Part shown: piece by piece, positions 1 through 64,000 of the stretch
How positions within the stretch are numbered: the first letter of the stretch is position 1
How the letters are laid out: every line of letters begins with the position of its first letter
From: Candidatus Zixiibacteriota bacterium
GTDB lineage: Bacteria; Zixibacteria; MSB-5A5; GN15; FEB-12
Length of the DNA: 64,000 nt
NCBI GenBank assembly: GCA_034003725.1
Contig: JAVEYB010000002.1
Coordinates: 62,001 to 126,000 of the forward strand
Direction: 5' to 3'
Notes under the pieces: model-generated
The model's database searches: none
Seen by the model: the letters and a program-made list of their open reading frames with translations, nothing else
What the model was told of the DNA's origin: nothing
Program-made: the position numbers and the translations under genes

Positions 1-1221
1 CTGCACGGCACCAAAGACCGCGAAGTCGCTACCACTATGGTGATGGTCCATCTGCTGTCCAAGCTACTTTCGGACAAGACCTTTGGTCCGCACATCGTGC
101 CGATTGTCCCCGATGAAGCCCGCACGTTCGGGATGGAGTCGCTTTTCCGTAAGGTCGGAATCTATTCGCATGTCGGACAGATTTACGAACCGGTCGACAA
201 AGAAAGCCTGCTCTATTATAAGGAAGCGAAAGACGGGCAGATCCTCGAAGAAGGAATTACCGAGGCGGGCTCGATGTCGTCGTTTGTCGCCGCCGGCACC
301 GCTCATGCCACTCACGGCATCAACATGATTCCGTTTTTCATCTTTTATTCGATGTTCGGATTCCAGAGAATCGGTGACCTCATCTGGCTGGCCGGTGATG
401 CCCGTGCGAAGGGATTTCTCGTTGGCGGCACGTCGGGGCGCACCACCCTGGCCGGCGAGGGACTGCAGCATCAGGATGGCCACAGTCATTTGCTCGCGTA
501 CAAACTCCCCACATTGCACGCCTACGATCCGGCGTATGCCTTCGAACTCGCCATCATCGTGAAGGAAGGGCTGAAGAGAATGTACGAACAGGGGCAGGAA
601 ATCATGTACTACATCACCGTGATGAACGAGCCGTATATTCAGCCCGCCATACCGAAAGGCGTCGAGGAGGAAGGGGTCCTCAAAGGGCTTTACAAATTCC
701 GCAAGTCTTCGATGAAAGCAGGCGGGGCGAAGGCGCACCTGCTCGGCAGCGGTACGATCCTCAACGAAGCTCTCAAGGCGCAGGAGCTGCTGGAATCTGA
801 GTACGGCGTGTCGGCCGACGTTTGGAGCGCGACGAGCTACAAAGAGTTGTATGTCGATGCCGTTGACACCGAGCGTTGGAACATGTTTAACCATGACCAG
901 ACGCACCGGGTCCCGTACGTACAGCGAATTCTGGAAAAGGAACAGGGCGTCTTCGTGTCGGCGTCCGATTACCTCAAAATGCTGCCCAGCGCGATTGCGC
1001 GGTGGATCCCCGGGCCGTATACGATCCTCGGTACCGACGGCTATGGCCGCTCGGAGTCGCGGGAATCACTTCGCGACTTCTTCGAGGTCGACCACCGCTA
1101 CATCACGCTTGCCGCGCTGCACACGCTGGCTCATCAGAACAAGGTCAAAAACGAGGTCGTCACAAAGGCCATGAGGAAGATGGATATCAACCCCGAAAAG
1201 GCCAATCCTCTGTTTGAATGA
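1..1221 (+). CDS. aceE: Pyruvate dehydrogenase E1 component, homodimeric type (3' part)
   Basis: The frame is open from the first base of the window, so the gene begins upstream; 406 C-terminal residues are visible against roughly 890 in the family. They carry the signature stretches of AceE: PDEARTFGMESLFR, YYSMFGFQRIGDLIWLAGD, GGTSGRTTLAGEGLQHQDGH and the C-terminal GTDGYGRSESRESLR. The enzyme uses thiamine diphosphate to decarboxylate pyruvate and reductively acetylates the lipoyl group of E2. The visible part covers the end of the pyrimidine-binding domain and the C-terminal domain. It is followed after 16 bases by the E2 gene and then E3, the usual aceE-aceF-lpd order, so the three are very likely one operon. 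Confidence 0.96.
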   Translation: MHGTKDREVATTMVMVHLLSKLLSDKTFGPHIVPIVPDEARTFGMESLFRKVGIYSHVGQIYEPVDKESLLYYKEAKDGQILEEGITEAGSMSSFVAAGTAHATHGINMIPFFIFYSMFGFQRIGDLIWLAGDARAKGFLVGGTSGRTTLAGEGLQHQDGHSHLLAYKLPTLHAYDPAYAFELAIIVKEGLKRMYEQGQEIMYYITVMNEPYIQPAIPKGVEEEGVLKGLYKFRKSSMKAGGAKAHLLGSGTILNEALKAQELLESEYGVSADVWSATSYKELYVDAVDTERWNMFNHDQTHRVPYVQRILEKEQGVFVSASDYLKMLPSAIARWIPGPYTILGTDGYGRSESRESLRDFFEVDHRYITLAALHTLAHQNKVKNEVVTKAMRKMDINPEKANPLFE

Positions 1222-1237
1222 AGTCGAGGAACAGACT

Positions 1238-2647
1238 ATGATACAGGAAATCACGATTCCGGAAATAGGCGAGAAGATCGAGTCCGGCAAAGTTGTCGGA
1301 GTGTTGGTCTCAACCGGGGACACGGTCGATATCGATCAACCGCTCATCGAGTTCGAAACCGACAAGGCCGTCGTGGAAATCCCGTCAACCGCAAAGGGAA
1401 CGGTCACGGAAATCAGCGTGAAGAACGGGGACGAGGTCAGGATCGGTCAGGTGATCGTTCGTATTGAGACCGACTCCGAGTCCGCTTCGCCACAAAAACA
1501 ACCTCAACCTGAACCGGAGAAGCCGCCCGTTTCTCAGGACCGAGCAGCGACGGTCGAATCCGAAACTGCTGCGCCGAAGTCGCGCCCGGCCCCCAAAGGC
1601 ATCGAGAAGGAGAGCGCAAGGCCAATCGCCTCAGCATCGCCGGATTCAGATGAAACTACTGAAGACAGCGGGGAGGAAACGCCTGAACGGCGTCAGTCTG
1701 AAGAGTTGCCTGAGCCGGCTGAAAGCGGCCACGCCGCGCCGGCATCGCCGTCGGTTCGACGGTTAGCCCGCGAACTGGGCGCCGATATCAACGAAGTTCG
1801 GGGCACCGGACCGGGTGGACGAATCACTGTAGAAGATGTCAAGGCGCATGTGAAGAAAATCGTTACCGGTCATCCTGCCACTGAACCGGGCGGATTCGGA
1901 GAATCGGCTCGCGAAGGTCGTGCGCTTCCCGATTTCAGCAAGTGGGGAGATATTCGTCGCGAGCCGATGTCGCGCGTTCGCTCGATCACGGCCGACAGCA
2001 CCGGCTATGCCTGGAACGTGATCCCGCACGTCACGCAGTTCGATCGCGCAGACATCAGCGAAGTCGAGGACTTCCGCCGGAAATACGCCAAAGCGGCCGA
2101 AAAGGCCGGCGGGAAGCTCACCGTCACGGCCATCTTGCTGAAAGTGATCGCCGCCGCGCTCAGGAAGTACCCGAAATTCAACGCGTCCATCGATCCGGCA
2201 AATCAGGAAATCATCTACAAGGACTACTGCCATCTCGGCATGGCTGTCGATACCGACCGAGGTCTGCTCGTCCCCGTGATCCGGGATGTCGATCGGAAAA
2301 GCATCATAGAGCTGTCGGCAGAGTTGACCGATATCGCGGACCGCACCAGGAACAAAAAGATCAAGCCGGAGGAACTGGAAGGGGGGACGTTTACGATCTC
2401 CAACCAGGGTTCCATCGGAGGCGTAGACTTCACGCCGATCGTCTACTGGCCGCAGGTGGCGATTCTCGGTGTCAGCCGCTCGTCCGTGCAGCCGACGTAT
2501 ATCGACGGAGAATTGAAGCCGCGCACAATCCTTCCTCTCTCGCTGTCATACGACCATAGGCTCATTGACGGCGCCGATGCCGCCCGGTTCCTCAACTGGG
2601 TGGTGCAGGCGCTCGAACACCCCCTCCTCGTGCTTTTCGAAGACTGA
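1238..2647 (+). CDS. aceF: Pyruvate dehydrogenase E2, dihydrolipoamide acetyltransferase
   Basis: 469 residues. A single N-terminal lipoyl domain (about 1-75) carries the lipoylation site ETDKA at Lys43. A Pro/Glu/Ser-rich linker (about 80-165) follows, then the peripheral-subunit-binding domain (about 168-205, SVRRLARELGADINEVRG), and the acyltransferase domain with the catalytic DHRLIDG (His440) near the end. It moves the acetyl group from lipoyl-lysine to CoA. I chose ATG 1238 because GAGGA lies just upstream and it gives the standard start MIQEITIPEIGE; an in-frame TTG at 1214 overlaps aceE and is less likely. The lpd gene follows closely. Confidence 0.95.
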   Translation: MIQEITIPEIGEKIESGKVVGVLVSTGDTVDIDQPLIEFETDKAVVEIPSTAKGTVTEISVKNGDEVRIGQVIVRIETDSESASPQKQPQPEPEKPPVSQDRAATVESETAAPKSRPAPKGIEKESARPIASASPDSDETTEDSGEETPERRQSEELPEPAESGHAAPASPSVRRLARELGADINEVRGTGPGGRITVEDVKAHVKKIVTGHPATEPGGFGESAREGRALPDFSKWGDIRREPMSRVRSITADSTGYAWNVIPHVTQFDRADISEVEDFRRKYAKAAEKAGGKLTVTAILLKVIAAALRKYPKFNASIDPANQEIIYKDYCHLGMAVDTDRGLLVPVIRDVDRKSIIELSAELTDIADRTRNKKIKPEELEGGTFTISNQGSIGGVDFTPIVYWPQVAILGVSRSSVQPTYIDGELKPRTILPLSLSYDHRLIDGADAARFLNWVVQALEHPLLVLFED

Positions 2648-2671
2648 CGTGTGTTGAGAGTTGGTGATTTG

Positions 2672-4099
2672 ATGGTTGACCAAAAAGATTCGACTCACGT
2701 TGCCGTAATCGGCGGCGGCCCCGGCGGATATGCCGCGGCGTTTATGGCCGCTGACCTCGGCCTCGATGTTACCCTGGTTGACCCCGAAGAGAATCCCGGC
2801 GGCGTGTGTCTTTACCGGGGATGCATCCCCTCGAAAGCGCTGCTCCATGTCGCAAAGCTGATCGCGGAAACCCGCGAGGCGGAATCGTGGGGTTTGAAAT
2901 TCGGCGAGGTCGAGATCGATCTTGACAAGCTGCGATCCTGGAAAGACGGCGTCGTCGGCAAGCTGACCGGCGGTCTTGGGCAGTTGGCGCGGGCCCGCAA
3001 AGTCACCCACATCAGGGGGAAAGCGCGCTTTGTCAGCAGCACAACACTCGAGATAAAAGCCGCCGACGGCGCTCGCAGGCGGCTGACCACCCGGTACTGC
3101 ATTCTTGCTACCGGCTCGCGACCTGCGGTCATTCCGAATCTTGCGCCGGAATCCGATCGTATCCTCGACTCCACTTCCGCGCTGGATATCAAATCCGTTC
3201 CCCGAACGCTGCTGGTGGTCGGGGGAGGGTACATCGGCCTCGAACTCGGCACCGTCTACGCCGCTCTCGGTTCCAAAGTATCTGTCGTAGAGATGACCCC
3301 GTCGCTGCTGCCGGGAGCCGATAAGGACCTGGTAAGCATCCTTTCAAAGCGGTTGAAGTCATCGTTCGAGAGCATCATGCTCAACTCGACCGTTGCGGAG
3401 ATGAAAGAACAGAAAAACGGAATCAGAGCAACCTTCCGTGGTGACAAGCTGGAAAAGGAATCCGCTGTCTACGAGAAGGTCCTGATGTCCGTCGGCCGCA
3501 AACCCAATTCCGGTGACCTCGGTCTCGAAAATACCAAAGTCCGGACCGACCAGCGTGGCTTCGTGATAGTCAATGAGCGGCGGCAGACCGATGATCCCGC
3601 AATCTTCGCGATCGGCGACATCGCCGGCGAGCCGATGCTCGCCCACAAGGCGTCCCATGAGGGAAGGGTTGTTGCCGAAGTGATCGCCGGAAAACACGTG
3701 AACTACGATCCGCGTGCGATTCCCGCGGTCGTGTTCACCGATCCCGAAATCGCCTGGTGCGGGCTCATGGAACACGAAGCGAAACAAAAGGGTATCGACG
3801 TCAAGGTCTCCCGCTTCCCGTGGGCGGCCTCGGGACGGGCTACCACGCTTGGTCGCAACGACGGCGTCACCAAAATCGTTGTTGATGCCAATACCGATCG
3901 CGTGCTCGGAGTCGGCATCGCCGGCGCCGGCGCCGGAGAGCTGATCGCCGAAGCGGTCCTTGCCATCGAGATGGGAGCGCTGGCGTCTGATCTCGGATTG
4001 ACTATCCATCCCCACCCGACCCTTTCTGAGACTATCATGGGTGCCGCCGATTTGATTTACGGCCACGCCACCGACTACTATCGGCCGAAACGTGCGTAG
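2672..4099 (+). CDS. lpdA: Dihydrolipoamide dehydrogenase (E3)
   Basis: 475 residues. It reoxidises the dihydrolipoyl groups of E2 with FAD and NAD+. The N-terminal FAD-binding GGGPGGYAA is followed by the redox-active disulfide motif GGVCLYRGC (Cys46 and Cys51), the second nucleotide-binding VVGGGYIGLELG, the FAD-contacting AIGDIAGEPMLAHKA, and the C-terminal HPHPTLSE holding the catalytic His-Glu pair. All key residues are present. ATG 2672 gives MVDQKDSTHVAVIGGG; a GTG at 2651 would add seven residues. It is the last gene of the pyruvate dehydrogenase operon; the next gene starts 234 bases later with no clear terminator between. Confidence 0.95.
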   Translation: MVDQKDSTHVAVIGGGPGGYAAAFMAADLGLDVTLVDPEENPGGVCLYRGCIPSKALLHVAKLIAETREAESWGLKFGEVEIDLDKLRSWKDGVVGKLTGGLGQLARARKVTHIRGKARFVSSTTLEIKAADGARRRLTTRYCILATGSRPAVIPNLAPESDRILDSTSALDIKSVPRTLLVVGGGYIGLELGTVYAALGSKVSVVEMTPSLLPGADKDLVSILSKRLKSSFESIMLNSTVAEMKEQKNGIRATFRGDKLEKESAVYEKVLMSVGRKPNSGDLGLENTKVRTDQRGFVIVNERRQTDDPAIFAIGDIAGEPMLAHKASHEGRVVAEVIAGKHVNYDPRAIPAVVFTDPEIAWCGLMEHEAKQKGIDVKVSRFPWAASGRATTLGRNDGVTKIVVDANTDRVLGVGIAGAGAGELIAEAVLAIEMGALASDLGLTIHPHPTLSETIMGAADLIYGHATDYYRPKRA

Positions 4100-4333
4100 A
4101 GCGGCCGTGCCGACGTACCCCGCACCGCGACACGAGCGTGCCGGAATCGTCTTCGCCACCCAACCCGATCGGCGATCTCATCTCCGGCTTGGTCGTGACT
4201 GCCTCATTCTCCCGTGAAACTCTGCCCGGGTTCGTTCGTTGATTTAGTATGGGCATGCGCAAACACGTTTGGACAACTTCAGACAGATCGAGTCAATCGA
4301 ACACCGACATCCGGGGCCGTGAGGAGTAATTCT

Positions 4334-4870
4334 ATGGGTGAACCCGTCGATCGTCCCGAAACTAACCGGCCCGCCGGATCGCCGGTGGTGACCTTTCGCG
4401 ACCGGCATCATGAAACGGCACCGGATGACAGTTCGTCTGAACTCGAACTGTTCCAGACTGCCCGGCGGCTGATCCAGGCCCTGGAACGCTGCTCGGCTCG
4501 GATTCGGTCGCACGACGGTCTGACCCTGCCGCAGATGATCTGCCTGCGCGTGGTTGTCGCCGATGGTTCGGTCACCGCCACGGCGCTTGCTCGTCGCGCT
4601 CGCATGAGCGCCAGTACCATTGTCGGCCTGCTCGACGAATTGGAAACGCGCGGGTTTGTCCGACGAGATCGGGACACACGCGACCGGCGTCTGATAAATG
4701 TTACCGCCACCGATAGCGGCAAGGCAGCCGTGAAACAAAACGCTCCCGGCCTCGAACGGGAGATGACGGAACTACTCCGTCGACTCCCCCAGACGGAACG
4801 GGCGGCCATTCGTCAATCGCTGCTGCGCCTCACGGCACACATCGATTCGATCGAATTACAGAGACAGTGA
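4334..4870 (+). CDS. MarR-family transcriptional regulator
   Basis: 178 residues. After a polar N-terminus of about 45 residues there is a winged helix-turn-helix domain: ARRARMSASTIVGLLDELE as the recognition region and RRDRDTRDRRLINVTATDSG as the wing, the latter a very typical MarR signature. GAGGAG lies 8 bases before ATG 4334; the upstream in-frame codons (from 4214) lack a ribosome-binding site. MarR proteins bind palindromic operators as dimers and usually respond to small phenolic or osmotic cues; the ligand here is unknown. Its neighbours are the PDH operon upstream and a YihY gene on the other strand. A second MarR, broken, lies at 6261. Confidence 0.88.
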   Translation: MGEPVDRPETNRPAGSPVVTFRDRHHETAPDDSSSELELFQTARRLIQALERCSARIRSHDGLTLPQMICLRVVVADGSVTATALARRARMSASTIVGLLDELETRGFVRRDRDTRDRRLINVTATDSGKAAVKQNAPGLEREMTELLRRLPQTERAAIRQSLLRLTAHIDSIELQRQ

Positions 4871-4999
4871 ATGGAAGGGACAATCCATGCGTGAAGGACA
4901 GATATACCGCATGTCGCAGCAGACCGAAGCAGAAGACAAGGAACCGCCCAAGAAGCCGCCGCCGAGTCGCGTGCCACCTCGCAGGAAGCGCACGGGAAA

Positions 5000-5917
5000 T
5001 CACGAGGTGGAGCGGGTGTCGCCCGCACGCGCGGCGCGCTCCGCCGCGAGCTGCCCTATCTCGGCTCCGATAATGAACACCATCGACGTGTAATAAATCC
5101 AGAACGCGACCGCCACCAGAAGCGCATAGGTTCCGTACACCTGCTTCAGCGTCGCGCCGTGCTCTATGTAAATTCCGAACAACTGCTTGGCTATTTCCCA
5201 CAGAACCGCGGCCGCAAATGCGCTTACCGCGACCGTTCGTGTGGAGAGACGCTTTTGCGGGACCGCGAAATAGAGCGCTGCATACGCCAGAAATATCGCG
5301 GCGAACGACACCACCCGAATAACGACCCGCTGCACCATCGCGAGGTCCAGCCACTCCGGACCGGTCACCTGTTGCGCGACACGCATCGCGACATCGAGCA
5401 GCGGTAGAAGGGCGATCGATAGCACGAAAAACCCGAGCACGATAAAGACGAGCAACAGATCCTTGGCTTTCCCTCGAAGGATCGTGCCCGTATCGCCTGC
5501 CTGGAATATCTTGTTCAGAACGGTTCGCATGGAGCTGAACAAACCGCTTGCCGCGAAAAGTATCCCGACCAGCCCCAAAAGCCCCGCGATGTTCTTGTAC
5601 AGCGTAAATTCACGGACACGGGCGGCTATCAACCCCTTGATGAAATCAGCGTACTCGGGATACGGAATCACCCTGTCGATATACGAGTTGATCTCCTGGA
5701 CGATAGTCGGCCTCTCCAGCACCATACCCAGCCCGGAGAACAGGATCAACACGAGAGGAAGGATGCAGACAAACAGCGAGAAGGCAAGACCACCGGCATT
5801 CAGGAAGATGTGATGTTCGTACAGCCGGTTATACAGACCGTGCACGTAGTAACGCACCGAGTCTGCGAATTTCTTGAGAAGACCCAACACAACTGTCAGA
5901 ATCGGCAACCGTTTCAT
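5000..5917 (-). CDS. YihY/BrkB-family membrane protein
   Basis: 305 residues with about six hydrophobic helices, beginning at HIFLNAGGLAFSLFVCILPL and ending with ALLVAVAFWIYYTSMVFIIG. The AF.LF...PL pattern of the first helix and the LFGIYIEHGATLKQVYGTY segment before the last are characteristic of the YihY/UPF0761 (formerly BrkB, 'RNase BN') family, inner-membrane proteins of uncertain function. ATG 5917 is preceded by GGAG at good spacing; the open frame extends further upstream to 6004 without a ribosome-binding site. It stands alone on the minus strand. Confidence 0.88.
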   Translation of the reverse strand: MKRLPILTVVLGLLKKFADSVRYYVHGLYNRLYEHHIFLNAGGLAFSLFVCILPLVLILFSGLGMVLERPTIVQEINSYIDRVIPYPEYADFIKGLIAARVREFTLYKNIAGLLGLVGILFAASGLFSSMRTVLNKIFQAGDTGTILRGKAKDLLLVFIVLGFFVLSIALLPLLDVAMRVAQQVTGPEWLDLAMVQRVVIRVVSFAAIFLAYAALYFAVPQKRLSTRTVAVSAFAAAVLWEIAKQLFGIYIEHGATLKQVYGTYALLVAVAFWIYYTSMVFIIGAEIGQLAAERAARAGDTRSTS

Positions 5918-6260
5918 GTGAATCTCCGCATTGGATCGAATATACGCGTGTCGGGTAGTATCGCTACAAAGAAGTTGCCCGCAGAGATGCCGAAAAGCGA
6001 GCACCGGTCGTGTTATCGGCCGAGCGATTTGGCGAGATCGCAGCGGTTGCGGTGTCCCGCCGGAAGGTCCTGCCGGCGTTTCTGTTACACCTTCTGCCTG
6101 ACTTGTTTGCCCGAATAGTCAACTCCACACAAATGATTATAGTACAAATGGTTGTTATGAGAATGATATTTCAGCCGCAGATTCACTGATTATGACGGCA
6201 AAACCGTGATCTCATCGAAAGCCGGGCTGGCCGCGGACTCCCCGAGCGGACACAGCGCCG
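5918..6260. other. Gene-free stretch between yihY and decayed locus
   Basis: No convincing open frame is present. The part at about 6130-6175 is AT-rich (GATTATAGTACAAATGG and following) in an otherwise GC-rich area and may be the orphaned promoter of the broken MarR gene that follows. I see no clear inverted repeat or terminator. Confidence 0.5.
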
Positions 6261-6490
6261 GTGGCGGCGCCCGGGCAGTGTACGCCCGCTCTCATAAGCA
6301 CACGACGGGACCTGCAGATTTTCCAGTCGCTTCGAAGGATCACGCGGGCCATCGACGTTCACTGGCGTAAGCTCAAATCGCAGTTTAAGATAACCTCCCC
6401 GCCACTCGTCTGTCTCCTGGCCGTTGTCAATGAGGGGCCGCTGACCGCGACCACGATCGCACGACGCGTTTTCCTGAGTGCCGGCACGGC
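6261..6490 (+). pseudogene. MarR-family regulator, 5' fragment
   Basis: Residues FQSLRRITRAIDVHWRKLK, ITSPPLVCLLAV, and PLTATTIARRVFLSAGTAV match the dimerisation helix and the first half of the winged helix of MarR proteins. The match stops inside the recognition helix (the expected continuation is S.STV.GILDRLE), and the frame then runs into unrelated sequence. The wing and C-terminal helices are missing, and there is no good start or ribosome-binding site. Immediately downstream, in another frame, lies the C-terminal part of an asparagine-synthase-like gene, so a deletion appears to have fused the two genes. A functional product is unlikely. Confidence 0.75.
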
Positions 6491-6501
6491 AGTGCCAGAT
6501 A

Positions 6502-6852
6502 CTCATCTGGGGCGGCGATCGGGTCGACATGGCCAACGCCATGGAGTCTCGACCGGCGCTCCTTGATCACCGGGAAAAGTTCGCCTTCATGGCGCCCCCG
6601 GGACGCACCGATGAGTCCAAGCGGCGGGCGCCGGATGCGCTGCTCGACACTCACATGAACGACGACGCCATAGACGCCGCCGGTCTGTTTGACCGCAAGC
6701 GGCTTCGGGCGTTCATGAACGACTACAAACGTGATACAAACGACGTTTCACTCGTTCGCAAGGATGCCCTGGTCAACCACCTGCTCTGCCTGCATATCCT
6801 CAACCGGCAATATGTGCAGCAGAAACATCGACCCGAACCAGTCACCGTCTGA
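6502..6852 (+). pseudogene. Asparagine synthase-like amidotransferase, 3' fragment
   Basis: The frame holds GGDRVDMANAMESRPALLDH, which corresponds to the GDR..MA.S.E.R.PFLDH motif of the synthetase domain of AsnB-type glutamine amidotransferases. It is followed by RRAPDALL and a C-terminal stretch (AGLFDRKRLRAFMNDYKR, then KDALVNHLLCLHILNRQYV) matching the end of that family. The glutaminase domain and ATP-binding P-loop are absent, and the segment between LDH and RAPD is shorter than expected, so there is probably also an internal deletion. The stop at 6852 is the natural C-terminus. Confidence 0.75.
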
Positions 6853-6864
6853 CCGGACCGGACA

Positions 6865-7176
6865 TCAGGTGCCGTCCCAGCCGTATTTGTTCAGGTCGAT
6901 CCGGTCCCCGATGCCGAACGCGACCCCTTCGTCGCCAAGCATCGCACGCTGCAGTTCATAGCCGTCTCCGGGCGGCAGCGAAATCCTTCCCCGGGCGTTG
7001 ATCACGCGGTGCCACGGCAGGTTGTGGGATCGCGAGCACGAATGCAGGACTCGAACCACCTGTCGTGCAGCCCTCGGATTGCCCGCCAACGCCGCCACTT
7101 GTCCGTAAGTTGCGACCCTTCCGCGTGGAATACGGCCGAGAACCTCGATTACCTTCCTTGTGAATAGATCGTACAA
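6865..7176 (-). CDS. Alkyltransferase-like (ATL) DNA-binding protein, MGMT family
   Basis: 103 residues. The fold signatures of the O6-alkylguanine-DNA alkyltransferase C-terminal domain are present: IPRGRVATYGQVAALAGNPRAAR and the active-site region PWHRVINARGRIS. In the active enzyme the motif is PCHRV; here Trp55 replaces the alkyl-acceptor cysteine. This is the hallmark of ATL proteins, which bind O6-alkylguanine without repairing it and flag it for nucleotide excision repair. The start is TTG 7176 with GGAG seven bases upstream. It stands alone on the minus strand, next to the decayed MarR/AsnB locus. Confidence 0.88.
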   Translation of the reverse strand: MYDLFTRKVIEVLGRIPRGRVATYGQVAALAGNPRAARQVVRVLHSCSRSHNLPWHRVINARGRISLPPGDGYELQRAMLGDEGVAFGIGDRIDLNKYGWDGT

Positions 7177-7372
7177 GCGAAGACTCCATGTGACGCACCC
7201 ACAATCTCTCTGCCCGCTTACTCGGTGTCAACAACTTAAGAAACCAGCTTGACCGAACCCTCAAACTCAGATATCATGAGCCTGATATGACCACCAGTTC
7301 AAGTTCGTCCTTCAGGGTCGCTCGCACGAGCTTCCCGTCGGCATCGGTACTCAATAACATGGGAAACCGCGG

Positions 7373-8521
7373 ATGAGTTCATCAGCACCTTTTGGTATGC
7401 GAATCGGGGGAATTGCAGCATATGCGCCACGCCACCGGATCTCCAACACGCGAATAGCCGCACGCCTCCGCAAGGAGCGCATGCGCCTCAATGCCGAACA
7501 TCGTCTCAACGGTCATGACCCGCTCGATCGGAAGCAGGAAAAGCTCTTCAAAACCAGCGATCGGTGGATCCAGCGGTTTATCGGTTTCAAGGAGCGCCGT
7601 TTTGCTGCCGACGGCGAGGGCACGATCGATCTGGCCGCTCGCGCCGCGCTGCTGTTGCTGGACAAGACGGGCCTGAAGCCGTCAGAGGTTGATGGCATTG
7701 TCTTCGGCACCGTGACGCCGTCATATCTGAACTCGCCGCCCGATGCCGCGCTGCTGCAGGACCGCCTCGGAATCCCCTCCGTGATCGGCGACAAACCGCG
7801 TGAATTCTTTGCGGTCGACTGCTCGCTCGCCTGCAGTACCTGGGTGACTGCGCTCCGCAGCGCCTATATGCTGATCTCCACCGGCGCCGCCAAAAACGTA
7901 CTCGTTATCGGCGCCGACAAAATGAGCGGGACTATCAACTGGCGGGATCGAGCGTTTGCCACCGTACTCGGCGATGCCGGAACGGCCACCTGGTGTACTG
8001 CGGTACCGAAGGATCAGGACTGGTTCGGCGGAGAACGCTTCTGGAGTTGGGCCAGTGGGCGCGACGGCGACGTCATTATCACGCCGGCGGGCGGATCGGT
8101 GCGGCCCATCACGTCGATGAAGGATCTCGATGATTATCAGGATCGGCTCACCATGGATGGCGCCATGGTCAAAGAACTGATGGTGCCGCTGGTGGGTGGG
8201 CCCGGCATCGACGCCGCCCTCGAAAAATGCGGCTGGAGCATCGACATGCTCGATACCGCCACCTTCCATGAAGCCAACCTGATGATGAATCAGGATATTG
8301 CGAACCAGTGGAAAACCAAAGGCTTCCGTGGAGCGGTTGTCGATGCGGGGGGGATGTTCGGCAATACGACTTCGGCTTCCATTCCGCTGGCTGTCACACT
8401 GCACCCGGAGTATCTGAAGGTCGGTGTGCGGTTTATCTGGTTCGCGTTTGGCGGCGGTCTGTCGGCGGCCAGCGCGATGGGCGAGATTAAGCACCCGATT
8501 GTAGTCAGCGCGTCCATATAA
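7373..8521 (+). CDS. 3-oxoacyl-ACP synthase III (FabH)-like thiolase-fold enzyme
   Basis: 382 residues, longer than the roughly 320 of housekeeping FabH. The Cys-His-Asn triad is visible: Cys154 in DCSLACSTW, His299 in TFHEANL and Asn331 in GNTTSAS, with GFGGG-like FAFGGGLSAAS near the end. The extra length is mainly an insert of basic, helical sequence at about 30-60, ahead of RWIQRFIGFKERR. Such enzymes condense an acyl-CoA with malonyl-ACP or a second acyl chain, or transfer acyl groups. No other fatty-acid gene is adjacent, so substrate and pathway are open. The ATG at 7373 has only a weak upstream GGGAAACC; MRIGGIAAYAP at 7397 is an alternative start. Confidence 0.85.
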   Translation: MSSSAPFGMRIGGIAAYAPRHRISNTRIAARLRKERMRLNAEHRLNGHDPLDRKQEKLFKTSDRWIQRFIGFKERRFAADGEGTIDLAARAALLLLDKTGLKPSEVDGIVFGTVTPSYLNSPPDAALLQDRLGIPSVIGDKPREFFAVDCSLACSTWVTALRSAYMLISTGAAKNVLVIGADKMSGTINWRDRAFATVLGDAGTATWCTAVPKDQDWFGGERFWSWASGRDGDVIITPAGGSVRPITSMKDLDDYQDRLTMDGAMVKELMVPLVGGPGIDAALEKCGWSIDMLDTATFHEANLMMNQDIANQWKTKGFRGAVVDAGGMFGNTTSASIPLAVTLHPEYLKVGVRFIWFAFGGGLSAASAMGEIKHPIVVSASI

Positions 8522-8722
8522 TGACAGAGTCAGGGGTCCCGGAACTCCGGTGGCCGGACTCGCGTTCTTGAATTCGACGTTTATGACCGTCCCTGCGGGA
8601 ACCGTGGGGGCAATCCGGGCACGTACTTTTTCATCTGCCGCCGGCAGCATGAGTGCTCCGGAGCATCACTGAAAGATGTCAACCCGAAGAAGTGACGCCC
8701 ACGTCACTGGTCAGGCAGATCG

Positions 8723-9919
8723 ATGAAGAAGGTACTTCTCTTTTCAATACTTCTGATCCTCGGACTTATCGCTTCGCAGTATACATCTTCCCTCGGCGAA
8801 TCCGAAGGAAGCGTGCGGGAGATCATACGGCTGTTGACCATGTTCCTGCTCGGCTTCATTATGATCCACGTCGGCTATGAGTTCGAAATCGATCGCCGCA
8901 ACCTGCGAGGATACGGCGCGGACTACGGGATCGCCGCGACCGCAGCCGCCTTCCCGTGGATATTCTGCGCGCTCTATTTTGTCTTCGTCCTCAGTCCGCC
9001 GAGCGACTGGGGGAGTTTCGACGCGTGGACCGAGAGTCTGCTGGCCAGTCGATTTGCCGCCCCCACCTCGGCCGGTGTTCTGTTTTCCATGCTGGCTGCT
9101 GCCGGATTGTCGGCGACGTGGTATTTCCGTAAGGTGCGCATTCTCGCCATCTTCGATGATCTGGACACTGTGCTGCTCATGATCCCCCTCAAGATGCTTA
9201 TCGTAGGCTTGCGCTGGCAGCTCGGGGTCGTGATCATCTTCATGGTCATCATGCTGTGGCTGGCCTGGAAGTACATGCACAAAACGCGCATTCCGGTCAC
9301 CTGGCCATGGGTGCTGGGATACGCCGGGGCTATTACGATCGTATCTGAACTGATCTACAAGGGCTCGTTGATTATCGATGACGTGGTACCGGTACACATC
9401 GAGGTACTCCTGCCGGCGTTTGTGCTTGGCTGCATGATGGCCCGCCCGACCGGGCAGGATCCGCATGCCGACGACATCCGCGACGGTCATCAGGAAGGAC
9501 CGGAAAGCCCCGAGGAACAACGCGTCTCGACCATTGTATCTGGCGCCTTCATGGTTCTGGTGGGGTTGTCCATGCCTGCCATCATACTCTCGGGCGAAGG
9601 GTCCATGACGTGGTCGATGATAGCCCTTCATGTGATATTGCTTACGCTGCTTGCCAACCTCGGCAAGATGTTCCCGCTGTTTGTGTACCGGCGCGAGGCG
9701 CACTGGCGCGAGCGACTGGCGATCTGTATCGGCATGTGGCCTCGTGGCGAAGTGGGCGCCGGCGTGCTAATCATCTCGCTTGGCTACGGCATCGGCGGTG
9801 ACATGGTGACCATTGCCGCACTGTCGCTGGCGCTCAACCTCCTGCTTACGGGGATCTTTATTCTCATCGTCAAACGGTTGCTCGCCGGTGTGCCGGCCGC
9901 GTTTCCGCTGCATCGGTGA
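8723..9919 (+). CDS. Cation:proton antiporter (CPA2/Kef-like membrane protein)
   Basis: 398 residues with roughly eleven hydrophobic segments. LLTMFLLGFIMIHVGYEFEI, ASRFAAPTSAGVLFSMLAAAGL and AIFDDLDTVLLMIPLK resemble the discontinuous helices and acidic transport site of monovalent cation:proton antiporters. The C-terminal half repeats the pattern (GMWPRGEVGAGVLIISLGYG). A charged loop (about 246-270, HADDIRDGHQEGPESPEEQ) lies on one side of the membrane. No nucleotide-binding RCK/TrkA domain is attached. It presumably exchanges Na+ or K+ for protons at the inner membrane; ion specificity cannot be read from the sequence. The ribosome-binding site is weak. Confidence 0.75.
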   Translation: MKKVLLFSILLILGLIASQYTSSLGESEGSVREIIRLLTMFLLGFIMIHVGYEFEIDRRNLRGYGADYGIAATAAAFPWIFCALYFVFVLSPPSDWGSFDAWTESLLASRFAAPTSAGVLFSMLAAAGLSATWYFRKVRILAIFDDLDTVLLMIPLKMLIVGLRWQLGVVIIFMVIMLWLAWKYMHKTRIPVTWPWVLGYAGAITIVSELIYKGSLIIDDVVPVHIEVLLPAFVLGCMMARPTGQDPHADDIRDGHQEGPESPEEQRVSTIVSGAFMVLVGLSMPAIILSGEGSMTWSMIALHVILLTLLANLGKMFPLFVYRREAHWRERLAICIGMWPRGEVGAGVLIISLGYGIGGDMVTIAALSLALNLLLTGIFILIVKRLLAGVPAAFPLHR

Positions 9920-10061
9920 TTTTCCCCCGACCGACGCCCTCACCGGAATCTCCTCTTGCCGCGAGTCAAACGCGACCGTAGATTCCGGTAGCTACATCCA
10001 ACTCGTCGAACTATCGCGACAGGATTCGTTCGACAGTCACTATGAACCCAGGAGGTTTCTC

Positions 10062-10811
10062 GTGATAAAAAAGGCTATCCTTTTCATACTCGTGCTGGTT
10101 GTGATCGGGATCGTTGCGGCCTACTTCACACGCAACATTCTCGTCGCCAGAGGAATCGAGGCGGGCAGCGAGTACGGCCTTGGAAGTGAAGTCTCGCTGG
10201 GGGCCGCATCGTTGTCGCTGGGCGCCGGCAGTCTCGAGTTGAACTCCTACGAGGTGCGCAACCCGGAAGGATTCCAGGCCGAGAACATCTTCGTGATCTC
10301 GCACTGCGTACTTGATGTCGCGGCCGGGACCGTGCTCGACAAGGAAGTGACCATCGATTCGGTCATCCTCGAAGGGGTGACGCTGACGCTCGAACAGAGC
10401 AACGACAAAGGCAATTATAACGCCATCCTGTCACACATCCGGTCCGTCGACTTCGGCGCGTCAGCCGACAGCGACCGCAAGTTCCGCGTCGACAAGGTGG
10501 CCCTGAGAGACGTGACGGTCGCCGCCTCGCTCGAGTTGATGGGGAAGAAGCAATTCGAGAAGTCGTTCACGCTCGACAATTTCGAAATCAGCAATATCGG
10601 AACCGATGGCGGCGCTACGATCGGTCAGATCAGCGCCACCGTTATGCGCGCCGTCGTCGCACGCGCCCTGGACAAGGCGAAGTCCGAACTGCCCGGCGGA
10701 TTCGGACAGCCCATCAAAGAACAGGTCCAGCAGAAACTCGACGAGGCCAAAGAAAGCGCCATAGACAAGCTCAAAGACGCCGGCGGTTCGCTGCTCGGTG
10801 GCGACAAATAG
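10062..10811 (+). CDS. AsmA-like membrane-anchored protein
   Basis: 249 residues starting at GTG 10062, chosen because GGAGG lies six bases upstream and the start gives a clean N-terminal anchor (IKKAILFILVLVVIGIVAAY). The body reads SEVSLGAASLSLGAGSLELN, then VEVTIDSVILEGVTLTLEQ-like strands and a conserved-looking KFRVDKVALRDVTVAAS, the short repeated beta strands typical of AsmA/DUF748 proteins, which in diderm bacteria sit in the envelope and in longer forms shuttle lipid. The C-terminus is an amphipathic helix (VQQKLDEAKESAIDKLKDAG). It is much shorter than AsmA itself and its role is unknown. Confidence 0.6.
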   Translation: MIKKAILFILVLVVIGIVAAYFTRNILVARGIEAGSEYGLGSEVSLGAASLSLGAGSLELNSYEVRNPEGFQAENIFVISHCVLDVAAGTVLDKEVTIDSVILEGVTLTLEQSNDKGNYNAILSHIRSVDFGASADSDRKFRVDKVALRDVTVAASLELMGKKQFEKSFTLDNFEISNIGTDGGATIGQISATVMRAVVARALDKAKSELPGGFGQPIKEQVQQKLDEAKESAIDKLKDAGGSLLGGDK

Positions 10812-10848
10812 CTGCCGATCCGCGCCGCCGACACGTGAGGGAGAGGGT

Positions 10849-12249
10849 ATGGTACGCACGTGTCTTTTCGCGTTTGTTCTGGCGGTGTGCTGTGGTAGTG
10901 CGCCTGCCGGGGAAGTCGATCGTGGCGCTGGTCCTCCCGGCACGATAGTACTTCGGCACGTCTCCTGTATCCATCCTGCCTCGGGAGTGACGTCCGCCCC
11001 GACCGATGTCCTGATCCAAAACGGGCGTATCGTCGAGATCGGTGATTCAATCGTACAGTCACCCGATGTTGTCGTAATCGACTGCTCCGGCAAATATGCA
11101 ATCCCGGGGCTGTTTGATTGCCACACGCATCTGGTTCACCGCACCGGGCACGGCGAGGATAGCCTGCGGTCGGCCCTCAGTCGCTTCGTTGCAAATGGAG
11201 TGCTGTACGTGCGCGATGTAGGCGGGCCGCTCGACGTCCTCAGCACGCTCAGTCACCGCGTCGACTCAGGGGATCTGCCGGGACCGGAGATCTTTTTCAC
11301 CGGTCCGATGCTGGAGCAGAGCCCATTGACGTGGGCTGAAGTCAATACCGAGTATCCCGGATTCACGGTCGCGATTGACTCACCCCCGGCCGTAGACTCG
11401 ATCCTGTCGGAAATCGCCTCCCACGGGGGCTGCTGTGTCAAAACGTTCAATACCATCGAACCGGCCCTCTATCGATACCTGAAAAAAGCAGCCGATTCGC
11501 TGGGGCTGCGCGTCGTGCACGATCCCGGCACCCCGCTCTTTCATTGGGTGCCGGTCGACTCCGCGCTCGCCTTCGGGGTGACCAGCATCGAGCACGCCAA
11601 AGCGGCCTGGCCGGCGATTCTCAGCGACAGTCTTCGCCCCCAACACGACTCCCTGGTCGCCGTACGCGCCGGACGCGAGGAGCGGTTCGCCTGTGAAGTA
11701 AGAATCGCCCCGATGGGCGTCGCGTCAGTTTCGCTCGACCGCCTTCGACAGCTCGCCGACTCGATGATAGCGCACGAGGCGTATCTGTGCCCGACTCTGT
11801 CGGTGTTTTCCGACATCGATGCCACCGCACGCGACATCGCCCGCTCTGAGTATCAGGGCGAAGGCGAGCCGCCGGATATGATGGTCGCGATGCTCAAAAC
11901 GATGATCGCCAAAGTCGATTCGGTCGGCCGGCTCTGCATGCGCGAGTTCGCGGCGAAAGGCGTCAGGATGCTGGTCGGCCAGGACGGCGATGATCCCGAT
12001 GCCACCATCGGCGAGATGATCCGCATGTCCGAATGCGGCGTGAGCGCCGCAGAAATTCTCCGGGGCGCCACGACCTACCCCGCCCGCTGGCTGGGCATCG
12101 AGAATCGCGTCGGATCGATTGCCGTCGGCAGCGACGCTACATTAATTGTACTGGAGCATAATCCCCTCGAGGACATTCGCAATCTGCGCGCGATCGATAT
12201 GGTCATCCAGCGCGGCATGGTCGTGGCGCCGGGGGTGACGGCACAATAG
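10849..12249 (+). CDS. Secreted amidohydrolase-family protein
   Basis: 466 residues. A signal peptide (about 1-21, LFAFVLAVCCGSAPAG) is followed by an amidohydrolase domain: the metal-binding GLFDCHTHLVH after a beta-sandwich containing DVLIQNGRIVEIGD, the mid-domain STSIEHAKAAW-like HxK region, and the late GQDGDDPDATIGEMI aspartate region. The C-terminal AVGSDATLIVLEHNPLEDI completes the composite sandwich domain, as in imidazolonepropionase/prolidase-like members. It probably hydrolyses a small amide or lactam outside the cytoplasm; the substrate is unknown. GAGAGGG lies just before ATG 10849. Confidence 0.85.
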   Translation: MVRTCLFAFVLAVCCGSAPAGEVDRGAGPPGTIVLRHVSCIHPASGVTSAPTDVLIQNGRIVEIGDSIVQSPDVVVIDCSGKYAIPGLFDCHTHLVHRTGHGEDSLRSALSRFVANGVLYVRDVGGPLDVLSTLSHRVDSGDLPGPEIFFTGPMLEQSPLTWAEVNTEYPGFTVAIDSPPAVDSILSEIASHGGCCVKTFNTIEPALYRYLKKAADSLGLRVVHDPGTPLFHWVPVDSALAFGVTSIEHAKAAWPAILSDSLRPQHDSLVAVRAGREERFACEVRIAPMGVASVSLDRLRQLADSMIAHEAYLCPTLSVFSDIDATARDIARSEYQGEGEPPDMMVAMLKTMIAKVDSVGRLCMREFAAKGVRMLVGQDGDDPDATIGEMIRMSECGVSAAEILRGATTYPARWLGIENRVGSIAVGSDATLIVLEHNPLEDIRNLRAIDMVIQRGMVVAPGVTAQ

Positions 12250-12343
12250 CTCCGAGACTTCTATCAACCGTGAGATTGATGGCAGGACGACACTCCAATC
12301 CCGTCGTGCTGCTCGCGCATGGATTGTTAGGGTCGATTTAGTC

Positions 12344-12373
12344 TTGACTCGTGACAGTTTCTGACCCATATTA
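12344..12373 (+). promoter_or_regulatory. Candidate sigma70 promoter for the FISUMP lipoprotein
   Basis: TTGACT at 12344-12349 is followed 17-18 bases later by CATATT/ATATTA around 12367-12373. The -35 is good and the -10 modest. It would give a leader of about 115 bases before the GTG at 12493. Confidence 0.35.
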
Positions 12374-12492
12374 GAACCGTGCACATCGGCCCCCGTGCTG
12401 CGGGTCCGGTGAAGTCGGGTTGTTTTCTTAAACGCCTGTCTCGCGCGCAAAATCATCACAAGCCGCAACCGCGAAACCAGGAGGAAACAACC

Positions 12493-13254
12493 GTGAGACA
12501 CTCGCTGAATCATCACGCCTGGCGCTCAGTGTGCCATGCCTTTGCGTCCATCGGACTCATCACGTTGTGCCTTGTCGGATGCTCATCCGACGAAAACAAC
12601 CCGACCTCCTCGTCGTCCTCCACTCCAAACAACCCTAACCTGGTCACCGGTACGGTGACCGATATCGACGGCAATACATACCTGACAGTCAAGATCGGCG
12701 ACCAGTGGTGGATGGCCGAAAACCTGAAAGTTACCAAGTATCGTAACGGCGACCCGATTCCGGAAATCGCCGATGACTCGCTCTGGATGTGGGGCAATAT
12801 CGGCGGCTACTGCCACGTGGAAAACAATCCGTCGCTGACCGCCACGTATGGGTTCCTCTACAACGGATTCGCCGTTCACGATCCGCGCACTATCGCCCCC
12901 GAGGGGTGGCACGTGCCCAGCGACTCGGAGTGGCAGGTACTTCAAGACTTCCTGGGCGCGACAAACGCCGGAGGAAAGACCAAAGCAACCGGCACCACTC
13001 ATTGGAACAGCCCGAATCTTGGCGCAACCAATGAAAGCGGCTTCTCGGCCCTGCCCGCTGGAGTCCGCCCCCCGGCGGGTGTTTTCACCAATCGCGGCGA
13101 AATCGCGTTTTTCTGGACCACGACACAGGCAATCCCTCCGCCCCTCGTCTCCAACTATCTGCGCGGCATGGGCTACGCCGAGACAACCTTTCGGAATCAA
13201 GCCTGGCCCTGGCAGGGAGGGCTGTCGCTGCGGTGTATTAAAGACCCTGACTGA
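12493..13254 (+). CDS. FISUMP-domain lipoprotein
   Basis: 253 residues from GTG 12493, which follows GGAGG at good spacing. A signal peptide ends in the lipobox LCLVGCSS, then a Ser/Asn/Pro-rich tether. The rest is one Fibrobacter succinogenes major paralogous (FISUMP) domain: VTDIDGNTYLTVKIGDQWW, MAENLKVTKYRNGD, APEGWHVPSDSEWQVLQDFL and the C-terminal GLSLRCIKD. The domain is common in the FCB group on surface proteins; its function is unknown. A strong rho-independent terminator follows 26 bases after the stop. Confidence 0.85.
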   Translation: MRHSLNHHAWRSVCHAFASIGLITLCLVGCSSDENNPTSSSSSTPNNPNLVTGTVTDIDGNTYLTVKIGDQWWMAENLKVTKYRNGDPIPEIADDSLWMWGNIGGYCHVENNPSLTATYGFLYNGFAVHDPRTIAPEGWHVPSDSEWQVLQDFLGATNAGGKTKATGTTHWNSPNLGATNESGFSALPAGVRPPAGVFTNRGEIAFFWTTTQAIPPPLVSNYLRGMGYAETTFRNQAWPWQGGLSLRCIKDPD

Positions 13255-13280
13255 TCCCCAACGAATACCCCGACATTCAT

Positions 13281-13309
13281 GGCCGGCGCGCCCACGCCGG
13301 CCTTTTTTT
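13281..13309 (+). terminator. Rho-independent terminator after the FISUMP gene
   Basis: GGCCGGCG (13281-13288) pairs perfectly with CGCCGGCC (13295-13302) around a six-base loop, followed by seven T. It isolates the FISUMP gene from the ArsR cluster. Confidence 0.9.
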
Positions 13310-13330
13310 GAATGTCGATCCATTTTGTCC

Positions 13331-13375
13331 TTGACAGCCGCCGGCCGCCGCTGTATATAACACGCCAGTTATATA
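13331..13375 (+). promoter_or_regulatory. ArsR-cluster promoter with overlapping operator
   Basis: A consensus TTGACA at 13331-13336 and TATATA at 13354-13359 are separated by exactly 17 bases. The -10 lies inside a perfect inverted repeat, TATATAAC (13354-13361) and GTTATATA (13368-13375), with a six-base spacer. This is the arrangement expected for an operator at which a bound ArsR-type dimer blocks RNA polymerase, so the regulator 20 bases downstream probably represses its own operon. Confidence 0.8.
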
Positions 13376-13395
13376 ACTCATAGGTTACTAACACC

Positions 13396-13818
13396 ATGAC
13401 CACCGACCAACTCAGCGCCACTTTTGCGGCTCTCGCCGATCCGACCCGCCGCGCCATCCTCTCCCGACTCACCGCGGGCGAGGCCACCGTCCAGCAACTC
13501 GCCCGGCCCTTTACCATCAGCCAGCCGGGCATCTCCAAACACCTCAAGGTGCTCGAACGGGCGGGACTGATCGAACGCGGACGCGACGCCCAGTGGCGAC
13601 CCTGTCGGCTCCGGGCACGGCCCCTCAAGGACGTCGCCGACTGGGTGGACCACTACCGACGATTCTGGGAAGAGAGCTTCGACCGACTCGATGAATATCT
13701 GCGGGTCCTGCAGGCGTCGCCCCGGAAACGCCGTCGTGCCGCCAACCGGAAACCTTCAATCTCACGTACCACACGCAAAGGGGAAACCCATGCCCGGAAA
13801 AAACGACCAGGTCACTGA
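13396..13818 (+). CDS. ArsR-family transcriptional regulator
   Basis: 140 residues. The winged helix-turn-helix is plain: ALADPTRRAILSRL, then ATVQQLARPFTISQPGISKH as helix-turn-helix and LKVLERAGLIERGRDAQWRP as the wing. It lacks the metal-binding CVC-type motif of ArsR/SmtB sensors and belongs to the group usually encoded next to AHSA1/SRPBCC proteins. The C-terminal tail (about 108-140) is unusually basic and overlaps the start of the next gene by 29 bases, suggesting translational coupling. A perfect inverted repeat over the promoter suggests autorepression. Confidence 0.9.
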   Translation: MTTDQLSATFAALADPTRRAILSRLTAGEATVQQLARPFTISQPGISKHLKVLERAGLIERGRDAQWRPCRLRARPLKDVADWVDHYRRFWEESFDRLDEYLRVLQASPRKRRRAANRKPSISRTTRKGETHARKKRPGH

Positions 13819-14320
13819 ACGCGATGCCGACCTCTTCACCATCTCGCGCACGTTTGACGTCTCGCGGGATACCATGTTCGACCTCTGGACCAGCCCACAC
13901 CACCTGCTGCACTGGTGGGGGCCGAAAGGATTTGCCGTCAAATCCGCCACCGTGGACCTGCGGCCCGGAGGCAAGTTCCATTACTGCCTGGCTGCTCCCG
14001 ACGGCAGCGACATGTGGGGACGCTTTGTCTATCGGACGATCGACAAGCCCCGACTCCTCGAATTCATCTCGTCGTTCTCCGATCCCGAAGGAGGCGTCAC
14101 CATCCATCCCATGGCGCCCGCCTGGCCGAGGGAAATGTTCAGTCGCATCACCTTCGAAGAACACCACGGCCAGACCACCGTCACCGTCGAATGGAGACCT
14201 TTCAACGCCACCGAAATCGAACGCAAGACCTTCCTCGACGGAAAGACTTCAATGAAGCAGGGCTGGACCGGTACGCTCGATATGCTCGAGGCCTATGTTA
14301 AGAAAATAGCATCGGCATAG
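13790..14320 (+). CDS. SRPBCC/AHSA1-domain protein
   Basis: 176 residues from ATG 13790 (AAAGGGG upstream). It is one START-like AHSA1 domain: ISRTFDVSRDTMFDLWTSP, HLLHWWGPKGFAVKSATVDL, RPGGKFHYCL and the closing helix MKQGWTGTLDMLEAYVKKI. The domain forms a hydrophobic ligand cavity and was first seen in the Hsp90 co-chaperone Aha1; in bacteria its role is mostly unknown. Genes of this type commonly follow an ArsR regulator, as here. Confidence 0.88.
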   Translation: MPGKNDQVTERDADLFTISRTFDVSRDTMFDLWTSPHHLLHWWGPKGFAVKSATVDLRPGGKFHYCLAAPDGSDMWGRFVYRTIDKPRLLEFISSFSDPEGGVTIHPMAPAWPREMFSRITFEEHHGQTTVTVEWRPFNATEIERKTFLDGKTSMKQGWTGTLDMLEAYVKKIASA

Positions 14321-14357
14321 AGTCTTCACCATGATTCGCACGAAATGGAGTACCACG

Positions 14358-15278
14358 ATGTCACATAACACTTCGACGATTGATACATCCGACCGCGAGA
14401 TTGTCAATGCACGCGTAATCGACGCCCCGCGCGACCTTGTGTTCAGCGCGTGGTCCGACCCCCGGCACATCACGCACTGGTGGGGCCCTCGGGGATTCCG
14501 TACCACCACGCATTCGATGGACATGCGTCCGGGCGGCGTCTGGCGCTTCACCATGCACGGGCCCGACGGCCGGGACTATGAAAACAAAGTGACGTATCGT
14601 GAGGTGATCTCGCCCGAACGTATCGTCTACGACCACGAAGGCGTCGGCGCCGACAGCGGCGTTGTCTTCAAGTCCACCGTCACCTTTGACGACCTCGACG
14701 GCCGCACCCGGATGACGTTTCGGATGGTCTTCGCCTCGCCCGAGGTGAAAGACCATGTCGCCACATATGGCGCCGTCGAGGGACTTGAGCATACGCTGCA
14801 ACGTCTCTCTGAGCACGCCGCCCTCATGTACGGCAGCGATGCAAAGCCGGCGCTCGAAATCCGGCGCACGTTCTCGGCGCCTCGCGACCTGATCTTCAGT
14901 GCCTGGACTGAACCGGAGCGGATGGCGAAATGGCTCGGCCCGCATGGATTCACCACCACTTCCTGCAGACTCGATCCTGTCACCGGCGGAACATACCGCG
15001 CCGGTATCCGTAGTCCGGAAGGTGAAGACCGATGGATGAGCGGCGTCTACCGCGAGGTTGTCGCGCCGCACCGTCTTGTGTTCACGTTTGCATGGGATGA
15101 AGCGGGTGGTGCCCGCGGCCATGAGACCATTGTCTCCGTTTCTTTCGAGGACGTGAACGGTCAGACGGAGATGACCTTTCGTCAGGCGACATTCGCATCC
15201 GTCGAGTCCCGCAATTCGCACCGCGGCGGCTGGTCGGAGTGTTTCCAACGCCTCAGCGCGTTTCTGTCGTCCAAATGA
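14358..15278 (+). CDS. Tandem two-domain SRPBCC/AHSA1 protein
   Basis: 306 residues. Two AHSA1 domains lie in tandem: the first from about 15 to 150 (ARVIDAPRDLVFSAWSDP, HWWGPRGFRTTTHSMDM, RPGGVWRFTMHGPDG) and the second from about 160 to 303 (IRRTFSAPRDLIFSAWTEP, KWLGPHGFTTTSCRLD, closing with GGWSECFQRLSAFL). Each repeats the APRDL.FSAW motif, so the gene looks like an internal duplication or a fusion of two cluster members. ATG 14358 follows GGAG by seven bases; an upstream ATG at 14331 is less well placed. Confidence 0.88.
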   Translation: MSHNTSTIDTSDREIVNARVIDAPRDLVFSAWSDPRHITHWWGPRGFRTTTHSMDMRPGGVWRFTMHGPDGRDYENKVTYREVISPERIVYDHEGVGADSGVVFKSTVTFDDLDGRTRMTFRMVFASPEVKDHVATYGAVEGLEHTLQRLSEHAALMYGSDAKPALEIRRTFSAPRDLIFSAWTEPERMAKWLGPHGFTTTSCRLDPVTGGTYRAGIRSPEGEDRWMSGVYREVVAPHRLVFTFAWDEAGGARGHETIVSVSFEDVNGQTEMTFRQATFASVESRNSHRGGWSECFQRLSAFLSSK

Positions 15279-15386
15279 CTGTGCTCGTTATGCGACGGTT
15301 TGCGGTGCGGTTCCTGATACAGAGCGGGCGCCGCTGTCATCTGGTTTCGATAGAAGAAATCTCACCCTCGTGATTGGAGAGCATTC

Positions 15387-15803
15387 ATGAACTTCTCTTT
15401 CGCGCAGAATGTGACATACGTGTTATTGCGGGTCGTGTCCGGACTGCTGTACTTTCAGGCGGGCACCACCAAAGTTCTGGGCTGGTTCGGAGGTATTGAC
15501 GGCCAGGGCGGCACGCCGCCGTTTTTCTCCCAGATAGGGATCGGCGGATGGATGGAGTTCCTCGGCGGGATCGCCATCATGTTCGGCCTGTTCACCCGGC
15601 CGGTTGCCTTCATCCTGTCCGGCGAGATGGCGGTCGCTTACTGGCAGTTCCACGCTCCGAACGGCGCGTGGCCGGCGGTAAACCAGGGAATTCCCGCCGT
15701 GTTGTTCTGCTTCATATTCCTGTATATGGCGGCCCGGGGGGCCGGCGAATGGAGCATCGATTCGTGGCTGTCCAACCGAAAGCGGGATAACCGGGCCGGG
15801 TGA
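15387..15803 (+). CDS. DoxX-family membrane protein
   Basis: 138 residues, four hydrophobic helices. LLRVVSGLLYFQAGTTKVLGWF at the N-terminus, GWMEFLGGIAIMFGLFTRPVA in the middle and EMAVAYWQFHAPNGAWP are typical of DoxX/SURF4-related proteins. These sit in the inner membrane and often accompany AHSA1 and redox-stress genes. The ATG follows GGAGAG. It is probably part of the ArsR-controlled cluster, although 108 bases separate it from the AHSA1 gene. Confidence 0.88.
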   Translation: MNFSFAQNVTYVLLRVVSGLLYFQAGTTKVLGWFGGIDGQGGTPPFFSQIGIGGWMEFLGGIAIMFGLFTRPVAFILSGEMAVAYWQFHAPNGAWPAVNQGIPAVLFCFIFLYMAARGAGEWSIDSWLSNRKRDNRAG

Positions 15804-15916
15804 CGGATTCCGGTGCAGGACGCCGCATGCGACATGCCGTATCCGCCGGCTTACATGCTACGACTCGCAGAAAATCCGGGCGCCAACCATGACTCATTGT
15901 ATCGGAGTAACTCGCG

Positions 15917-16402
15917 ATGATGAAAGTCGAAACTCAGAAAGAACACCGCTGGCTGCAGCAGTTGGTCGGTACCTGGCAGTGCGAACACATGGCGACAATC
16001 GAGCCGGGCAAAAAACCCGAACTCGTCACCTGGACCGAAACCGTACGATCACTCGACGGGGTGTGGATTGTCGGCGAAAGCTCCGGCGATATGCCCGGCT
16101 GCGGAAATGTCACCACGATCATCACGCTCGGATTCGACGCCGCAAAGAAACGATTCGTGGGAACATGGGTCGGCTCCATGATGCCGCATCTGTGGATATA
16201 CGACGGCGAACTCGACAGCTCGGAGAAGGTGCTGACGCTTCACTCCTCAGGGCCCGCCTTCGACAACCCCGGCCACACGACGAAATTCAAAGATGTGATT
16301 GAACTCAGAAGCAACGATGAGCGCACGCTGACCGGTATCATGCTCGACAAAGACGGAAAGTGGAGCGAACTCATGACCATGACCCAGCGCCGACTCAAAT
16401 AG
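15917..16402 (+). CDS. DUF1579-like protein
   Basis: 161 residues, predicted cytoplasmic with no signal peptide. HRWLQQLVGTWQCEHMA, ETVRSLDGVWIVGES, TIITLGFDAAKKRFVGTW and MTQRRLK at the end match the small beta-barrel DUF1579 family, frequently found beside AHSA1/DoxX genes in clusters of this sort. Function unknown. It ends at a hairpin shared with the convergent phospholipase gene. Confidence 0.75.
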   Translation: MMKVETQKEHRWLQQLVGTWQCEHMATIEPGKKPELVTWTETVRSLDGVWIVGESSGDMPGCGNVTTIITLGFDAAKKRFVGTWVGSMMPHLWIYDGELDSSEKVLTLHSSGPAFDNPGHTTKFKDVIELRSNDERTLTGIMLDKDGKWSELMTMTQRRLK

Positions 16403-16423
16403 CTGCCGACACGCGCTTTTAGT

Positions 16424-16453
16424 GCCTGCGGTCCCGGATTCGGGCCCGCAGGC
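16424..16453. terminator. Hairpin between convergent genes
   Basis: GCCTGCGG (16424-16431) pairs with CCGCAGGC (16446-16453), and CCCG/CGGG inside extends the stem. No long T run follows, so it may be a weak bidirectional terminator for the DUF1579 gene and the opposing phospholipase gene. Confidence 0.55.
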
Positions 16454-16536
16454 TGTTCTGCTATTCGGACAGGGATTGCACACCTGGTTCTGTGTTTGTG
16501 AAAGAAGCCCCGCGGATTCAACTCCGTCGGGTGAGT

Positions 16537-17352
16537 CTATCGCACGAACATCACGCCGAGACCGATCCGCGTCATTGAACGGTTGTAGTCGACCAGGCTG
16601 TCACCATATCCATGCGACAACCGCAGTCCGAAATAACTGCCCCGGCCCTTCGGTATCGGCATGCTGTAGGTGAACACCACCCCGCCCTTGCCGGTGGCGA
16701 GACTACCCCTGACCATGAAATGGACGCGGTGGGCGCCCAGCAGATTCCAGTAGAAATTGAGATCGCTGTAGCCGAGATAGTCGGTGATATCGGGATTGTC
16801 ATCGCCGACTGACGCATCGGGCGTCTCTTTGTCGTCCTCCGGGATGCGATAGCGGAGCTTGAGATGGATCAAATAGAGGGCATGCTGATAGTACGGGCTG
16901 ACATACAGCAGATTCCAACTTCGCGACACAGGCGGGCGCTGCCCGTTCGACTCATGCTCAAAGCCGATATCCGCCCCGACCCGGCCGGACCCGAATGGGC
17001 TGGTTTTGCTCCGGTAGAAAATCTCGGGATTGTAGTTGGTCTCGCGAAAAGGCGCTGAATTAAAGTGGTCGTACGCCTGCCAGAACGATATCTGCGTGTA
17101 GGCAAAAAAGAACCGGGTACCGAATATTCGATACTTTGCGCTCATCTGAAATACGGCTTCGACCTGCTCATCCCGATACTCATCGGAATAGGTCACCGGC
17201 AGCATAAACATCGCTTTGTGTAATGAGAGCCCCGATGAAACCTCAGTGATCTGGTATTCCGGTTCCGGCGTCTGCCCGGCCGCGACCGGGCAAAGGAACG
17301 CACATATCGCCGACAGCAAGATTCCGATCGATAATAGAGCACGTATTCGCAT
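16537..17352 (-). CDS. pldA: Outer-membrane phospholipase A (PldA-like)
   Basis: 271 residues starting at ATG 17352, with GGAGGAAC upstream and a signal peptide (about 1-26). It is a predicted 12-stranded beta barrel ending in an aromatic-containing last strand (RIGLGVMFVR). The catalytic motif HESNG is at 133-137, and an asparagine (Asn147, SWNLLY) sits 12 residues after Ser135, the same spacing as Ser144-Asn156 in E. coli PldA. The enzyme hydrolyses phospholipids misplaced in the outer leaflet of the outer membrane, and so supports a diderm host. Confidence 0.88.
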   Translation of the reverse strand: MRIRALLSIGILLSAICAFLCPVAAGQTPEPEYQITEVSSGLSLHKAMFMLPVTYSDEYRDEQVEAVFQMSAKYRIFGTRFFFAYTQISFWQAYDHFNSAPFRETNYNPEIFYRSKTSPFGSGRVGADIGFEHESNGQRPPVSRSWNLLYVSPYYQHALYLIHLKLRYRIPEDDKETPDASVGDDNPDITDYLGYSDLNFYWNLLGAHRVHFMVRGSLATGKGGVVFTYSMPIPKGRGSYFGLRLSHGYGDSLVDYNRSMTRIGLGVMFVR

Positions 17353-17466
17353 GAGCAGTTCCTCCCGTTCCACCGGCCAAAGAAAGTCGTTGGTGATTAA
17401 CTCACCATGCGTCTTGGTGGATTGGTTTGTCAAGATTTGAACCCGGAGATCTTCACGCCTTCCCAT

Positions 17467-17845
17467 AGCGGCAGGACCGAAAGCCTTTCAATTTCGCTGC
17501 AGATTCGACGGAAAAAATGGCGGTACGCGCATTAGTATAGAGAGTCTTCGATTGAACGAGAGGTCGCCCTCAGCTTGCCGGGGAAACTCGATTGACCACG
17601 TGGAGCCACGAAATGGACACTACGCAAACGGAACTCGGACGCGCCACCTATGCGACGCACGTTTGGATGTATCGCACTTCTTCCGACCCGTCCGGTGTAA
17701 TGGGAGAAGAGAAGAAATGGGGACCCCCTAAAAACGACAAAACAAACCCATTTCGCTGTAACTGAATGCAAACGAAGCTTGTACGGTGAAAAAGTTGATC
17801 TGTCGACGCTTACGGCCGACCTATGGATCGGTTCAGGATTCTTTC
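17467..17845. other. Gene-free stretch with one dispersed repeat
   Basis: I see no gene. The stretch contains copy A of a 40-base dispersed repeat (about 17712-17755), described separately, and otherwise unremarkable sequence up to the tRNA-Leu promoter. Confidence 0.5.
17712..17755 (-). repeat. Dispersed 40-base repeat, copy A
   Basis: Read on the minus strand it gives GAAATGGGTTTGTTTTG, a short variable part with TTTTTA, and GGGGGTCCCCAT. A very similar sequence lies on the plus strand at 42173-42217. The inner GGGG(A/T)CCCC is palindromic. It lies in gene-free DNA. Confidence 0.7.
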
Positions 17846-17874
17846 TTGCCAGGCGCCAGCGATTGGGCTAACTT
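17846..17874 (+). promoter_or_regulatory. Candidate tRNA-Leu promoter
   Basis: TTGCCA (17846-17851) and TAACTT (17869-17874) are 17 bases apart, ending 30 bases before the mature 5' end of the tRNA. Confidence 0.5.
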
Positions 17875-17904
17875 GATGGTACTCAATACACAGGCGCGAT
17901 GCAC

Positions 17905-17989
17905 GCCGGAGTGGTGGAACAGGTAGACACCAGGGACTTAAAATCCCTTGGGCCGATGGCCCGTGCCGGTTCGAGTCCGGCCTCCGGCA
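17905..17989 (+). tRNA. tRNA-Leu (anticodon TAA)
   Basis: An 85-base class II tRNA. The acceptor GCCGGAG (17905-17911) pairs with CTCCGGC (17982-17988); the anticodon arm reads GGGACTTAAAATCCC with anticodon TAA; a variable arm (TTGGGCCGATGGCCCG) and the T arm GCCGGTTCGAGTCCGGC follow. The 3' CCA is not encoded. Confidence 0.96.
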
Positions 17990-18037
17990 TGTATTTAGAA
18001 TCCTCCTCGCGCGTCGCCCATCCTTCTCAGACGCATC

Positions 18038-18571
18038 TCAGAGCGGCATCCGGAGAAGGCGCGGCCCCGCGACCCAGACCGTACCCACGCCGTCGACGAC
18101 AACATTGAGAAATACGCTATCCGGGTTTTCTCCCGCTTTAAGGTAGAACGGCGTGCTGTGGGCGGCCCAGTCCGACGTGCCGGACACCGGGTTGTCCAAC
18201 CCGCGGGAGAAGTACTCGCCTCTGTCCGAGAACCAGCACCACATCTCGAGGTATGCCTGTCCCTGAAGCGCTTCGGAGCGCAGTGACGCCTCGTAGACGA
18301 GCTGGGCGTTTTCGACATCTATGTCTCCGACGGCGCCGATACGAAGGCGCAGCGGCCGGCGAGAATCGAGGCGAAGAGAAGGTCCGATATCCGTACCTGC
18401 GGGGACCAACGACACGATGTTTTCGGAACTGTCGGTATCATCGATTATATAAATGCCGTCCAACGATTCCAGACCGATCGCGGTGAGCTCCGTACGATCA
18501 TCAGCGGCACCGCCACAGCCGCTGAGCACGGCGAACACGACCGCAGTCGCCAGAAGTACAAACGGACGCAT
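18038..18571 (-). CDS. Lipoprotein of unknown function
   Basis: 177 residues from ATG 18571, which follows AAAGGAG. A short signal peptide ends in the lipobox AVLSGCGG, so the mature protein begins at that cysteine and should be envelope-anchored. The rest is predicted beta-rich (IGLESLDGIYIIDDTDSSE, LRLRIGAVGDIDVENAQLVY, FLNVVVDGVGTVWVAGPRLL). I do not recognise a family; a beta-sandwich carbohydrate-binding-like fold is possible but unproven. It is divergent from the papain-type protease gene. Confidence 0.7.
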   Translation of the reverse strand: MRPFVLLATAVVFAVLSGCGGAADDRTELTAIGLESLDGIYIIDDTDSSENIVSLVPAGTDIGPSLRLDSRRPLRLRIGAVGDIDVENAQLVYEASLRSEALQGQAYLEMWCWFSDRGEYFSRGLDNPVSGTSDWAAHSTPFYLKAGENPDSVFLNVVVDGVGTVWVAGPRLLRMPL

Positions 18572-18675
18572 GTAGACTCCTTTCGTTTGTATTCTTATCG
18601 GCACGACCTGCGATCGCGCGGATACGCCGTATCGAAATGCCTGCCGAACGGAGACGGTGCGGTCGCTGTTTTTTG

Positions 18676-18703
18676 TGGACAAGATAGTCAGTTTTGGTAT
18701 ATT
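18676..18703 (+). promoter_or_regulatory. Candidate promoter of the papain-type protease gene
   Basis: TGGACA (18676-18681) and TATATT (18698-18703) with a 16-base spacer. The leader would be about 120 bases. The other dockerin gene in this window (40199) has a near-identical promoter layout. Confidence 0.5.
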
Positions 18704-18832
18704 AGGAAGGATAGGTACCAAACCACAGAAGATAACCGGGTGATGCGTGTTCTGCGACGGGAATCTATTACAGGACAAACACTTCACCATTTCTACCGCT
18801 GTTACCCTCACCGGCGATTGAAAGGACACGAT

Positions 18833-20695
18833 ATGCGTCAGGGCGATCCGCGCCGCCTGTGCCGTTGGCAGGCGACCGTCACGGCAGCTGCCGTTGTGGC
18901 ATTAGTTACATTGTTGGCTGGGCCGGTATACGCTCAACTGACTGAGGACGACATTGCGCGTCTCCAGGAACGCGGACGAGCCGAAGGGTGGACCTTCGAG
19001 GTGAAAATGAACCCCGCCTGCGAATACAGTCTGGACCAGTTGTGCGGATTGAAGGAGCCGGCCAACTGGCGGGAAGGAGCCAAGTTCAACGATATGTCGG
19101 CCGTCAAGCGCGACATCCCTGCAACCTTCGACTGGCGGACGCTTGGAGGTGTTACACCGATCCGTAATCAGGGCGGCTGTGGTTCGTGCTGGGCGTTTGG
19201 GTCAGCCGGCGCGCTCGAATGCAATATCAAGATCTTTGACGGGGAGACAGTCAACCTCTCCGAGCAGTGGCTCGTCAGCTGCAATGATTTTGGATACGGG
19301 TGCGATGGCGGTTGGTGGGTGCATTCCATGCATAAGGATCACCCTGACCCGTGCGGTGGCGTCGGGGCCGTTCTCGAAGCGTACTTTCCGTATGTTGAGT
19401 GGGATGCCCCCTGCAATTGTCCCTATCCCCATGAGTACACCATTGCAGATTGGGGATATGTCGGCCAGCCGTTCGGCATGCCCAGCGTCGAGCAAATGAA
19501 GCTGGCTATCATGGAATACGGTCCCATCTCGATCGGGGTCAGTGTGAACGACGCCTTCCAGGGATACGGAGGAGGCATATTCAACGGCTGCGAGAATGGA
19601 GATATCAACCACGCCGTAGTTCTTGTCGGCTGGGACGACAACCAGGGCACGAACGGCGTCTGGTTTCTTCGTAATTCCTGGGGGACGTGGTGGGGAGAGA
19701 GCGGCTATATGCGCATCCCGTACAACTGCTCTCTGGTCGGTTTCAATGCTACCTATGTCGATTACAAGGGCGGCCTCTCGATATCCGGGAGCCCGACCTC
19801 GGGGTGGGTTCCGTTTGAAGTCAACTTCAGCGCAGTGACTACGTTGACCGACGTCATCAGCTGGTCGTGGGATTTCGGAGACGGCGGCTCGGCTCTGATA
19901 CAGAACCCTGCATACACGTACAACGAGCCGGGGATGTTTACGGTCACAGCCGAAGTGAAATCGACATCCGACACGCGCACCAAGCAGAAGCCCAACTACA
20001 TAATCGCGCTGGCCGACTCACTCGTTATCCCCGACACGATAGAGGCGGCGGCCGGCGTGCAGGTGGTGATTCCGGTACGCGCCAACAACCACGTTCCGCT
20101 GCAGCAGATTCAACTGCCCATAGAATACCTGGGCGATATGAACATCCGCTTTGACTCGTTTTCCACCGCCGGCTGCCGCACGGACTACTTTGCGAACAAA
20201 ACCTACTACCACTGGGATCCGGCTCACCGGCGAGTTGCGATCCTGCTCCAGGCGTCAGGTTCCAGCCCGGCGCCTGACCTTCCCATCGGCAACGGGACAA
20301 TCGCGAAGTTGTACTTTACCGTGCCCGCTGCGGCGCGGTCCGACCAGTGGGCCACGATAGATGTCGATGGCTACGGCACCCGACTGCCATGTTTTACATG
20401 GCCGCTGATAGAATATAACCCCATCGGTATGATCGCATCGGTGGCAATGGCGGGATGCTGCGAGGGGACGGCCGGTAATGTCAATGGTGACATCTCCGGC
20501 GCTACCGACCTGTCGGATTTGATTTATCTGGTAAATTACCTGTTTCTCGGCGGCCCCGCGCCAAGCTGTGAGGGAGAGGCCAATATCGACGGCGACTCCT
20601 CGTGCCAGGTAGACCTGACCGATCTGACTTATCTGGTGAACAACCTGTTTAACGGCGGGCCGGCGCCCGCGCTGTGCAACCCGGCATGTCCGTAA
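18833..20695 (+). CDS. Secreted papain-family (C1A) protease with PKD, cohesin-like and dockerin modules
   Basis: 620 residues from ATG 18833 (AAAGGA upstream), with a signal peptide (about 1-34). A short pro-region precedes the peptidase C1A domain (about 95-312), where all catalytic residues are present: Gln113 and Cys119 in RNQGGCGSCWAF, His260 in INHAVVLVGW and Asn281 in LRNSWGTWWG. A PKD domain follows (about 318-392, ISWSWDFGDGG, NPAYTYNEPGMFTVTAEV), then a cohesin-like beta sandwich (about 397-545) and two dockerin-type repeats (about 553-618, GNVNGD...TDLSDLIYLVNYLFLGG and ANIDGD...VDLTDLTYLVNNLF). It is an extracellular cysteine protease that is probably tethered or assembled through the C-terminal modules. 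Bacterial C1A enzymes with this architecture are uncommon. Confidence 0.9.
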   Translation: MRQGDPRRLCRWQATVTAAAVVALVTLLAGPVYAQLTEDDIARLQERGRAEGWTFEVKMNPACEYSLDQLCGLKEPANWREGAKFNDMSAVKRDIPATFDWRTLGGVTPIRNQGGCGSCWAFGSAGALECNIKIFDGETVNLSEQWLVSCNDFGYGCDGGWWVHSMHKDHPDPCGGVGAVLEAYFPYVEWDAPCNCPYPHEYTIADWGYVGQPFGMPSVEQMKLAIMEYGPISIGVSVNDAFQGYGGGIFNGCENGDINHAVVLVGWDDNQGTNGVWFLRNSWGTWWGESGYMRIPYNCSLVGFNATYVDYKGGLSISGSPTSGWVPFEVNFSAVTTLTDVISWSWDFGDGGSALIQNPAYTYNEPGMFTVTAEVKSTSDTRTKQKPNYIIALADSLVIPDTIEAAAGVQVVIPVRANNHVPLQQIQLPIEYLGDMNIRFDSFSTAGCRTDYFANKTYYHWDPAHRRVAILLQASGSSPAPDLPIGNGTIAKLYFTVPAAARSDQWATIDVDGYGTRLPCFTWPLIEYNPIGMIASVAMAGCCEGTAGNVNGDISGATDLSDLIYLVNYLFLGGPAPSCEGEANIDGDSSCQVDLTDLTYLVNNLFNGGPAPALCNPACP

Positions 20696-20727
20696 GATGA
20701 CGGGATAGTTCGAAAGGGTTTACGAGC

Positions 20728-20758
20728 GCGGGACGAATCGCACGGTTCGTCCCGCGTT
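20728..20758. terminator. Hairpin terminator between convergent genes
   Basis: A perfect 10-base stem, GCGGGACGAA (20728-20737) with TTCGTCCCGC (20746-20755), has an eight-base loop and is followed by GTTT. It lies between the protease gene and the convergent flavoenzyme gene and may serve both. Confidence 0.75.
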
Positions 20759-22123
20759 TCAGTTCAAATCGAAGATTTTCCCCGGATTCATGATGCCGTG
20801 CGGGTCAAACTGACGCTTTATCTTTCGCATCAGCTCCACCGCTCTTCCGTGCTCCTGCCCGAATACATCCTTGTGACCGAGGCCGATGCCGTGCTCACCC
20901 GAGATAGTACCGCCCAGAGCGATGGTGTGCTCTATGATCCGGTTATTGATATCCAGTGCCATTCGCCACTCGTTTTGGTTGTTCGGGTCGGCCAGCATGA
21001 GGGCATGCAGGAGTCCCATCCCGACATGTCCAAACGTGAATATCATTATCCCGGCTTCGTCACCCAGACGATGGCAGTATTCGACCATCTCGGGAAGCTT
21101 CGAGATCGGGAAAGCGACATCGTTGCGGATAATGCTGTAGCCGGGTTTGCGATGCTTGATGGCATCGGTGGCCCAGTGACGAATCTCCCACGGCCGATGT
21201 CCCTCATCCAAAATGAGCGGGGTGCCGCCTAACTCGACGCAAATGCTTTCCGCGAGTTCGCTGTTGCTTTCGAGGACCGGCCTGGGGCCATGGAATTCCA
21301 GGAACAATGCGGGGACTTCGTCAAGTCCATATCCCTTGAGCCTGTTCAGCGCCTCCATCAAGCGTCGGTCCAGAAACTCGATGGCTGCGATATCCAGCCC
21401 ATACCGGCGCATCTCGGATACGGCCCGAGCCGCCGATACCTCGTCAGGGAAACGAAATGCCGACTGCAGTCGGTCCTCAGGGATACCCGCTAATTTGAGT
21501 GTTACGGAGGTGATGACGCCGAGCGTCCCCTCGGAACCGACCATCAACTCCACAAGATTGTAGCCGCTGGAGCGCTTGACGGCACGGTTACCCAATTTCA
21601 CCAGTTCACCGGTACCGGTCACAACCTCCAGAGCAAGGATGTAATCGCGGGTACCGCCGTATTTCACGGAGTAGATGCCGCTGGCGTTGGTAGACACCAT
21701 GCCTCCGATGGTCGCAAGGTCCCCCGATCCTCCGGGCGACGGCGGGAAAAACAAACCGTCGCGCTTGAGCCGCTCGTTGAGATGATCGTAAATAAGTCCA
21801 GGCTCGACTTCAACCTGCAGATCCTCGGGCCAGTAATTACGAATGTCCGTCATGCGGCTTACGTCCAATACGATCCCTTCCGCCGACGGAATCGTAGATC
21901 CTTCCAGAGCCGAACCGGCTCCCCGGGTGGTTATCGGTACCCGTTCGCGGATACAGAGCTGTACGACTTTCTGAACCTGCTCGGTGGATTGGGCCCACAC
22001 CAGCGCCTTCGGCATCACCGCGTCGATTGAGGATTCATCACGCGCGGCAATTCGGAGTTGGTCTATCTGTGTAGATACCTGACCGGACGGAAGCAATGCT
22101 GTCAGATGTTCGACAATCGTCAT
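20759..22123 (-). CDS. FAD-linked oxidoreductase, GlcD/D-lactate dehydrogenase type
   Basis: 454 residues. An N-terminal PCMH-type FAD domain (about 35-215) shows PITTRGAGSALEGSTIP, PPSPGGSGDLATIGGMVSTN and GSEGTLGVITSVTL; the C-terminal FAD-oxidase domain ends in the conserved GGTISGEHGIGLGHK and DPHGIMNPGKIF. Members oxidise D-2-hydroxy acids such as glycolate or D-lactate and pass electrons to the quinone pool or cytochromes. Neither GlcE/GlcF nor an iron-sulfur partner is adjacent, so it may be a single-subunit D-lactate or 2-hydroxyglutarate-type dehydrogenase. Substrate uncertain. Confidence 0.9.
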   Translation of the reverse strand: MTIVEHLTALLPSGQVSTQIDQLRIAARDESSIDAVMPKALVWAQSTEQVQKVVQLCIRERVPITTRGAGSALEGSTIPSAEGIVLDVSRMTDIRNYWPEDLQVEVEPGLIYDHLNERLKRDGLFFPPSPGGSGDLATIGGMVSTNASGIYSVKYGGTRDYILALEVVTGTGELVKLGNRAVKRSSGYNLVELMVGSEGTLGVITSVTLKLAGIPEDRLQSAFRFPDEVSAARAVSEMRRYGLDIAAIEFLDRRLMEALNRLKGYGLDEVPALFLEFHGPRPVLESNSELAESICVELGGTPLILDEGHRPWEIRHWATDAIKHRKPGYSIIRNDVAFPISKLPEMVEYCHRLGDEAGIMIFTFGHVGMGLLHALMLADPNNQNEWRMALDINNRIIEHTIALGGTISGEHGIGLGHKDVFGQEHGRAVELMRKIKRQFDPHGIMNPGKIFDLN

Positions 22124-22195
22124 AATCCGCCCTCGAGTTCACAATCGGCCGTTGCAGCAACTTGCAGGAATATAGGATTTGATCGCACGAAAAGA

Positions 22196-22232
22196 AGTGA
22201 AAAAGCCGGATTGATCAAGCCAACCCGGCTTT
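22196..22232 (-). terminator. Terminator of the minus-strand glutamate dehydrogenase gene
   Basis: AAAGCCGG (22202-22209) and CCGGCTTT (22225-22232) form the stem. Read on the minus strand the hairpin ends CCGGCTTTTTCAC, with five T, just downstream of the dehydrogenase stop at 22259. Confidence 0.8.
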
Positions 22233-22258
22233 CTGCAGAGCCGGTCTGAACTCTGAGT

Positions 22259-23581
22259 CTACGCGTACAGGCCGCGGAGCTCTGACGCGCGTACCACTTT
22301 CTGGATGGCGACGATAAACGCGGCGGTTCTCATGGGAACCTTATAGTGCAGCGATGTTGCGAGAACATCGCCAAAAGCACGCTCCATCATCTGCTTGAGG
22401 TCTTCGAGGACCCGTTCGTTGGTCCAGTAATAGCCCATTCGATTCTGGACCCACTCCAGGTAGGATACGCCGACGCCCCCCGCGTTGCACAGGATGTCCG
22501 GAATGATGAACGTACCTTTCTTTTCCAGGATGTCATCCGCTTCGGGTGTACACGGGCCGTTGGCACACTCGGCGATGAGCGGTGCTTTTATACGTGCCGC
22601 GTTGCTTTTCGTTATCTGGTTTTCCAGCGCCGCCGGGATCAGAATATCGACGGGCAACTCCAGCAATTTCACAGGATCGTCAAGCTTCTCGACGCGGGCC
22701 GTCTTTTCGTACCCTTTCAGGGTTCGGTGTGCCGCAATGTAGTCAATGGCGTGGTCGGGATCGATGCCGTCTTTCGCGAAAAACGCTCCATCGATATCAG
22801 ATACCGCCTGAATTGTGCAGCCCTGTTCGCGCAGCAGCTTTGCCGCAAATGAGCCGGCGTTGCCAAATCCCTGGATGGCGACCCTGACCTTTTTCAGATC
22901 CATCTTAAGATGCTGCGCCGCCTGCAGGACACAGAATACCATCCCTTGAGCCGTGGCCGACGCCCGTCCGGCCGAACCGCCGAGCTCGAGGGGCTTACCG
23001 GTGACAACGGCGGGCAGGAAGTCACCGCGATAGTGCATGGAATACGTATCCATAAACCAGGCCATGATCTGCGGATTGGTGTTTACGTCAGGCGCAGGAA
23101 CATCGCGGTCCGGTCCGAACAAGTCGACCAGCTCGGCAAAATAGCGGCGGGACAAGCGCTCGAGTTCTCCGATGCTGAGCCTTGACGGGTCTACAATCAC
23201 ACCTCCCTTGCCGCCACCCATCGGTATTCCAACCACAGCGCATTTGAAGGTCATCCAGAACGCCAGTGCCTTGACTTCGTCGAGATTGACATCGGGATGA
23301 AAACGAACCCCCCCCTTGGCTGGACCGCGCGCGATACTATGCTGCACTCGGTATCCCTTGAAGACTTTAACCGAACCGTCGTCCATGCGAACCGGCAATT
23401 TCACTTCGGTGATTCGCCTCGGTTCACGGACGACTGCAATCTGGTCCGGCGTGAGCTTGATAACTTTCGCGGCACGGTCGAACTGGGCGAGGGCGTTGTC
23501 AAAGGCCGAAAGCGGGCCGTTTATCAGCGGCTTCGGCTTGCTCTCGCGGCGGGGTCTGACAACTTGACGTTTCGTTGGCAC
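22259..23581 (-). CDS. gdhA: Glu/Leu/Phe/Val dehydrogenase, paralogue 1
   Basis: 440 residues. The substrate domain holds KGGVRFHPDVNLDEVKALA and the catalytic-lysine region TFKCAVVGIPMGGGKGG; the Rossmann domain has VAIQGFGNAGSFAAKLL, an NAD(P)-binding GxGxxG, with SDIDGA after it and CNAGGVGVSYLEWVQN near the end. The length matches hexameric NAD(P)-dependent glutamate dehydrogenase, which interconverts glutamate and 2-oxoglutarate plus ammonia. The best start is GTG 23581, seven bases after AAGGAG; ATG 23587 sits too close to that site. It is divergent from a second paralogue across 189 bases and ends at a terminator. Confidence 0.9.
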   Translation of the reverse strand: MPTKRQVVRPRRESKPKPLINGPLSAFDNALAQFDRAAKVIKLTPDQIAVVREPRRITEVKLPVRMDDGSVKVFKGYRVQHSIARGPAKGGVRFHPDVNLDEVKALAFWMTFKCAVVGIPMGGGKGGVIVDPSRLSIGELERLSRRYFAELVDLFGPDRDVPAPDVNTNPQIMAWFMDTYSMHYRGDFLPAVVTGKPLELGGSAGRASATAQGMVFCVLQAAQHLKMDLKKVRVAIQGFGNAGSFAAKLLREQGCTIQAVSDIDGAFFAKDGIDPDHAIDYIAAHRTLKGYEKTARVEKLDDPVKLLELPVDILIPAALENQITKSNAARIKAPLIAECANGPCTPEADDILEKKGTFIIPDILCNAGGVGVSYLEWVQNRMGYYWTNERVLEDLKQMMERAFGDVLATSLHYKVPMRTAAFIVAIQKVVRASELRGLYA

Positions 23582-23770
23582 CTGCATACTCCTTTTCAAT
23601 GCGTTTGCGCGGTGTGAAATTACAGGGGAATACCGAAATTCGCCATAGATTTATTGTGGATTCCGTCTCTTGCTCGCCTGCAGCGATCGAGGTTGCCAGG
23701 GGAGTGCGAAAAACTTGTCTCTCGGCTCCTTTCGCCTTATTTTGACTCAAAAGGCGGACAGGAGGCGTCT

Positions 23771-25246
23771 ATGTTCGGTCGGGCCGCCGGGGCACTGTTC
23801 GACCACAACCATCCCGATAAGGAGCTTATGGCACAGGATCAATTGTCTTTTTTCGAAACGGTGATGGCCTTTTTCGACAAGGCTGCCGGGCACACGGACC
23901 ACCACCCCGGGTTGATCGATCAGATCAAATACTGCAACAGCATCTACGAGTTCAAATTCCCGCTCAAAAAAGATGACGGTACTATCGAAATAATGCAGGC
24001 GTTTCGTGTTGAACACAGCCACCACAAGCTCCCCGTCAAGGGTGGTATCCGCTTCAGCGAGATGGTTAACGCCGACGAAGTCAAAGCGCTGGCGGCACTT
24101 ATGACGTTCAAGTGCGCTATTGTAGACGTACCGTTCGGCGGAGCAAAAGGCGGGGTGCGTATGGAGCCGCGGAGGTACTCGAAAGACCAGTTAGAGCGGA
24201 TTACGCGCCGTTACACTGCCGAATTGACGAAGAAGAACTTCATCGGCCCGGGGATCGATGTTCCGGCGCCTGATTACGGGACAGGGGAGAGCGAAATGGC
24301 ATGGATCGCCGACACGTATTCCGCGCTCAACCCGGGGCAAATCGATGCGGCAGCATGTGTTACAGGAAAACCGATCGCGCAGGGCGGGATCCATGGTCGA
24401 GCCGAAGCAACCGGCCGCGGTGTTTTCTACGGTCTACGGCGTGCCTGCAGTTATGCGGAGGACATGAAGAAGATCGGTCTGGAGCCCGGGTTGGAAGGCA
24501 AAACAGTCGTGGTACAGGGACTGGGGAATGTCGGTTATCATGCTGCGCGCTTCCTTCAGGAGGCAGGAGCCAAGATCATTGCGATAGCGGAGTACGACGG
24601 GGCCATCCACAATCCCGAGGGGCTTGACGTACATGCGGTATGGCAGTACCGCAGGGAGACCGGCAAGATCCTTGGATTCAACGGAGCCTCGAATCTGAAG
24701 TGCAACACGGACGCGCTGGAAATCGCGTGTGATATACTCCTGCCGGCCGCACTCGAGCGACAGATCACGGAGCGAAACGCCCCGAACGTAAAAGCGAGAA
24801 TCGTCGCCGAGGCCGCAAACGGACCTCTCACGGCCGGCGCGGAGGAGATTCTGTTGGCCAAGGGAGTCCTGATCATTCCCGACGCATATCTGAATGCCGG
24901 TGGTGTGACTGTGTCGTACTTCGAGTGGCTCAAGAACCTCAGCCACGTTCGCTTCGGGCGGTTGAGCAAGCGGTTTGAGGAGAGTACTCATGCTCGGATG
25001 GTAGAGGTGGTTGAAGCGGCTACCGGCCGGAAGCTGAGCCGAGAGGAACGTGCAAAGGCCATTCACGGCGCCGACGAAATAGACCTCGTCAATTCGGGTC
25101 TGGAGGAGACAATGTATAATGCGTACGACGCGATTCGTGAAATTCGCTTAAGTAAGAACAACATTCACGACCTTCGCACGGCCGCATTTGTCAATGCCAT
25201 CGACAAGATCGCAATTTCGTACATGCAACTGGGCATATTCCCCTGA
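23771..25246 (+). CDS. Glu/Leu/Phe/Val dehydrogenase, paralogue 2
   Basis: 491 residues from ATG 23771 (AGGAGG upstream). The catalytic regions are intact: [40 protein letters not shown] and the Rossmann motif [17 protein letters not shown] followed by IAEYDG. Compared with the neighbouring paralogue it has a longer N-terminus (about 40 residues) and a C-terminal insertion (about 395-460, [20 protein letters not shown]) ahead of the final helices. The insertion places it in a different subfamily, so the two probably differ in coenzyme or regulation. I cannot assign glutamate versus another amino acid with certainty. Confidence 0.9.
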
Positions 25247-25321
25247 TCGGCCGGGTTCAGCCAGATGGGACATATGCGCCGGCGTCGCCTGACTCCCGGT
25301 GAAGCTCTAAGGTTTGTGGAC

Positions 25322-26272
25322 CTACAGTTTTTTGAGGAAGTCGTGGGACCGATCAGTTAATCCAATCGGTGCGGCTTCCCGGATGTCGTGTACGAGGTTG
25401 ATTGACGGCCTCGCATGTTCGAGGCCGAAGCCTCTGCCGGCCAGAACCTGTCGATAGACCTCAGTGTGCAAATCAGTGAAGCCGCCCGAGAATTCAACTT
25501 CGTCACCGTCGATGGTGATCGACCGATAGGTGGTTTGGCCATTGCTGACAATTCCCGAAGGGAGGTCTTGACGGTCGATGGACAGATACCATCGTACGGT
25601 GGCGTTCTCCAGTTCGATGAACCCGGCGGTCTTACGGGGGTCGTTGTAGTGAACTTCGCTGTGCTGTACGGCGCCAAACAGCCAGATGAGCAGATCGTAA
25701 AAGTGGACTCCGATATTCGTGGCAAGGCCGCCGGACCGTTCCACCTGACCTTTCCACGAGACGAGATACCACCAGCCGCGCGACGTGATGTACGTAAGGA
25801 CTACATCGTGTTTTTGGGTGCGCTTTTCCCGGGCCAGTTTCTCCTTGAGGGCTATCAAGGCCGGGTGAACCCGAAGCTGAAGCACGGTGAAGACGCGGCG
25901 TCCAGATTCCTGTTCCAGTTCCTGCAGGGCGTCGATGTTCCACGGATTAAGGACCAGCGGTTTCTCGCAAATCGCGTCAGCGCCGACCCGAAGTGCAAAT
26001 CGAACGTGGGCATCGTGCAGGTAGTTGGGTGAGCAAATGGAGACATAATTAACTCGTCCGGCCGGATCGCCGCGGCGCAGTTTCTCAACGTGGCGGTCGA
26101 ACCGTTCGAATTCGGTGAAGAATTTGACGTTTTCGAAGTAACGATCGAGAATGCCGACGGAATCATTGGGGTCCACGGCGGCGACGAGCACGTTGCCTGT
26201 ATCCTGAATGGCCTTGAGATGGCGCGGCGCGACATAGCCGCCCACACCCGTGATTGCAAAATTCTTCGACAT
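25322..26272 (-). CDS. Gfo/Idh/MocA oxidoreductase, WlbA/WbpB-like
   Basis: 316 residues. The N-terminal Rossmann fold (ITGVGGYVAPRHLKAIQD) and the catalytic-lysine motif ICEKPLVLN are clear. The second half, YITSRGWWYLVSWKGQ and GGLATNIGVHFYDLLIWLFG, matches the WlbA/WbpB subfamily, which oxidises C3 of UDP-N-acetylglucosaminuronic acid on the way to the diacetylated mannuronic acid sugars of lipopolysaccharide. No other sugar-nucleotide gene is adjacent, so the assignment rests on sequence resemblance alone. It is convergent with the glutamate dehydrogenase paralogue. Confidence 0.82.
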   Translation of the reverse strand: MSKNFAITGVGGYVAPRHLKAIQDTGNVLVAAVDPNDSVGILDRYFENVKFFTEFERFDRHVEKLRRGDPAGRVNYVSICSPNYLHDAHVRFALRVGADAICEKPLVLNPWNIDALQELEQESGRRVFTVLQLRVHPALIALKEKLAREKRTQKHDVVLTYITSRGWWYLVSWKGQVERSGGLATNIGVHFYDLLIWLFGAVQHSEVHYNDPRKTAGFIELENATVRWYLSIDRQDLPSGIVSNGQTTYRSITIDGDEVEFSGGFTDLHTEVYRQVLAGRGFGLEHARPSINLVHDIREAAPIGLTDRSHDFLKKL

Positions 26273-26477
26273 AACCCTTTGCTGTCCATTCTCCCTTAGG
26301 GTGCACGGAACTGACTGGTACTGACTGCCCTATTATAGGGGATTGCATCCAAAATGCTAACGCAAAATGCGGCAACGTCTAGGAACGGGCGGTCGACCAA
26401 AAAGGCGTTGACCCTGCCGGGGCCGAGCCCTATTTTGCGCTCCAATACATCGAAAAACGTCGTCACATGAGGCAGAT

Positions 26478-27011
26478 ATGAACGAGCTTGTCCTTCGCCT
26501 GTTGCCCGAACTGAAACAAATCGGCAATGCCGATCTCCGGTCCAAAACCGCCGCGTGCTGGGAGGAAGCGATTGCTTTCCGGGGCTGGACCGAGGAGCTT
26601 TTGCGAGGGATCCCTTTCACCCTGCTGGCCGATAATGTGCAAATCACCTTTATTGACCACGTTCGTGCTGTCTGTAAGATGTGTATAGCCGTTGACGAGG
26701 TGCTTGATGAAAGTCACGGCAAAAACAAGGCCCCGGTCAACCGCGACTATCTGATAGCGGGGGCGCTGTTGGCGGATGTCGGTAAACTGATGGAATTCGA
26801 GATCGTCGACGGCAAGCCGGTGAAATCGGACTACGGCAAACACATTCGTCATCCGTTTTCCGGGGTTGGGCTCGCATTCAAGCATGGGCTGCCCTCGGAG
26901 GTGATGCATATTATCGCCACCCATTCCAAGGAAGGTACGGGCGAGAAGCGGCTGGCCGAGTCGATCATTTTCCACCACTGTGACTTCATCGACTTCGACC
27001 TGGTGAAGTGA
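26478..27011 (+). CDS. HD-domain-like protein with altered motif
   Basis: 177 residues, all helical. The segment FIDHVRAVCKMC followed by LIAGALLADVGKLMEFE resembles the HD-superfamily metal phosphohydrolases, whose motif here would be HDxGK; an alanine (LADVGK) stands in place of the histidine while the aspartate is kept. Later His-rich segments (IRHPFSGVGLAFKHGLP, IIATHS, HHCDFIDFD) are in the expected places. It may bind metal differently or be non-catalytic. It sits 54 bases upstream of the homoaconitase gene. Confidence 0.65.
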   Translation: MNELVLRLLPELKQIGNADLRSKTAACWEEAIAFRGWTEELLRGIPFTLLADNVQITFIDHVRAVCKMCIAVDEVLDESHGKNKAPVNRDYLIAGALLADVGKLMEFEIVDGKPVKSDYGKHIRHPFSGVGLAFKHGLPSEVMHIIATHSKEGTGEKRLAESIIFHHCDFIDFDLVK

Positions 27012-27065
27012 GTACCGGGATACTGATTTTCACCGGTCAACGAAATACTTATCCGGAGGCGTGTC

Positions 27066-29036
27066 GTGCGTCCACAAAATCTCGTTGAGAAGATTGCGAA
27101 CAGGTTTGCCAGGGATCTGGAACCCGGGCAGCAGGTCTTCGCCGGCGACTATCTGTCGATCTCGCCGGCCTTTGTTATGACCCACGATAATTCAGGAGCG
27201 GTGATCCCGAAGTTCACATCGATCGGCGCGACGAAAGTTCGGAACCCGCGGCAGGTCGTTTTTACACTCGATCACAATGTGCAGGATAAGTCTGAGAAGA
27301 ACCTCGAGAAGTACGGAAAGATCGAGGCGTTTGCGAAGAGGCACGGGATCGACTTTTATCCGGCGGGTCGCGGTATCGGTCATCAGATCATGTGTGAAGA
27401 GGGCTACGCCTGGCCGGGTACGCTGGTGGTCGCCTCGGACAGCCATTCGAATATGTACGGCGGGTTGGCTTGTCTCGGTACGCCAGTAGTCAGGACCGAT
27501 GCCGCCGCGATCTGGGCCACGGGCCGCACCTGGTGGCAGGTTCCACCGGTCGCCAGGGTGACACTGAGCGGACGACTGAGAGAAGGAGCGACCGGCAAAG
27601 ATGTTATTATCTGTCTTTGCGGTTTCTTCAACAAGGATGAAGTACTCAACCATGCGGTAGAGTTTACCGGCGACGGGGTTAGTTCCTTGAGTCTCAACGA
27701 TCGTTTGACGATTGCGAACATGACCACAGAATGGGGTGCCCTCGCCGGGATTTTCCCTATTGACAGTGTTACCATCGCCTGGCTGCGCGAACGAGCCGCT
27801 TATGTGCGCGGGCGAGGGCCTTCCGGAGTGCCGTCGGATGCAGATGGTCGCGGGTCACACCCGAGGCTGACCGAGGCGAGGATAAGCGAATTGGAGTCGC
27901 AACGACTGCAAGCTGACCCGGACGCCTATTATGCGAAGGAACTCACCCTGGACCTGGGCTCTGTATCGCCTCACGTATCGGGTCCGGATCACGTGAAAAC
28001 GATGATCTCGATTCCGGAGATCCGCAAACGGCGGGTGAAAATCAACAAGGCTTACCTCGTGTCGTGCGTAAACAGCCGTTTTGAAGATCTTGCCGCCGCG
28101 GCTGCCGTGGTCAAAGGGAAGAAAGTGGCCGACGGCGTCGAATTTTATGTCGCCGCAGCATCATCTGAAGTCCAGAAGAAGGCGGAGGAGCATGGTCACT
28201 GGCAGACGTTGCTTGCGGCCGGTGCCCGGGAATTGCCGCCGGGCTGCGGACCGTGTATCGGGCTGGGAGTCGGTCTCTTGGAAGACGGCGAGATAGGGAT
28301 TTCGGCGACAAACCGAAACTTCAAGGGACGGATGGGGTCGCGTAGTGCGCAAGCGTACCTTGCATCGCCTGCGGTAGTTGCCGCATCTGCTGTTGCAGGT
28401 ATTATCGATATGCCGGGGATCGAGGATACCATTCAAGTCAGGGCCGGACTCAAGGCAAGCGTCCGCCGGACTGCGGACAGCGGACCAACCAGGATTCTCA
28501 GCGGATTCCCGGCCGCGGTTGACGGTGAGCTCATCTTTTGTCATCAGGACAACTTGAATACCGACGGCATCTATCCCGGCAAGTACACTTACAATGACGA
28601 CTTCACGCCGGAACAACAGGCCGGTGTGGTGATGGAGAACTACGACCCGCAATTTGGTAAGATGGTCGCAGCGGGTGATATCCTGGTGGGGGGGTTCAAT
28701 TTCGGCACCGGATCATCGCGCGAGCAGGCCGCTACAGCTCTCAAGTATCGGGGAGTCCGCCTGGTACTCGCCGGATCGTTCAGTGAGACGTACAAGCGCA
28801 ATGCGCTCAACAACGGCTTTCTTGCGATCGAGGCGCCGGAGCTGGTGGATGATCTGAAAGCGCGTTTTGGAACCGACAGGCTGACGGTTAAAACAGGTAT
28901 TTGCGCCACACTGGATTTCACGCAGGCAACGCTCAAGACCGACGACAAGGAGTACCCGATCAGCCCGGTCGGGGCGGCTGCGCAGGAGTTGGTGCTGAGC
29001 GGCGGTCTGGAGAGCTGGGTGAAGAAGCACCTGTAG
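27066..29036 (+). CDS. Aconitase-family hydro-lyase of homoaconitase (Lys4) type
   Basis: 656 residues, GTG start with CCGGAGG upstream. The large-subunit and swivel domains are in one chain. FTLDHNVQDKSEKNLEKYG, YPAGRGIGHQIMCEEGYAWP, VRTDAAAIWATGRTWWQVPP and NMTTEWGALAGIFPID closely resemble fungal mitochondrial homoaconitase Lys4. The 4Fe-4S ligands are in VSCVNSR and GCGPCIG, and the swivel domain has FNFGTGSSREQAA. The reaction would be hydration and dehydration of (homo)citrate-type tricarboxylates. A DapF-like gene in the same window argues against lysine being made only by the aminoadipate route, so aconitase or another substrate is possible. Confidence 0.85.
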   Translation: MRPQNLVEKIANRFARDLEPGQQVFAGDYLSISPAFVMTHDNSGAVIPKFTSIGATKVRNPRQVVFTLDHNVQDKSEKNLEKYGKIEAFAKRHGIDFYPAGRGIGHQIMCEEGYAWPGTLVVASDSHSNMYGGLACLGTPVVRTDAAAIWATGRTWWQVPPVARVTLSGRLREGATGKDVIICLCGFFNKDEVLNHAVEFTGDGVSSLSLNDRLTIANMTTEWGALAGIFPIDSVTIAWLRERAAYVRGRGPSGVPSDADGRGSHPRLTEARISELESQRLQADPDAYYAKELTLDLGSVSPHVSGPDHVKTMISIPEIRKRRVKINKAYLVSCVNSRFEDLAAAAAVVKGKKVADGVEFYVAAASSEVQKKAEEHGHWQTLLAAGARELPPGCGPCIGLGVGLLEDGEIGISATNRNFKGRMGSRSAQAYLASPAVVAASAVAGIIDMPGIEDTIQVRAGLKASVRRTADSGPTRILSGFPAAVDGELIFCHQDNLNTDGIYPGKYTYNDDFTPEQQAGVVMENYDPQFGKMVAAGDILVGGFNFGTGSSREQAATALKYRGVRLVLAGSFSETYKRNALNNGFLAIEAPELVDDLKARFGTDRLTVKTGICATLDFTQATLKTDDKEYPISPVGAAAQELVLSGGLESWVKKHL

Positions 29037-29058
29037 ATTGTTGGGAGCGATAGAGCGT

Positions 29059-30219
29059 ATGCAGAAATGCAGGAACGGGATCACGCTGGGGTGGCTCCTG
29101 CTCGCGGCGTTCGGTCTTGTGGCCGTGGGCGGGTGCGGCCGTTCCGACGACGTGAAGGTGAGCGGCACGGTGCATGTCGGGAACGATTCGGTCTACTATA
29201 GTATCGACCGGTATTCGGGCGGCTTTGCATACTCGGATGTCGATCCGTACGATACGATCAACAATGAACTGGCGGTCGACCTTTTGATCTACACGACGAT
29301 CGACACGGTGACGCTGACGCCGGACACAAACGCGCAGTACGTCAAGCTGGTCAACGGAGACTCTTCGAAGTACATCACCGTTTTATATTTCAATCAGGCT
29401 CGGCGGAACGCGGAGAAGTATCTCGACCTGCTCAGGCAGTATGCGGCTTTTTCATCTGAGCCGCCTGCCGATGGATTTCATTTCACATACGCGTCGGCCG
29501 CGGACGACGACCTGACCGAACTGCGGACAACGTACAATCTGGACTCGGTGGCCGGCGACGGGGGCGAGTTTTCGCGTATCCGGAATCTTCTGCACTGGGC
29601 GCATACGAAGGTTCGGCATGATGGTTCCGAGGATCCCGCCGACCCTCGGCCCAGGAACGCGCTGAATATCATCGCGACGTGTCAACGCGAGAGCAAGGGG
29701 GCCAATTGCCGAATGCTGGCGACGTTGCTCAATGAGGTTCTTCTTGCGGAAGGATTTCGGTCGCGTCATGTCACATGTATGCCGTACGACAAGGAAGACC
29801 CGGATTGCCATGTGATCAACATGGTCTATTCGGATTCGCTCAGGAAGTGGTTGTATGTGGATCCGACATTTGACGCGTATTTCATGGATGAGGACAGCAA
29901 CCTGCTGAGCATCGAGGAAGTCCGGGCGAAGTTGATTGGCGGCGAGATGCTGCTGCTTCCCGACGACATCAACTGGAACGGCGAGCCGAAGGACAGACGC
30001 GGATACATTACTTACATGAGCAAGAACCTGTTCCGGTTCTTCTGTCCGGTAGCAAGTGAGTTCGGATACGAGTCGAAAGATACGTGTGCCTGGGTCTATC
30101 TGAATCCGGTGGGATACGACAGCAGCCGTGCCGGAATCTCGGATACCACCCTCAAGGACGGCAGGCAGTTGGTAGACTTTTACACCAATGACAATGAGTC
30201 CTTCTGGACGACACCGTAG
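29059..30219 (+). CDS. Transglutaminase-like lipoprotein
   Basis: 386 residues from ATG 29059. A signal peptide ends in the lipobox VAVGGCGR, so it is envelope-anchored. The C-terminal half carries a transglutaminase/cysteine-protease-fold triad: Cys in GANCRMLATLLNEVLLAEG, His in PDCHVINMVYS and Asp in LYVDPTFDAYF. The N-terminal half (about 25-150) is predicted beta-rich and unrecognised. Such domains in bacteria are usually peptidases or amidases rather than cross-linkers. It follows the homoaconitase gene by 22 bases and may be cotranscribed. Confidence 0.8.
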   Translation: MQKCRNGITLGWLLLAAFGLVAVGGCGRSDDVKVSGTVHVGNDSVYYSIDRYSGGFAYSDVDPYDTINNELAVDLLIYTTIDTVTLTPDTNAQYVKLVNGDSSKYITVLYFNQARRNAEKYLDLLRQYAAFSSEPPADGFHFTYASAADDDLTELRTTYNLDSVAGDGGEFSRIRNLLHWAHTKVRHDGSEDPADPRPRNALNIIATCQRESKGANCRMLATLLNEVLLAEGFRSRHVTCMPYDKEDPDCHVINMVYSDSLRKWLYVDPTFDAYFMDEDSNLLSIEEVRAKLIGGEMLLLPDDINWNGEPKDRRGYITYMSKNLFRFFCPVASEFGYESKDTCAWVYLNPVGYDSSRAGISDTTLKDGRQLVDFYTNDNESFWTTP

Positions 30220-30308
30220 GGACAGAGAGTGCGGGAGGGTCCGTTTTCGAACCCGCTGCGTAACTGTGTGAATTACGAACCAAATATAGTGCGAGAGTGA
30301 CAAAGTTC

Positions 30309-31676
30309 ATGGCAACTCCCATCTCACAGCAAATAGCCGAGTTTGCAGTTCGTTTGAGATACGACGATCTGCCGGACAACGTAGTCCACGAAGTAAAGCG
30401 GTATCTGTACGATTCGGTCGGTTGCGCGTTCGGCGGATATCATACGAAAGACGTCAATATCCTTCGGGACATTTACATGCAAATGGGCGGGGCGGCCGAG
30501 TCGACTCTGATCGGGTTTGGTGACAAGATTCCGGCGGTGAACGCAACGCTGGTGAATTCGCTCATGATCCGGGCGCTCGACTTCAATGACATCTACTGGA
30601 AAGAAGACCCGTCGCATCCTTCCGATATCATCCCGGCGGCGTTGTCGGTTGCGGAGCGCGTCGGCGCCTCCATGAAGGATGTAATCGCAGCCATCGTGCT
30701 GGCGTACGAATTCGAAATGCGCTTGTGCGAGTTTGCGGTGCCGGGCGTGCGCGAACGCAAGTGGCATCACGCTACGCTCACGCAGTTCGTTTCGCCAATA
30801 GTCGCGGGCAAAATTCTCGGCCTGTCGGTCGATCAAATGGTCAACGCGATCGGCATCAACGGGTGCCACAACCACACGATCGGTTGTCCAACTGCCGGCC
30901 ATCTGACGATGATGAAGAACACGGTTGATCCGATGGCGACGCAGGCGGGCGTGTTTGCCGCGTTGATGGCACAGCGCGGGTATTCCGGTACCGCGGAAGT
31001 CTTTGAAGGCAAAGAGGGATTCATGGACTGCTTCGGCGACGGCTGGAATGTTGCCAAGTTGGTGGGGGATCTGGGATCGCGGTTCAAGATTCTCGAGTGC
31101 AGTATGAAGGCATTTCCCACCGAAGCCCTCACACACACGCACATCAGCGCAACGCTCAAGGTTGTCAGAGAAAACAACATCTCATTCGACCAGATTGAAC
31201 AGGTAACGATTACGACAATCGCGCGTGCGTGCGACATCCTGTTTGATCCGCACAAGTATCGTCCCAAGACGCGCGAGACAGCTGACCACTCGCTGCCGTA
31301 CTGCATCGCCGCCGCTCTGGTTGACCACCAGATAACGACTAATTCGTTCAGCGAAGAAAAACTGAAAGATCCGCGCATCTGGCAGGTGATCGACAAAATC
31401 AAAGGGGACGCGTCTACTGAGTTTGAGAAGATGTTTCCGGCGAAGCAACCCTCGCGTGTGGTCGTCCAGACAATTGACGGAAAGCGGTTCGAAGCGTACC
31501 TGGAATATCCGAAGGGCGACCCTCGGGAGCCGATGACGGAGGAGGACCTGGACGCCAAGTTCAATGCGTTGTCGGGCCGATTACTTGACGCCACGCGTCA
31601 GGCTTCCATGAAAGCGCACATTTTCGGGTGCGAGAAGGTGTCTGCGCGAGACTTCATGAAAGGGCTGGTGGCGTAA
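30309..31676 (+). CDS. MmgE/PrpD-family dehydratase
   Basis: 455 residues. YDSVGCAFGGYHTKDVNILR at the N-terminus, NSLMIRALDFNDIYW, the central MVNAIGINGCHNHTIG and KAFPTEALTHTHISA fit the MmgE/PrpD fold, which includes 2-methylcitrate dehydratase and itaconate/cis-aconitate decarboxylases. No prpB or prpC is adjacent, so methylcitrate metabolism is not demonstrated. Its position 1.3 kb after an aconitase-family enzyme suggests related tricarboxylic substrates. I chose ATG 30309 (MATPISQQIAEFA); a GTG at 30297 is the alternative. Confidence 0.85.
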   Translation: MATPISQQIAEFAVRLRYDDLPDNVVHEVKRYLYDSVGCAFGGYHTKDVNILRDIYMQMGGAAESTLIGFGDKIPAVNATLVNSLMIRALDFNDIYWKEDPSHPSDIIPAALSVAERVGASMKDVIAAIVLAYEFEMRLCEFAVPGVRERKWHHATLTQFVSPIVAGKILGLSVDQMVNAIGINGCHNHTIGCPTAGHLTMMKNTVDPMATQAGVFAALMAQRGYSGTAEVFEGKEGFMDCFGDGWNVAKLVGDLGSRFKILECSMKAFPTEALTHTHISATLKVVRENNISFDQIEQVTITTIARACDILFDPHKYRPKTRETADHSLPYCIAAALVDHQITTNSFSEEKLKDPRIWQVIDKIKGDASTEFEKMFPAKQPSRVVVQTIDGKRFEAYLEYPKGDPREPMTEEDLDAKFNALSGRLLDATRQASMKAHIFGCEKVSARDFMKGLVA

Positions 31677-31695
31677 CCGCGCCGCGATAACGGCA

Positions 31696-33138
31696 ATGGC
31701 AAAAAAGGAAAAGCCAAAGCGGGTTCAGCCGCAGCTTCTCAAGGGATTTCGGGACTATCCGCCCGCCGAACAGCTTGCGCGGGAACGCATGCTGGCCAAG
31801 CTCCGCGAGAATTTCGAGCGAATGGGTTTCTTGCCGCTGCAAACCGCCTCGCTGGAATTCGCGGAGACCCTGCTGGGTCCGCATTACTCCAGCGACAGCC
31901 TCGCCGAACTATTCGGTTTTCGCGGCCCCGATGACGTTGACATGGCATTACGGTATGAGTTCACGGTTTCGCTCGCACGATACGTGGCCTCTCAGCCTCA
32001 CCTGCAGACACCGTTTCGTCGTTACCAGTACGGCAACGTCTGGCGGGTCGACAAACCGGGTCCCGGCAGATTTCGTGAATTCATGCAGTTCGACATTGAT
32101 ATCGTCGGTACGCTCAACCTGCTTGCCGATGCCGAGATTATCGCGGCCATGGTGACGACTTTCCAGCACCTTGATATCGAGCATTTTGTCGTCCGATATT
32201 CCAACCGCAAGATTCTGAACGGCCTGATCGAGTGGGCTGGAGTCGAAGTCGATCGGGGACCCGATGTGATGCGCGTGATCGACAAATTGGAGAAACAAGG
32301 AAAGGATGCCGTGTTGCTCGAGCTTGGTCCGGGTCGTATAGACAGCTCGGGCGACCGTATCCCCGGATTGGGTCTTGCGTCGGCGCAGATCACTCGCTTG
32401 GAGGCCTTTCTTGATGTGGCCCAGCATCAGAAAGGAGATCCGCTCGACCGCGTCCACAAGTTGCTGGGAGATGTCTCCATTTCGGATGAGGGTATTTCGG
32501 AGCTGAGACAGATCGATTCTCACCTGACGGCGCTGGGCATCGACAAGACAAAGACGCAAATCGATATGACCGTGGTGAGAGGCCTGGGCTATTACACCGG
32601 TCCGGTCTTTGAGACGACCTTGCTGGACCTCCCCGAATATGGATCGGTGTTCTCCGGCGGACGGTATGATAACCTGGTGGAGCGGTTCTCGAGCCAATCT
32701 CTGCCTGCTGTTGGATCTTCGGTCGGTGTGGACCGGCTGTTGGCGGCGCTACTGCAGTTGCAGACGCTACCCCTGCAGAGCGCCACGGCCGATGTTTTAG
32801 TGACGGTCATGGATCCGGACCGCCTTTCCAGTTATCTCGAAATCCTCGGAGAGCTACGGAACGCGGGAATCGCCTCGGAGATATTTGTAGGCGAAACAAA
32901 GAACCTCACCAAGCAAATCAAGTATGGTGATCGGGTTGGCATCCCGTTCGCCGTGATTGCCGGTTCGAACGAATTTGATCGAGGCGAGGTGACGGTGAAG
33001 AACATGGCGGCCGGGGCTCGAGTGGCGACCGATGTGTCCGATCGGGAAGAGTGGCTGAGAGCGGAAGGCTTTCAAGAGACGATTCCACGCGGCAATCTGG
33101 TTTCCTATCTGAAACAGCGGATGAGAAGGCGCGGCTGA
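31696..33138 (+). CDS. hisS: Histidyl-tRNA synthetase
   Basis: 480 residues. The class II synthetase motifs are present: motif 1 region GFRDYPPAEQLARERML, motif 2 YQYGNVWRVDKPGPGRFREF, the histidine-binding GLGYYTGPVFE and SGGRYDNLVERF, and motif 3 GVDRLLAAL. A C-terminal anticodon-binding domain follows (ADVLVTVMDPDRL onward). An N-terminal basic tail (AKKEKPKR) is slightly unusual. The stop is nine bases before the methyltransferase start, so the two are probably cotranscribed. Confidence 0.95.
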   Translation: MAKKEKPKRVQPQLLKGFRDYPPAEQLARERMLAKLRENFERMGFLPLQTASLEFAETLLGPHYSSDSLAELFGFRGPDDVDMALRYEFTVSLARYVASQPHLQTPFRRYQYGNVWRVDKPGPGRFREFMQFDIDIVGTLNLLADAEIIAAMVTTFQHLDIEHFVVRYSNRKILNGLIEWAGVEVDRGPDVMRVIDKLEKQGKDAVLLELGPGRIDSSGDRIPGLGLASAQITRLEAFLDVAQHQKGDPLDRVHKLLGDVSISDEGISELRQIDSHLTALGIDKTKTQIDMTVVRGLGYYTGPVFETTLLDLPEYGSVFSGGRYDNLVERFSSQSLPAVGSSVGVDRLLAALLQLQTLPLQSATADVLVTVMDPDRLSSYLEILGELRNAGIASEIFVGETKNLTKQIKYGDRVGIPFAVIAGSNEFDRGEVTVKNMAAGARVATDVSDREEWLRAEGFQETIPRGNLVSYLKQRMRRRG

Positions 33139-33146
33139 CAATCACG

Positions 33147-33908
33147 ATGGCAACACGCAGGAAATCAGCATCGGCGTTCGAGAAGTACGCCCACGAATAC
33201 GATTGGATGACCAATGCCGCGCAGCGCGAGGTCAATCACGCCCGCGAGGTGGACGCGATTATCGAGCGATGTTACCCCACCCGCGTTCTTGATGCGGGGT
33301 GTGCAACGGGTCTTACAACCGCGCTTTTCGCCCGCCGGGGAATTCCGTCGGTTGGCCTCGATCACTCGCGACCGATGATTGCGGTCGCGCGGCAGAAGTA
33401 TGCAAACTCGGTGCTTCCGATGTCTTTTCGCTGGGGGAAGTTCGAGCGCCTCCCCAAAGCTATGGACAGCTCTTTTGACACCGTGGTGTGCCTCGCCAAT
33501 GCGATTACGGGAGTTTCCACGCGGTCGGGCCTTATGGCAAGTCTCAGGGGCTTCTATCGCGTGCTCAGCGACCGAGGAACATTGGTCCTTCAGATGCTCA
33601 ACTACCTGGCAGTCGAAGAAGGCACGTTACTGCCGATCCGAGCGACGGAGAATCAGGGTATCGTTTACGCGCGTTATTCTCAGCGCCGGGGCAAAAAGCT
33701 GGCAATACATGTGGTCCGCATTGACCTGAATGCCAAACCTCCCGTAACTGAACCATTCGTTCACGAATTCGACAACTACAGTCCCGACGAAATGCTGACA
33801 GCGATTCGCAGGTCGGGGTTCAAAAACATAGAAGCGTATGGCGAGCTGACTTTTCAGAAGCGCTTCACGAAAACCTCGCGGGACCTGGTGATTCTGGCCC
33901 GCCGGTAA
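33147..33908 (+). CDS. Class I SAM-dependent methyltransferase
   Basis: 253 residues. The SAM-binding motif I is VLDAGCATGLTTALFA, followed by the acidic motif II region SVGLDHSRPMIAVARQ and FDTVVCLANAITG. The C-terminal part with HEFDNYSPDEMLTAIRRSGF resembles small-molecule methyltransferases of the UbiE/Tam type. The substrate is unknown. It lies directly after hisS with no clear ribosome-binding site of its own. Confidence 0.82.
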   Translation: MATRRKSASAFEKYAHEYDWMTNAAQREVNHAREVDAIIERCYPTRVLDAGCATGLTTALFARRGIPSVGLDHSRPMIAVARQKYANSVLPMSFRWGKFERLPKAMDSSFDTVVCLANAITGVSTRSGLMASLRGFYRVLSDRGTLVLQMLNYLAVEEGTLLPIRATENQGIVYARYSQRRGKKLAIHVVRIDLNAKPPVTEPFVHEFDNYSPDEMLTAIRRSGFKNIEAYGELTFQKRFTKTSRDLVILARR

Positions 33909-33913
33909 TACGT

Positions 33914-35446
33914 ATGGACTGCATTTCCCCGGACAAAAGGAGAGTCACGATCACGAATCGAACGATCTTTCGTTGGATGGCCCGGCTGTCGGGCTTTTTG
34001 ATGGTGTTGGCGGTAGCCGGAGGCGTCCACGCGCAGCGCGTGCTGGAGCCGGTGAGGCATCTCGAGGAGTTCCGCCCGGCCGGGAGCCTTCGCATGTGGA
34101 CCTTCACCCACCAGGCCAAGGACATGGGGCGTCTCTTTTCAACCGTGACCAGGCATAGGACCATCGACGGTGATGACGCCCTCGTAATTGAGAGACGATT
34201 GTCAGTCGATTTCGCTCTGACCGGATCACCTCATACGGCGGGTGTGCAGGGAGAGAGTTACGTTTCTCCAGCCGGCTACTATCGAGGGGACAATGTTGTC
34301 ATCACCAGCGACTCTCTATCGGAGCGACTTTCCATGGAGTATGTGGACAGCGCCCTGAGAGGCTTTTTCACGCGCGGCTCAGAAAAGGTTGAACGAACGG
34401 TGACGTTTCCGCCCGACAGATACGCATGGGAATACAACCTTGTTGATCAGTTGGAGATCTTTCTTGCTCGTCAGCGAATCGCGGTCGGAGAGAGTTTTGT
34501 CGATACCTTGTACCAACCGCAGGCGATGACTTCGTTTGTCGTATCCGGTGAGGTCAGCGAGTTCGTGCACAAGGAGCTTTACAAGGGGAAGTTCGATTCC
34601 GTGTTTGTGATTCATCTTGAGGCTCCGCAGCCGTTCGACTGCTATTTCACTCCGGACCGTCGACTTGCCCGTGTCGACTTTGTGCCTCAGCGAATCAGGG
34701 TCTATCTCGATCTGGACACTCGAACCCAGGTTCTCAAGGAACAGGCCGGCGAACGGGGCTGGCAGACGGCCACCTCGCACACCCTGCATTGGATCGCATT
34801 TCTCGTTGTCGGTGCGTTAGGTGTTCTGTTTTTCGCCCGACGTATTCCGCGCCCCTTACAGTGGTCGGGGGCGATCGTAACCGGCGCGGCAGCCTTTGCA
34901 GTGAGCTTGATTACACAAGTTCCGCTTCAAAAATGGTTGGCAGAGCAGTTGGTTTCGCACGGTCAGGCGACGCACGTGCTGTCGTACGGCCGCGCTTTGG
35001 TCCCCGCGCTCGCCGGAGCGGTGACACAGGAATTGCTGAAGCTCGGGGGGATCCTTGTGATGGCCCGGTGGCTGAGCCGCGATCGCGAAACTCTCATTGT
35101 GGCCGGGGCGATTCTGGGCGCTGCCTTCGGCATTTTGGAAGCAATCTACCGGCTGGGATATGTCGGAGGCGAGCTGTTCGGTTGGGAGACGCTTGAACGA
35201 ACTTTCCTGGTCCTGTTCCATACGACATCGGCCGCGATGCTCGCCGCCTCCTTCTGGGAATCGCGTCGCTATTTCGTGAGTGTGGTCGCTGCGCTTGTTG
35301 CGGTAAATGGCATAATGCGGTTTTTGCCTGCGCTTGTGCACCACAACGATGCGACACCTGAGCTCGTCAGTCTGCTCTCGGCAGGTGCCGTTGTTTTGCT
35401 CATGATTGTTGCTTTGGTGTTACGTACGGCCGGAAAGCCACGGTAA
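33914..35446 (+). CDS. Secreted domain fused to PrsW/YhfC-like intramembrane protease
   Basis: 510 residues. An N-terminal signal or anchor (about 22-40, SGFLMVLAVAGGVHAQ) leads into a predicted extracytoplasmic beta-rich domain (about 41-285). The C-terminal third is membrane-embedded with about seven helices and carries the spaced motif of glutamic-type intramembrane proteases: QELLKLGG (Glu-Leu-Leu-Lys in place of EExxK), GAAFGILEAIYRLG and FHTTSAAM, resembling PrsW/YhfC. The N-terminal domain is not one I recognise. Such proteases cut anti-sigma factors or other membrane proteins; no sigma factor is adjacent. Confidence 0.65.
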   Translation: MDCISPDKRRVTITNRTIFRWMARLSGFLMVLAVAGGVHAQRVLEPVRHLEEFRPAGSLRMWTFTHQAKDMGRLFSTVTRHRTIDGDDALVIERRLSVDFALTGSPHTAGVQGESYVSPAGYYRGDNVVITSDSLSERLSMEYVDSALRGFFTRGSEKVERTVTFPPDRYAWEYNLVDQLEIFLARQRIAVGESFVDTLYQPQAMTSFVVSGEVSEFVHKELYKGKFDSVFVIHLEAPQPFDCYFTPDRRLARVDFVPQRIRVYLDLDTRTQVLKEQAGERGWQTATSHTLHWIAFLVVGALGVLFFARRIPRPLQWSGAIVTGAAAFAVSLITQVPLQKWLAEQLVSHGQATHVLSYGRALVPALAGAVTQELLKLGGILVMARWLSRDRETLIVAGAILGAAFGILEAIYRLGYVGGELFGWETLERTFLVLFHTTSAAMLAASFWESRRYFVSVVAALVAVNGIMRFLPALVHHNDATPELVSLLSAGAVVLLMIVALVLRTAGKPR

Positions 35447-35545
35447 GGAGAGGTGTGGCCGAGTGCGGGCTCCAGCCGTTTGTAAAACATTGACACAGAT
35501 TGGTCACCCCGGTATTATGGCTCGATTACGGCTCTCTGATTGGGC

Positions 35546-36547
35546 ATGACAGATTGGGAGAACACCGCAGGGAAGATGGCTCACAAACGTGCCTTCGCCG
35601 GTATCGACATCGGCGCAACGAATATCAAATACGGTCTCGTTGACCCCGACGGAAAGGTCATTTTTCGCGAGCAGCGCCCGACCGTCGCGGAAAAGGGTCC
35701 TGAGGCCCTCATGCATCTCGTTACGAACATCGCCGAACGACTGTTGCTTTTTGCGGCGGAGGATGAATATGACGTTCGGTGGCTGGGGGTCGGGACACCC
35801 GGGGCGGTCGATGTTCGTACCGGAAAAGTCATCGGCCCGAGTCCGAACATCGCCGGCTGGCAGGGTACTGAAATCGGACGTACTCTGACCGATCGATTGA
35901 ACCTTCCGGTCTGGGTCGATAACGACGTAAATGCCATGGCCATGGCCGAAGCTCGGTTCGGGGCCGCGGTCGGATTCAAGTCCGTGGTGTGCGTTGCCAT
36001 CGGAACTGGTGTGGGCGGCGGGCTCATCCTCAATGGCCAACTCTGGCGCGGCGCGGGTTACTCGGCCGGTGAACTTGGACATATGTCCATCAAGTTTGAT
36101 GGTCCCCGGTGTCATGGAGATATGAACGGCTGTATCGAGTCCTATTGTTGTTCCGCAGCGATACTGGCCCGTGCCCGCGCACGTCTGGCGCACGGGTTGA
36201 CACCCGTATTCGAGGAGATTCTGCAGGGTTCGTTGGAGAGTCTCAATATCAAGCGGTTGTTTGCGGCCGCCCGTAAAGGGGACGAGGTAGCATCGGAGAT
36301 CATCACCGAGACTGCGGATCTTCTTGCCGTGGGATTGGCCGGAATTGTGAACCTTCTCAATCCTGAGATCGTAATAGTGGGGGGAGGGATTGCCGATGGC
36401 GGCGCAGGCTTCGTCGAAGCGGTTTCCGCCGGTATACGCAAACGGGCCTTCGACAGCGCGACCCGCGAGTTGCGTGTCTCCAAGGCGACACTGGGCAACG
36501 ACGCCGGCTTCATTGGCGCCGCAATACTCGGGGATTCTCTCCGGTAA
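35546..36547 (+). CDS. ROK-family sugar kinase
   Basis: 333 residues. FAGIDIGATNIKYGLVDPDG is the ATP-binding phosphate-1 motif, GVGTPGAVD and WVDNDVNAMAMAEARFG hold the catalytic aspartate region, and GTGVGGGLILNGQLWRG the adenosine-binding part. The ROK zinc signature CxCGxxGC is altered to CHGDMNGC (one cysteine replaced by glycine), so the zinc site may be lost. Probably a glucokinase or related hexokinase. The start may be ATG 35546 or 35576; both are in frame and neither has a strong ribosome-binding site. Confidence 0.88.
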   Translation: MTDWENTAGKMAHKRAFAGIDIGATNIKYGLVDPDGKVIFREQRPTVAEKGPEALMHLVTNIAERLLLFAAEDEYDVRWLGVGTPGAVDVRTGKVIGPSPNIAGWQGTEIGRTLTDRLNLPVWVDNDVNAMAMAEARFGAAVGFKSVVCVAIGTGVGGGLILNGQLWRGAGYSAGELGHMSIKFDGPRCHGDMNGCIESYCCSAAILARARARLAHGLTPVFEEILQGSLESLNIKRLFAAARKGDEVASEIITETADLLAVGLAGIVNLLNPEIVIVGGGIADGGAGFVEAVSAGIRKRAFDSATRELRVSKATLGNDAGFIGAAILGDSLR

Positions 36548-36565
36548 ACTGTAGAGGGATGAAGT

Positions 36566-36940
36566 ATGTCCGATCATAGCGCGCGCGGGCCGATCGCGTT
36601 TGAAATCACCAAGTGGTATGGTTACGTGATTGCCGCGATGTTTATTCTGTACGGCGGAGTGAAGATCATTCTCGGCTTTCTCGACCACACCTATGACGGT
36701 CTGTTAAGCTGGATCGTTTTTCTGCTGGTCGGGGTAGTGATAGTCGCGATTGCGACGGCTTTTCGTGACCAGAAGCGATGGGGCTGGACCGGCATGGTGG
36801 TGATCACGGGACTGATGATTCTGGGGTCGGCGGTCAACCTCGCCCAGGTTCTGAACTGGGTACTGCTCGCGACGGCCATGGCGGTGATGGTGTTGTTGAT
36901 GTCGCCGGCAACCAGGCAGCATGTGACCGGTCGGCAGTAG
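36566..36940 (+). CDS. Small four-helix membrane protein
   Basis: 124 residues with four hydrophobic segments, about 17-36, 46-66, 76-90 and 98-112 (WYGYVIAAMFILYGGVKIIL, LSWIVFLLVGVVIVAIATAF, and two more). Short charged loops separate them. I do not recognise a family. It begins 18 bases after the ROK gene and is likely cotranscribed. Confidence 0.7.
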   Translation: MSDHSARGPIAFEITKWYGYVIAAMFILYGGVKIILGFLDHTYDGLLSWIVFLLVGVVIVAIATAFRDQKRWGWTGMVVITGLMILGSAVNLAQVLNWVLLATAMAVMVLLMSPATRQHVTGRQ

Positions 36941-36949
36941 TTTTTTCGA

Positions 36950-36977
36950 TTGACTTCCAGTGAAATCCGGCTAAATT
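36950..36977 (+). promoter_or_regulatory. Candidate tRNA-Phe promoter
   Basis: TTGACT (36950-36955) and TAAATT (36972-36977), 16-base spacer, ending 29 bases before the tRNA. Confidence 0.65.
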
Positions 36978-37006
36978 AGCGTTTCCATTGTGCGGTTATC
37001 GAAGTT

Positions 37007-37079
<73 letters not shown>

Positions 37080-37138
37080 CTTTTTTGTTGGCCACGCCTG
37101 CGCAGTCCCCTGAAACGCGGGTGGTGGGAGGGAATTCA

Positions 37139-39415
37139 TTGGAATCATCGTCGATATCCCGCTTCGGTATCGCCCGTTATCGCTGCAGCACGTGGTTGGC
37201 GTTGATTTCGTTGACTGCGACATTCGCGCTTTTCGGTGCTTGCGCCGAAGCCGCAACGCGTGACATAGACATCGATGATGATCCTCTCTTCCTGGTATTT
37301 GATACCGAAATCCTGCACCGGAGCGAACTGCTTGACGACCGCGGCGTGGTGTTTCATCCGATACTGACGTTTCCGCCCCCCGGCTATGATTCCGTTCAGC
37401 AGCGACTAATCATAGCATTTAACGGATCCGGGATCCAGGGAGATCCGTCCATGGTGCTGGTGCGGAACTGGCCGGAGTGGACTATTGCCGATGAGCAACC
37501 TGTCCGACTGCTCCTGTCTGATGTCGCCACTCTAACGGTTCCCGATTCGATTGCACCAACTGCGTGTGGGACCGGGGTCAGAAACGATACGGGATTCGTT
37601 TATCGGTATGTCCCTGACCTGCAATTGTACGAGGAGTACCCCGTTGTCGTCGGTGCAAACCGACTAGGCGAGCCGTGGATTGCCAAGATGCCGATTCTGG
37701 CAGTTGCAGATCTCGATCGTGATGGATACGACGAGCTTATGATCGGTATCTCGGCAGGGCGGTATGGAACGCCGCGCGAGCTTGTGTGTGTAGACTCGAA
37801 ATCGGGTCGGGTACGTTGGCGGTATGGGCTGGCTGCTGCCATTAACGACCAATCGCTGCACGTGTTTTCCGAAGAACCGCGAGTACGGTTCGTCACGATC
37901 TCCCCGGGTCAGGGCTATACCGTCGACGGCTTTTCTGACATGTTCTCCTACTATGTCGCGCTTGACTCCGATGGCCATGAGAGATGTCGAAAGATCGTTG
38001 CGAGGTATCCCGAACCCGGGCTGCTGGCATGGGATAAGGAATCCGATCGTGCTTACCTCTATCACACCCTTCAGCCGACGGACACTATGTCATTGTCTGA
38101 GGAGGAGTCCACCAGTCCGCGAGTGTCACTGATTTCTCCTATCGGCGACGTGAGGATTCAGGCGGCAATAGACATGGAATTGCAGGACATGTGGACATCG
38201 GATTATATCGGGGGCGGTTGTGAGGAACTGTGCGTCATCACAAACTCGGGCCATATCCGGGTTTACGACAGCCTTCTCTCTCCCGTTGCGGGGTCCGGTC
38301 CATCATCGCTGAGCGGCTTTGCCGGCCGAGGGCCTACGTTGCAGGGATATCGCGAAACAGGCGTTCTCAAAGATCAGCGGGGAAGTTCTCTACTGGTCAG
38401 CGAGTCGTTCGACCCGCTTGCCGTTCTGCCGATGGCCGCTTATGTCGCTCTTATACAACAACCGGATGAAAGCAGTGATTCCGCAACGCTAATAGTCGCT
38501 TTCCCGCGTCGACATGGCTCGATAGTGTCTCTGCGGGCGCGGTCGTTTGGGGACTATCTCGTGATTCTCTTCAATAGGTATCGAAACTATTTGATTGCCG
38601 TCTTACTCAGCCTGGGTGTAGGACTAGTAATCGTGAATTACTACCGCATACGGACGCGCCGCAATCTGGATACGATATCGACACAGAAAGAAGAGCTGGA
38701 GGCGGCTCACCGTGCCCTGCGCGAAGCGCAGGAACAGATAGTCGCCGCTGAGAAGTATCGGCAGGCGAAAGACATTGCGGGTGGATTAGCACACGAGATC
38801 CGGAACGCTCTTTTCCCGGCACGCGGACTGCTTTCTCGCTTGAAGAAGGAACAACTCGGGCCGGGGATCGGCGAGTTTGTGGCGGATATCGAGCGATCGG
38901 TCGTCCGGGCGGTCGATGTCACGACGTGGATATCCAGGTATACTACTCTTGACTCAGGGCACGCACCTTCCCTCGTTCGGATCGAGCGCATTGTGGAACA
39001 GGTATTGCAGTTGCACGGTGCGAAAATAGAATCGTCCGGCGTGAAAGTAAAAACGCACGGAGATAGTGCGGTAACAGTGGAGGCGGACGAGGCGCAGCTA
39101 GTACTGGCCGTGAGCAACCTGGTTGGCAACAGCCTCGATGCGTTGGGCGGGACTAAGGACCCGACTCTGTCGATCGGCTGGAGCCATTCTGAGAGCCACT
39201 GCCGAATTGCTGTCGAGGATAGTGGACCGGGAATCGATCTCGAGATCATAGCTCGTGTCTTTGACCCGTTCTTCTCGACAAAACCATCCCAAGGCACCGG
39301 TCTTGGGCTGTGTATTGTCCGCCAGATCGCTACGCTTCACGGCGGTAGTGTCGCTATTGAGAATCGCCCTGAAGGCGGTGTCAGGGCAGAAATAGCGCTT
39401 CCGGCTGAATCCTGA
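37139..39415 (+). CDS. Membrane-bound sensor histidine kinase with large periplasmic domain
   Basis: 758 residues from TTG 37139, chosen because GGAGGG lies six bases upstream; the open frame reaches further back but into the tRNA. An N-terminal hydrophobic segment (STWLALISLTATFALFGACA) precedes a large extracytoplasmic region containing an FG-GAP/VCBS-like repeat (ILAVADLDRDGYDELMIGIS). A transmembrane helix (NYLIAVLLSLGVGLVIVN) and a coiled coil (EELEAAHRALREAQEQIVAA) follow. The dimerisation helix carries the phosphoacceptor His552 in LAHEIRNALFP, and the ATPase domain has the N box VSNLVGNSLDAL, VEDSGPGID and FSTKPSQGTGLGL. No receiver domain or response-regulator gene is adjacent, so its partner is elsewhere. 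Confidence 0.88.
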   Translation: MESSSISRFGIARYRCSTWLALISLTATFALFGACAEAATRDIDIDDDPLFLVFDTEILHRSELLDDRGVVFHPILTFPPPGYDSVQQRLIIAFNGSGIQGDPSMVLVRNWPEWTIADEQPVRLLLSDVATLTVPDSIAPTACGTGVRNDTGFVYRYVPDLQLYEEYPVVVGANRLGEPWIAKMPILAVADLDRDGYDELMIGISAGRYGTPRELVCVDSKSGRVRWRYGLAAAINDQSLHVFSEEPRVRFVTISPGQGYTVDGFSDMFSYYVALDSDGHERCRKIVARYPEPGLLAWDKESDRAYLYHTLQPTDTMSLSEEESTSPRVSLISPIGDVRIQAAIDMELQDMWTSDYIGGGCEELCVITNSGHIRVYDSLLSPVAGSGPSSLSGFAGRGPTLQGYRETGVLKDQRGSSLLVSESFDPLAVLPMAAYVALIQQPDESSDSATLIVAFPRRHGSIVSLRARSFGDYLVILFNRYRNYLIAVLLSLGVGLVIVNYYRIRTRRNLDTISTQKEELEAAHRALREAQEQIVAAEKYRQAKDIAGGLAHEIRNALFPARGLLSRLKKEQLGPGIGEFVADIERSVVRAVDVTTWISRYTTLDSGHAPSLVRIERIVEQVLQLHGAKIESSGVKVKTHGDSAVTVEADEAQLVLAVSNLVGNSLDALGGTKDPTLSIGWSHSESHCRIAVEDSGPGIDLEIIARVFDPFFSTKPSQGTGLGLCIVRQIATLHGGSVAIENRPEGGVRAEIALPAES

Positions 39416-39545
39416 ACGGCTTCGCCGGGCGGCTGGCTGGGCCGGCTAATACGTGAAGAGTTCCGACGGCCTAAACCTGGCGTGTCCGACAGCCGATACC
39501 CACTGTAGAATTGACACTGAACCATTTCGGCATCAGGAGCGTGCC

Positions 39546-39962
39546 ATGGCTTTCATCGACTGGAACGATTCCTACAATACATACATCCCTGACATGGATC
39601 AGCAGCATCAGGGTCTGGTCCGGCTGATAAACCAGCTGCACGAGTCGATTGAGGCCGGGCACGACCGCGAAGCGGTTGGCGGTGTGATTCGGTCTCTTGT
39701 TGACTACACTATCTTCCACTTCCGTGAAGAAGAAAGCCTTATGTGTCAATTCGCTCCCTCGATGCACGAGCATCATAGCGCGTTTCACGCGGCCTTTGCG
39801 GAATGGATCAGCGATCAGCTCGTGAAGTGGGGGATGGGGGAAGAGGTTGAAGCCGGGTACCTGCTGGAGTATCTGCGCTGGTGGCTGCTGGATCACATCG
39901 CGTGCGAGGATGTGGCGATGGCCCGAGCAATTATGAAGGTGCCGGCAGCAATCCTGAAGTAA
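39546..39962 (+). CDS. Bacteriohemerythrin
   Basis: 138 residues from ATG 39546 (GGAG upstream). The di-iron ligands are in the canonical order: His in DQQHQGLVRLINQLH, His and Glu in FHFREEESLM, two His in MHEHHSAFH, and His and Asp in LLDHIACED. It binds O2 reversibly and is thought to buffer or deliver oxygen in low-oxygen habitats. It stands 130 bases after the histidine kinase gene, which could reflect oxygen-related signalling. Confidence 0.93.
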   Translation: MAFIDWNDSYNTYIPDMDQQHQGLVRLINQLHESIEAGHDREAVGGVIRSLVDYTIFHFREEESLMCQFAPSMHEHHSAFHAAFAEWISDQLVKWGMGEEVEAGYLLEYLRWWLLDHIACEDVAMARAIMKVPAAILK

Positions 39963-39997
39963 GCGCTTCAGTTCCTCGTCATACAGCCTGAAAGTCC

Positions 39998-40025
39998 TTG
40001 ACCGTGCGTACCACAAACGTATATT
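39998..40025 (+). promoter_or_regulatory. Candidate promoter of the second dockerin gene
   Basis: TTGACC (39998-40003) and TATATT (40020-40025) with a 16-base spacer. It would give a leader of about 165 bases. The layout matches the promoter at 18676 of the other dockerin gene. Confidence 0.6.
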
Positions 40026-40198
40026 GTCAATGAACGGCATCGTGGACGAACCACTCGCATATACCTCATTTCGTTACTTGCACCGTTACACAGAAGGCCC
40101 GGAGAAACTCTGAGTTGAACTGCTAACGTCCCCGTCACGTGTTCGCCGCGACGCGTGACTACGTCTGCAACAGTTACCTCACATGGGAGGAAGCGCGT

Positions 40199-41389
40199 AT
40201 GGAGAGGAACCGACGTTGGCGCCGAGTATTCTTGATGATCGCATCGGCAGTAGTCTCTCTGTTGGCAATCGGGGGAGTTTCGGAGGCACAGATCAATGTT
40301 GCCGGTGATATGAATCTCGACAGCATCGACAACAGCATCGCCGACCTGGCCTACTACTACAGCTACTTCGCTTTGGGTCTCGGGGTATTCCCGCCGCTCT
40401 CGATCGAGGCGGTGATCGCCGAGTCGGACGTCAATTGCGATGGTTCGACTCTGACGGTGCCTGATATGGTCAAGATGTGCCAGATCATGCTCGGCAACGC
40501 CCAGCCGTGTACGCTGAATGTCGCCTCGTCGAGGCTGCTGTCTTCGACCGTAAGCCGGGGAATGGACGCTAACTTCACCGTTTCGATAGAGAAGTGGAGT
40601 CAATCCGTGTCCGATGACTTTCGGGTGCTCGTGCGGCTGAACCAGCAGGCCAAAGAGGTGAACGGATACCAGTTCAATATCCGCTGGGATCCGGCAGGAA
40701 TAGAGTTGCTCGATGTCGTTCCCGGATCGCCGTATCTGGTCGACTGGCAGGTCGTCGGATACCAGGAGGTTTTCGGGGGGGCAACGAGGCGCGAGGTCCG
40801 CATAGTCGGTTACCCCTGGGAAAGCGGCTCCGGTACCGCCGACCTGAGCAATTGGAGTTCGGCCGTTCTTGTGGAGCTTCGCTTCCAGATCACCGATCCG
40901 GAGACATCGTTTTCCAAACCATTCCAGTTTCGCTGGGGGCCGTGCGGCGACAATTCCCTGGCCGTCCTGGACTGGCAGGGGACGGCTTTTGAGACGCCGG
41001 AGTACCTTGCTGTTTCAAGCCAGGTATACGACTATGATGGCTCAGATATCACCGGGCAGGACGGCGGGGGGGTGCATGACTTCTGCCTGAGCTCCGACAC
41101 TCTCGCTCCGAGGCGGGAGATCATTTTCCACAACACGTTGATCGAATTCGAGGCGCTATGTTGTGAGACGACCGGCGATTACAACAGCGACGGAACTACC
41201 GATCTGTCTGACCTGATCGGGTTCGTCAATTACCTGTTTCTCGGCGGCGTCCCACCGGTGTGTCCGGCGTCGGTCAACATCAATGGTGATCCCGGCTGCG
41301 CCGTTGATTTAACCGATCTCATTAGTCTGGTCAGCTACCTGTTTACCGGAGGCGCGACACCGGCGCCGTGTATGGAGCAGTGTATGTAG
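40199..41389 (+). CDS. Secreted protein with cohesin-like and dockerin modules
   Basis: 396 residues from ATG 40199, preceded by GGAGG. The signal peptide is about 1-30 (FLMIASAVVSLLAIGGVSEA). A dockerin-like pair follows directly (about 34-95, VAGDMNLDSIDNSIADL and ESDVNCDGSTLTVPDM), then a cohesin-like beta sandwich (KEVNGYQFNIRWDPAGIELL) and a C-terminal dockerin pair (about 322-390, TGDYNSDGTTDLSDLI and NINGDPGCAVDLTDLISLV). No enzymatic domain is seen. It is probably an extracellular structural or assembly protein, with the same C-terminal repeat style as the papain-type protease at 18833. Confidence 0.82.
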   Translation: MERNRRWRRVFLMIASAVVSLLAIGGVSEAQINVAGDMNLDSIDNSIADLAYYYSYFALGLGVFPPLSIEAVIAESDVNCDGSTLTVPDMVKMCQIMLGNAQPCTLNVASSRLLSSTVSRGMDANFTVSIEKWSQSVSDDFRVLVRLNQQAKEVNGYQFNIRWDPAGIELLDVVPGSPYLVDWQVVGYQEVFGGATRREVRIVGYPWESGSGTADLSNWSSAVLVELRFQITDPETSFSKPFQFRWGPCGDNSLAVLDWQGTAFETPEYLAVSSQVYDYDGSDITGQDGGGVHDFCLSSDTLAPRREIIFHNTLIEFEALCCETTGDYNSDGTTDLSDLIGFVNYLFLGGVPPVCPASVNINGDPGCAVDLTDLISLVSYLFTGGATPAPCMEQCM

Positions 41390-41429
41390 CAGGCTTCCGG
41401 TTCTTTCGCAGAATGCCACAATGATGCAG

Positions 41430-41454
41430 GGGCCGCACACAGCGGCCCTTTTTT
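41430..41454 (+). terminator. Rho-independent terminator of the second dockerin gene
   Basis: GGGCCGC (41430-41436) and GCGGCCC (41442-41448) enclose a five-base loop, followed by six T. Confidence 0.9.
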
Positions 41455-41563
41455 CATGATGTTTGTCGCAGGGAGTTTGAAACTCTCGCGAAACAAATGG
41501 CAAGGCCCTTGCAGTCCGGTCGGGGCAGTGATACTCACATGTCGATCGTAGAGTCGTCGACTT

Positions 41564-41998
41564 GTGAGTGAATTCAGAACACCCGCCTATACGAGTCGGT
41601 CCGATATCCCAGGGTTCTGCCGCAGACTGATCAGGGCGAAGGCGGTCGTCATGGCGACCGGCGGATGCGGGCGGCTGCATATCCAGGGTTTCATGACTAC
41701 AAACCACCACGGTGCGACCGCCGACGGCATCGTGCTCGGGTACCGTGCGGGCGTACCGGTTTGTTTTCTTCATACGGTCCAGTACCACCCCACGGGGATT
41801 GTCTTCCCGGAGCAGGCGGAAGGCATTCTTATCACGGAGAAGTTCCGTGGATGGGGCGCCAATCTCGTCGATATCGAGGGCAACCAGTTCGTCAACGAAG
41901 CGGATGGCCGGGTTGCTCCGATGCTTCTTGCGGATTGCACCGACCCACGGATTCGCGAGCGTCAGCTTACGGCACACTACGTGGGGACGCTTCGGTAA
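41564..41998 (+). pseudogene. Fumarate reductase/succinate dehydrogenase flavoprotein, internal fragment
   Basis: 144 codons. From about 41633, AKAVVMATGGCGRLHIQGF, TTNHHGATADGIVLGYRAG, VQYHPTGIVFPEQ and ILITEKFRGWGANLV match the middle of the FAD-dependent SdhA/FrdA family. The N-terminal FAD-binding GxGxxG and the C-terminal half are absent, and 10-20 kb on either side holds no iron-sulfur or anchor subunit. The fragment keeps its frame up to GNQFVNEADGR and then diverges, so it is a truncated remnant. Confidence 0.8.
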
Positions 41999-42505
41999 GC
42001 GAGTTTGCATCCGATTCAACCGTGCTCTCGGACGGGTCGTCTGACCGCACAGTTTCTTTATGTCTTCGGCTCCCAGGATGAAGGTGACGGCAGGTCTGAA
42101 GACAGACCGTCGTCACACAAACGGTGCAAGCAACTTTTTCGTTGTACAAGTGTGGCGCTCTGCGCGTTATGCGGAAATGGGTTTGTTTTGCTATTTTTAT
42201 GGGGACCCCATTCTTTTCCTTTCCCCGATCATGATTTCGGGCAGGGGAATAACCGCTTTTTGAGCGGACTTTTGGCAACCGGTCGCGATACTGAAGTGCC
42301 ATCATTTTTGCGCTCCGTGTGAGTGGAGTGTTTACTAAGGGGGGCCGGGCATTTTTTCCATCGAGGTGGTAGGGAAAGTGTGGGTCGCGTGGTGCACGAG
42401 GACGGGAGCCACGCACGGACTAACGATGGAGAGACGATGTGCGAGTCATTCCGAGTGTACCGTTTCAGCAGAAAGTGGACACGGCTGGGTATTTGTTAAG
42501 ACTCT
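41999..42505. other. Gene-free stretch with dispersed repeats
   Basis: No gene is seen. It holds copy B of the 40-base dispersed repeat (42173-42217), a short hairpin CCGCTTTTTGAGCGG at 42251-42265, and at 42404-42418 the sequence GGGAGCCACGCACGG that recurs at 45973. Sequence composition is lower in GC than the housekeeping genes. Confidence 0.55.
42173..42217 (+). repeat. Dispersed 40-base repeat, copy B
   Basis: GGAAATGGGTTTGTTTTG, then CTATTTTTAT and GGGGACCCCATT. It is the counterpart of the copy at 17712-17755 on the other strand, differing at only a handful of positions over about 40 bases. Confidence 0.7.
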
Positions 42506-45373
42506 CTACTGTCGCAATTCCAGTTTGATACTCCCGCTGAAGGTCGCCGACTGTCTGTGCGGAGGGTCATTGGGATTTGGCTCCGAAGCCTTTGAAGTGC
42601 TTGCACAATATATTCCGGTAAACAACTGCACGAAAGTCTTGCCCGGAGGGATTGACCTGAATTGATTTTCATCGTTCAGATTCGTCGTCGCATTATATTC
42701 TCCGTCCAGTCGAAACAGGCGGGAGTAGTCTATTGTCGGATGTTCCAGGATTCCAAGCACATCGCAACTGCTCACAACCTTACTGCCCAGATCAAAACGT
42801 GCGGAGTAGCCGGTAATTTGACCCTGGTAAGTATATTCTGATGTCGCAGTGAAATCGTACGCATACCATAGGCCATAGCTTTGACTAGTCTTGTTGTCTA
42901 TCTCAAGGACAACCCAGGCCCAAGTTTCAAATCGCAGGGCAGCGGTGCCTGAAGCGTAGCCATGTCCAGTTACATCTGCCCGGGTGTATCCGGAGAAGTC
43001 TATCGTCATGGACTTATCATCAAGAGGATTAAATGATAACTCGCACTCAGCCGCAGCCTCAGTGGTTACAGCAGACGCCGTGATTGTTCCCAAGTGGTTG
43101 CCCCCGCCGAGCGAATCACCGCCGGTGCACGTATAGGCTGGTTCGCCACTTGGACCATGCAAGACGTAGGTATAGTAATCTTGTTTAGATTCTACCTGAA
43201 TACCATCTACAGAATAGCGAGCCTCGGCCAACTTGGTGTACGGTCCCTGGCCCCGTGGTGTAATTAACTCATATGGGTTGCCGACGTGAACGGTCATTGT
43301 AATAGATCCACCGTAGTTCACCGCGGCCGTCGATGTTTGTCTGCCGATCACTTCCACGGTCTGTGAGGCGGGATCAGCGCTCAACAAGTTGCCGGTACCG
43401 TCGTCGACATCTCGGGCAACGACAGTATAGGTTCCGGCCAATAAGGAGTCGATCAGGGTATCCGTGACAATGTGCGTGAATACTCCATCCCCGGTCAAAT
43501 CGATATCAGCTTCAATGCCTTCGGGGAGGCCCGACACTGTTACCAAAATACTTCCGTACTTCGCCGTGTATTCGATATCAATCGTCACATCGTCTTCATC
43601 ATCAAGTGTGATGGTGGTATCAACCGGTTTCGGGACATACTCATAATTGTCAGCATCCAATACAGCAAAGGAGTAGATATGGTAGCTCCCCGATTCAAGC
43701 GGCGATAACACGGTGCTTTGAGTGATTTTTCCAGAGGAATAGCCGCTCGGCCCATCCACAAAAACACTGCCGTCAGTTCCACCGGGGAGTCCTGTGATCT
43801 GTACATGAAGTGTGGCCGGATTCCCCACAACGACGGTCTTAGTCTCGGTCCCAGGTGAAGCATTGCCGAACGCTCCTCCGGAATAGACGCAAATAGCGCA
43901 AAGAGCGTGGTCAATCAGAACTTTCGCCTGCTCGCCGGCTGTACGCCCTCGAGCCTGAATTGCCCCTTCACCTTTTTCCATACCTATCCATTCAAGTATT
44001 GACGTATCCGGTTTGAGAATGGTGGGCTCGATACTGAACAGCTCGACCAGATCAGAATGGTTAATGGTGACGGGGCCCCAAGTCATCTCCGGCAGATCGG
44101 CTTCCGGGTCAATGAAGATCGCCCCACCCTGCGAATCATTATACGCCACAAGACACTTGCGATACAGGTCGAGTGCAAATTTGATGGTTTCTTTGAGGAT
44201 TTCACGAAACTCGGTAACAAGACCCTGAGGAACTCCCTTCGCAGCAAGGGCGTCAATCAGCACATCCAGGATCTGGGTCGCCTTAATGGTGGACGGTATG
44301 TTTCTGGCCGAGATCGCTATCGTACTGTAGGTCGGTTCCCCTACGCCGATCGTGTCAGATTCAAGGGTGAGGGTGAAAGCCGTAATCTCCGCCGGAAACA
44401 GACTTGGCGCCAAAGTTCCGTAAACGAATTCCCAGACAGACATGATCGAATTGATGACTAGAATCGGAAGCGCGGCGATTCCGCTGATCGCGATCAGGTC
44501 AGCTCCAATCTTCACTGACTCGGCATAAGTTTGTGCTGTCGGCTTCACGACTAAGTTTTTATAGTCTTCCAGGATCGTGTATATCTGCATTTGGCAGGCC
44601 AGATCCATATCCGGACCGCCATCCCGGCAAAAAATGCTGCTCTTAGTACTAGATATCTTCTGGGAAAACTTGCCTACGGAATTGGCAAACTCATTGTAGT
44701 AGTCCAAAGCGCCACATGATGCCATGACTGCATCTTGAAGAGCCAAGGCTGAATCCTCTTGAGCTGTCCACGATGACGAACCGGACAGGATCGACTGGAT
44801 CGAACTATCCACCCCTGATATCAGGGAGTCCAGCATAAACGATATCGCCAGCCGATACCCCTCAAGCCGTTCATCCTGACCCGGAAGTTGTGCGAGAGAA
44901 TTGAGGACCTCCCCGAGTGAACTGCTGATAATCTGCAGGTCCTGCGCGATCGAATCCATAGTGCCGTCGGCATGAGGCAATGTATCGATAGTCAGTGCCC
45001 CCAGTGCCTGGGCTACGGTGTCGGCACCCTTGATGATGAAAACGTCCTGAGCACCGGAAGGTATCTTCGGCCACAACCCCCCTTCCTCAAGGAAAAGTGG
45101 CACCAGGGCGACGATCGAATCGCCATTTACTACAAATGGAGTAAGATAACCGCCAACGTGCATAGTCACTGTCGTATCGCCGGGGGTAATCTTGTAACCC
45201 GTAATCTCCAAGGGAGAACCCGGAACGCCGTGAGTGGGACTGACTTGAATTGTTGCAGGTTCGGATCCCGGCCCAGTTGGCCCAGATTGCTTTTTGGAAC
45301 AAGACGGCAAGAGCAACCAAACGGCCGCTGCCGAGATTATTATAACGGCAATGATCCACTTATTGTACATCAT
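42506..45373 (-). CDS. Large lipoprotein with IPT/TIG-like and Ig-like regions
   Basis: 955 residues. The signal peptide (about 1-25, IIAVIIISAAAVWLLLPSC) ends in the lipobox LLPSC. An IPT/TIG-like domain follows (about 38-125, IQVSPTHGVPGSPLEITGYK). The central region (about 125-530) is mainly helical with two cysteine-containing stretches (CGALDYYNEFAN, CRDGGPDMDLACQMQ) and no family I recognise. The C-terminal half is beta-rich and holds two similar repeats (about 545-620 and 625-700, each with ITGLPGGTDGSVFVD- or VSGLPEGIEADIDLT-type strands). It looks like a surface lipoprotein. Base composition is poorer in GC than the neighbours, consistent with an acquired gene. The only ribosome-binding site, AAGGTGG, is tight against the start ATG at 45373. 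Confidence 0.75.
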   Translation of the reverse strand: MMYNKWIIAVIIISAAAVWLLLPSCSKKQSGPTGPGSEPATIQVSPTHGVPGSPLEITGYKITPGDTTVTMHVGGYLTPFVVNGDSIVALVPLFLEEGGLWPKIPSGAQDVFIIKGADTVAQALGALTIDTLPHADGTMDSIAQDLQIISSSLGEVLNSLAQLPGQDERLEGYRLAISFMLDSLISGVDSSIQSILSGSSSWTAQEDSALALQDAVMASCGALDYYNEFANSVGKFSQKISSTKSSIFCRDGGPDMDLACQMQIYTILEDYKNLVVKPTAQTYAESVKIGADLIAISGIAALPILVINSIMSVWEFVYGTLAPSLFPAEITAFTLTLESDTIGVGEPTYSTIAISARNIPSTIKATQILDVLIDALAAKGVPQGLVTEFREILKETIKFALDLYRKCLVAYNDSQGGAIFIDPEADLPEMTWGPVTINHSDLVELFSIEPTILKPDTSILEWIGMEKGEGAIQARGRTAGEQAKVLIDHALCAICVYSGGAFGNASPGTETKTVVVGNPATLHVQITGLPGGTDGSVFVDGPSGYSSGKITQSTVLSPLESGSYHIYSFAVLDADNYEYVPKPVDTTITLDDEDDVTIDIEYTAKYGSILVTVSGLPEGIEADIDLTGDGVFTHIVTDTLIDSLLAGTYTVVARDVDDGTGNLLSADPASQTVEVIGRQTSTAAVNYGGSITMTVHVGNPYELITPRGQGPYTKLAEARYSVDGIQVESKQDYYTYVLHGPSGEPAYTCTGGDSLGGGNHLGTITASAVTTEAAAECELSFNPLDDKSMTIDFSGYTRADVTGHGYASGTAALRFETWAWVVLEIDNKTSQSYGLWYAYDFTATSEYTYQGQITGYSARFDLGSKVVSSCDVLGILEHPTIDYSRLFRLDGEYNATTNLNDENQFRSIPPGKTFVQLFTGIYCASTSKASEPNPNDPPHRQSATFSGSIKLELRQ

Positions 45374-45714
45374 CCACCTTCTGATATAGATGTCGATGGC
45401 TCAAAAGCCAGCCATCAAGGCCGCGCAAATCAGGCCCACTGCGTGGGGCATCAACACGGATAAGTAGGAATTAGGACTCCATTAACCGAATTATGCATAT
45501 TCCGAAAACGGAGTTTAACACTCTAGGTGTATTAATCTTGTTTGTAAGATACTGAAATCTTCAATAAATTCAAGAGGGAATATGGGCCGCATTAGTCAAC
45601 GGGGGCCCTACACAATGAGTTTTACAAATGGGATTCGGAATCGCGGGCATAAAAAAGCGGCCCCGACAAAACTTTCCCCAAACGTTTGTGAAGTACGAGT
45701 ATCCGGGGATGGAC

Positions 45715-45847
45715 GGCACGCACGCGTGGGAGGTTGGGGGGAAGAAGGCGGACGAGCCGTACGCGGGCCGCTCCGTTGACATCCCACCCGGGACGGGTGG
45801 GCTACTCGGTTGACATCCCACTGGGGACGGGTGGGCTACTCGGTATG
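45715..45847 (+). repeat. Palindromic repeat block, copy 1
   Basis: The block reads GGCACGCACGCGTGGGAGG, then AAGGCGGACGAGCC, ACGCGGGCCGCTCC and two tandem 34-base units beginning GTTGACATCCCACCCGGGAC. The first unit contains the hairpin CCCACCCG-GGA-CGGGTGGG at 45783-45801. The second unit is slightly degraded (CCCACTGGGGACGGGTGGG). Confidence 0.8.
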
Positions 45848-45975
45848 GAGAGAAAGGCAACGTCAGCACCGGTCGCTCGCGATGCACCGATTGACGTGAC
45901 GGGAAGGGCGATCACGACCGGAGCTGACCTACACGGCGCAACAGTCGTGAGGGTTCGTGGTGCAGGGGGACGGGA

Positions 45976-46108
45976 GCCACGCACGGTGGGAAGTCGGCGG
46001 GTTCGAAGGCGGACGAGCCATACGCGGGCCGCTCCGTTGACATCCCACCCGGGACGGGTGGGCTACTCGGATGACATCCCACCCGGGACGGGTGGGCTAC
46101 TCGGTATG
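45976..46108 (+). repeat. Palindromic repeat block, copy 2
   Basis: A direct copy of the block at 45715, 261 bases downstream, again with two tandem 34-base units; here both hairpins are perfect CCCACCCGGGACGGGTGGG. About 90% of positions agree with copy 1 by eye. It ends 19 bases from the convergent NifU-like gene stop. Confidence 0.8.
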
Positions 46109-46126
46109 ATGACCAGTCGGGGGGCC

Positions 46127-46567
46127 TCACCCGCAGCCGCAGTTGCCGCAGGCTTTGATTTCCTCGGTCATGAGGTCGATGTTAAGCCGTGCGATGATTT
46201 CGATGCCATCGGGTGATGACGTGACCGAATGGACGGCGCAGTAGTCGGTCGGGCGGCCGGTCGTATGTCCCAGAGCCGCCTGTAATGTCTTCTGGACGGC
46301 AAACAGGTGTTTTGCATACAGAAACTGCCAGGTCTGTGAGCGCGTGGGGAAATGCGGCAGGAGATCGTCCGGTGTGGCGGAGAGGATGTCATCGGCCCGC
46401 CGGTTTTTAATCCACTTTTTGAGAAGGGACGGCTTTCCGACGGCGCCGCTGCAGGAATCCTTGGCGATCGCATAGTAGGTGACGCGATCGTTCTGGTCGA
46501 GCACCAAGCGGATATTTTCGGACACATCGTGGCACGGCATACAATCAGGATAATATGCACCGGCCAT
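46127..46567 (-). CDS. NifU/IscU-like cysteine-rich protein
   Basis: 146 residues. YAIAKDSCSGAVGKPSLLKK, ILSATPDDLLPHFP and FLYAKHLFAVQKTLQAALG resemble the NifU N-terminal scaffold fold, and the protein ends KACGNCGCG, a cysteine cluster that could bind iron-sulfur. Further cysteines lie in PDCMPCHDV and DYCAVHS. This may be an Fe-S cluster scaffold or carrier. The start is uncertain: ATG 46567 lacks a ribosome-binding site, and a TTGACA (46571-46576) with TATTAT (46550-46555) on the minus strand suggests transcription could begin almost at ATG 46540, giving a leaderless message. Confidence 0.5.
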   Translation of the reverse strand: MAGAYYPDCMPCHDVSENIRLVLDQNDRVTYYAIAKDSCSGAVGKPSLLKKWIKNRRADDILSATPDDLLPHFPTRSQTWQFLYAKHLFAVQKTLQAALGHTTGRPTDYCAVHSVTSSPDGIEIIARLNIDLMTEEIKACGNCGCG

Positions 46568-46791
46568 TTATGTCAAGGTTTTGGCGGGTGCGGCCGGGGA
46601 CGGATTTCGGTTGTCTGCGAGGGACTTGGCCGCTATATTCCCGGCTGAAGTTGGATTCCCCCGCCGCGGCGGGCGGGAATGGCACGGCTGCGGCGTGTCG
46701 TCAAAATGACAAGACTTCGTGCTGTTACAGTGAGATCGAGTGTCGCCGGCGGTCCGATGACGGTCCCGGCGTCAACAGAAAGGACAACCTG

Positions 46792-48003
46792 ATGCTGGGA
46801 TGGATGACTGAGCGCGTGCAACCGAACAAGTGGCCAATCGCGCCGCACGTACATTACCTCGAAGCTTCGATTATTCGTGAAATTCTCAAGTTTTCTTCAC
46901 AGCCGGGGGTTATCTCGTTCGCGGGCGGATTGCCGGCGGCCGAGCTTTTTCCGATCGATCTGCTGAAAAAAGTGGCGGTCGACGTTCTCGACAATTTTGG
47001 CGCCAAGGCTGTGCAGTACACGCTCACGCGCGGCGTGCCTGAGCTGACCCGGCTGTTGGCTGAACGGGCGACTGAGGCCGGGACGCCAACGACGCCGGAG
47101 AATCTGCTGGTGACATCGGGCTCCCAGCAGGGGATCGAGCTTATTGCGCGGGCGTTTCTGGATCCGGGGGACTATGTCCTGACGGAAAACCCGACTTACG
47201 TGGGGGCGTTGCAGGCGTTCAACTACTACCAGGCGCGGTATGTCACGATCGAGATGGACGACAAGGGGATGGTTGTCGACAAGATCGAGGATCGCATAAA
47301 GCAGTACAATCCCAAGCTTATCTATACGGTATCGAATTTCCAGAACCCAACCGGGATCACGATGTCCGAGGACCGTCGGATTCGGCTGTGCGAACTGGCG
47401 GCGCGGTACAACATTCCGGTGGTTGACGACAATCCGTACGGGGATATCCGGTTTGCCGGCAAAAACCTGCCGTCGCTCAAGTCGCTCGGCGGCGACGAAG
47501 TCATCACTCTTCGCACGTTCTCGAAGACGCTGACACCGGGTCTTCGGATCGGCTGGATGAATGGTCCCAAATGGATCTTGACTCAGTTCGAGAAAGTGAA
47601 GCAGTGCGCGGACCTGCATACCAGTACGTTCGGTCAGTATGTGGTTTATGAGTTCCTCAGGCAGGGTCTGTTGGAGCCGCATATAGAGAAGATCAAGGTC
47701 TGTTATCGTGAGAAGCGGGATGTCATGGTCCGGACGATGGAGGAGACGTTCCCCAAAGGCATAACGTGGACGCGGCCGGACGGCGGGTTGTTTTTGTGGG
47801 TTCGGCTGCCGGAGCGGCTCTCCGCGAAGGTATTGTTCCCGAAGGCGGTGGAGCAGAAGGTTGCGTACGTTTACGGTCAGCCGTTTTTCCCGCATGGCGA
47901 GGGAGAAAACACGCTTCGGTTGAACTTCTCGACCGCCTCAAAGGACGATATCGTAGAAGGGACCAAGCGGCTGGCGCGTCTGTTCCACGAAGTAATGGAT
48001 TGA
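46792..48003 (+). CDS. PLP-dependent aminotransferase, class I/II (LysN-like)
   Basis: 403 residues from ATG 46792 (AGAAAGGA upstream). FAGGLPAAELFP, LLVTSGSQQGIELIARAF, NFQNPTGITMS, VDDNPYGDIRF and the PLP-lysine motif TFSKTLTPGLRIGW are all typical of the PLP fold-type I family near 2-aminoadipate aminotransferase LysN and related broad-range enzymes. Substrate specificity cannot be fixed; a general aromatic or aminoadipate transaminase is likely. It is followed by a strong terminator. Confidence 0.88.
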   Translation: MLGWMTERVQPNKWPIAPHVHYLEASIIREILKFSSQPGVISFAGGLPAAELFPIDLLKKVAVDVLDNFGAKAVQYTLTRGVPELTRLLAERATEAGTPTTPENLLVTSGSQQGIELIARAFLDPGDYVLTENPTYVGALQAFNYYQARYVTIEMDDKGMVVDKIEDRIKQYNPKLIYTVSNFQNPTGITMSEDRRIRLCELAARYNIPVVDDNPYGDIRFAGKNLPSLKSLGGDEVITLRTFSKTLTPGLRIGWMNGPKWILTQFEKVKQCADLHTSTFGQYVVYEFLRQGLLEPHIEKIKVCYREKRDVMVRTMEETFPKGITWTRPDGGLFLWVRLPERLSAKVLFPKAVEQKVAYVYGQPFFPHGEGENTLRLNFSTASKDDIVEGTKRLARLFHEVMD

Positions 48004-48029
48004 GAGCTGGCGGAGGGATCAGAATACAA

Positions 48030-48052
48030 AGCCCGCTGATCGGCGGGCTTTT
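48030..48052 (+). terminator. Rho-independent terminator after the aminotransferase gene
   Basis: AGCCCGC (48030-48036) pairs with GCGGGCT (48043-48049), followed by TTTT. It separates the aminotransferase from the dapF-led run. Confidence 0.85.
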
Positions 48053-48089
48053 CTGTTGCCGACCGGAACGATGAGGTTTAATTGCGGGA

Positions 48090-48932
48090 ATGCGAACGAT
48101 CACCTTTCACAAGTACCACGCTCTCGAGAACGATTTCGCGGTGGTTGAGGCCGTTCGGCGGGGCACCAAAGCGGCGAATGCCACGATGGCGCGCTCGGTC
48201 TGCAATCGGAGGCGGGGGATAGGCGCCGACGGGGTGGTGCTGCTTTCGAAATCGTCCAAGGCGGACCGGCGGATTGACATTTACAATGCCGACGGTTCGT
48301 GGGCGGAGAAGTCCGGCAACGGGCTGCGGATCGCGGCCGTGCATCTCTGGTCGCAGGCGACGGGGCGGAGGGACTTCACGTTCGAGACGGCGACGAGTAT
48401 CGACCGGGTTACGCTGGGGAAGCGGACGCGGGAGGGGCTGGTGGCCACCGCCGAACTGGGATGTCCGGAGTTTGCGGCAGAGCGGGTGCCGGTGCGGTCC
48501 AGGACCCCGTACGTGATAAACGCGCCGCTGAAGATCGGGCCGCAGGCGCTGCCGATGACGTGTTTGTCGGTCGGCAATCCGCACGCCGTGCTGGTTGTGA
48601 AGGATTTCGAGTTCGATTGGATGACGCTCGGCAGTGAGATCGAACATTCCGCCCTGTTTCCCAACGGTACAAACGTGGAGTTCGTGCGCCCCGTGAGTCG
48701 GCGGAGAATAGAGGTGGCGGAGTGGGAGCGCGGCGCCGGTGCGACGGGGTCATCGGGGACGGGGGCGGCGGCGGCGGTTTGCGCGATGGTCATGCTGGGG
48801 CTGGCGGAACGGGAATGTGAGGTCGTGTTTCGTCCGGGGTCGCTTTGGGTGCGATGGCGAACAGAAGACGACGTGGTGGAGTTGACCGGACCGGTGCAGT
48901 TTATCGGCAGCGGGTCGTGCGCCGTACGATGA
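48090..48932 (+). CDS. Diaminopimelate epimerase homologue lacking both catalytic cysteines
   Basis: 280 residues with the two-lobed DapF fold and most substrate-binding motifs: HALENDF, RGIGADG, IYNADGS, SVGNPHAV and PNGTNVEFV. In DapF the catalytic pair are cysteines in NADGS..xxCGNG and in GAGETxACGSG; here Ser75 (EKSGNG) and Ser222 (TGSSGTG) replace them, and Ala218 replaces the glutamate before the second. Racemisation by the normal two-base thiol mechanism is therefore not expected. It may use serine as acid/base, act on another substrate, or be inactive. The gene starts the long plus-strand run; four bases separate it from the MFS gene. Confidence 0.88.
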   Translation: MRTITFHKYHALENDFAVVEAVRRGTKAANATMARSVCNRRRGIGADGVVLLSKSSKADRRIDIYNADGSWAEKSGNGLRIAAVHLWSQATGRRDFTFETATSIDRVTLGKRTREGLVATAELGCPEFAAERVPVRSRTPYVINAPLKIGPQALPMTCLSVGNPHAVLVVKDFEFDWMTLGSEIEHSALFPNGTNVEFVRPVSRRRIEVAEWERGAGATGSSGTGAAAAVCAMVMLGLAERECEVVFRPGSLWVRWRTEDDVVELTGPVQFIGSGSCAVR

Positions 48933-48936
48933 TGCC

Positions 48937-50268
48937 ATGAGTGTGCGGCAGATCAGAGAATCGTCGAGTCCGCCCGAGGGGCCGGTCTCGGTGGTCGGCC
49001 GGGTGTATCGGTCGGCGGCCGACTATGTGGCCACCGTTCGATTGTTTTCGCGGAATGCCCGTTTGTATCTGGCCGGTCTGTGCCTGACCGCGATCAATTT
49101 CCACATATTCATGCTGCTGCTGAATTTGTACCTCAAGGAGTTCGGATTCGGGGAGGGGGAAATCGGCCTCGTCAATTCCTCGCGGTCGATCGGCATGACG
49201 GTGATGGCGATACCGGCGGGTTTGTTTCTGAGCCGGGTGCGGCTGAAACCGGTGCTGATAGTCGCAGTTCTGATTTTCGGCGCGCTCAGTGTCGCGTTGT
49301 CCACGGTGACGGAGTTTGGGCAGATCGTGTTTTTCGGGGTGCTGTCGGGGATGGCATTTTCGATTTTTCGCGTGTCCAGCGGCCCGTTTTTCATGCGCAA
49401 TTCATCATCGAAGGAGCGGACGCACTTGTTTTCGTTTTCCTTCGCAATGTGGATACTGGCGGGGATGCTGGGATCGGTCGGGTCGGGTCAACTCGTAATC
49501 TGGATGACCGACCTGACGGGCGACGCGGTGCTCGGTTACCGATACACGCTTTATTTCGGGATCGGGCTGAGCATGTTGTCGCTGGCGCCGTTTGCGATGA
49601 TACGCTCCGCGAGGCCATCGCCCGAGGAAAAGCGACCGGGAGTAAGCAGGGCGCAGCTTCGCGCCCGCTGGCCGTTTTACGCCAAGGTATTCGTGGTAAA
49701 CTGCCTGGTCGGCATGGGGGCGGGGCTGTCGATCCCGTTTTTGAATCTCTATTTTCGAGACCGGTTCGGGCTTAATGCGGACACGATCGGAGCGTACTAT
49801 TTCGCCGTGATGACATCGATGTTTATCGGTACGCTGGCGGGGCCGTTGATAGCCAAGAAGCTCGGCCTGGTGCGGACGGTTGTGGTCACGCAGCTGCTTT
49901 CGATACCGTTTTTGCTCGTGCTGGCGTACACACACAACCTGACGGCGGCGTTTGTCTCGTATGTAATCCGCGGGGGGCTCATGAATCTGGGCACGCCGAT
50001 GTTCAACAACCTCTCCATGGAATTGTCGAGCACGGAGGAGCACTCCTTTGTCAATTCGCTGCTCATGGTGGCATGGACGTCGTCGTGGATGATCTCGACG
50101 GCAATCGGGGGTTCGATCATCGAGCACCAGGGGTACACGGTTTCGCTCAACGTTACAGTCGTGGCTTATGTCATCTCCACATTGGCGCTCTTTCTGTTTT
50201 TCAAGCGTTCCGAGCGGCGAAACAGCGGCTCCTCGGGTTGGCAGATTATCGACCCGACGCGCGCCTGA
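48937..50268 (+). CDS. MFS transporter
   Basis: 443 residues with twelve predicted helices, beginning at about 43 (LYLAGLCLTAINFHIFMLLL). The loop between helices 2 and 3 has the MFS-like FGFGEGEIGLVNSSRSIG, and the central cytoplasmic loop is basic (RSARPSPEEKRPGVSRAQLR). No substrate can be assigned; the family includes sugar-phosphate and drug exporters. It follows dapF by four bases. Confidence 0.85.
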   Translation: MSVRQIRESSSPPEGPVSVVGRVYRSAADYVATVRLFSRNARLYLAGLCLTAINFHIFMLLLNLYLKEFGFGEGEIGLVNSSRSIGMTVMAIPAGLFLSRVRLKPVLIVAVLIFGALSVALSTVTEFGQIVFFGVLSGMAFSIFRVSSGPFFMRNSSSKERTHLFSFSFAMWILAGMLGSVGSGQLVIWMTDLTGDAVLGYRYTLYFGIGLSMLSLAPFAMIRSARPSPEEKRPGVSRAQLRARWPFYAKVFVVNCLVGMGAGLSIPFLNLYFRDRFGLNADTIGAYYFAVMTSMFIGTLAGPLIAKKLGLVRTVVVTQLLSIPFLLVLAYTHNLTAAFVSYVIRGGLMNLGTPMFNNLSMELSSTEEHSFVNSLLMVAWTSSWMISTAIGGSIIEHQGYTVSLNVTVVAYVISTLALFLFFKRSERRNSGSSGWQIIDPTRA

Positions 50269-50418
50269 CGGGCGCCTGGCGGTCCAAAGGGTAAGTTGAG
50301 CGCACCTTCCGGCATGCGAGGGTTCGATTTGGTGACGGCAGCCTCCCGAAAGTTGGAGTTGCATCGGGCAGGGGATTGGCTGATATTCCAAGCCCGGCAA
50401 GAAACGATTAAACAGCAT

Positions 50419-52245
50419 ATGAACACGGCTATGGAGACAAGGGATAAATACAGGGCGCATTTCTCGGATGTACTGGCGCGCGCTTTTCGGGAAACCTACC
50501 CGGAAGCATACGCGGCCACCGGTCCCGAGCAGATGTTTTCGGAGGACTTCCTGTACGAGGCGCTGGAGAAGCCGCGGGATGCGTCGATGGGCCGTTTCGC
50601 CCTGCCGATATTCAAGTTTCTGAAAGTGCTACGGCAGAAGCCGGACGAGGTATCGTCGGTCGTGTCTGGGGCCGCCAACCGGCTGTTGGCAGAGGCCGGG
50701 GTGAAGGCGATTACGTGCGAGGGGGTCGGTGGATATATCAACGCCCGGATCGACCAGACGAGGCTGGCGGCGGAGACGATAGGTGACATTCTTTCTGCGG
50801 GGAGGTCGTACGGGGGCAGTTCGATCGGCGCGGGCAAAACGCAACTGGTGGAGTATTCCTCGCCGAATATCGCCAAGCCGTTCGGCATAGGGCACCTTCG
50901 GACGACGGTGATCGGGAACTCGCTTCGTCGCATTTACAGGAAGCAGGGTTACGAGGTCGTCGGGATCAACTATCCGGGGGACTGGGGTACCCAGTTCGGG
51001 AAGATGATCGTGGCGTACCGGAGGTGGGGCACCGCTGAGACGCTGGCAGGAGACTCGGTCAGAAACCTCCTTGACCTTTATGTGCGATTTCATGAGGAGG
51101 CGGGGGCGAATGAGTCGCTCAACGAGGATGCCCGCCAGGCATTCCGGGCGCTGGAGGAAGGCGACGCGGAAGCGGTGCGGCTCTGGGAGGAGTTCAAGAA
51201 GATCTCGTTTGCGGAGTTCAACAGAGTCTACAGCAGTCTGGGGATCGAGTTCGATCTCGTGATCGGGGAGTCGTTTTTCAACGACAAGATGGAAGGGGTG
51301 ATCGCACGACTCGAGCGGGCCGGGCTCACCAGAATGTCACAGGGGGCGTTGATCGTTGATTTGGAGCCGTACGGATTGCCGCCGGCACTGCTGAAGAAGG
51401 CCGACGGTGCGACGTTATATATGACGCGGGACCTGGCCGGGTTGATCTGGCGGTGGGAGAAGTATCACTTTCACGAATCGTTGTATGTCGTTGGGGCCGC
51501 GCAGGCTGATCATTTCAGGCAGGCATTAAAGGTGATCGCATTGCTGGAGGATGCCGAGGGTATGCCGTCGGAGGACCGCATGACCGGTCGGGTGCATCAT
51601 ATCGAGTTTGGGTGGGTCCGATTTGACGGGCGGTCGATGTCGACCCGGCGCGGCAACCTCGTCTTTCTCGATGATGTTATCGCCCAGGCGGTGTCGCTGG
51701 CTCGGGAGCGGATTCGGGAGAAGAACCCCGAACTGGCGGAGATTGACCGGACGGCGCAGATGATCGGTACGGGTGCAGTCATATTCGGGCAGCTGTCGGC
51801 CCGTCGGCAGCGCGATATCGATTTCAACTGGGATGAAGTGCTGAACTTTGAGGGGGAAACCGGGCCGTATCTCCAGTACACGCATGCGCGTTTGTGCTCG
51901 TTGCTGCGCAAGTACGGCAAGGAAGTACCGGATCAGATTGATTACAGCCTGCTCGGCAGTGACGAGGAGCAGCGGGTGATCGAACTGCTCGCCGATTTTC
52001 CGGCGGCCGTTGCGGATGCCGCCCGCACGTACGAGCCGTTTGTGATCACTACATACTTGTTGAAACTCGCCTCGTCGTACAATAAGGTATACCAGCGGCG
52101 GGACGAAAGCGGGCGTATCGTGCGGATTCTCGATGACGAGGATGGGCAGGGAACCACTGCCCGGGCGGCGCTGGTTACAGCGGTACAAACCGTGTTGAAG
52201 GAAGGACTTCACCTGCTTGGGTTGCAGGCTCCCGAGGAGATGTAG
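50419..52245 (+). CDS. argS: Arginyl-tRNA synthetase
   Basis: 608 residues from ATG 50419; the open frame reaches back to 50296 without a good site. The N-terminal Add-1 domain (about 1-120) is followed by the class I signature EYSSPNIAKPFGIGHLRTT, in which the HIGH motif is GIGH (first histidine replaced by glycine, as seen in some ArgRS), and GDWGTQFGKMI. The KMSKS-like MSTRRGN is typical of ArgRS, and the DALR anticodon-binding domain is at the end. It charges tRNA-Arg and is followed immediately by aroF. Confidence 0.92.
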   Translation: MNTAMETRDKYRAHFSDVLARAFRETYPEAYAATGPEQMFSEDFLYEALEKPRDASMGRFALPIFKFLKVLRQKPDEVSSVVSGAANRLLAEAGVKAITCEGVGGYINARIDQTRLAAETIGDILSAGRSYGGSSIGAGKTQLVEYSSPNIAKPFGIGHLRTTVIGNSLRRIYRKQGYEVVGINYPGDWGTQFGKMIVAYRRWGTAETLAGDSVRNLLDLYVRFHEEAGANESLNEDARQAFRALEEGDAEAVRLWEEFKKISFAEFNRVYSSLGIEFDLVIGESFFNDKMEGVIARLERAGLTRMSQGALIVDLEPYGLPPALLKKADGATLYMTRDLAGLIWRWEKYHFHESLYVVGAAQADHFRQALKVIALLEDAEGMPSEDRMTGRVHHIEFGWVRFDGRSMSTRRGNLVFLDDVIAQAVSLARERIREKNPELAEIDRTAQMIGTGAVIFGQLSARRQRDIDFNWDEVLNFEGETGPYLQYTHARLCSLLRKYGKEVPDQIDYSLLGSDEEQRVIELLADFPAAVADAARTYEPFVITTYLLKLASSYNKVYQRRDESGRIVRILDDEDGQGTTARAALVTAVQTVLKEGLHLLGLQAPEEM

Positions 52246-52248
52246 GCG

Positions 52249-53265
52249 ATGTTGGTGGTGATGGACAAAGCGGCGACGCCGGAGATGATACAGCGCGTGC
52301 GCGACGAGATAGACCGGATGGGGCTGTCGGCACAGACGCTCACCGATCCACACCGGCTGGCATTCGGCATAACGGGTTATAACGGTGACACGTCGATCGA
52401 GCGGCTTCGCGCGCTGGACGGGGTGAGCGAAGTCATTCGGTTTGGCGAGCAGTTTACGCTGGCGAGTCGTGCAACGAAGGCTGAAGATACAATAGTCGAG
52501 GTCGACGGCGTGTCGATCGGCGGGGACAAGTTCCCGGTGCTGGCCGGCCCGTGCTCGATAGAGAGCCGGGACCAGGCGATGACGATTGCGGAGATTGTCG
52601 CGAAGGAAGGGGTGCGGATATTCCGGGGGGGGGCGTTCAAGCCTCGCACGTCGCCGTACAGTTTCCAGGGTCTCGGAGAGAAGGGGCTGGAGATTCTTCG
52701 CGAAGTGCGCGAGCAGTTCAAGCTGCGGATCGTGACGGAGGCGATGGATACCGAGACGATCGAGCTGGTCGCGGCGACGGCCGACATCATCCAGATCGGA
52801 TCACGGAACATGCAGAACTACTCGTTATTGAGGAAGGCGGGGGCGCTTGGGAAGCCGGTTATGCTCAAGCGCGGAATGGCGGCGACTGTAAACGAGTTTT
52901 TGCTGGCGGCGGAGTACATACTCGCAGCCGGCAACCCGAATGTGATTTTGTGCGAGCGGGGCCTTCGGATAGTCGCAAACCGCACCGGCAACATGCTGGA
53001 TCTGTCGTCAATCGTGGATATCCGGCGCGCCAGCCACCTTCCGATTCTGGCGGACCCATCGCACGCCTCGGAACAGCGTTACAAAGTAGCGCCGTTGTCG
53101 CGGGCCGCCATGGCGGTGGGCGCGCACGGGCTGCTTATCGAGGTACATCATCAGCCGGAGCTGGCGTTGTCGGACGGCCCGCAGGCGCTGACGCCGGATG
53201 ACTTCCGTACGTTGATGGTGGAATTGCGCCGGATGTCGGTCGCCCTCAACAAAGAACTGCTATGA
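52249..53265 (+). CDS. aroF: 3-deoxy-7-phosphoheptulonate synthase (type I-beta)
   Basis: 338 residues. An N-terminal regulatory ferredoxin-like/ACT-type domain (about 1-70) precedes the TIM-barrel catalytic domain with the family motifs AGPCSIES, FRGGAFKPRTSPYSFQGLG, VTEAMDT, IGSRNMQNYSLL, VMLKRG and HLPILADPSH. It condenses phosphoenolpyruvate and erythrose-4-phosphate, the first step of the aromatic amino acid pathway. The N-terminal domain suggests feedback inhibition. Its stop overlaps aroA by four bases. Confidence 0.95.
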   Translation: MLVVMDKAATPEMIQRVRDEIDRMGLSAQTLTDPHRLAFGITGYNGDTSIERLRALDGVSEVIRFGEQFTLASRATKAEDTIVEVDGVSIGGDKFPVLAGPCSIESRDQAMTIAEIVAKEGVRIFRGGAFKPRTSPYSFQGLGEKGLEILREVREQFKLRIVTEAMDTETIELVAATADIIQIGSRNMQNYSLLRKAGALGKPVMLKRGMAATVNEFLLAAEYILAAGNPNVILCERGLRIVANRTGNMLDLSSIVDIRRASHLPILADPSHASEQRYKVAPLSRAAMAVGAHGLLIEVHHQPELALSDGPQALTPDDFRTLMVELRRMSVALNKELL

Positions 53266-54605
53266 TGAGGCGATTGAATCCAGCGAAGAAGATCGGCGGC
53301 GAATTGCGCGTCCCGGGCGACAAGTCGATCGCACAGCGAGCCGCGTTGGTTTCGATTCTCAGTTCCGGTCCCATAACGGCGAAGAATTTCCCCGACGGTC
53401 TCGATAGTCGCACGGCGCTCTCCGTGGCGAAGCAGTTTGGTGTGGAGGTTGTCGAGCGGGACGGGGCTGTCGTACTGACGCCTCCCGCACGGACTTCGAT
53501 TTTGCCGGAAGCGATCGTGGATTGCGGCAATTCGGGGACGACGGCACGGCTGGTGGCAGGCATCGCAGCGGGGAGAGAGATCAGCGTCATCATCGCGGGA
53601 GACGAGTCTCTGTCCCGACGACCGATGAAGCGCGTTGTCGATCCGCTCCGCGCCATGGGCGCCGAGGTGATCGACAGCGAAGGGCATTTGCCGATGACCG
53701 TCCGTGGGCGGAAGCTTCTGCCGTTTGAGTACACGCTGCCGGTACCATCGGCGCAGGTCAAGTCATCGGTTCTGCTTGCGGGTTTGTCGGCGGGATGCTC
53801 GGTGACGATCCGAGAGATGATTCCAAGCCGCGACCACACGGAGTTGATGTTGCAGCATTTGCAGGCCGGTATACAGGTGAGGGAGATCAAGCCGATCGTG
53901 CAGGATGATCCCACGGATCCCCGGAAGCGGGTGCGAGTCATGCCGGCCGACCACAAGCGCGAGATTATCCTGCCGTCGAGCGCCCGGATCGACGGGGGGG
54001 AGATCGATATTCCAGGGGATTTTTCGACGGCCGCGTTCTTTTTCACGTTAGCGGCGATTTCGGGGGGCACGGTGACGGTACACGGGGTGGGGCTGAATCC
54101 CAGCAGGACAGCATTTCTGGACCACCTCAAGCATGTCGGCTGTGGCGTCAGCGTGAGCGATCGCACGGTCGTTTCCGGTGAGCCACGTGGCGCGGTTACG
54201 GTGACCGGCGGAACCCTCAAACCCCGGCGTGTGGCCGGGGATACGGTGGTCGGTCTGATTGACGAGATACCGTTGGTCGCGTTGATCGGCGCCCACGCCG
54301 AAGGGACGACAATCATTCGCGATGCGGCCGAGCTTCGGGTGAAGGAAACCGATCGGTTGCAGGCTATGGCGGACAACCTCGGGTTGATGGGCGTTTCGTG
54401 CGGTCTTCTCGATGACGGTCTGGCGATAGAAGGCAGGACCGAGCTCGGCGGCGCCGATTTTGGCACGTATGGCGATCACCGAATCGCGATGGCGTTCGCG
54501 ATTGCATCGACGGTGGCGGTAGGACCATCAACACTTGACGACGACTCGTGTGTCGCCGTATCGTGCCCGTCGTTTTTTGAGCTGCTTGGGACCGTGACGT
54601 CATGA
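53262..54605 (+). CDS. aroA: 5-enolpyruvylshikimate-3-phosphate synthase
   Basis: 447 residues. The phosphoenolpyruvate-transfer fold is marked by GDKSIAQRAALVSIL, the conserved NSGTTARLVAGI, the RPMKRVVDPLRAMGAEV region, AQVKSSVLLAGL, RVKETDRLQAMADNL and YGDHRIAMAFAIA. The GDKS and NSGTT segments hold the catalytic Lys and shikimate-3-phosphate contacts. It forms EPSP. The ATGA overlap with aroF indicates translational coupling. Confidence 0.96.
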   Translation: MMRRLNPAKKIGGELRVPGDKSIAQRAALVSILSSGPITAKNFPDGLDSRTALSVAKQFGVEVVERDGAVVLTPPARTSILPEAIVDCGNSGTTARLVAGIAAGREISVIIAGDESLSRRPMKRVVDPLRAMGAEVIDSEGHLPMTVRGRKLLPFEYTLPVPSAQVKSSVLLAGLSAGCSVTIREMIPSRDHTELMLQHLQAGIQVREIKPIVQDDPTDPRKRVRVMPADHKREIILPSSARIDGGEIDIPGDFSTAAFFFTLAAISGGTVTVHGVGLNPSRTAFLDHLKHVGCGVSVSDRTVVSGEPRGAVTVTGGTLKPRRVAGDTVVGLIDEIPLVALIGAHAEGTTIIRDAAELRVKETDRLQAMADNLGLMGVSCGLLDDGLAIEGRTELGGADFGTYGDHRIAMAFAIASTVAVGPSTLDDDSCVAVSCPSFFELLGTVTS

Positions 54606-55441
54606 CTGCGCCGATTCGCCTTGCTTTGGTCGGCCGCACAATTTCTTACTCCAAGTCTCCGGACATCTTCCGCGCCGTTTTCGATGCCTGCGGCGTTGGG
54701 GGGAGTTTTGAACTCGTGGATGTCGAGGAGTCTGAGCTGGAGTCGTCGATTCGTTCGCTGCGACAGGGGGGATATGCGGGCTTTTCGGTTACGATTCCGT
54801 ACAAGGAGTGTGTGGCGCCACTGCTGGACGAGTGCAGCCGTACGGTTCAGATCGTGGGAGCGGTCAATTGTGTTGCAATAGACTCATCGGGCAGGCTGAC
54901 CGGGCACAATACGGATTGCTACGGGTTTGGGCTGGCTTTGCTCGGGGTGCGGGACAGGATTGAAGGCGGACACGCGGCCATTATGGGGTATGGAGGGTCC
55001 GCTCGCGCGGTGGCGTTCAGTCTGGTAACGACGTTTGGGACAAATCAGATTACTGTCGTGGGCCGCGACGAATCAGGCATGGCGGATTTTGCGCGATGGC
55101 TGCAGAAGACTGCCCCGGGCGTGACGGTGGGAACGGCGGCTTTGGACTCGTTCAAAGGGTCGGCAGCGGGTGATGTATCGATTCTGGTCAACTGCACGCC
55201 GATGGGCGGGTTCAACTCACCGGATCAGATTCCGGTCGGCGCTACGTTTGACTGGCGGCAGGTGGGGGTGTATTATGATCTCAACTACAATCACGACAAC
55301 CGGGCGCTTGCGGCGGCCCGCGACGCGAATGTGATCGCGATCGACGGCACGATGATGCTTGTCGGCCAGGCGGTCCGGGCGTTCGAGATATGGACGGGGC
55401 TGGCGGTATCGGCCGAAACGATCCATGCGCGGGTGTTCTGA
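54602..55441 (+). CDS. aroE: Shikimate dehydrogenase
   Basis: 279 residues. YSKSPDIFRAVFDACGV, FSVTIPYKECVAPLLD and AVNCVAIDSSGRLTGHNTDCYG form the substrate domain; IMGYGGSARAVAFSLVTTFG is the NADP-binding Rossmann motif, and DLNYNHDNRALAAARD with QAVRAFEIWTG closes the chain. It reduces 3-dehydroshikimate to shikimate. The ATGA overlap with aroA again indicates coupling. Confidence 0.95.
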   Translation: MTAPIRLALVGRTISYSKSPDIFRAVFDACGVGGSFELVDVEESELESSIRSLRQGGYAGFSVTIPYKECVAPLLDECSRTVQIVGAVNCVAIDSSGRLTGHNTDCYGFGLALLGVRDRIEGGHAAIMGYGGSARAVAFSLVTTFGTNQITVVGRDESGMADFARWLQKTAPGVTVGTAALDSFKGSAAGDVSILVNCTPMGGFNSPDQIPVGATFDWRQVGVYYDLNYNHDNRALAAARDANVIAIDGTMMLVGQAVRAFEIWTGLAVSAETIHARVF

Positions 55442-55474
55442 TTCTCGTGGTCCTTTCGGGAAGTTGGTCAGAGA

Positions 55475-56038
55475 ATGTCGATGCGGGTGACAATCACGCT
55501 GGTGGGGTTTTCGGGTTGCGGAAAGAGCACGCTTGGCGCGCTGCTCGCACGGAAGAAGCGGGCGCCGTTTTTCGATACCGACGTGCTGGTTGCACAGCGG
55601 GCCGGAAGGGCGATTCCGGAGATACTTCGGCAGGGTCGCGAGCGCAGGTTTCGTCAGCTCGAGTGGGAAGTAATCAGGAATTTATACCGCACGACGGTGT
55701 CGCCCAAAGTAGTGGCGCTTGGCGGGGGGGCGTTTGTCGAGGAGAGGAATCGACGGGTGGTGTGTGAGGCCGGACCGGTTGTGTATTTGAGTTGTTCGGT
55801 TCGGGAGTTGTATCGCCGTTTGCGACATGCGACCGACCGCCCGCTCCTTGCAAGCGTCGCGGATGGACGCGGTGCAAAAAGCGAGCTACTTTCTCGGATC
55901 AGCGGAATGCTGGCGGCGCGGCGGGCTGCATACGAACGGGCAGATTACCGTTTGTCGGTGACGGCCCGGTCGGTGCGGGAGAGTCTGGAAGAATTGATGC
56001 GGATAGTGGAGGAAATACATGCCAACTGTGCGCGTTGA
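55475..56038 (+). CDS. aroK: Shikimate kinase
   Basis: 187 residues. The Walker A motif GFSGCGKSTLG, the Asp-containing FFDTDVLVAQRAG, IPEILRQGRERRFRQLEWEV, GGGAFVEE and DRPLLAS are all in the expected positions for a P-loop shikimate kinase. It phosphorylates shikimate at the 3-hydroxyl. The next gene, aroB, begins before this one ends (20-base overlap). Confidence 0.94.
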   Translation: MSMRVTITLVGFSGCGKSTLGALLARKKRAPFFDTDVLVAQRAGRAIPEILRQGRERRFRQLEWEVIRNLYRTTVSPKVVALGGGAFVEERNRRVVCEAGPVVYLSCSVRELYRRLRHATDRPLLASVADGRGAKSELLSRISGMLAARRAAYERADYRLSVTARSVRESLEELMRIVEEIHANCAR

Positions 56039-57194
56039 TCTCGGCACGCGTGCGTACCCGGTGGTGATTGGACCGGGCGTAACGGGACGGCTTGAGTCAC
56101 TGCTCGAGAAACAGGCAGGGGGAGTGGGCCGAGTGTTCGTGTTCTTCGACGCGCAGGTGTATGCTCTTCACGGCGGGGAAGTGATGCGGTGTCTTGGTCC
56201 GTTTGCGCGGAAGGCGTCGGTTATGGCCCTGCCCGGAGGCGAACGGACGAAAACGGTGCGCACGGTGGGTCGGGTGCATGATTATCTTCTGGCCGAGCAG
56301 GTATCGCGGAACGACTTCATTCTGGCGTGCGGGGGCGGGGTGTTGTCCGACGTGGTTGGATACGCGGCCTCGACGGTTTTACGGGGGGTCCGCTGGGGCG
56401 TGATCTCCACGACGTTGCTCGGGATGGTCGATGCGGCGATCGGCGGCAAGACCGGTGTCAATCATCCTCGGGGCAAAAATCTGGTGGGAGCCTTCTGGCA
56501 GCCGTCGTTTGTCGTGTGTGATACGTTTCACCTGCACACACTTCCGGCACGCGAGCGCGTGGCGGGTATGGGGGAAATAGTCAAGTATGCGGGATTGACG
56601 GGGGGGACGATGTTGACGCGTCTGGAGCAGCGCGAACCAGGGGAGTGGCTGGAGATCCCTCGGGCATTAACGGGGGTGATCGAACAGTCGGTACGCTGCA
56701 AGGCGACTGTCGTCGGGGCGGACGAGACGGAGCAGGGCCGCCGCATGTTGCTCAATCTGGGGCATACGTTTGCGCATGGAATAGAGCGGGCGGCGGGTTA
56801 CGGGCGGCTTCTTCACGGCGAGGCGGTGCTCGTGGGCCTTTTGGCGGCGTGTGAGTTGTCGGTTCGGGCAGGCGTATCATCGGAACGGAAGCTGAGTCGA
56901 TACTGCTCAATTCTCGAGCAGTATATCCGACGTATACCGTACAGGCGGCTCGAGGCGGAGGCCGTGTGGGAGGGTATGACATGGGACAAGAAGCGGCGAG
57001 GCGGGCGACTTCGTTTTGTGTTGCTTTCGGCCCCGGGTCGGCCGTTATTTGCCGATGCCGTCAACTCCGCCGAGGCGCGCCGCGCGCTGCAAGCAGCGAT
57101 ACGATACTACGATCACACAGGAGGATCTCATGCCGCGAGTACTCGTGGTGAACGGACCGAATCTCAATATGGTCGGAACACGCGAACCCGATAA
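56019..57194 (+). CDS. aroB: 3-dehydroquinate synthase
   Basis: 391 residues. LPGGERTKT, CGGGVLSDVVGYAAST, VLRGVRWGVISTTLLGMVDA, GGKTGVNHPRGKNLVGAF and LNLGHTFAHGIERAAG match the NAD+- and Zn2+-dependent 3-dehydroquinate synthase family; GHTFAHG carries the zinc-binding histidines. The C-terminus runs 65 bases into aroQ in another frame. It converts DAHP to 3-dehydroquinate. Confidence 0.95.
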   Translation: MPTVRVDLGTRAYPVVIGPGVTGRLESLLEKQAGGVGRVFVFFDAQVYALHGGEVMRCLGPFARKASVMALPGGERTKTVRTVGRVHDYLLAEQVSRNDFILACGGGVLSDVVGYAASTVLRGVRWGVISTTLLGMVDAAIGGKTGVNHPRGKNLVGAFWQPSFVVCDTFHLHTLPARERVAGMGEIVKYAGLTGGTMLTRLEQREPGEWLEIPRALTGVIEQSVRCKATVVGADETEQGRRMLLNLGHTFAHGIERAAGYGRLLHGEAVLVGLLAACELSVRAGVSSERKLSRYCSILEQYIRRIPYRRLEAEAVWEGMTWDKKRRGGRLRFVLLSAPGRPLFADAVNSAEARRALQAAIRYYDHTGGSHAASTRGERTESQYGRNTRTR

Positions 57195-57573
57195 GTACGG
57201 CACGACGGCTGTCGAGGAATTAAACAAGCGGCTGTCGTCGCTTGCCGACGACCTCAAAGTCGAGTTGCGGTTCTTTCAGTCGAACCATGAGGGAGCGCTG
57301 ATCGATTTCATACAGGCCGAGGGGCCGGGCGCGTCGGGCATGATTTTGAATGCGGGAGCACTCAGTCATTACAGTTATGCCCTTCGGGACGCGATCAGCG
57401 CCGTGGGCGTGCCAACGGCGGAAGTTCACATGACAAATGTCGCGTCGCGCGAGGAGTTTCGGCATCGTTCGGTACTGACACCGGTGTGTGTGGGACAGAT
57501 TTCGGGTTTCGGCTATTATGGATATGCCATGGCACTCTCCTATTTCGCCGATCTTCCGGGGGGTGAATCATAA
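57130..57573 (+). CDS. aroQ: 3-dehydroquinate dehydratase, type II
   Basis: 147 residues from ATG 57130, preceded by AGGAGG at good spacing. It has the type II signature NGPNLNMVGTREPDKYG with the catalytic tyrosine, NAGALSHYSYAL, and AEVHMTNVASREEFRH with the catalytic histidine. It dehydrates 3-dehydroquinate to 3-dehydroshikimate as a dodecamer. Its last base is the first base of the next gene's ATG. Confidence 0.95.
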   Translation: MPRVLVVNGPNLNMVGTREPDKYGTTAVEELNKRLSSLADDLKVELRFFQSNHEGALIDFIQAEGPGASGMILNAGALSHYSYALRDAISAVGVPTAEVHMTNVASREEFRHRSVLTPVCVGQISGFGYYGYAMALSYFADLPGGES

Positions 57574-59153
57574 TGAATCGTTTGATGATGATCCGGGGAG
57601 TCGCGGCGATAGTGTTCTGTATCGCCTTCGGTACCAGCATGACCGCCGTGGCGCAGGAAACGGAGCTTCTTGGGACTCTCGAAGGAAAGCTGAAGTGGCT
57701 CGAGTACCGGCTGACGATGGAGCGGTGGGACCGGGCGGTGGGCGGGAGCGCCGATTCGCTGGGGTTTTTCGAGGAGTTGTTCGGTTACACGCTCGCCGAT
57801 GCGGCGATCCGGCCGATGATTCAGAAGATCGAAAGCGGGACGTACGACGAGGAGGCTCGACGGAAAGCCCGCATTATCGAAGATTTGTCGATGCGCTATG
57901 TGGTCGACGGCCATCAGCCGGTTTCCGGACTGCTGGACTCGCTGCGCACGATGACGGGGACGCAGACAGGTTATCTGTTCGAGGGTGAAGACTACGCCAA
58001 GACGGAACTCGAGGCGGTGGTGGCGGCCGATCCGGACCGTTCACGCCGGGAACAGGCGTGGCGGCTTCTTCGGTCGGGGCAGGACCTGGCTGACCCGATG
58101 GCGAGGCTGTTCCGGCTGCGGAATCAGCAGGCCCGTCGAGAAGGATTCAACAGCTTTTTCAGCATGATCATGAGTTCGCGCGCGTATTCGCTCGATGAAT
58201 ATCGGTCGTTGCTGCAGAGGGTGGATTCCGGTACGCGTGAGGCTTACCAGTCGCTGCTGACCAGACTGAAGACGCGGCTCAGGGTTGATGTCGTCGAGCC
58301 GTGGGATTTGGAGTATGCCTATCGTGACGTGCTGGCGGGGATCGATATTCGGCTGATTTCGGATACGATAGTTCCGCTGGCGAAGGCGACGTTCGATTCT
58401 ATCGGGGTCGATGCGGATGAGTTGCCGATCTATTACGCTTTCAGAGATACGACTCTCGCGCCGGTCGAGTTCGATTACTACCCGGTGAGGCCGCCGCATG
58501 ACCTTCGGATAGCCGGATCGATAACGGGGGGGCACAGTAATCTGAAGATGCTGCTCGCGTCACTCGGTCAGGCGATGTACGGTTGTCACATTCACCAGGA
58601 GCAGGCGCTGTTCAGCAGGCCGCTGCAGGGGGCGTTCGGGCAGTCAATCGGGGCTTTCTTTCGCATGATCGCAGACGATCCACGGTGGCTGTCTGAGTTT
58701 GCGGCTCTTCCGGAGCAGGTGACCGCGGATTTCGTTTCGGCCCGCCGCGATCTTGCACTCATTGAGTTACGATTTCTTCTGCTCTGGCAGTATTTTGAGA
58801 TGGAGGCGTACGGCGACGGATCACGCGACTTGAACAAGCTTTTCTGGGAGCTCTACGAGAAGCACCTGCTCATGCCCCGGCACGAAGAGATTGCACCGTG
58901 GGCGGCGGAGACTGATTTCGCGCTGTGGCCGGGGAGGCATCGGGATCGTCTGGTGGGCCGTCTGATCGCAGCCCAGACCTGGAACTATATCGAGAGAGTC
59001 AACGGCAGCGTAATCGACAACCGTGACACGCGGTCGTTTTTGATACAGAATTACTTCCGGTTCGGGCGCCTTTATGCGTGGCCGGAACTGGTGAAGCGAG
59101 GGACGGGCGAGGCGCTCAATCCCGCCTATTACATCGCGTACCTCGGATTGTAG
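57573..59153 (+). CDS. Secreted M2-like gluzincin homologue without zinc ligands
   Basis: 526 residues with a signal peptide (about 1-27, AAIVFCIAFGTSMTAVAQ). The long helical chain and the stretch GGHSNLKMLLASLGQAMYG resemble the M2/M3 peptidases, whose HELGH zinc motif would occupy residues 329-333; here it is ASLGQ. The third ligand (glutamate in ACE, 28 residues on) is Gln357 in AFGQSIG. All three zinc ligands and the catalytic glutamate are therefore replaced, and a peptidase activity is not expected. It may be a binding or scaffold protein. It starts on the last base of aroQ (TAATG), so it is cotranslated with the aro block. Confidence 0.72.
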   Translation: MNRLMMIRGVAAIVFCIAFGTSMTAVAQETELLGTLEGKLKWLEYRLTMERWDRAVGGSADSLGFFEELFGYTLADAAIRPMIQKIESGTYDEEARRKARIIEDLSMRYVVDGHQPVSGLLDSLRTMTGTQTGYLFEGEDYAKTELEAVVAADPDRSRREQAWRLLRSGQDLADPMARLFRLRNQQARREGFNSFFSMIMSSRAYSLDEYRSLLQRVDSGTREAYQSLLTRLKTRLRVDVVEPWDLEYAYRDVLAGIDIRLISDTIVPLAKATFDSIGVDADELPIYYAFRDTTLAPVEFDYYPVRPPHDLRIAGSITGGHSNLKMLLASLGQAMYGCHIHQEQALFSRPLQGAFGQSIGAFFRMIADDPRWLSEFAALPEQVTADFVSARRDLALIELRFLLLWQYFEMEAYGDGSRDLNKLFWELYEKHLLMPRHEEIAPWAAETDFALWPGRHRDRLVGRLIAAQTWNYIERVNGSVIDNRDTRSFLIQNYFRFGRLYAWPELVKRGTGEALNPAYYIAYLGL

Positions 59154-59252
59154 CCGGCATTGCGGAAATTGGCGCCGCTCGGCGTTAAAATCACTTGAAA
59201 CGTGCATGCCGGCGGCGTACCATGCCGTCCACTGGAATGTCGGTGGGTTGGT

Positions 59253-60620
59253 ATGGAAACGGTGGACAGAACTCCCTACTCGAAGCAGATCACGTCGGGT
59301 CCGATCGTCCGGACGGTTTTTTCTCTGGCGGTGCCGGTAGTCGCCGGCATGCTCATGGAGTTCGCGCTTACGGTCACGGATTTTTTCTGGGTGGGAAGGC
59401 TCGGGGCGACGGCTCAAGACGCGATTACGTCCTCGATGGTCGTGCAGTGGACGGTGTTTGGATTTCTTTCGATCATCAGTATCGGACTGACGGCGCTGGT
59501 CTCCCGGTCGGTGGGGGCGGGCGACTATGACCGGGTACGGTTCTACATTCGCCAGGGGCTCTGGCTGGCGGTGGTTCTCGGACTGGTCATTACGGCGGTC
59601 GGATTTGCGGCTACCCCGCCGTTGCTTCGCATGATGAAGACCAGTGATAATACGCTGGTCCACGCGATTCCCTATCTTCGCATCTTCTTCCTGACGACGG
59701 TGCTGTTCGCCCTCGTTGAGACGCACTACGCGATATTTCGATCTTCCGGCGACACGCGGACACCCATGAAAGTTGCGGTTGTGGCCATTGTGGTGAACAT
59801 GGTGCTTGATCCGCTGCTGATTCTCGGAATCGGCCCGTTTCCGGAGCTGGGGGTTGCGGGTGCGGCGATTGCGACATTCGTGGCGGTCGGTGTTGCGGTG
59901 GCGGTCATCGGTTCGCAGATGCTCCGCGGGCGGCTGGGATATCGGGTCAGCGCTCCGTTTCCAAGGCGGCCGGATTTCGCAGCGCTCGGGAGAATCATGC
60001 GGATCGGAGCGCCGATATCGACACAGCAGGTTACGTTTGTTGTCGTCTACTGGTTTCTGATCGCGATCGTGCATGAATTTGGGGAAGAGGCCGGCGCAGC
60101 GATGGGGATCGGCAACCGTATGGAGTCGTTCTCGTATTTGACCTGTTTCGGTTTTTCGGTAGCGGCATCGGCAATGGTCGGCCAGAATCTTGGAGCGGGT
60201 CGCCCGGATCGCGCGGCGCGCTCGGCGTGGATGGCGACGGGGCTGGCGATCGCGCTGACGCTGTCCATATCGGTACTCTTTTTGACGATCCCGTATCAGA
60301 TAGTTTCCATCTTTTCCGACAACGAGCAGGTCAGGCTGATGGCCGCCGATTACCTGTTTATCCTGGGTCTTTCGCAGTTTACGATGGCATTGGAAATCGT
60401 CCTCGAGGGGGCGTTTGCCGGGGCCGGTGATACGGTGCCGCCCATGGTAGTGATGATACCGGGGGCGGTCGCCCGAATTCCGCTGGCCTATTACCTCGCC
60501 TTTACGCTGGACTGGGGAGTGAACGGCGTGTGGTGGACGCTGACGATTACAACTTCGGTGAAATCACTCGTACTGGCGTACTGGTTCACGCGGGGCAAGT
60601 GGAAGACCAAGGCGGTCTGA
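59253..60620 (+). CDS. MATE-family multidrug/toxin exporter
   Basis: 455 residues, twelve predicted helices in two related halves. LAVPVVAGMLMEFALTVTDF, VGRLGATAQDAITSSMVVQW in the first half and IGAPISTQQVTFVVVYWFL, ASAMVGQNLGAGRPDRAAR in the second are typical of MATE proteins, which export cationic compounds using Na+ or H+ gradients. ATG 59253 follows GGTTGG. Confidence 0.9.
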   Translation: METVDRTPYSKQITSGPIVRTVFSLAVPVVAGMLMEFALTVTDFFWVGRLGATAQDAITSSMVVQWTVFGFLSIISIGLTALVSRSVGAGDYDRVRFYIRQGLWLAVVLGLVITAVGFAATPPLLRMMKTSDNTLVHAIPYLRIFFLTTVLFALVETHYAIFRSSGDTRTPMKVAVVAIVVNMVLDPLLILGIGPFPELGVAGAAIATFVAVGVAVAVIGSQMLRGRLGYRVSAPFPRRPDFAALGRIMRIGAPISTQQVTFVVVYWFLIAIVHEFGEEAGAAMGIGNRMESFSYLTCFGFSVAASAMVGQNLGAGRPDRAARSAWMATGLAIALTLSISVLFLTIPYQIVSIFSDNEQVRLMAADYLFILGLSQFTMALEIVLEGAFAGAGDTVPPMVVMIPGAVARIPLAYYLAFTLDWGVNGVWWTLTITTSVKSLVLAYWFTRGKWKTKAV

Positions 60621-60663
60621 ATCCTTGTTGACCCTCTCGAACGCGCCCCGTTAATTTGCTACA

Positions 60664-61596
60664 ATGGAGCCCATTGGACTTATTGTCGCGCTCAATGGCC
60701 AGCGGCACCCTGCGCCGTTCGGCCATCCCGAGTCGGTCGAACGATTGCAGCCGGCGGCCGACTCACTGCGGCGACAGGAGGAGTTGCTTCCGCTTTCTAT
60801 CACACCGCATGAGACTTCGGTGATCGATGCGGTGCACGGCTCCGATTTCCTGCAGCGGCTTCGGCGTTTTGCCGAGCAGGGTGGAGGGGATTACGACGCC
60901 GACACCTATGTGCAGCCGGGGTCATGGTCTGCAGCACTCGAAGCCTCGGACGCCCTGTTGAGCGCTGTCGACGCGGCGTTCGGCGGCGGACCCAGGAAGT
61001 CCATGGTGATCGCCCGGCCACCCGGACATCACGCCGAGACGGCGCGCGCGATGGGTTTCTGTCTTATCAACCAGGTGGCGGTGGCGGCGCGATACGCGAT
61101 CGATCACTGCCATGCCGAGCGAGTCGCAATCGTGGATTTTGATGTTCATCACGGCAACGGGACGCAGGAGATTTTTTACGAAGAGCCCGACGTGATGTAC
61201 ATCTCCAGCCATCAGTTTCCATTCTACCCTGGTACGGGTTGCGCGGAGGAGGCGGGCCGGGGCCGGGGAGAGGGGTACACGCGCAATTTTCCGCTTCGGG
61301 CCGGGGCGGGTGATTCCGAGGCACGATCGCTGTACGAGACGCAGGTCTGTCCCCTTCTCGAGCAGTTCCGGCCCGATGTGATTTTGGTGTCGGCGGGCTT
61401 TGACGGGCACCGCGACGACCCGTTGGCGGGACTCGAGTTTATCGAGGAAACATACAATCATCTTGGCTCGCTCCTGGCGGGGTGTGCCGGAACACGGTGC
61501 GCGGGCAGGCTGATTTCCTATGTGGAGGGCGGTTACAATCCGGTCGCGATGCGCGACAGCATTTTATCATACGTGAGAGGACTACAGCAACAATGA
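60664..61596 (+). CDS. Histone deacetylase-family (arginase-fold) hydrolase
   Basis: 310 residues. HPESVERLQPAADSLRRQ at the N-terminus, RPPGHHAETARAMGFCLI with the tandem histidines, VDFDVHHGNGTQEIF with zinc-binding Asp and His, SSHQFPFYPGTG and SAGFDGHRDDPLAGL with the second zinc-binding Asp all match class II HDAC-like enzymes. In bacteria these deacetylate acetylpolyamines, acetoin or other small amides. The physiological substrate here is unknown. It overlaps the next gene by four bases. Confidence 0.92.
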   Translation: MEPIGLIVALNGQRHPAPFGHPESVERLQPAADSLRRQEELLPLSITPHETSVIDAVHGSDFLQRLRRFAEQGGGDYDADTYVQPGSWSAALEASDALLSAVDAAFGGGPRKSMVIARPPGHHAETARAMGFCLINQVAVAARYAIDHCHAERVAIVDFDVHHGNGTQEIFYEEPDVMYISSHQFPFYPGTGCAEEAGRGRGEGYTRNFPLRAGAGDSEARSLYETQVCPLLEQFRPDVILVSAGFDGHRDDPLAGLEFIEETYNHLGSLLAGCAGTRCAGRLISYVEGGYNPVAMRDSILSYVRGLQQQ

Positions 61597-62360
61597 AGAG
61601 TCGAATCGTGCGTTTCCAGCACGGCTCGGACGCTGCGGCGTACGGCCGAATCGAGAACGATCAGATTGTACACCTGGATGCGGCACCGTGGGACGGTGGT
61701 CGCGAGACCTCTGAGAGAGTCCGTACAGGGGACGTGCGGCTTCTTGCTCCGGTCGAACCGAGCAAGATCGTGTGTATCGGATTGAACTATCACGCGCATG
61801 TGAAAGCGTCGTATTCCGCGGACGAGGCACCGGAGCGACCACTGATTTTTCTCAAACCACCGTCGGCGATCATAGCGCATGCCGAGAGAATCGTGCACCC
61901 CACGGTTTCACAGCGAGTGGATTACGAAGCGGAGCTGGGAGTAGTAATCGGCCGGCGGGCGAAGGATGTCGCGGAAGCGGACGCCGATGATTACATATTC
62001 GGTTGCACGTGCGTTAATGACGTGACGGCGCGGGACCTCCAGAAGCCAGACGGTCAGTGGTCCCGTGCGAAAGGGTTCGACACGTTTTGTCCGATCGGAC
62101 CGTGGATCGTGGAGGGTTTCGACTATGGCGACGTGCTCGTTGAGGGGATCCACAACGGGGAGGTCAAGCAGTCGGGGCGGACATCGCAGATGATCTTCAA
62201 CGTACCGTTTTTGGTTTCGTACATTTCCTCGATCATGACGCTGATGCCCGGCGACATTATCTCGACCGGGACGCCGTCGGGCATAGCTCCCATGAAATCG
62301 GGCGACACGATTGTGGTGCGTGTGGAGGGGCTGGGAAGCCTTGAAAACAGTATGGCATAG
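61593..62360 (+). CDS. Fumarylacetoacetate hydrolase-family protein
   Basis: 255 residues from ATG 61593. KIVCIGLNYHAHVKA and PLIFLKPPSAIIAH open the domain; VDYEAELGVVIGRRAKDV holds metal-binding glutamates, VNDVTARDLQKPDGQWSRAK the conserved lid, and PGDIISTGTPSGIAPMKSGD the C-terminal active-site loop. Members cleave C-C bonds of acylpyruvates or decarboxylate oxaloacetate. It shares the aro run with the HDAC-family gene but the substrate is unknown. Confidence 0.92.
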   Translation: MKSRIVRFQHGSDAAAYGRIENDQIVHLDAAPWDGGRETSERVRTGDVRLLAPVEPSKIVCIGLNYHAHVKASYSADEAPERPLIFLKPPSAIIAHAERIVHPTVSQRVDYEAELGVVIGRRAKDVAEADADDYIFGCTCVNDVTARDLQKPDGQWSRAKGFDTFCPIGPWIVEGFDYGDVLVEGIHNGEVKQSGRTSQMIFNVPFLVSYISSIMTLMPGDIISTGTPSGIAPMKSGDTIVVRVEGLGSLENSMA

Positions 62361-64000
62361 CGTGCTTACGGCGCTGCTGGTATGCGGGTCAGCCGCAGCA
62401 TTCGAGAATCTCGCGGTAACGGCAACGCTCGATGTCGACAGCAGCCGAGTGACGGGCGTTATGTACGCCGACCGGGTTGAATTGCCGGCCGGCGACAGTA
62501 TCCTCCACTTGCGTCTATATGCGAACCTGGCCTGCGGCGGGAGCGGGGATTCGGCATCTTCGACGGCGTGCGGGATCAGCATCGACAGCCTGATGGTGGA
62601 AGGGCACGAGTATTCGCACCTGATGGAGTATCATCCGGCGGGACTTTCGGTTGTGCTGCGTCGGGAAGACAGGCGGGAAACGGTACGGCTTCGAGTGGTT
62701 TTCCGGGTGGGGATTCCGTTCGGGGGACTCCGGTTGGGGCGTGATTCCGACCGCTTTCGGCTGGAGTGCTGGCTGCCGGTGCCTGCGCCTCGGTCGGCCC
62801 GGGGGTGGTTGATCGAAGACTATGCGGGCGGGCTGGGGGAGCCCGTCGGTGATCTGTTCAACTACCGGGCCGAGATTACGTACCCTGATACTCTTCAGTT
62901 GATTGCGCCGGGCGTCGTTTCGAAATCATCGATGGGTGGAACTACTGTGGCTGCAATCGAGATGGACAGTTCTTGTGATATTCCGCTCTATTTCTCAAGC
63001 GGATATCGAGAGGACTCGTCACGTGTGGCCGGGACCAGTCGCAGGATATACTATCGGTCCGAGGATGCGTTTGCGGTGGACTCGATCGCCGGCTGGGTCG
63101 ACTATACGCTGGAGTATATGTCCCGCGAAGTGATGCAGTATCCATTTGAGGAATTCGTGGTCGTAGTTGGGGCGTTCGATTTTTCGGGTGCGCTCGAACT
63201 GCCGCGTATGATCTGGATCCCGTCGTTTTCCGGCGGGGTCGTGACCGGCTGGCCGCGCGTCACGGTGATTCACGAGGTGATTCACCAGTGGTTTTACGGG
63301 ATCGTGGCGAGCAACCAGGCGAGTCATCCGTGGCTCGATGAATCGGTCACGCAGTATTTCGCGATGAGGATTAACGAGGCGATTGGCGGCGAGAGGGGAG
63401 ATCTCGTGGATTACTTCGGGGTGCAAGGCGATTACCGGACGGTACTTCGGATGCAATCGAAGGCGGTGTTCGACTACGCGCGCATCGACCTCGCGTCGTC
63501 GGCCTATAAGCGGGACACCTATTTCGGGTCCGTTTACTGGAAGGGCAGTCAGGTGATGGCGACGCTGACAGGTCTGATGGGGGAGGAGGGGGAGCGGTCA
63601 TTCTGGCGGGAGTATGCGGGGGCACATGCATATGCGCGGCCGACACCGGAGGATTTTTTTCGCATGGCCGAACGGTACATGCCTTCGGCGGATACCGGGC
63701 TGGCCGAGCGGGTGATCGGAGTGATGGTTGAACCTGACTACGCGATACTGGAGATTGCTGTAGAACCAGCAGCCCAGGTCCTTGCGGACAGCGGGTTGTC
63801 CCCGGCGCCGTTGCTACGGAGCAGGGTGGAGTACGCCGTGCATCATCCGCTCAGGTCGCAGGTGCGGATGCAGCTGGTGATGGATGATGGATCCATGGTT
63901 GACACGGTGGTATCGTCCCAGCCGGGCAGACACGAGGTGATTATCGAGCGAGGCGATCAGTATGTGCAACGGGCGGTCATTGATCCGGACACGGCTATCG
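62341..64000 (+). CDS. Secreted M1-family metallopeptidase (3' end beyond the window)
   Basis: At least 553 residues; the frame is open to the window end. TTG 62341 gives a signal peptide (KTVWHSVLTALLVCGSAAA) and overlaps the preceding gene by 20 bases. The zinc motif HEVIHQW at 311-317 (His311, Glu312, His315) is followed 18 residues after the motif by Glu334 in WLDESVTQYF, the HEXXH-X18-E spacing of gluzincin M1 peptidases. The GAMEN exopeptidase signature expected upstream is not evident (the region reads LPRMIWIPSFSGG), so it may be an endopeptidase-like or atypical member. Confidence 0.85.
   Translation, partial: MKTVWHSVLTALLVCGSAAAFENLAVTATLDVDSSRVTGVMYADRVELPAGDSILHLRLYANLACGGSGDSASSTACGISIDSLMVEGHEYSHLMEYHPAGLSVVLRREDRRETVRLRVVFRVGIPFGGLRLGRDSDRFRLECWLPVPAPRSARGWLIEDYAGGLGEPVGDLFNYRAEITYPDTLQLIAPGVVSKSSMGGTTVAAIEMDSSCDIPLYFSSGYREDSSRVAGTSRRIYYRSEDAFAVDSIAGWVDYTLEYMSREVMQYPFEEFVVVVGAFDFSGALELPRMIWIPSFSGGVVTGWPRVTVIHEVIHQWFYGIVASNQASHPWLDESVTQYFAMRINEAIGGERGDLVDYFGVQGDYRTVLRMQSKAVFDYARIDLASSAYKRDTYFGSVYWKGSQVMATLTGLMGEEGERSFWREYAGAHAYARPTPEDFFRMAERYMPSADTGLAERVIGVMVEPDYAILEIAVEPAAQVLADSGLSPAPLLRSRVEYAVHHPLRSQVRMQLVMDDGSMVDTVVSSQPGRHEVIIERGDQYVQRAVIDPDTAI

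Follow-up and report, generated by a model that had tools for sequence, protein, structure and literature searches.

Introduction

REP sequences with a GTAG tag form a superfamily of 24 families in the descriptive sections of Di Nocera et al. (2013, PMC3733652), named there from Proteobacteria, Cyanobacteria, Chloroflexi, and the PVC group, whereas the genome described here is GN15-related. The RAYT gene tnpAREP occurs in approximately 25% of bacterial species, distant genera among them, according to the sections of Corneloup et al. (2021, PMC8266576) on its distribution; hence, a RAYT in the present genome is unsurprising in itself. REPINs are inverted pairs of REPs and are thought to be the mobile unit (PMC3116915 and PMC8049555, in the passages that define them), and in Pseudomonas fluorescens SBW25, the corresponding sections of Bertels and Rainey (2011, PMC3116915) describe two REP groups that form tandem arrays, with all units of an array pointing the same way.

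We analyzed a 64,000-nucleotide stretch of DNA (the window) from a genome of 3.73 Mb in 35 contigs that is 99.5% complete. One intergenic region of the window contains four F1 units, one F3 unit, and F2- and F4-type units; F1 is dispersed throughout the genome, and a RAYT gene bracketed by F1 lies on another contig. We assign a probability of roughly 85% to the reading that this is a compound GTAG-tagged REP cluster, seeded in trans by RAYTs and then locally duplicated.

Structure of the duplicated block

The direct duplication reported in the initial annotation, with two hairpins in each copy, is confirmed and spans 143 nt (45705-45847 and 45966-46108), with an identity of 87% and a start-to-start distance of 261 nt. 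The copies differ at 19 positions and share a longest exact run of 50 nt. Of these differences, the two-hairpin part (69 positions) holds 3 and the other 74 positions hold 16. The two hairpins of each copy belong to F1 and lie on the minus strand, where the unit reads CCGAGTAG-CCCACCCG-TCC-CGGGTGGG-AT with the GTAG tag preceding CCCACCCG-TCC-CGGGTGGG. Three of the four stems are perfect over 8 bp, and the fourth is degenerate (CCCACCCG/CCAGTGGG).

Three further REP-like families in the region had been overlooked. Downstream of the 146-aa gene, the order on the minus strand is F1, F1, F2-type, F4-type, F3, F1, F1, decayed F2-type, and decayed F4-type (Table 1), all in one orientation, which is also that of the genes on both sides. 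The decayed F2-type unit is assigned mainly by its position, since a match with nine mismatches also arises by chance elsewhere in the window. A profile of the F3 unit beside the C12 RAYT failed to reach the window F3 copy at E 0.001, and a structural pattern reached it. The 15-base match at 42404, which had been taken for a relative of the CCCACCC hairpin of the block, is real, lies inside a 31-nt match (94%), and is found twice in the genome, but it belongs to F4 and the proposed kinship does not hold.

At E 0.01, the 146-aa protein matched no Pfam or NCBIfam family and the 955-aa protein no Pfam family. Inspection by eye also showed a longer dispersed repeat (CACACTTTCCCTACCACCTCGATGGAAAAAATGCCCGGCCCCCC onward) at 42260-42388 of the window (minus strand), at L039 4800-4920, and at L037 1200-1400, which adjoins F4 units or RAYT arrays.

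Table 1. Coordinates of the REP units, the neighboring genes, and the F1-flanked RAYT gene (window positions unless a locus is named)
Feature	Position	Strand	Basis
F1 REP hairpin 1 (GTAG + CCCACCCG-TCC-CGGGTGGG)	46076..46105	-	nhmmer and CM match; perfect 8-bp stem
F1 REP hairpin 2	46042..46070	-	nhmmer match; perfect stem; absent as a separate entry from CM matches
F2-type REP	45996..46023	-	4/28 positions differ from GTAGGGCGGGTCCGTCTTCGAACCCGCC
F4-type hairpin	45956..45984	-	6/29 positions differ from GTGCGTGGTGTACGTCCTCGTGCACCACG
F3 REP (GTAGGTCAGCTCCGGTCG...CGACCGGTGCTGAC), in the spacer between copies	45862..45932 (C2:107862-107932)	-	pattern match; fold z -4.29
F1 REP hairpin 3, partly degenerate stem	45815..45844	-	nhmmer match; absent from CM matches
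F1 REP hairpin 4	45781..45810	-	nhmmer and CM match
Decayed F2-type unit	45735..45762	-	9/28 mismatches; mainly position in the duplicated block
Decayed, truncated F4-type unit	45704..45723	-	12/29 mismatches across the whole unit; assigned by its place in the duplicated block
Isolated F4 hairpin (contains the 15-base match)	42388..42416	-	4/29 mismatches
146-aa gene, function unknown	46127..46567	-	ORF list; matches in 27/61 genomes, own included
955-aa protein, unknown family, next gene downstream	42506..45373	-	ORF list; lipoprotein-like N-terminus by eye
C4 RAYT gene	L036:9462-9968	-	PF01797, NF047646

Copy number and conservation of F1

A blastn search of the genome with a 166-base query (the second block and its flank) gave 54 matches at E<=0.01. 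A covariance model (CM) built from 37 hairpins gave at least 71 F1 matches at E<=0.01 and at least 55 below 1e-5, with 150 of 1563 candidates scored. The CM matches do not include the second F1 of either window pair, so true copies are missed, and some of the 16 CM matches above 1e-5 may be due to chance. These counts bear out the REP-like family suggested in the initial annotation, for which a total of only two genomic copies would have meant a local tandem duplication. Matches to F1-F4 lie within about 1 kb of an end in contigs C2, C9, C11, C12, C13, C14, C17, C18, and C22; the assembly may therefore break at long REP arrays and the copy numbers may be underestimates.

In the 37 sequences, 97% of the cells of the F1 stem are paired, and the covariation score was reached by none of 500 shuffles. 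This score is driven by the innermost pair, in which C-G and G-C are swapped in 17 of the 37 sequences. The number of pairs changed on both sides (1) and that of further pair types (2) were not above the shuffles (500/500), and three of the eight stem pairs never vary and hence carry no covariation information. In the tag preceding the 8-bp stem, GT is invariant and the last G nearly so in the 37 aligned matches, while the third position is mostly A, with some C or G.

Across 61 genomes, the CM (E<=1e-4, with stricter filters and 110 candidates scored per genome) found 56 F1 matches in the own genome, 39 and 17 in two genomes of the same genus, and 1-10 in nine others. A scan of GTDB 220 (one genome per species, from which own-genome records may have been left out) with the exact F1 pattern returned 11 stretches in three MAGs, namely MAG50 ("bacterium") and two labelled candidate division GN15. 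GN15 is placed near Zixibacteria in GTDB.

Genomic context and orientation of F1

Only 5 of 58 F1 units lie inside called genes, compared with 42.9 expected, in 279 kb of match-bearing stretches where genes were called with a crude home-made codon model; the stretches were chosen for carrying matches, and their coding share (74%) is thus probably low for the genome. The other units are located between tandem genes (28), convergent genes (14), or divergent genes (6), or at stretch ends (5). F1 shows the features by which GTAG-tagged REPs are recognized: a tag at one end, many dispersed copies, an extragenic location, and the association with a cognate RAYT described below.

Among the 55 matches below 1e-5, all 25 pairs of F1 neighbors within 500 bp are head-to-tail. 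Same-strand pairs within this distance account for 5 of 5 in G001, a genome of the same genus, and for 3 of 7 in G002, also of this genus, the other four being inverted. The inverted F1 flanks of the C4 RAYT just exceed the 500-bp limit. The inverted doublet that characterizes REPINs is absent from the window cluster, where all four F1 units are on one strand; as for BIMEs, the mosaic of REPs and linkers is present and the alternating orientation is absent. The head-to-tail F1 pairs, and the persistence of F2 without a detected cognate RAYT, are the less usual features of this system.

RAYT genes

The initial annotation had placed any mobility of the block in trans, through a RAYT-type transposase, and candidates for this role exist in the genome. 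A search with PF01797 (Y1_Tnp) found three genes, all of which also score above the cut-off of NCBIfam NF047646 (REP_Tyr_transpos). The C4 RAYT scores 30.5 bits for PF01797 (cut-off 23) and 111.8 bits for NF047646 (cut-off 80), and its protein matches TnpAREP (PDB 4er8) with E 3e-9. A DHVH-type motif could be aligned, and H60, H62, and Y130 are invariant in four RAYTs; from its position, Y130 would be the catalytic Tyr. The gene is flanked by F1 in both orientations: an F1 in the sense orientation with a GTAG tag is situated 47 nt upstream, and F1-type hairpins in the inverted orientation with a GTCG tag are situated 10 and 91 nt downstream. This arrangement points to F1 as the probable substrate of the enzyme, which may also have acted on the window copies.

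The C12 RAYT has three tandem F3 units upstream, and the unit search found no F3 downstream of it. The C11 RAYT is embedded in ~51-nt CCGTGACCAAGGTCACGG repeats, which are arrayed on both sides of it (L037 1-1230, at the start of contig C11); the first bases of this contig resemble an untrimmed Illumina adapter. Separately, dispersed direct repeats of the form GTTACCCATGT..GTGAGTC at L039 ~6060-6115 and 8478-8570 look by eye like the ends of an insertion sequence.

Families F2, F3, and F4

Pattern counts in the own genome gave 42 F2, 52 F4, and 37 F3 units, each with none in the reversed-pattern control; the F3 pattern fixes the outer stem, so that divergent F3 copies are missed, and three of the 37 are those upstream of the C12 RAYT. 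None of the three RAYTs of the own genome is flanked by F2. In G001, a RAYT above the NCBIfam cut-off is preceded by four F2 units and followed by one inverted F2, and the gene upstream of it is presumably groEL-like, judging from its C-terminal sequence. A search of the own genome found no close orthologue of this RAYT; the C12 RAYT matched it at 44% and the C4 RAYT, weakly, at 34%. At the 3' end of groEL, G001 carries the F2 array, the RAYT, and the inverted F2, and the own genome carries one lone F2 and no RAYT in the stretch read; the sequence downstream of groEL differs between the two genomes, which makes this comparison suggestive only.

Two other loci were noted in passing. A 485-nt unit (F2, F3, F1, F4, F1) is repeated about 2.5 times at L041 ~3990-5200 (C1:226990-228200) and represents another compound head-to-tail array. 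At L160 (G001:C6:196200-198500), a RAYT relative matched in two separate pieces and is apparently broken, with F4-type and CCCACCA-type hairpins nearby.

Comparison of the site with relatives

We sought an occupied and empty site pair for the window cluster in the relatives by means of the 146-aa gene, and no clean pair was found. The nearest relative, G002, has an orthologue of this gene (74% identical) beside the same aminotransferase neighbor (81% identical). After the 146-aa gene, G002 lacks the F1 block and shows other GTAG-tagged hairpins (by eye) and a different downstream sequence, and a search of two stretches of the G002 contig (L117 and the 4-kb L162) did not find the 955-aa protein. 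For these reasons, the site is not a clean empty one.

Proposed origin of the cluster

In the model that we favor, the HUH/tyrosine enzyme encoded by the C4 gene would recognize F1 as a single-stranded hairpin with its GTAG tag, and would have seeded the window F1 units in trans. The C12 RAYT would be responsible for the F3 unit, and a RAYT like the one that the same-genus genome retains would be responsible for the F2 units. A later local event, either recombination or slippage between direct repeats, would then have doubled the F1-F1-F2-F4 stretch as a unit, and this would explain why the modules of both copies share their order and orientation. The hairpins would lie in the 3' untranslated region of the transcript of the 146-aa gene, and any effect there would be secondary. 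Weak points of this model are that the relatives offered no clean empty site and that F1 lacks the inverted doublets predicted for REPINs, although arrays with a single orientation are known from P. fluorescens SBW25.

A variant that addresses the units themselves is that a head-to-tail cassette of several REP families, not an inverted REPIN, multiplies here, with RAYTs acting across families and thereby keeping a family such as F2 alive after the loss of its cognate RAYT. We consider this variant unlikely.

A second alternative holds that the hairpins are RNA-level elements (a 3'-UTR stabilizer, attenuator, or terminator) kept for a function in the transcript and spread by recombination, the link with RAYTs being incidental. 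Indeed, the cluster begins 21 nt past the end of the 146-aa gene, on the strand that encodes both neighbors, and the F1 pairs fold stably: folded as ssDNA, the minus strand of 46038-46109 has a z of -4.29 (0 of 200 shuffles equally stable), and 45777-45848 has a z of -2.63 on the minus strand (4/200 shuffles) and -1.80 on the plus strand (9/200). However, F1 units between tandem genes lack a bias toward the gene strand (11 on the same strand, 17 on the opposite), and Rfam at the gathering threshold yielded two tRNAs in the window and no match at the block. The association with RAYTs in relatives also argues against an incidental link. Of the 61 genomes searched, own included, 49 gave matches to the C4 protein; the best 29 relative loci were fetched, and 25 of them had enough flank for a test. 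A correctly oriented tagged hairpin was found within 150 nt of the C4-type RAYT on at least one side in 20 of the 25 loci and on both sides in 12, compared with 1-2 of 20-23 at control offsets of 300-1100 nt and 4 of 25 for the opposite orientation beside the gene. Under the strict rule, the remaining 5 of 25 have no tagged hairpin; this rule drops imperfect stems (e.g., L060, L070), and a looser hairpin finder missed the flanks of some relatives (e.g., L077). Retention for a role in the transcript thus appears decidedly improbable as the main explanation.

A MITE-like family had been raised in the initial annotation beside a REP-like one. A MITE family would have terminal inverted repeats and target-site duplications and would be moved by a DDE transposase, and the units are short, dispersed, and hairpin-forming, as such elements are. 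Each unit is, however, a single hairpin whose tag is confined to one side, paired with a Y1/HUH-type gene, which leaves a MITE origin very little credence. A tandem duplication that is purely local and involves no element family would fit the adjacency of the blocks, their like order and orientation, and the fact that only these two blocks, of the 54 blastn matches, span most of the query above 80% identity. As the sole explanation it is refuted by the spread of the F1 hairpin over many contigs and by the dozens of pattern matches to each of the other modules, and its probability is slight in the extreme; local duplication stays as one step of the REP cluster model. A coding repeat, suggested by an open 160-aa ORF at 45734-46216 (plus strand) that spans both copies at a spacing that is a multiple of three, was rejected as next to impossible, since the differences between the copies are nearly even over the codon positions (7, 7, 5) and the region is free of gene calls by the crude codon model.

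Comparison with known systems

The block belongs to a real dispersed REP system, and its interpretation through REPs and RAYTs is supported. Both GTAG-tagged REPs and RAYTs are already known; what is new here is a REP/RAYT system in a GN15-related lineage. It comprises three RAYT genes in the genome itself, four or more hairpin families, and one more RAYT in a same-genus genome. Searches of one collection of open-licence papers found none joining Zixibacteria with "repetitive extragenic palindrom", GN15 with RAYT, or Zixibacteria with RAYT. The RAYT flanks in the relatives (25 loci) provide natural enzyme-substrate pairs in which the joint change of RAYT and hairpin can be followed.

As in the GTAG-tagged REPs, in the descriptive sections of PMC3733652, F1 has an unpaired GTAG at one end, an 8-bp GC-rich stem, and a short loop. 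Complementary stem variants, several families per genome, an extragenic location, and repeat-flanked RAYT genes are likewise shared with that account. The likeness is drawn from the written descriptions in that paper, and the F1 pairs differ in being head-to-tail in 25 of 25 cases. With the REPtron, as outlined in the relevant sections of Nunvar et al. (2010, PMC2817692) and Corneloup et al. (2021, PMC8266576), the present system shares a Y1/HUH gene (RAYT, TnpAREP) flanked by a sense and an inverted REP, together with dispersed cognate REPs. It differs in its lineage and in that F2 occurs here without a detected F2-flanked RAYT, although a same-genus genome has one. The mosaic of several REP classes with linkers resembles the BIMEs in the sections of Bertels and Rainey (2011, PMC3116915) that treat them, whereas, unlike the REPINs of the same sections, which are inverted pairs, the F1 units of the window cluster form none. 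The head-to-tail arrays offer a useful contrast to the inverted-doublet rule.

What the first reader, a model, noticed from the sequence alone, without database searches (positions are those of the whole stretch)
48090..48932. DapF homologue with serines replacing both catalytic cysteines
Ser75 (EKSGNG) and Ser222 (TGSSGTG) stand where the acid/base cysteine pair of diaminopimelate epimerase should be, and Ala218 replaces the neighbouring glutamate. The substrate-binding asparagines are nevertheless kept. Either this subfamily works by a different mechanism on another amino acid, or it has lost catalysis. It heads a long housekeeping run that includes argS and the aro genes, and the host needs a meso-DAP source if it makes DAP peptidoglycan.
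Basis: partly seen in the sequence, partly recalled or inferred. Interest (0 to 1): 0.65.

Follow-up and report, generated by a model that had tools for sequence, protein, structure and literature searches.

The report
Epimerase with serines replacing catalytic cysteines
An enzyme that many bacteria need to build their cell wall has, in this lineage and in several other phyla, swapped both of its supposedly indispensable cysteines for serines yet looks fully functional, which challenges the textbook mechanism and can be tested directly.

Summary
Window 48090-48932 (+) encodes a 280-aa DapF-family protein with Ser75 and Ser222 where the catalytic Cys pair belongs. 'Ala218 replacing the glutamate' is a misreading: the conserved Glu (E213) is kept and 218 is a variable position.

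It is the only DapF gene in this 99.5%-complete Zixibacteria genome. Relatives form a natural series: Cys/Cys, Cys/Ser, Ser/Cys and Ser/Ser, with Cys reappearing inside Ser/Ser clades. An aminotransferase-dapF gene order is shared by Cys/Cys and Ser/Ser members. Every ligand residue, including the site holding the distal end of DAP, is invariant in 62 Ser/Ser sequences, dN/dS is about 0.03-0.19, and the AlphaFold model (pLDDT 95) matches inhibitor-bound DapF. Ser/Ser is the sole DapF in 13 sampled genomes of other phyla, one with dapA-dapB-dapL.

Best reading: a working DapF-type epimerase using a Ser/Ser acid-base pair. Decay and glutamate-racemase rivals are weak.

Unexpected: the window genome lacks recognisable dapA, dapB, ddh and lysA, and none of 132 Zixibacteria genomes has dapB above cut-off, although MurE (DNPR motif) and MurI are present. 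The substrate's source, and whether it is DAP or an analogue such as lanthionine, is open. Activity is not shown.

The parts
48090..48932 (+). DapF-family epimerase gene, Ser/Ser variant (280 aa)
   Evidence: TIGR00652 204.4 bits (cut-off 114.65), PF01678 147.1 bits; only PF01678 gene in the genome; AlphaFold pLDDT 94.9, best PDB match 9mro TM 0.91
48312..48314 (+). Ser75 codon (TCC), at the place of the first catalytic Cys (Hi Cys73 / Anabaena Cys75); N-terminal end of helix 76-89 in the model
48753..48755 (+). Ser222 codon (TCG), at the place of the second catalytic Cys (Hi Cys217 / Anabaena Cys224); N-terminal end of helix 223-235 in the model
48285..48287 (+). Asn66 codon, distal-site ligand residue (Anabaena Asn66), invariant
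48726..48731 (+).
46555..48003 (+). AADAT/LysN-type PLP aminotransferase ORF (the homologous part starts near codon 79; true start uncertain); upstream neighbour conserved in most Zixibacteria
   Evidence: PF00155 132 bits; PDB matches to aminoadipate/multi-substrate aminotransferases; adjacent in 61 of 69 loci with enough upstream sequence
48937..50268 (+). MFS transporter, downstream neighbour in families f1, f2, f4, f5, f18
   Evidence: PF07690 112.8 bits; synteny
50296..52245 (+). argS, syntenic anchor next to dapF across the phylum
   Evidence: TIGR00456 403.6 bits; synteny

Best explanation
The gene encodes a working DapF-type, cofactor-independent epimerase in which the thiol/thiolate acid-base pair has been replaced by two serine hydroxyls. 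It inverts the alpha-carbon of a long substrate with an amino acid at each end by two-sided (1,1) proton transfer. One Ser removes the proton from one face and the other gives one back on the opposite face. The proximal carboxylate is held by the N-termini of two opposed helices and the distal amino-acid end by N66, N163, N195, E213 and R214. In other phyla the substrate is most likely LL-DAP. In Zixibacteria it is LL-DAP or a close analogue such as LL-lanthionine, and the product is used by a MurE that carries the DNPR motif. Shown: the sequence, copy number, conservation, synteny, predicted fold and pathway gene content. Inferred: that it is catalytically active, the roles of the two Ser, the substrate and the link to MurE.
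For: It is the only PF01678 gene in a 99.5%-complete genome; 116 of 132 Zixibacteria genomes carry the family, nearly all at one locus. States at the two catalytic positions run C/C, C/S, S/C, S/S, with Cys reappearing inside Ser/Ser clades (G030 S/C; G081/L114 C/S). The aminotransferase-dapF gene order is shared by C/C and S/S members, so they are orthologous by position. All ligand-shell positions examined are invariant or nearly so in 62 S/S sequences and match the DAP contacts described for Anabaena DapF (PMC12039745). dN/dS is about 0.03-0.19 in S/S pairs, like C/S pairs. The model has pLDDT 94.9 and its best match is inhibitor-bound DapF 9mro. S/S is the sole DapF in 13 genomes of other phyla, 7 of them with dapB. 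One of these, Methylomirabilota G142, has dapA (377.7 bits), dapB and dapL (617 bits, cut-off 593) side by side, so it should make LL-DAP and has only the S/S protein to epimerise it. A Ser/Cys 4-hydroxyproline epimerase of the related proline racemase fold is active with Ser as one base (PMC4113996).
Against: Cys-to-Ser mutants of PddB, and as cited there of M. tuberculosis DapF, keep under 0.1% activity (PMC8225329), so a Ser/Ser pair would need tuning that is not identified; Lys74 recurs in two Ser/Ser groups but not in all. No characterised Ser/Ser epimerase was found in the papers searched. In the window's genome dapA, dapB, ddh and lysA are not detectable, so no de novo source of LL-DAP is visible. 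Six of the 14 other-phylum genomes also lacked dapB. Ddh was not searched in the dapB-positive genomes and could bypass DapF there. No activity data exist.
Confidence: 0.66

Rival explanations
1. The protein is a racemase or epimerase for a different amino acid (lysine, histidine, ornithine or other), recruited after the DAP pathway was lost, as happened with the DapF homologue HisR of Fusobacterium nucleatum.
For: The window genome lacks detectable dapA, dapB, ddh and lysA, and no Zixibacteria genome has dapB above cut-off. F. nucleatum also lacks the DAP pathway and its DapF homologue is a histidine racemase (PMC11602996). The neighbour is an aminoadipate-type aminotransferase, as in the alternative lysine pathway.
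Against: The distal-site residues that read the second amino-acid end of DAP (N66, N163, N195, E213, R214) are invariant in all 62 Ser/Ser Zixibacteria sequences. CntK, a histidine racemase, aligns at only 12% identity with TM about 0.7, against 34% and 0.91 for DapF 9mro. MurE keeps the DNPR motif and GKGxE. The same Ser/Ser state occurs in genomes with the DAP pathway.
Confidence: 0.17
2. The protein has lost catalysis and survives as a binding or regulatory protein (E. coli DapF is known to bind RppH).
For: Both catalytic Cys are gone, and Cys-to-Ser mutants of relatives are almost dead (PMC8225329).
Against: The active-site shell is invariant over sequences only about 33-69% identical to the window protein. 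Ser and Cys interchange repeatedly on the tree. In another phylum the Ser/Ser gene is the sole DapF of a genome with dapA-dapB-dapL. dN/dS is about 0.03-0.19.
Confidence: 0.1
3. The protein supplies D-glutamate, like the bifunctional DapF/glutamate racemase of Chlamydia trachomatis.
For: DapF can do this in Chlamydia (PMC5885031).
Against: A full MurI is present in the window's genome (238.7 bits, cut-off 146.65) and over cut-off in 111 of 132 Zixibacteria genomes. The protein scores 75.6 bits against the bifunctional model NF038284, cut-off 350.
Confidence: 0.03
4. A narrower form of the best explanation: the true substrate in Zixibacteria is specifically LL-lanthionine (cysteine-derived), giving meso-lanthionine peptidoglycan without any DAP pathway.
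For: No dapA in the own genome and no dapB in the phylum; DNPR-type MurE; Gly48 at the position where Gly (not Gln44) goes with lanthionine tolerance in Anabaena and Arabidopsis DapF (PMC12039745).
Against: Gly48 is common to most DapFs, so it is not specific. No lanthionine synthase was searched for. The F. nucleatum DapF homologue has very low lanthionine turnover (PMC11602996). The phylum might get DAP by an unrecognised route or by salvage.
Confidence: 0.15

Closest known systems
Diaminopimelate epimerase DapF (TIGR00652, PF01678; 9mro Anabaena, 3ejx Arabidopsis, 1gqz H. influenzae)
   Same: Fold, length, two-domain pseudo-symmetry, all substrate-binding residues, helix N-termini at both catalytic positions
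   Different: Both catalytic Cys are Ser; the window's genome lacks detectable dapA, dapB and lysA
Ser/Cys 4-hydroxyproline 2-epimerase and Ser/Thr trans-3-hydroxyproline dehydratase of the proline racemase superfamily (PMC4113996)
   Same: Related fold; Ser serves as acid-base catalyst in an active enzyme
   Different: Only one of the two positions is Ser in the epimerase; substrate is hydroxyproline; sequence identity about 15%
Histidine racemase HisR of Fusobacterium nucleatum (PMC11602996)
   Same: DapF homologue in an organism without the DAP pathway
   Different: Keeps Cys67/Cys209; specific for histidine
H. influenzae DapF C73S and C217S mutants (2q9h, 2q9j)
   Same: Same fold with Ser at one catalytic position
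   Different: Laboratory single mutants, not a natural lineage; single Cys-to-Ser mutants of relatives are nearly inactive
LysN / AADAT aminotransferases (2egy, 1x0m)
   Same: Family of the neighbouring gene product
   Different: Its substrate in Zixibacteria is unknown; it could make the epimerase substrate, as DapL does elsewhere (inference)

Membership tests
DapF (diaminopimelate epimerase) | Score above the curated TIGR00652 equivalog cut-off | tested here: met
   204.4 vs 114.65 bits
DapF (diaminopimelate epimerase) | DapF fold with two PF01678 halves | tested here: met
   (predicted structure)
DapF (diaminopimelate epimerase) | Catalytic Cys/Cys thiol-thiolate pair | tested here: not met
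   Ser75/Ser222; so it is not filed as a canonical DapF but as a Ser/Ser variant of the sequence family
DapF (diaminopimelate epimerase) | Proximal and distal DAP-binding residues (N, N, N, N, N, E, R, T) | tested here: met
   N14, N66, N77, N163, N195, E213, R214, T224 all kept
DapF (diaminopimelate epimerase) | Host has an LL-DAP pathway (dapA, dapB, then dapL or dapD/C/E) | tested here: not met
   No dapA, no dapB in own genome, 0 of 132 genomes with dapB over cut-off; met in Methylomirabilota G142 with a Ser/Ser DapF
DapF (diaminopimelate epimerase) | Epimerises LL-DAP | not testable with these tools
   No assay possible
Bifunctional DapF/glutamate racemase (NF038284) | Score above model cut-off; no MurI in host | tested here: not met
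   75.6 vs 350 bits; MurI present
Histidine racemase (CntK/HisR type) | Closest match by sequence or fold | tested here: not met
   CntK 6jis at rank 35, 12% identity; DapF at rank 1
Proline racemase superfamily with Ser | Sequence membership | tested here: not met
   PF01678 is the only Pfam family matched; structures match at about 15% identity only

The most novel reading that the evidence does not exclude
A whole lineage of cell-wall epimerases does 1,1-proton transfer with a Ser/Ser pair and no thiol, and Zixibacteria as a phylum make the diamino acid of their peptidoglycan (DAP or a thioether analogue) by a route without DapA and DapB, in which an AADAT-type aminotransferase and this epimerase are the last two steps.
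Probability: 0.28. Interest if true: 0.85.

Novelty: new variant of a known kind. Interest (0 to 1): 0.62.

Why it matters
DapF is a standard example of cysteine thiolate/thiol chemistry and an antibiotic target whose covalent inhibitors attack those cysteines. A natural, widespread, single-copy Ser/Ser version would show that the thiols are not essential, and gives a ready series (C/C, C/S, S/C, S/S orthologues) to measure how a hydroxyl can do the job. Separately, the phylum-wide lack of dapB despite DapF and peptidoglycan genes points to an unknown or replaced source of the peptidoglycan diamino acid in an uncultured phylum.

Tried and rejected
A second intact dapF in the assembly: none. 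Glutamate racemase role: disfavoured because MurI is present. Pseudogene or sequencing error: rejected by conservation in 62 sequences. LysA candidates: the 389-aa ORF (C1:4989-6158) sits between a SpeD-like and a spermidine-synthase-like ORF (my reading of the sequences) and is below the LysA cut-off; the second (C1:616942) is weaker and next to an ATP-grasp gene. DapL candidates in the own genome all fall below cut-off. Weak dapB-like hits in four Zixibacteria genomes are far below cut-off. A strict partner for the serines: Lys74 (EKS) recurs in two Ser/Ser groups but is absent in f5, Acidobacteria and Aminicenantes, so it is only a lead. dap genes next to the Ser/Ser dapF in other phyla: none recognised among the ORFs listed; found instead at the dapB loci. 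Literature on Zixibacteria cell walls or lysine synthesis and on Acidobacteria peptidoglycan: nothing usable.

Full report
What is there. The ORF at 48090-48932 (+) encodes 280 aa, matches PF01678 twice and the DapF equivalog TIGR00652 at 204.4 bits against a cut-off of 114.65. Its best PDB relatives are all DapF. Ser75 and Ser222 sit exactly at the two catalytic cysteines. The conserved glutamate is not lost: E213 and R214 are there.

Copy number. The window lies in a 3.73-Mb genome, 99.5% complete, whose only PF01678 gene is this one. The nearest named records are Zixibacteria (L113, L114). In 132 genomes of the phylum, 116 carry the family, almost always at a single locus.

A natural series. 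Reading the two positions across the phylum gives Ser/Ser in nearly all of the window's order (families f1-f4) and in f5, Cys/Ser in f9, f10, f12, f13 and f14, Ser/Cys in f7, and Cys/Cys in f6, f8, f15 and f16. Inside the Ser/Ser order, G030 is Ser/Cys and G081/L114 is Cys/Ser. On a maximum-likelihood tree (quick search, SH-aLRT only, midpoint root) the Ser/Ser label needs 4 changes and all states together 9. The Ser codons are almost all TCN and vary at the third base. Gene order aminotransferase-dapF is seen in 61 of 69 loci with enough upstream sequence, including 7 of 9 Cys/Cys ones, and argS follows in most loci long enough to show it. So the Cys and Ser forms are the same gene by position.

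Other phyla. The genome-collection search and a reading of the sites show Ser/Ser DapF also in Acidobacteria (including Blastocatellia) and HR10, Aminicenantes, Sulfurihydrogenibium, Methylomirabilota, Rokubacteria and Chloroflexi, and Cys/Ser in Poribacteria. In each of those 14 genomes this is the only PF01678 locus above cut-off. dapB is present in 8 of the 14. In Methylomirabilota G142 it stands between a dapA of 377.7 bits and a DapL of 617 bits, above the strict 593-bit cut-off. That genome should therefore make LL-DAP and, by what is visible, has only the Ser/Ser protein to make meso-DAP. Two Acidobacteria genomes have a deacylase, dapB and dapA cluster, one with an aspartokinase end upstream. 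Ddh was not searched in these genomes.

Active site. Using the contacts listed for Anabaena DapF (PMC12039745), every ligand residue is conserved: N14, N66, G76, N77, N163, N195, E213, R214, G223 and T224. All are invariant in 62 Ser/Ser Zixibacteria sequences except one T224S. The five that hold the distal amino-acid end argue for a substrate with two amino-acid ends. AlphaFold2 gives pLDDT 94.9, with both serines at helix N-termini, and the closest solved structure is the inhibitor-bound DapF 9mro (TM 0.91, 2.1 A). dN/dS of Ser/Ser pairs is about 0.03-0.19 where estimable. Together these make decay an unlikely explanation.

Why it is surprising. Cys-to-Ser mutants of PddB, and as cited there of M. 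tuberculosis DapF, keep less than 0.1% activity (PMC8225329), and current papers describe the class as depending on a Cys thiolate (PMC12039745). A precedent for Ser as one of the two bases exists in the proline racemase superfamily (PMC4113996). No characterised Ser/Ser example was found. How the serines are activated is not known. Lys74, just before Ser75, recurs in two Ser/Ser groups but is not universal.

The pathway puzzle. In the window's genome dapA, dapB, ddh and a LysA above cut-off are not detectable. The better LysA-like protein lies between polyamine genes. dapB is above cut-off in none of 132 Zixibacteria genomes, including Cys/Cys members and many rated at least 98% complete, while the control genomes rang as expected. 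Peptidoglycan synthesis is nevertheless present: MurE at 486 bits with the DNPR motif and GKGxE and MurI at 238.7 bits. DNPR also occurs in the Thermotoga LD-lysine MurE (from my own knowledge; 4bub is among the matches), so it does not settle the substrate. The aminotransferase beside dapF belongs to the AADAT/LysN group. It could make the epimerase substrate, as DapL does, or serve aminoadipate-type lysine synthesis. Candidates for the substrate are LL-DAP from salvage or an unrecognised route, and LL-lanthionine, which some DapFs accept (PMC12039745). Fusobacterium is the cautionary case: without a DAP pathway, its DapF homologue turned out to be a histidine racemase (PMC11602996).

Verdict. 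The protein is best described as a Ser/Ser variant of the DapF family, most likely an active epimerase. It is not filed as a canonical DapF because the catalytic Cys pair was tested and is absent. Activity, substrate in Zixibacteria and the activation of the serines remain to be shown.

Noticed in passing
Zixibacteria genomes G000-G131: Phylum-wide absence of dapB above cut-off (0 of 132) although DapF and MurI are widespread and MurE is present in the own genome; dapA also absent in the window's genome.
   Followed up: partly
G119-G122 (family f17): Four genomes at 92-94% completeness have no DapF match at all but do have a MurI match; a possible clade-wide loss of DapF.
   Followed up: no
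L041 and L042 (G030): One genome carries two diverged dapF copies, both Ser/Cys, inside the Ser/Ser clade.
   Followed up: no
window 46127-46567 (-): Small 146-aa ORF with Cys pairs, no Pfam match, conserved divergently upstream of the aminotransferase in several relatives (34-73% identity).
   Followed up: partly
L214:3768-9169 (own genome C1, about 615.8-621.2 kb): Cluster of an ATP-grasp ligase, a LysA-like decarboxylase, a RimK-like ATP-grasp and an acetyltransferase; looks like an amino-acid or peptide-modifying locus.
   Followed up: partly
window about 45570-46216 and L212:14107-14910: Similar G+C-rich ORF texts (PPVPGG and alike) at two distant places suggest a dispersed intergenic repeat.
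   Followed up: no
G133, G134, G137 (Aminicenantes): Three Aminicenantes genomes also have a lone Ser/Ser DapF and no dapB match, the same combination as Zixibacteria.
   Followed up: no
L024 and L071 (G035, G043): dapF is split into two ORFs by a frameshift in these two MAGs; probably assembly error.
   Followed up: no
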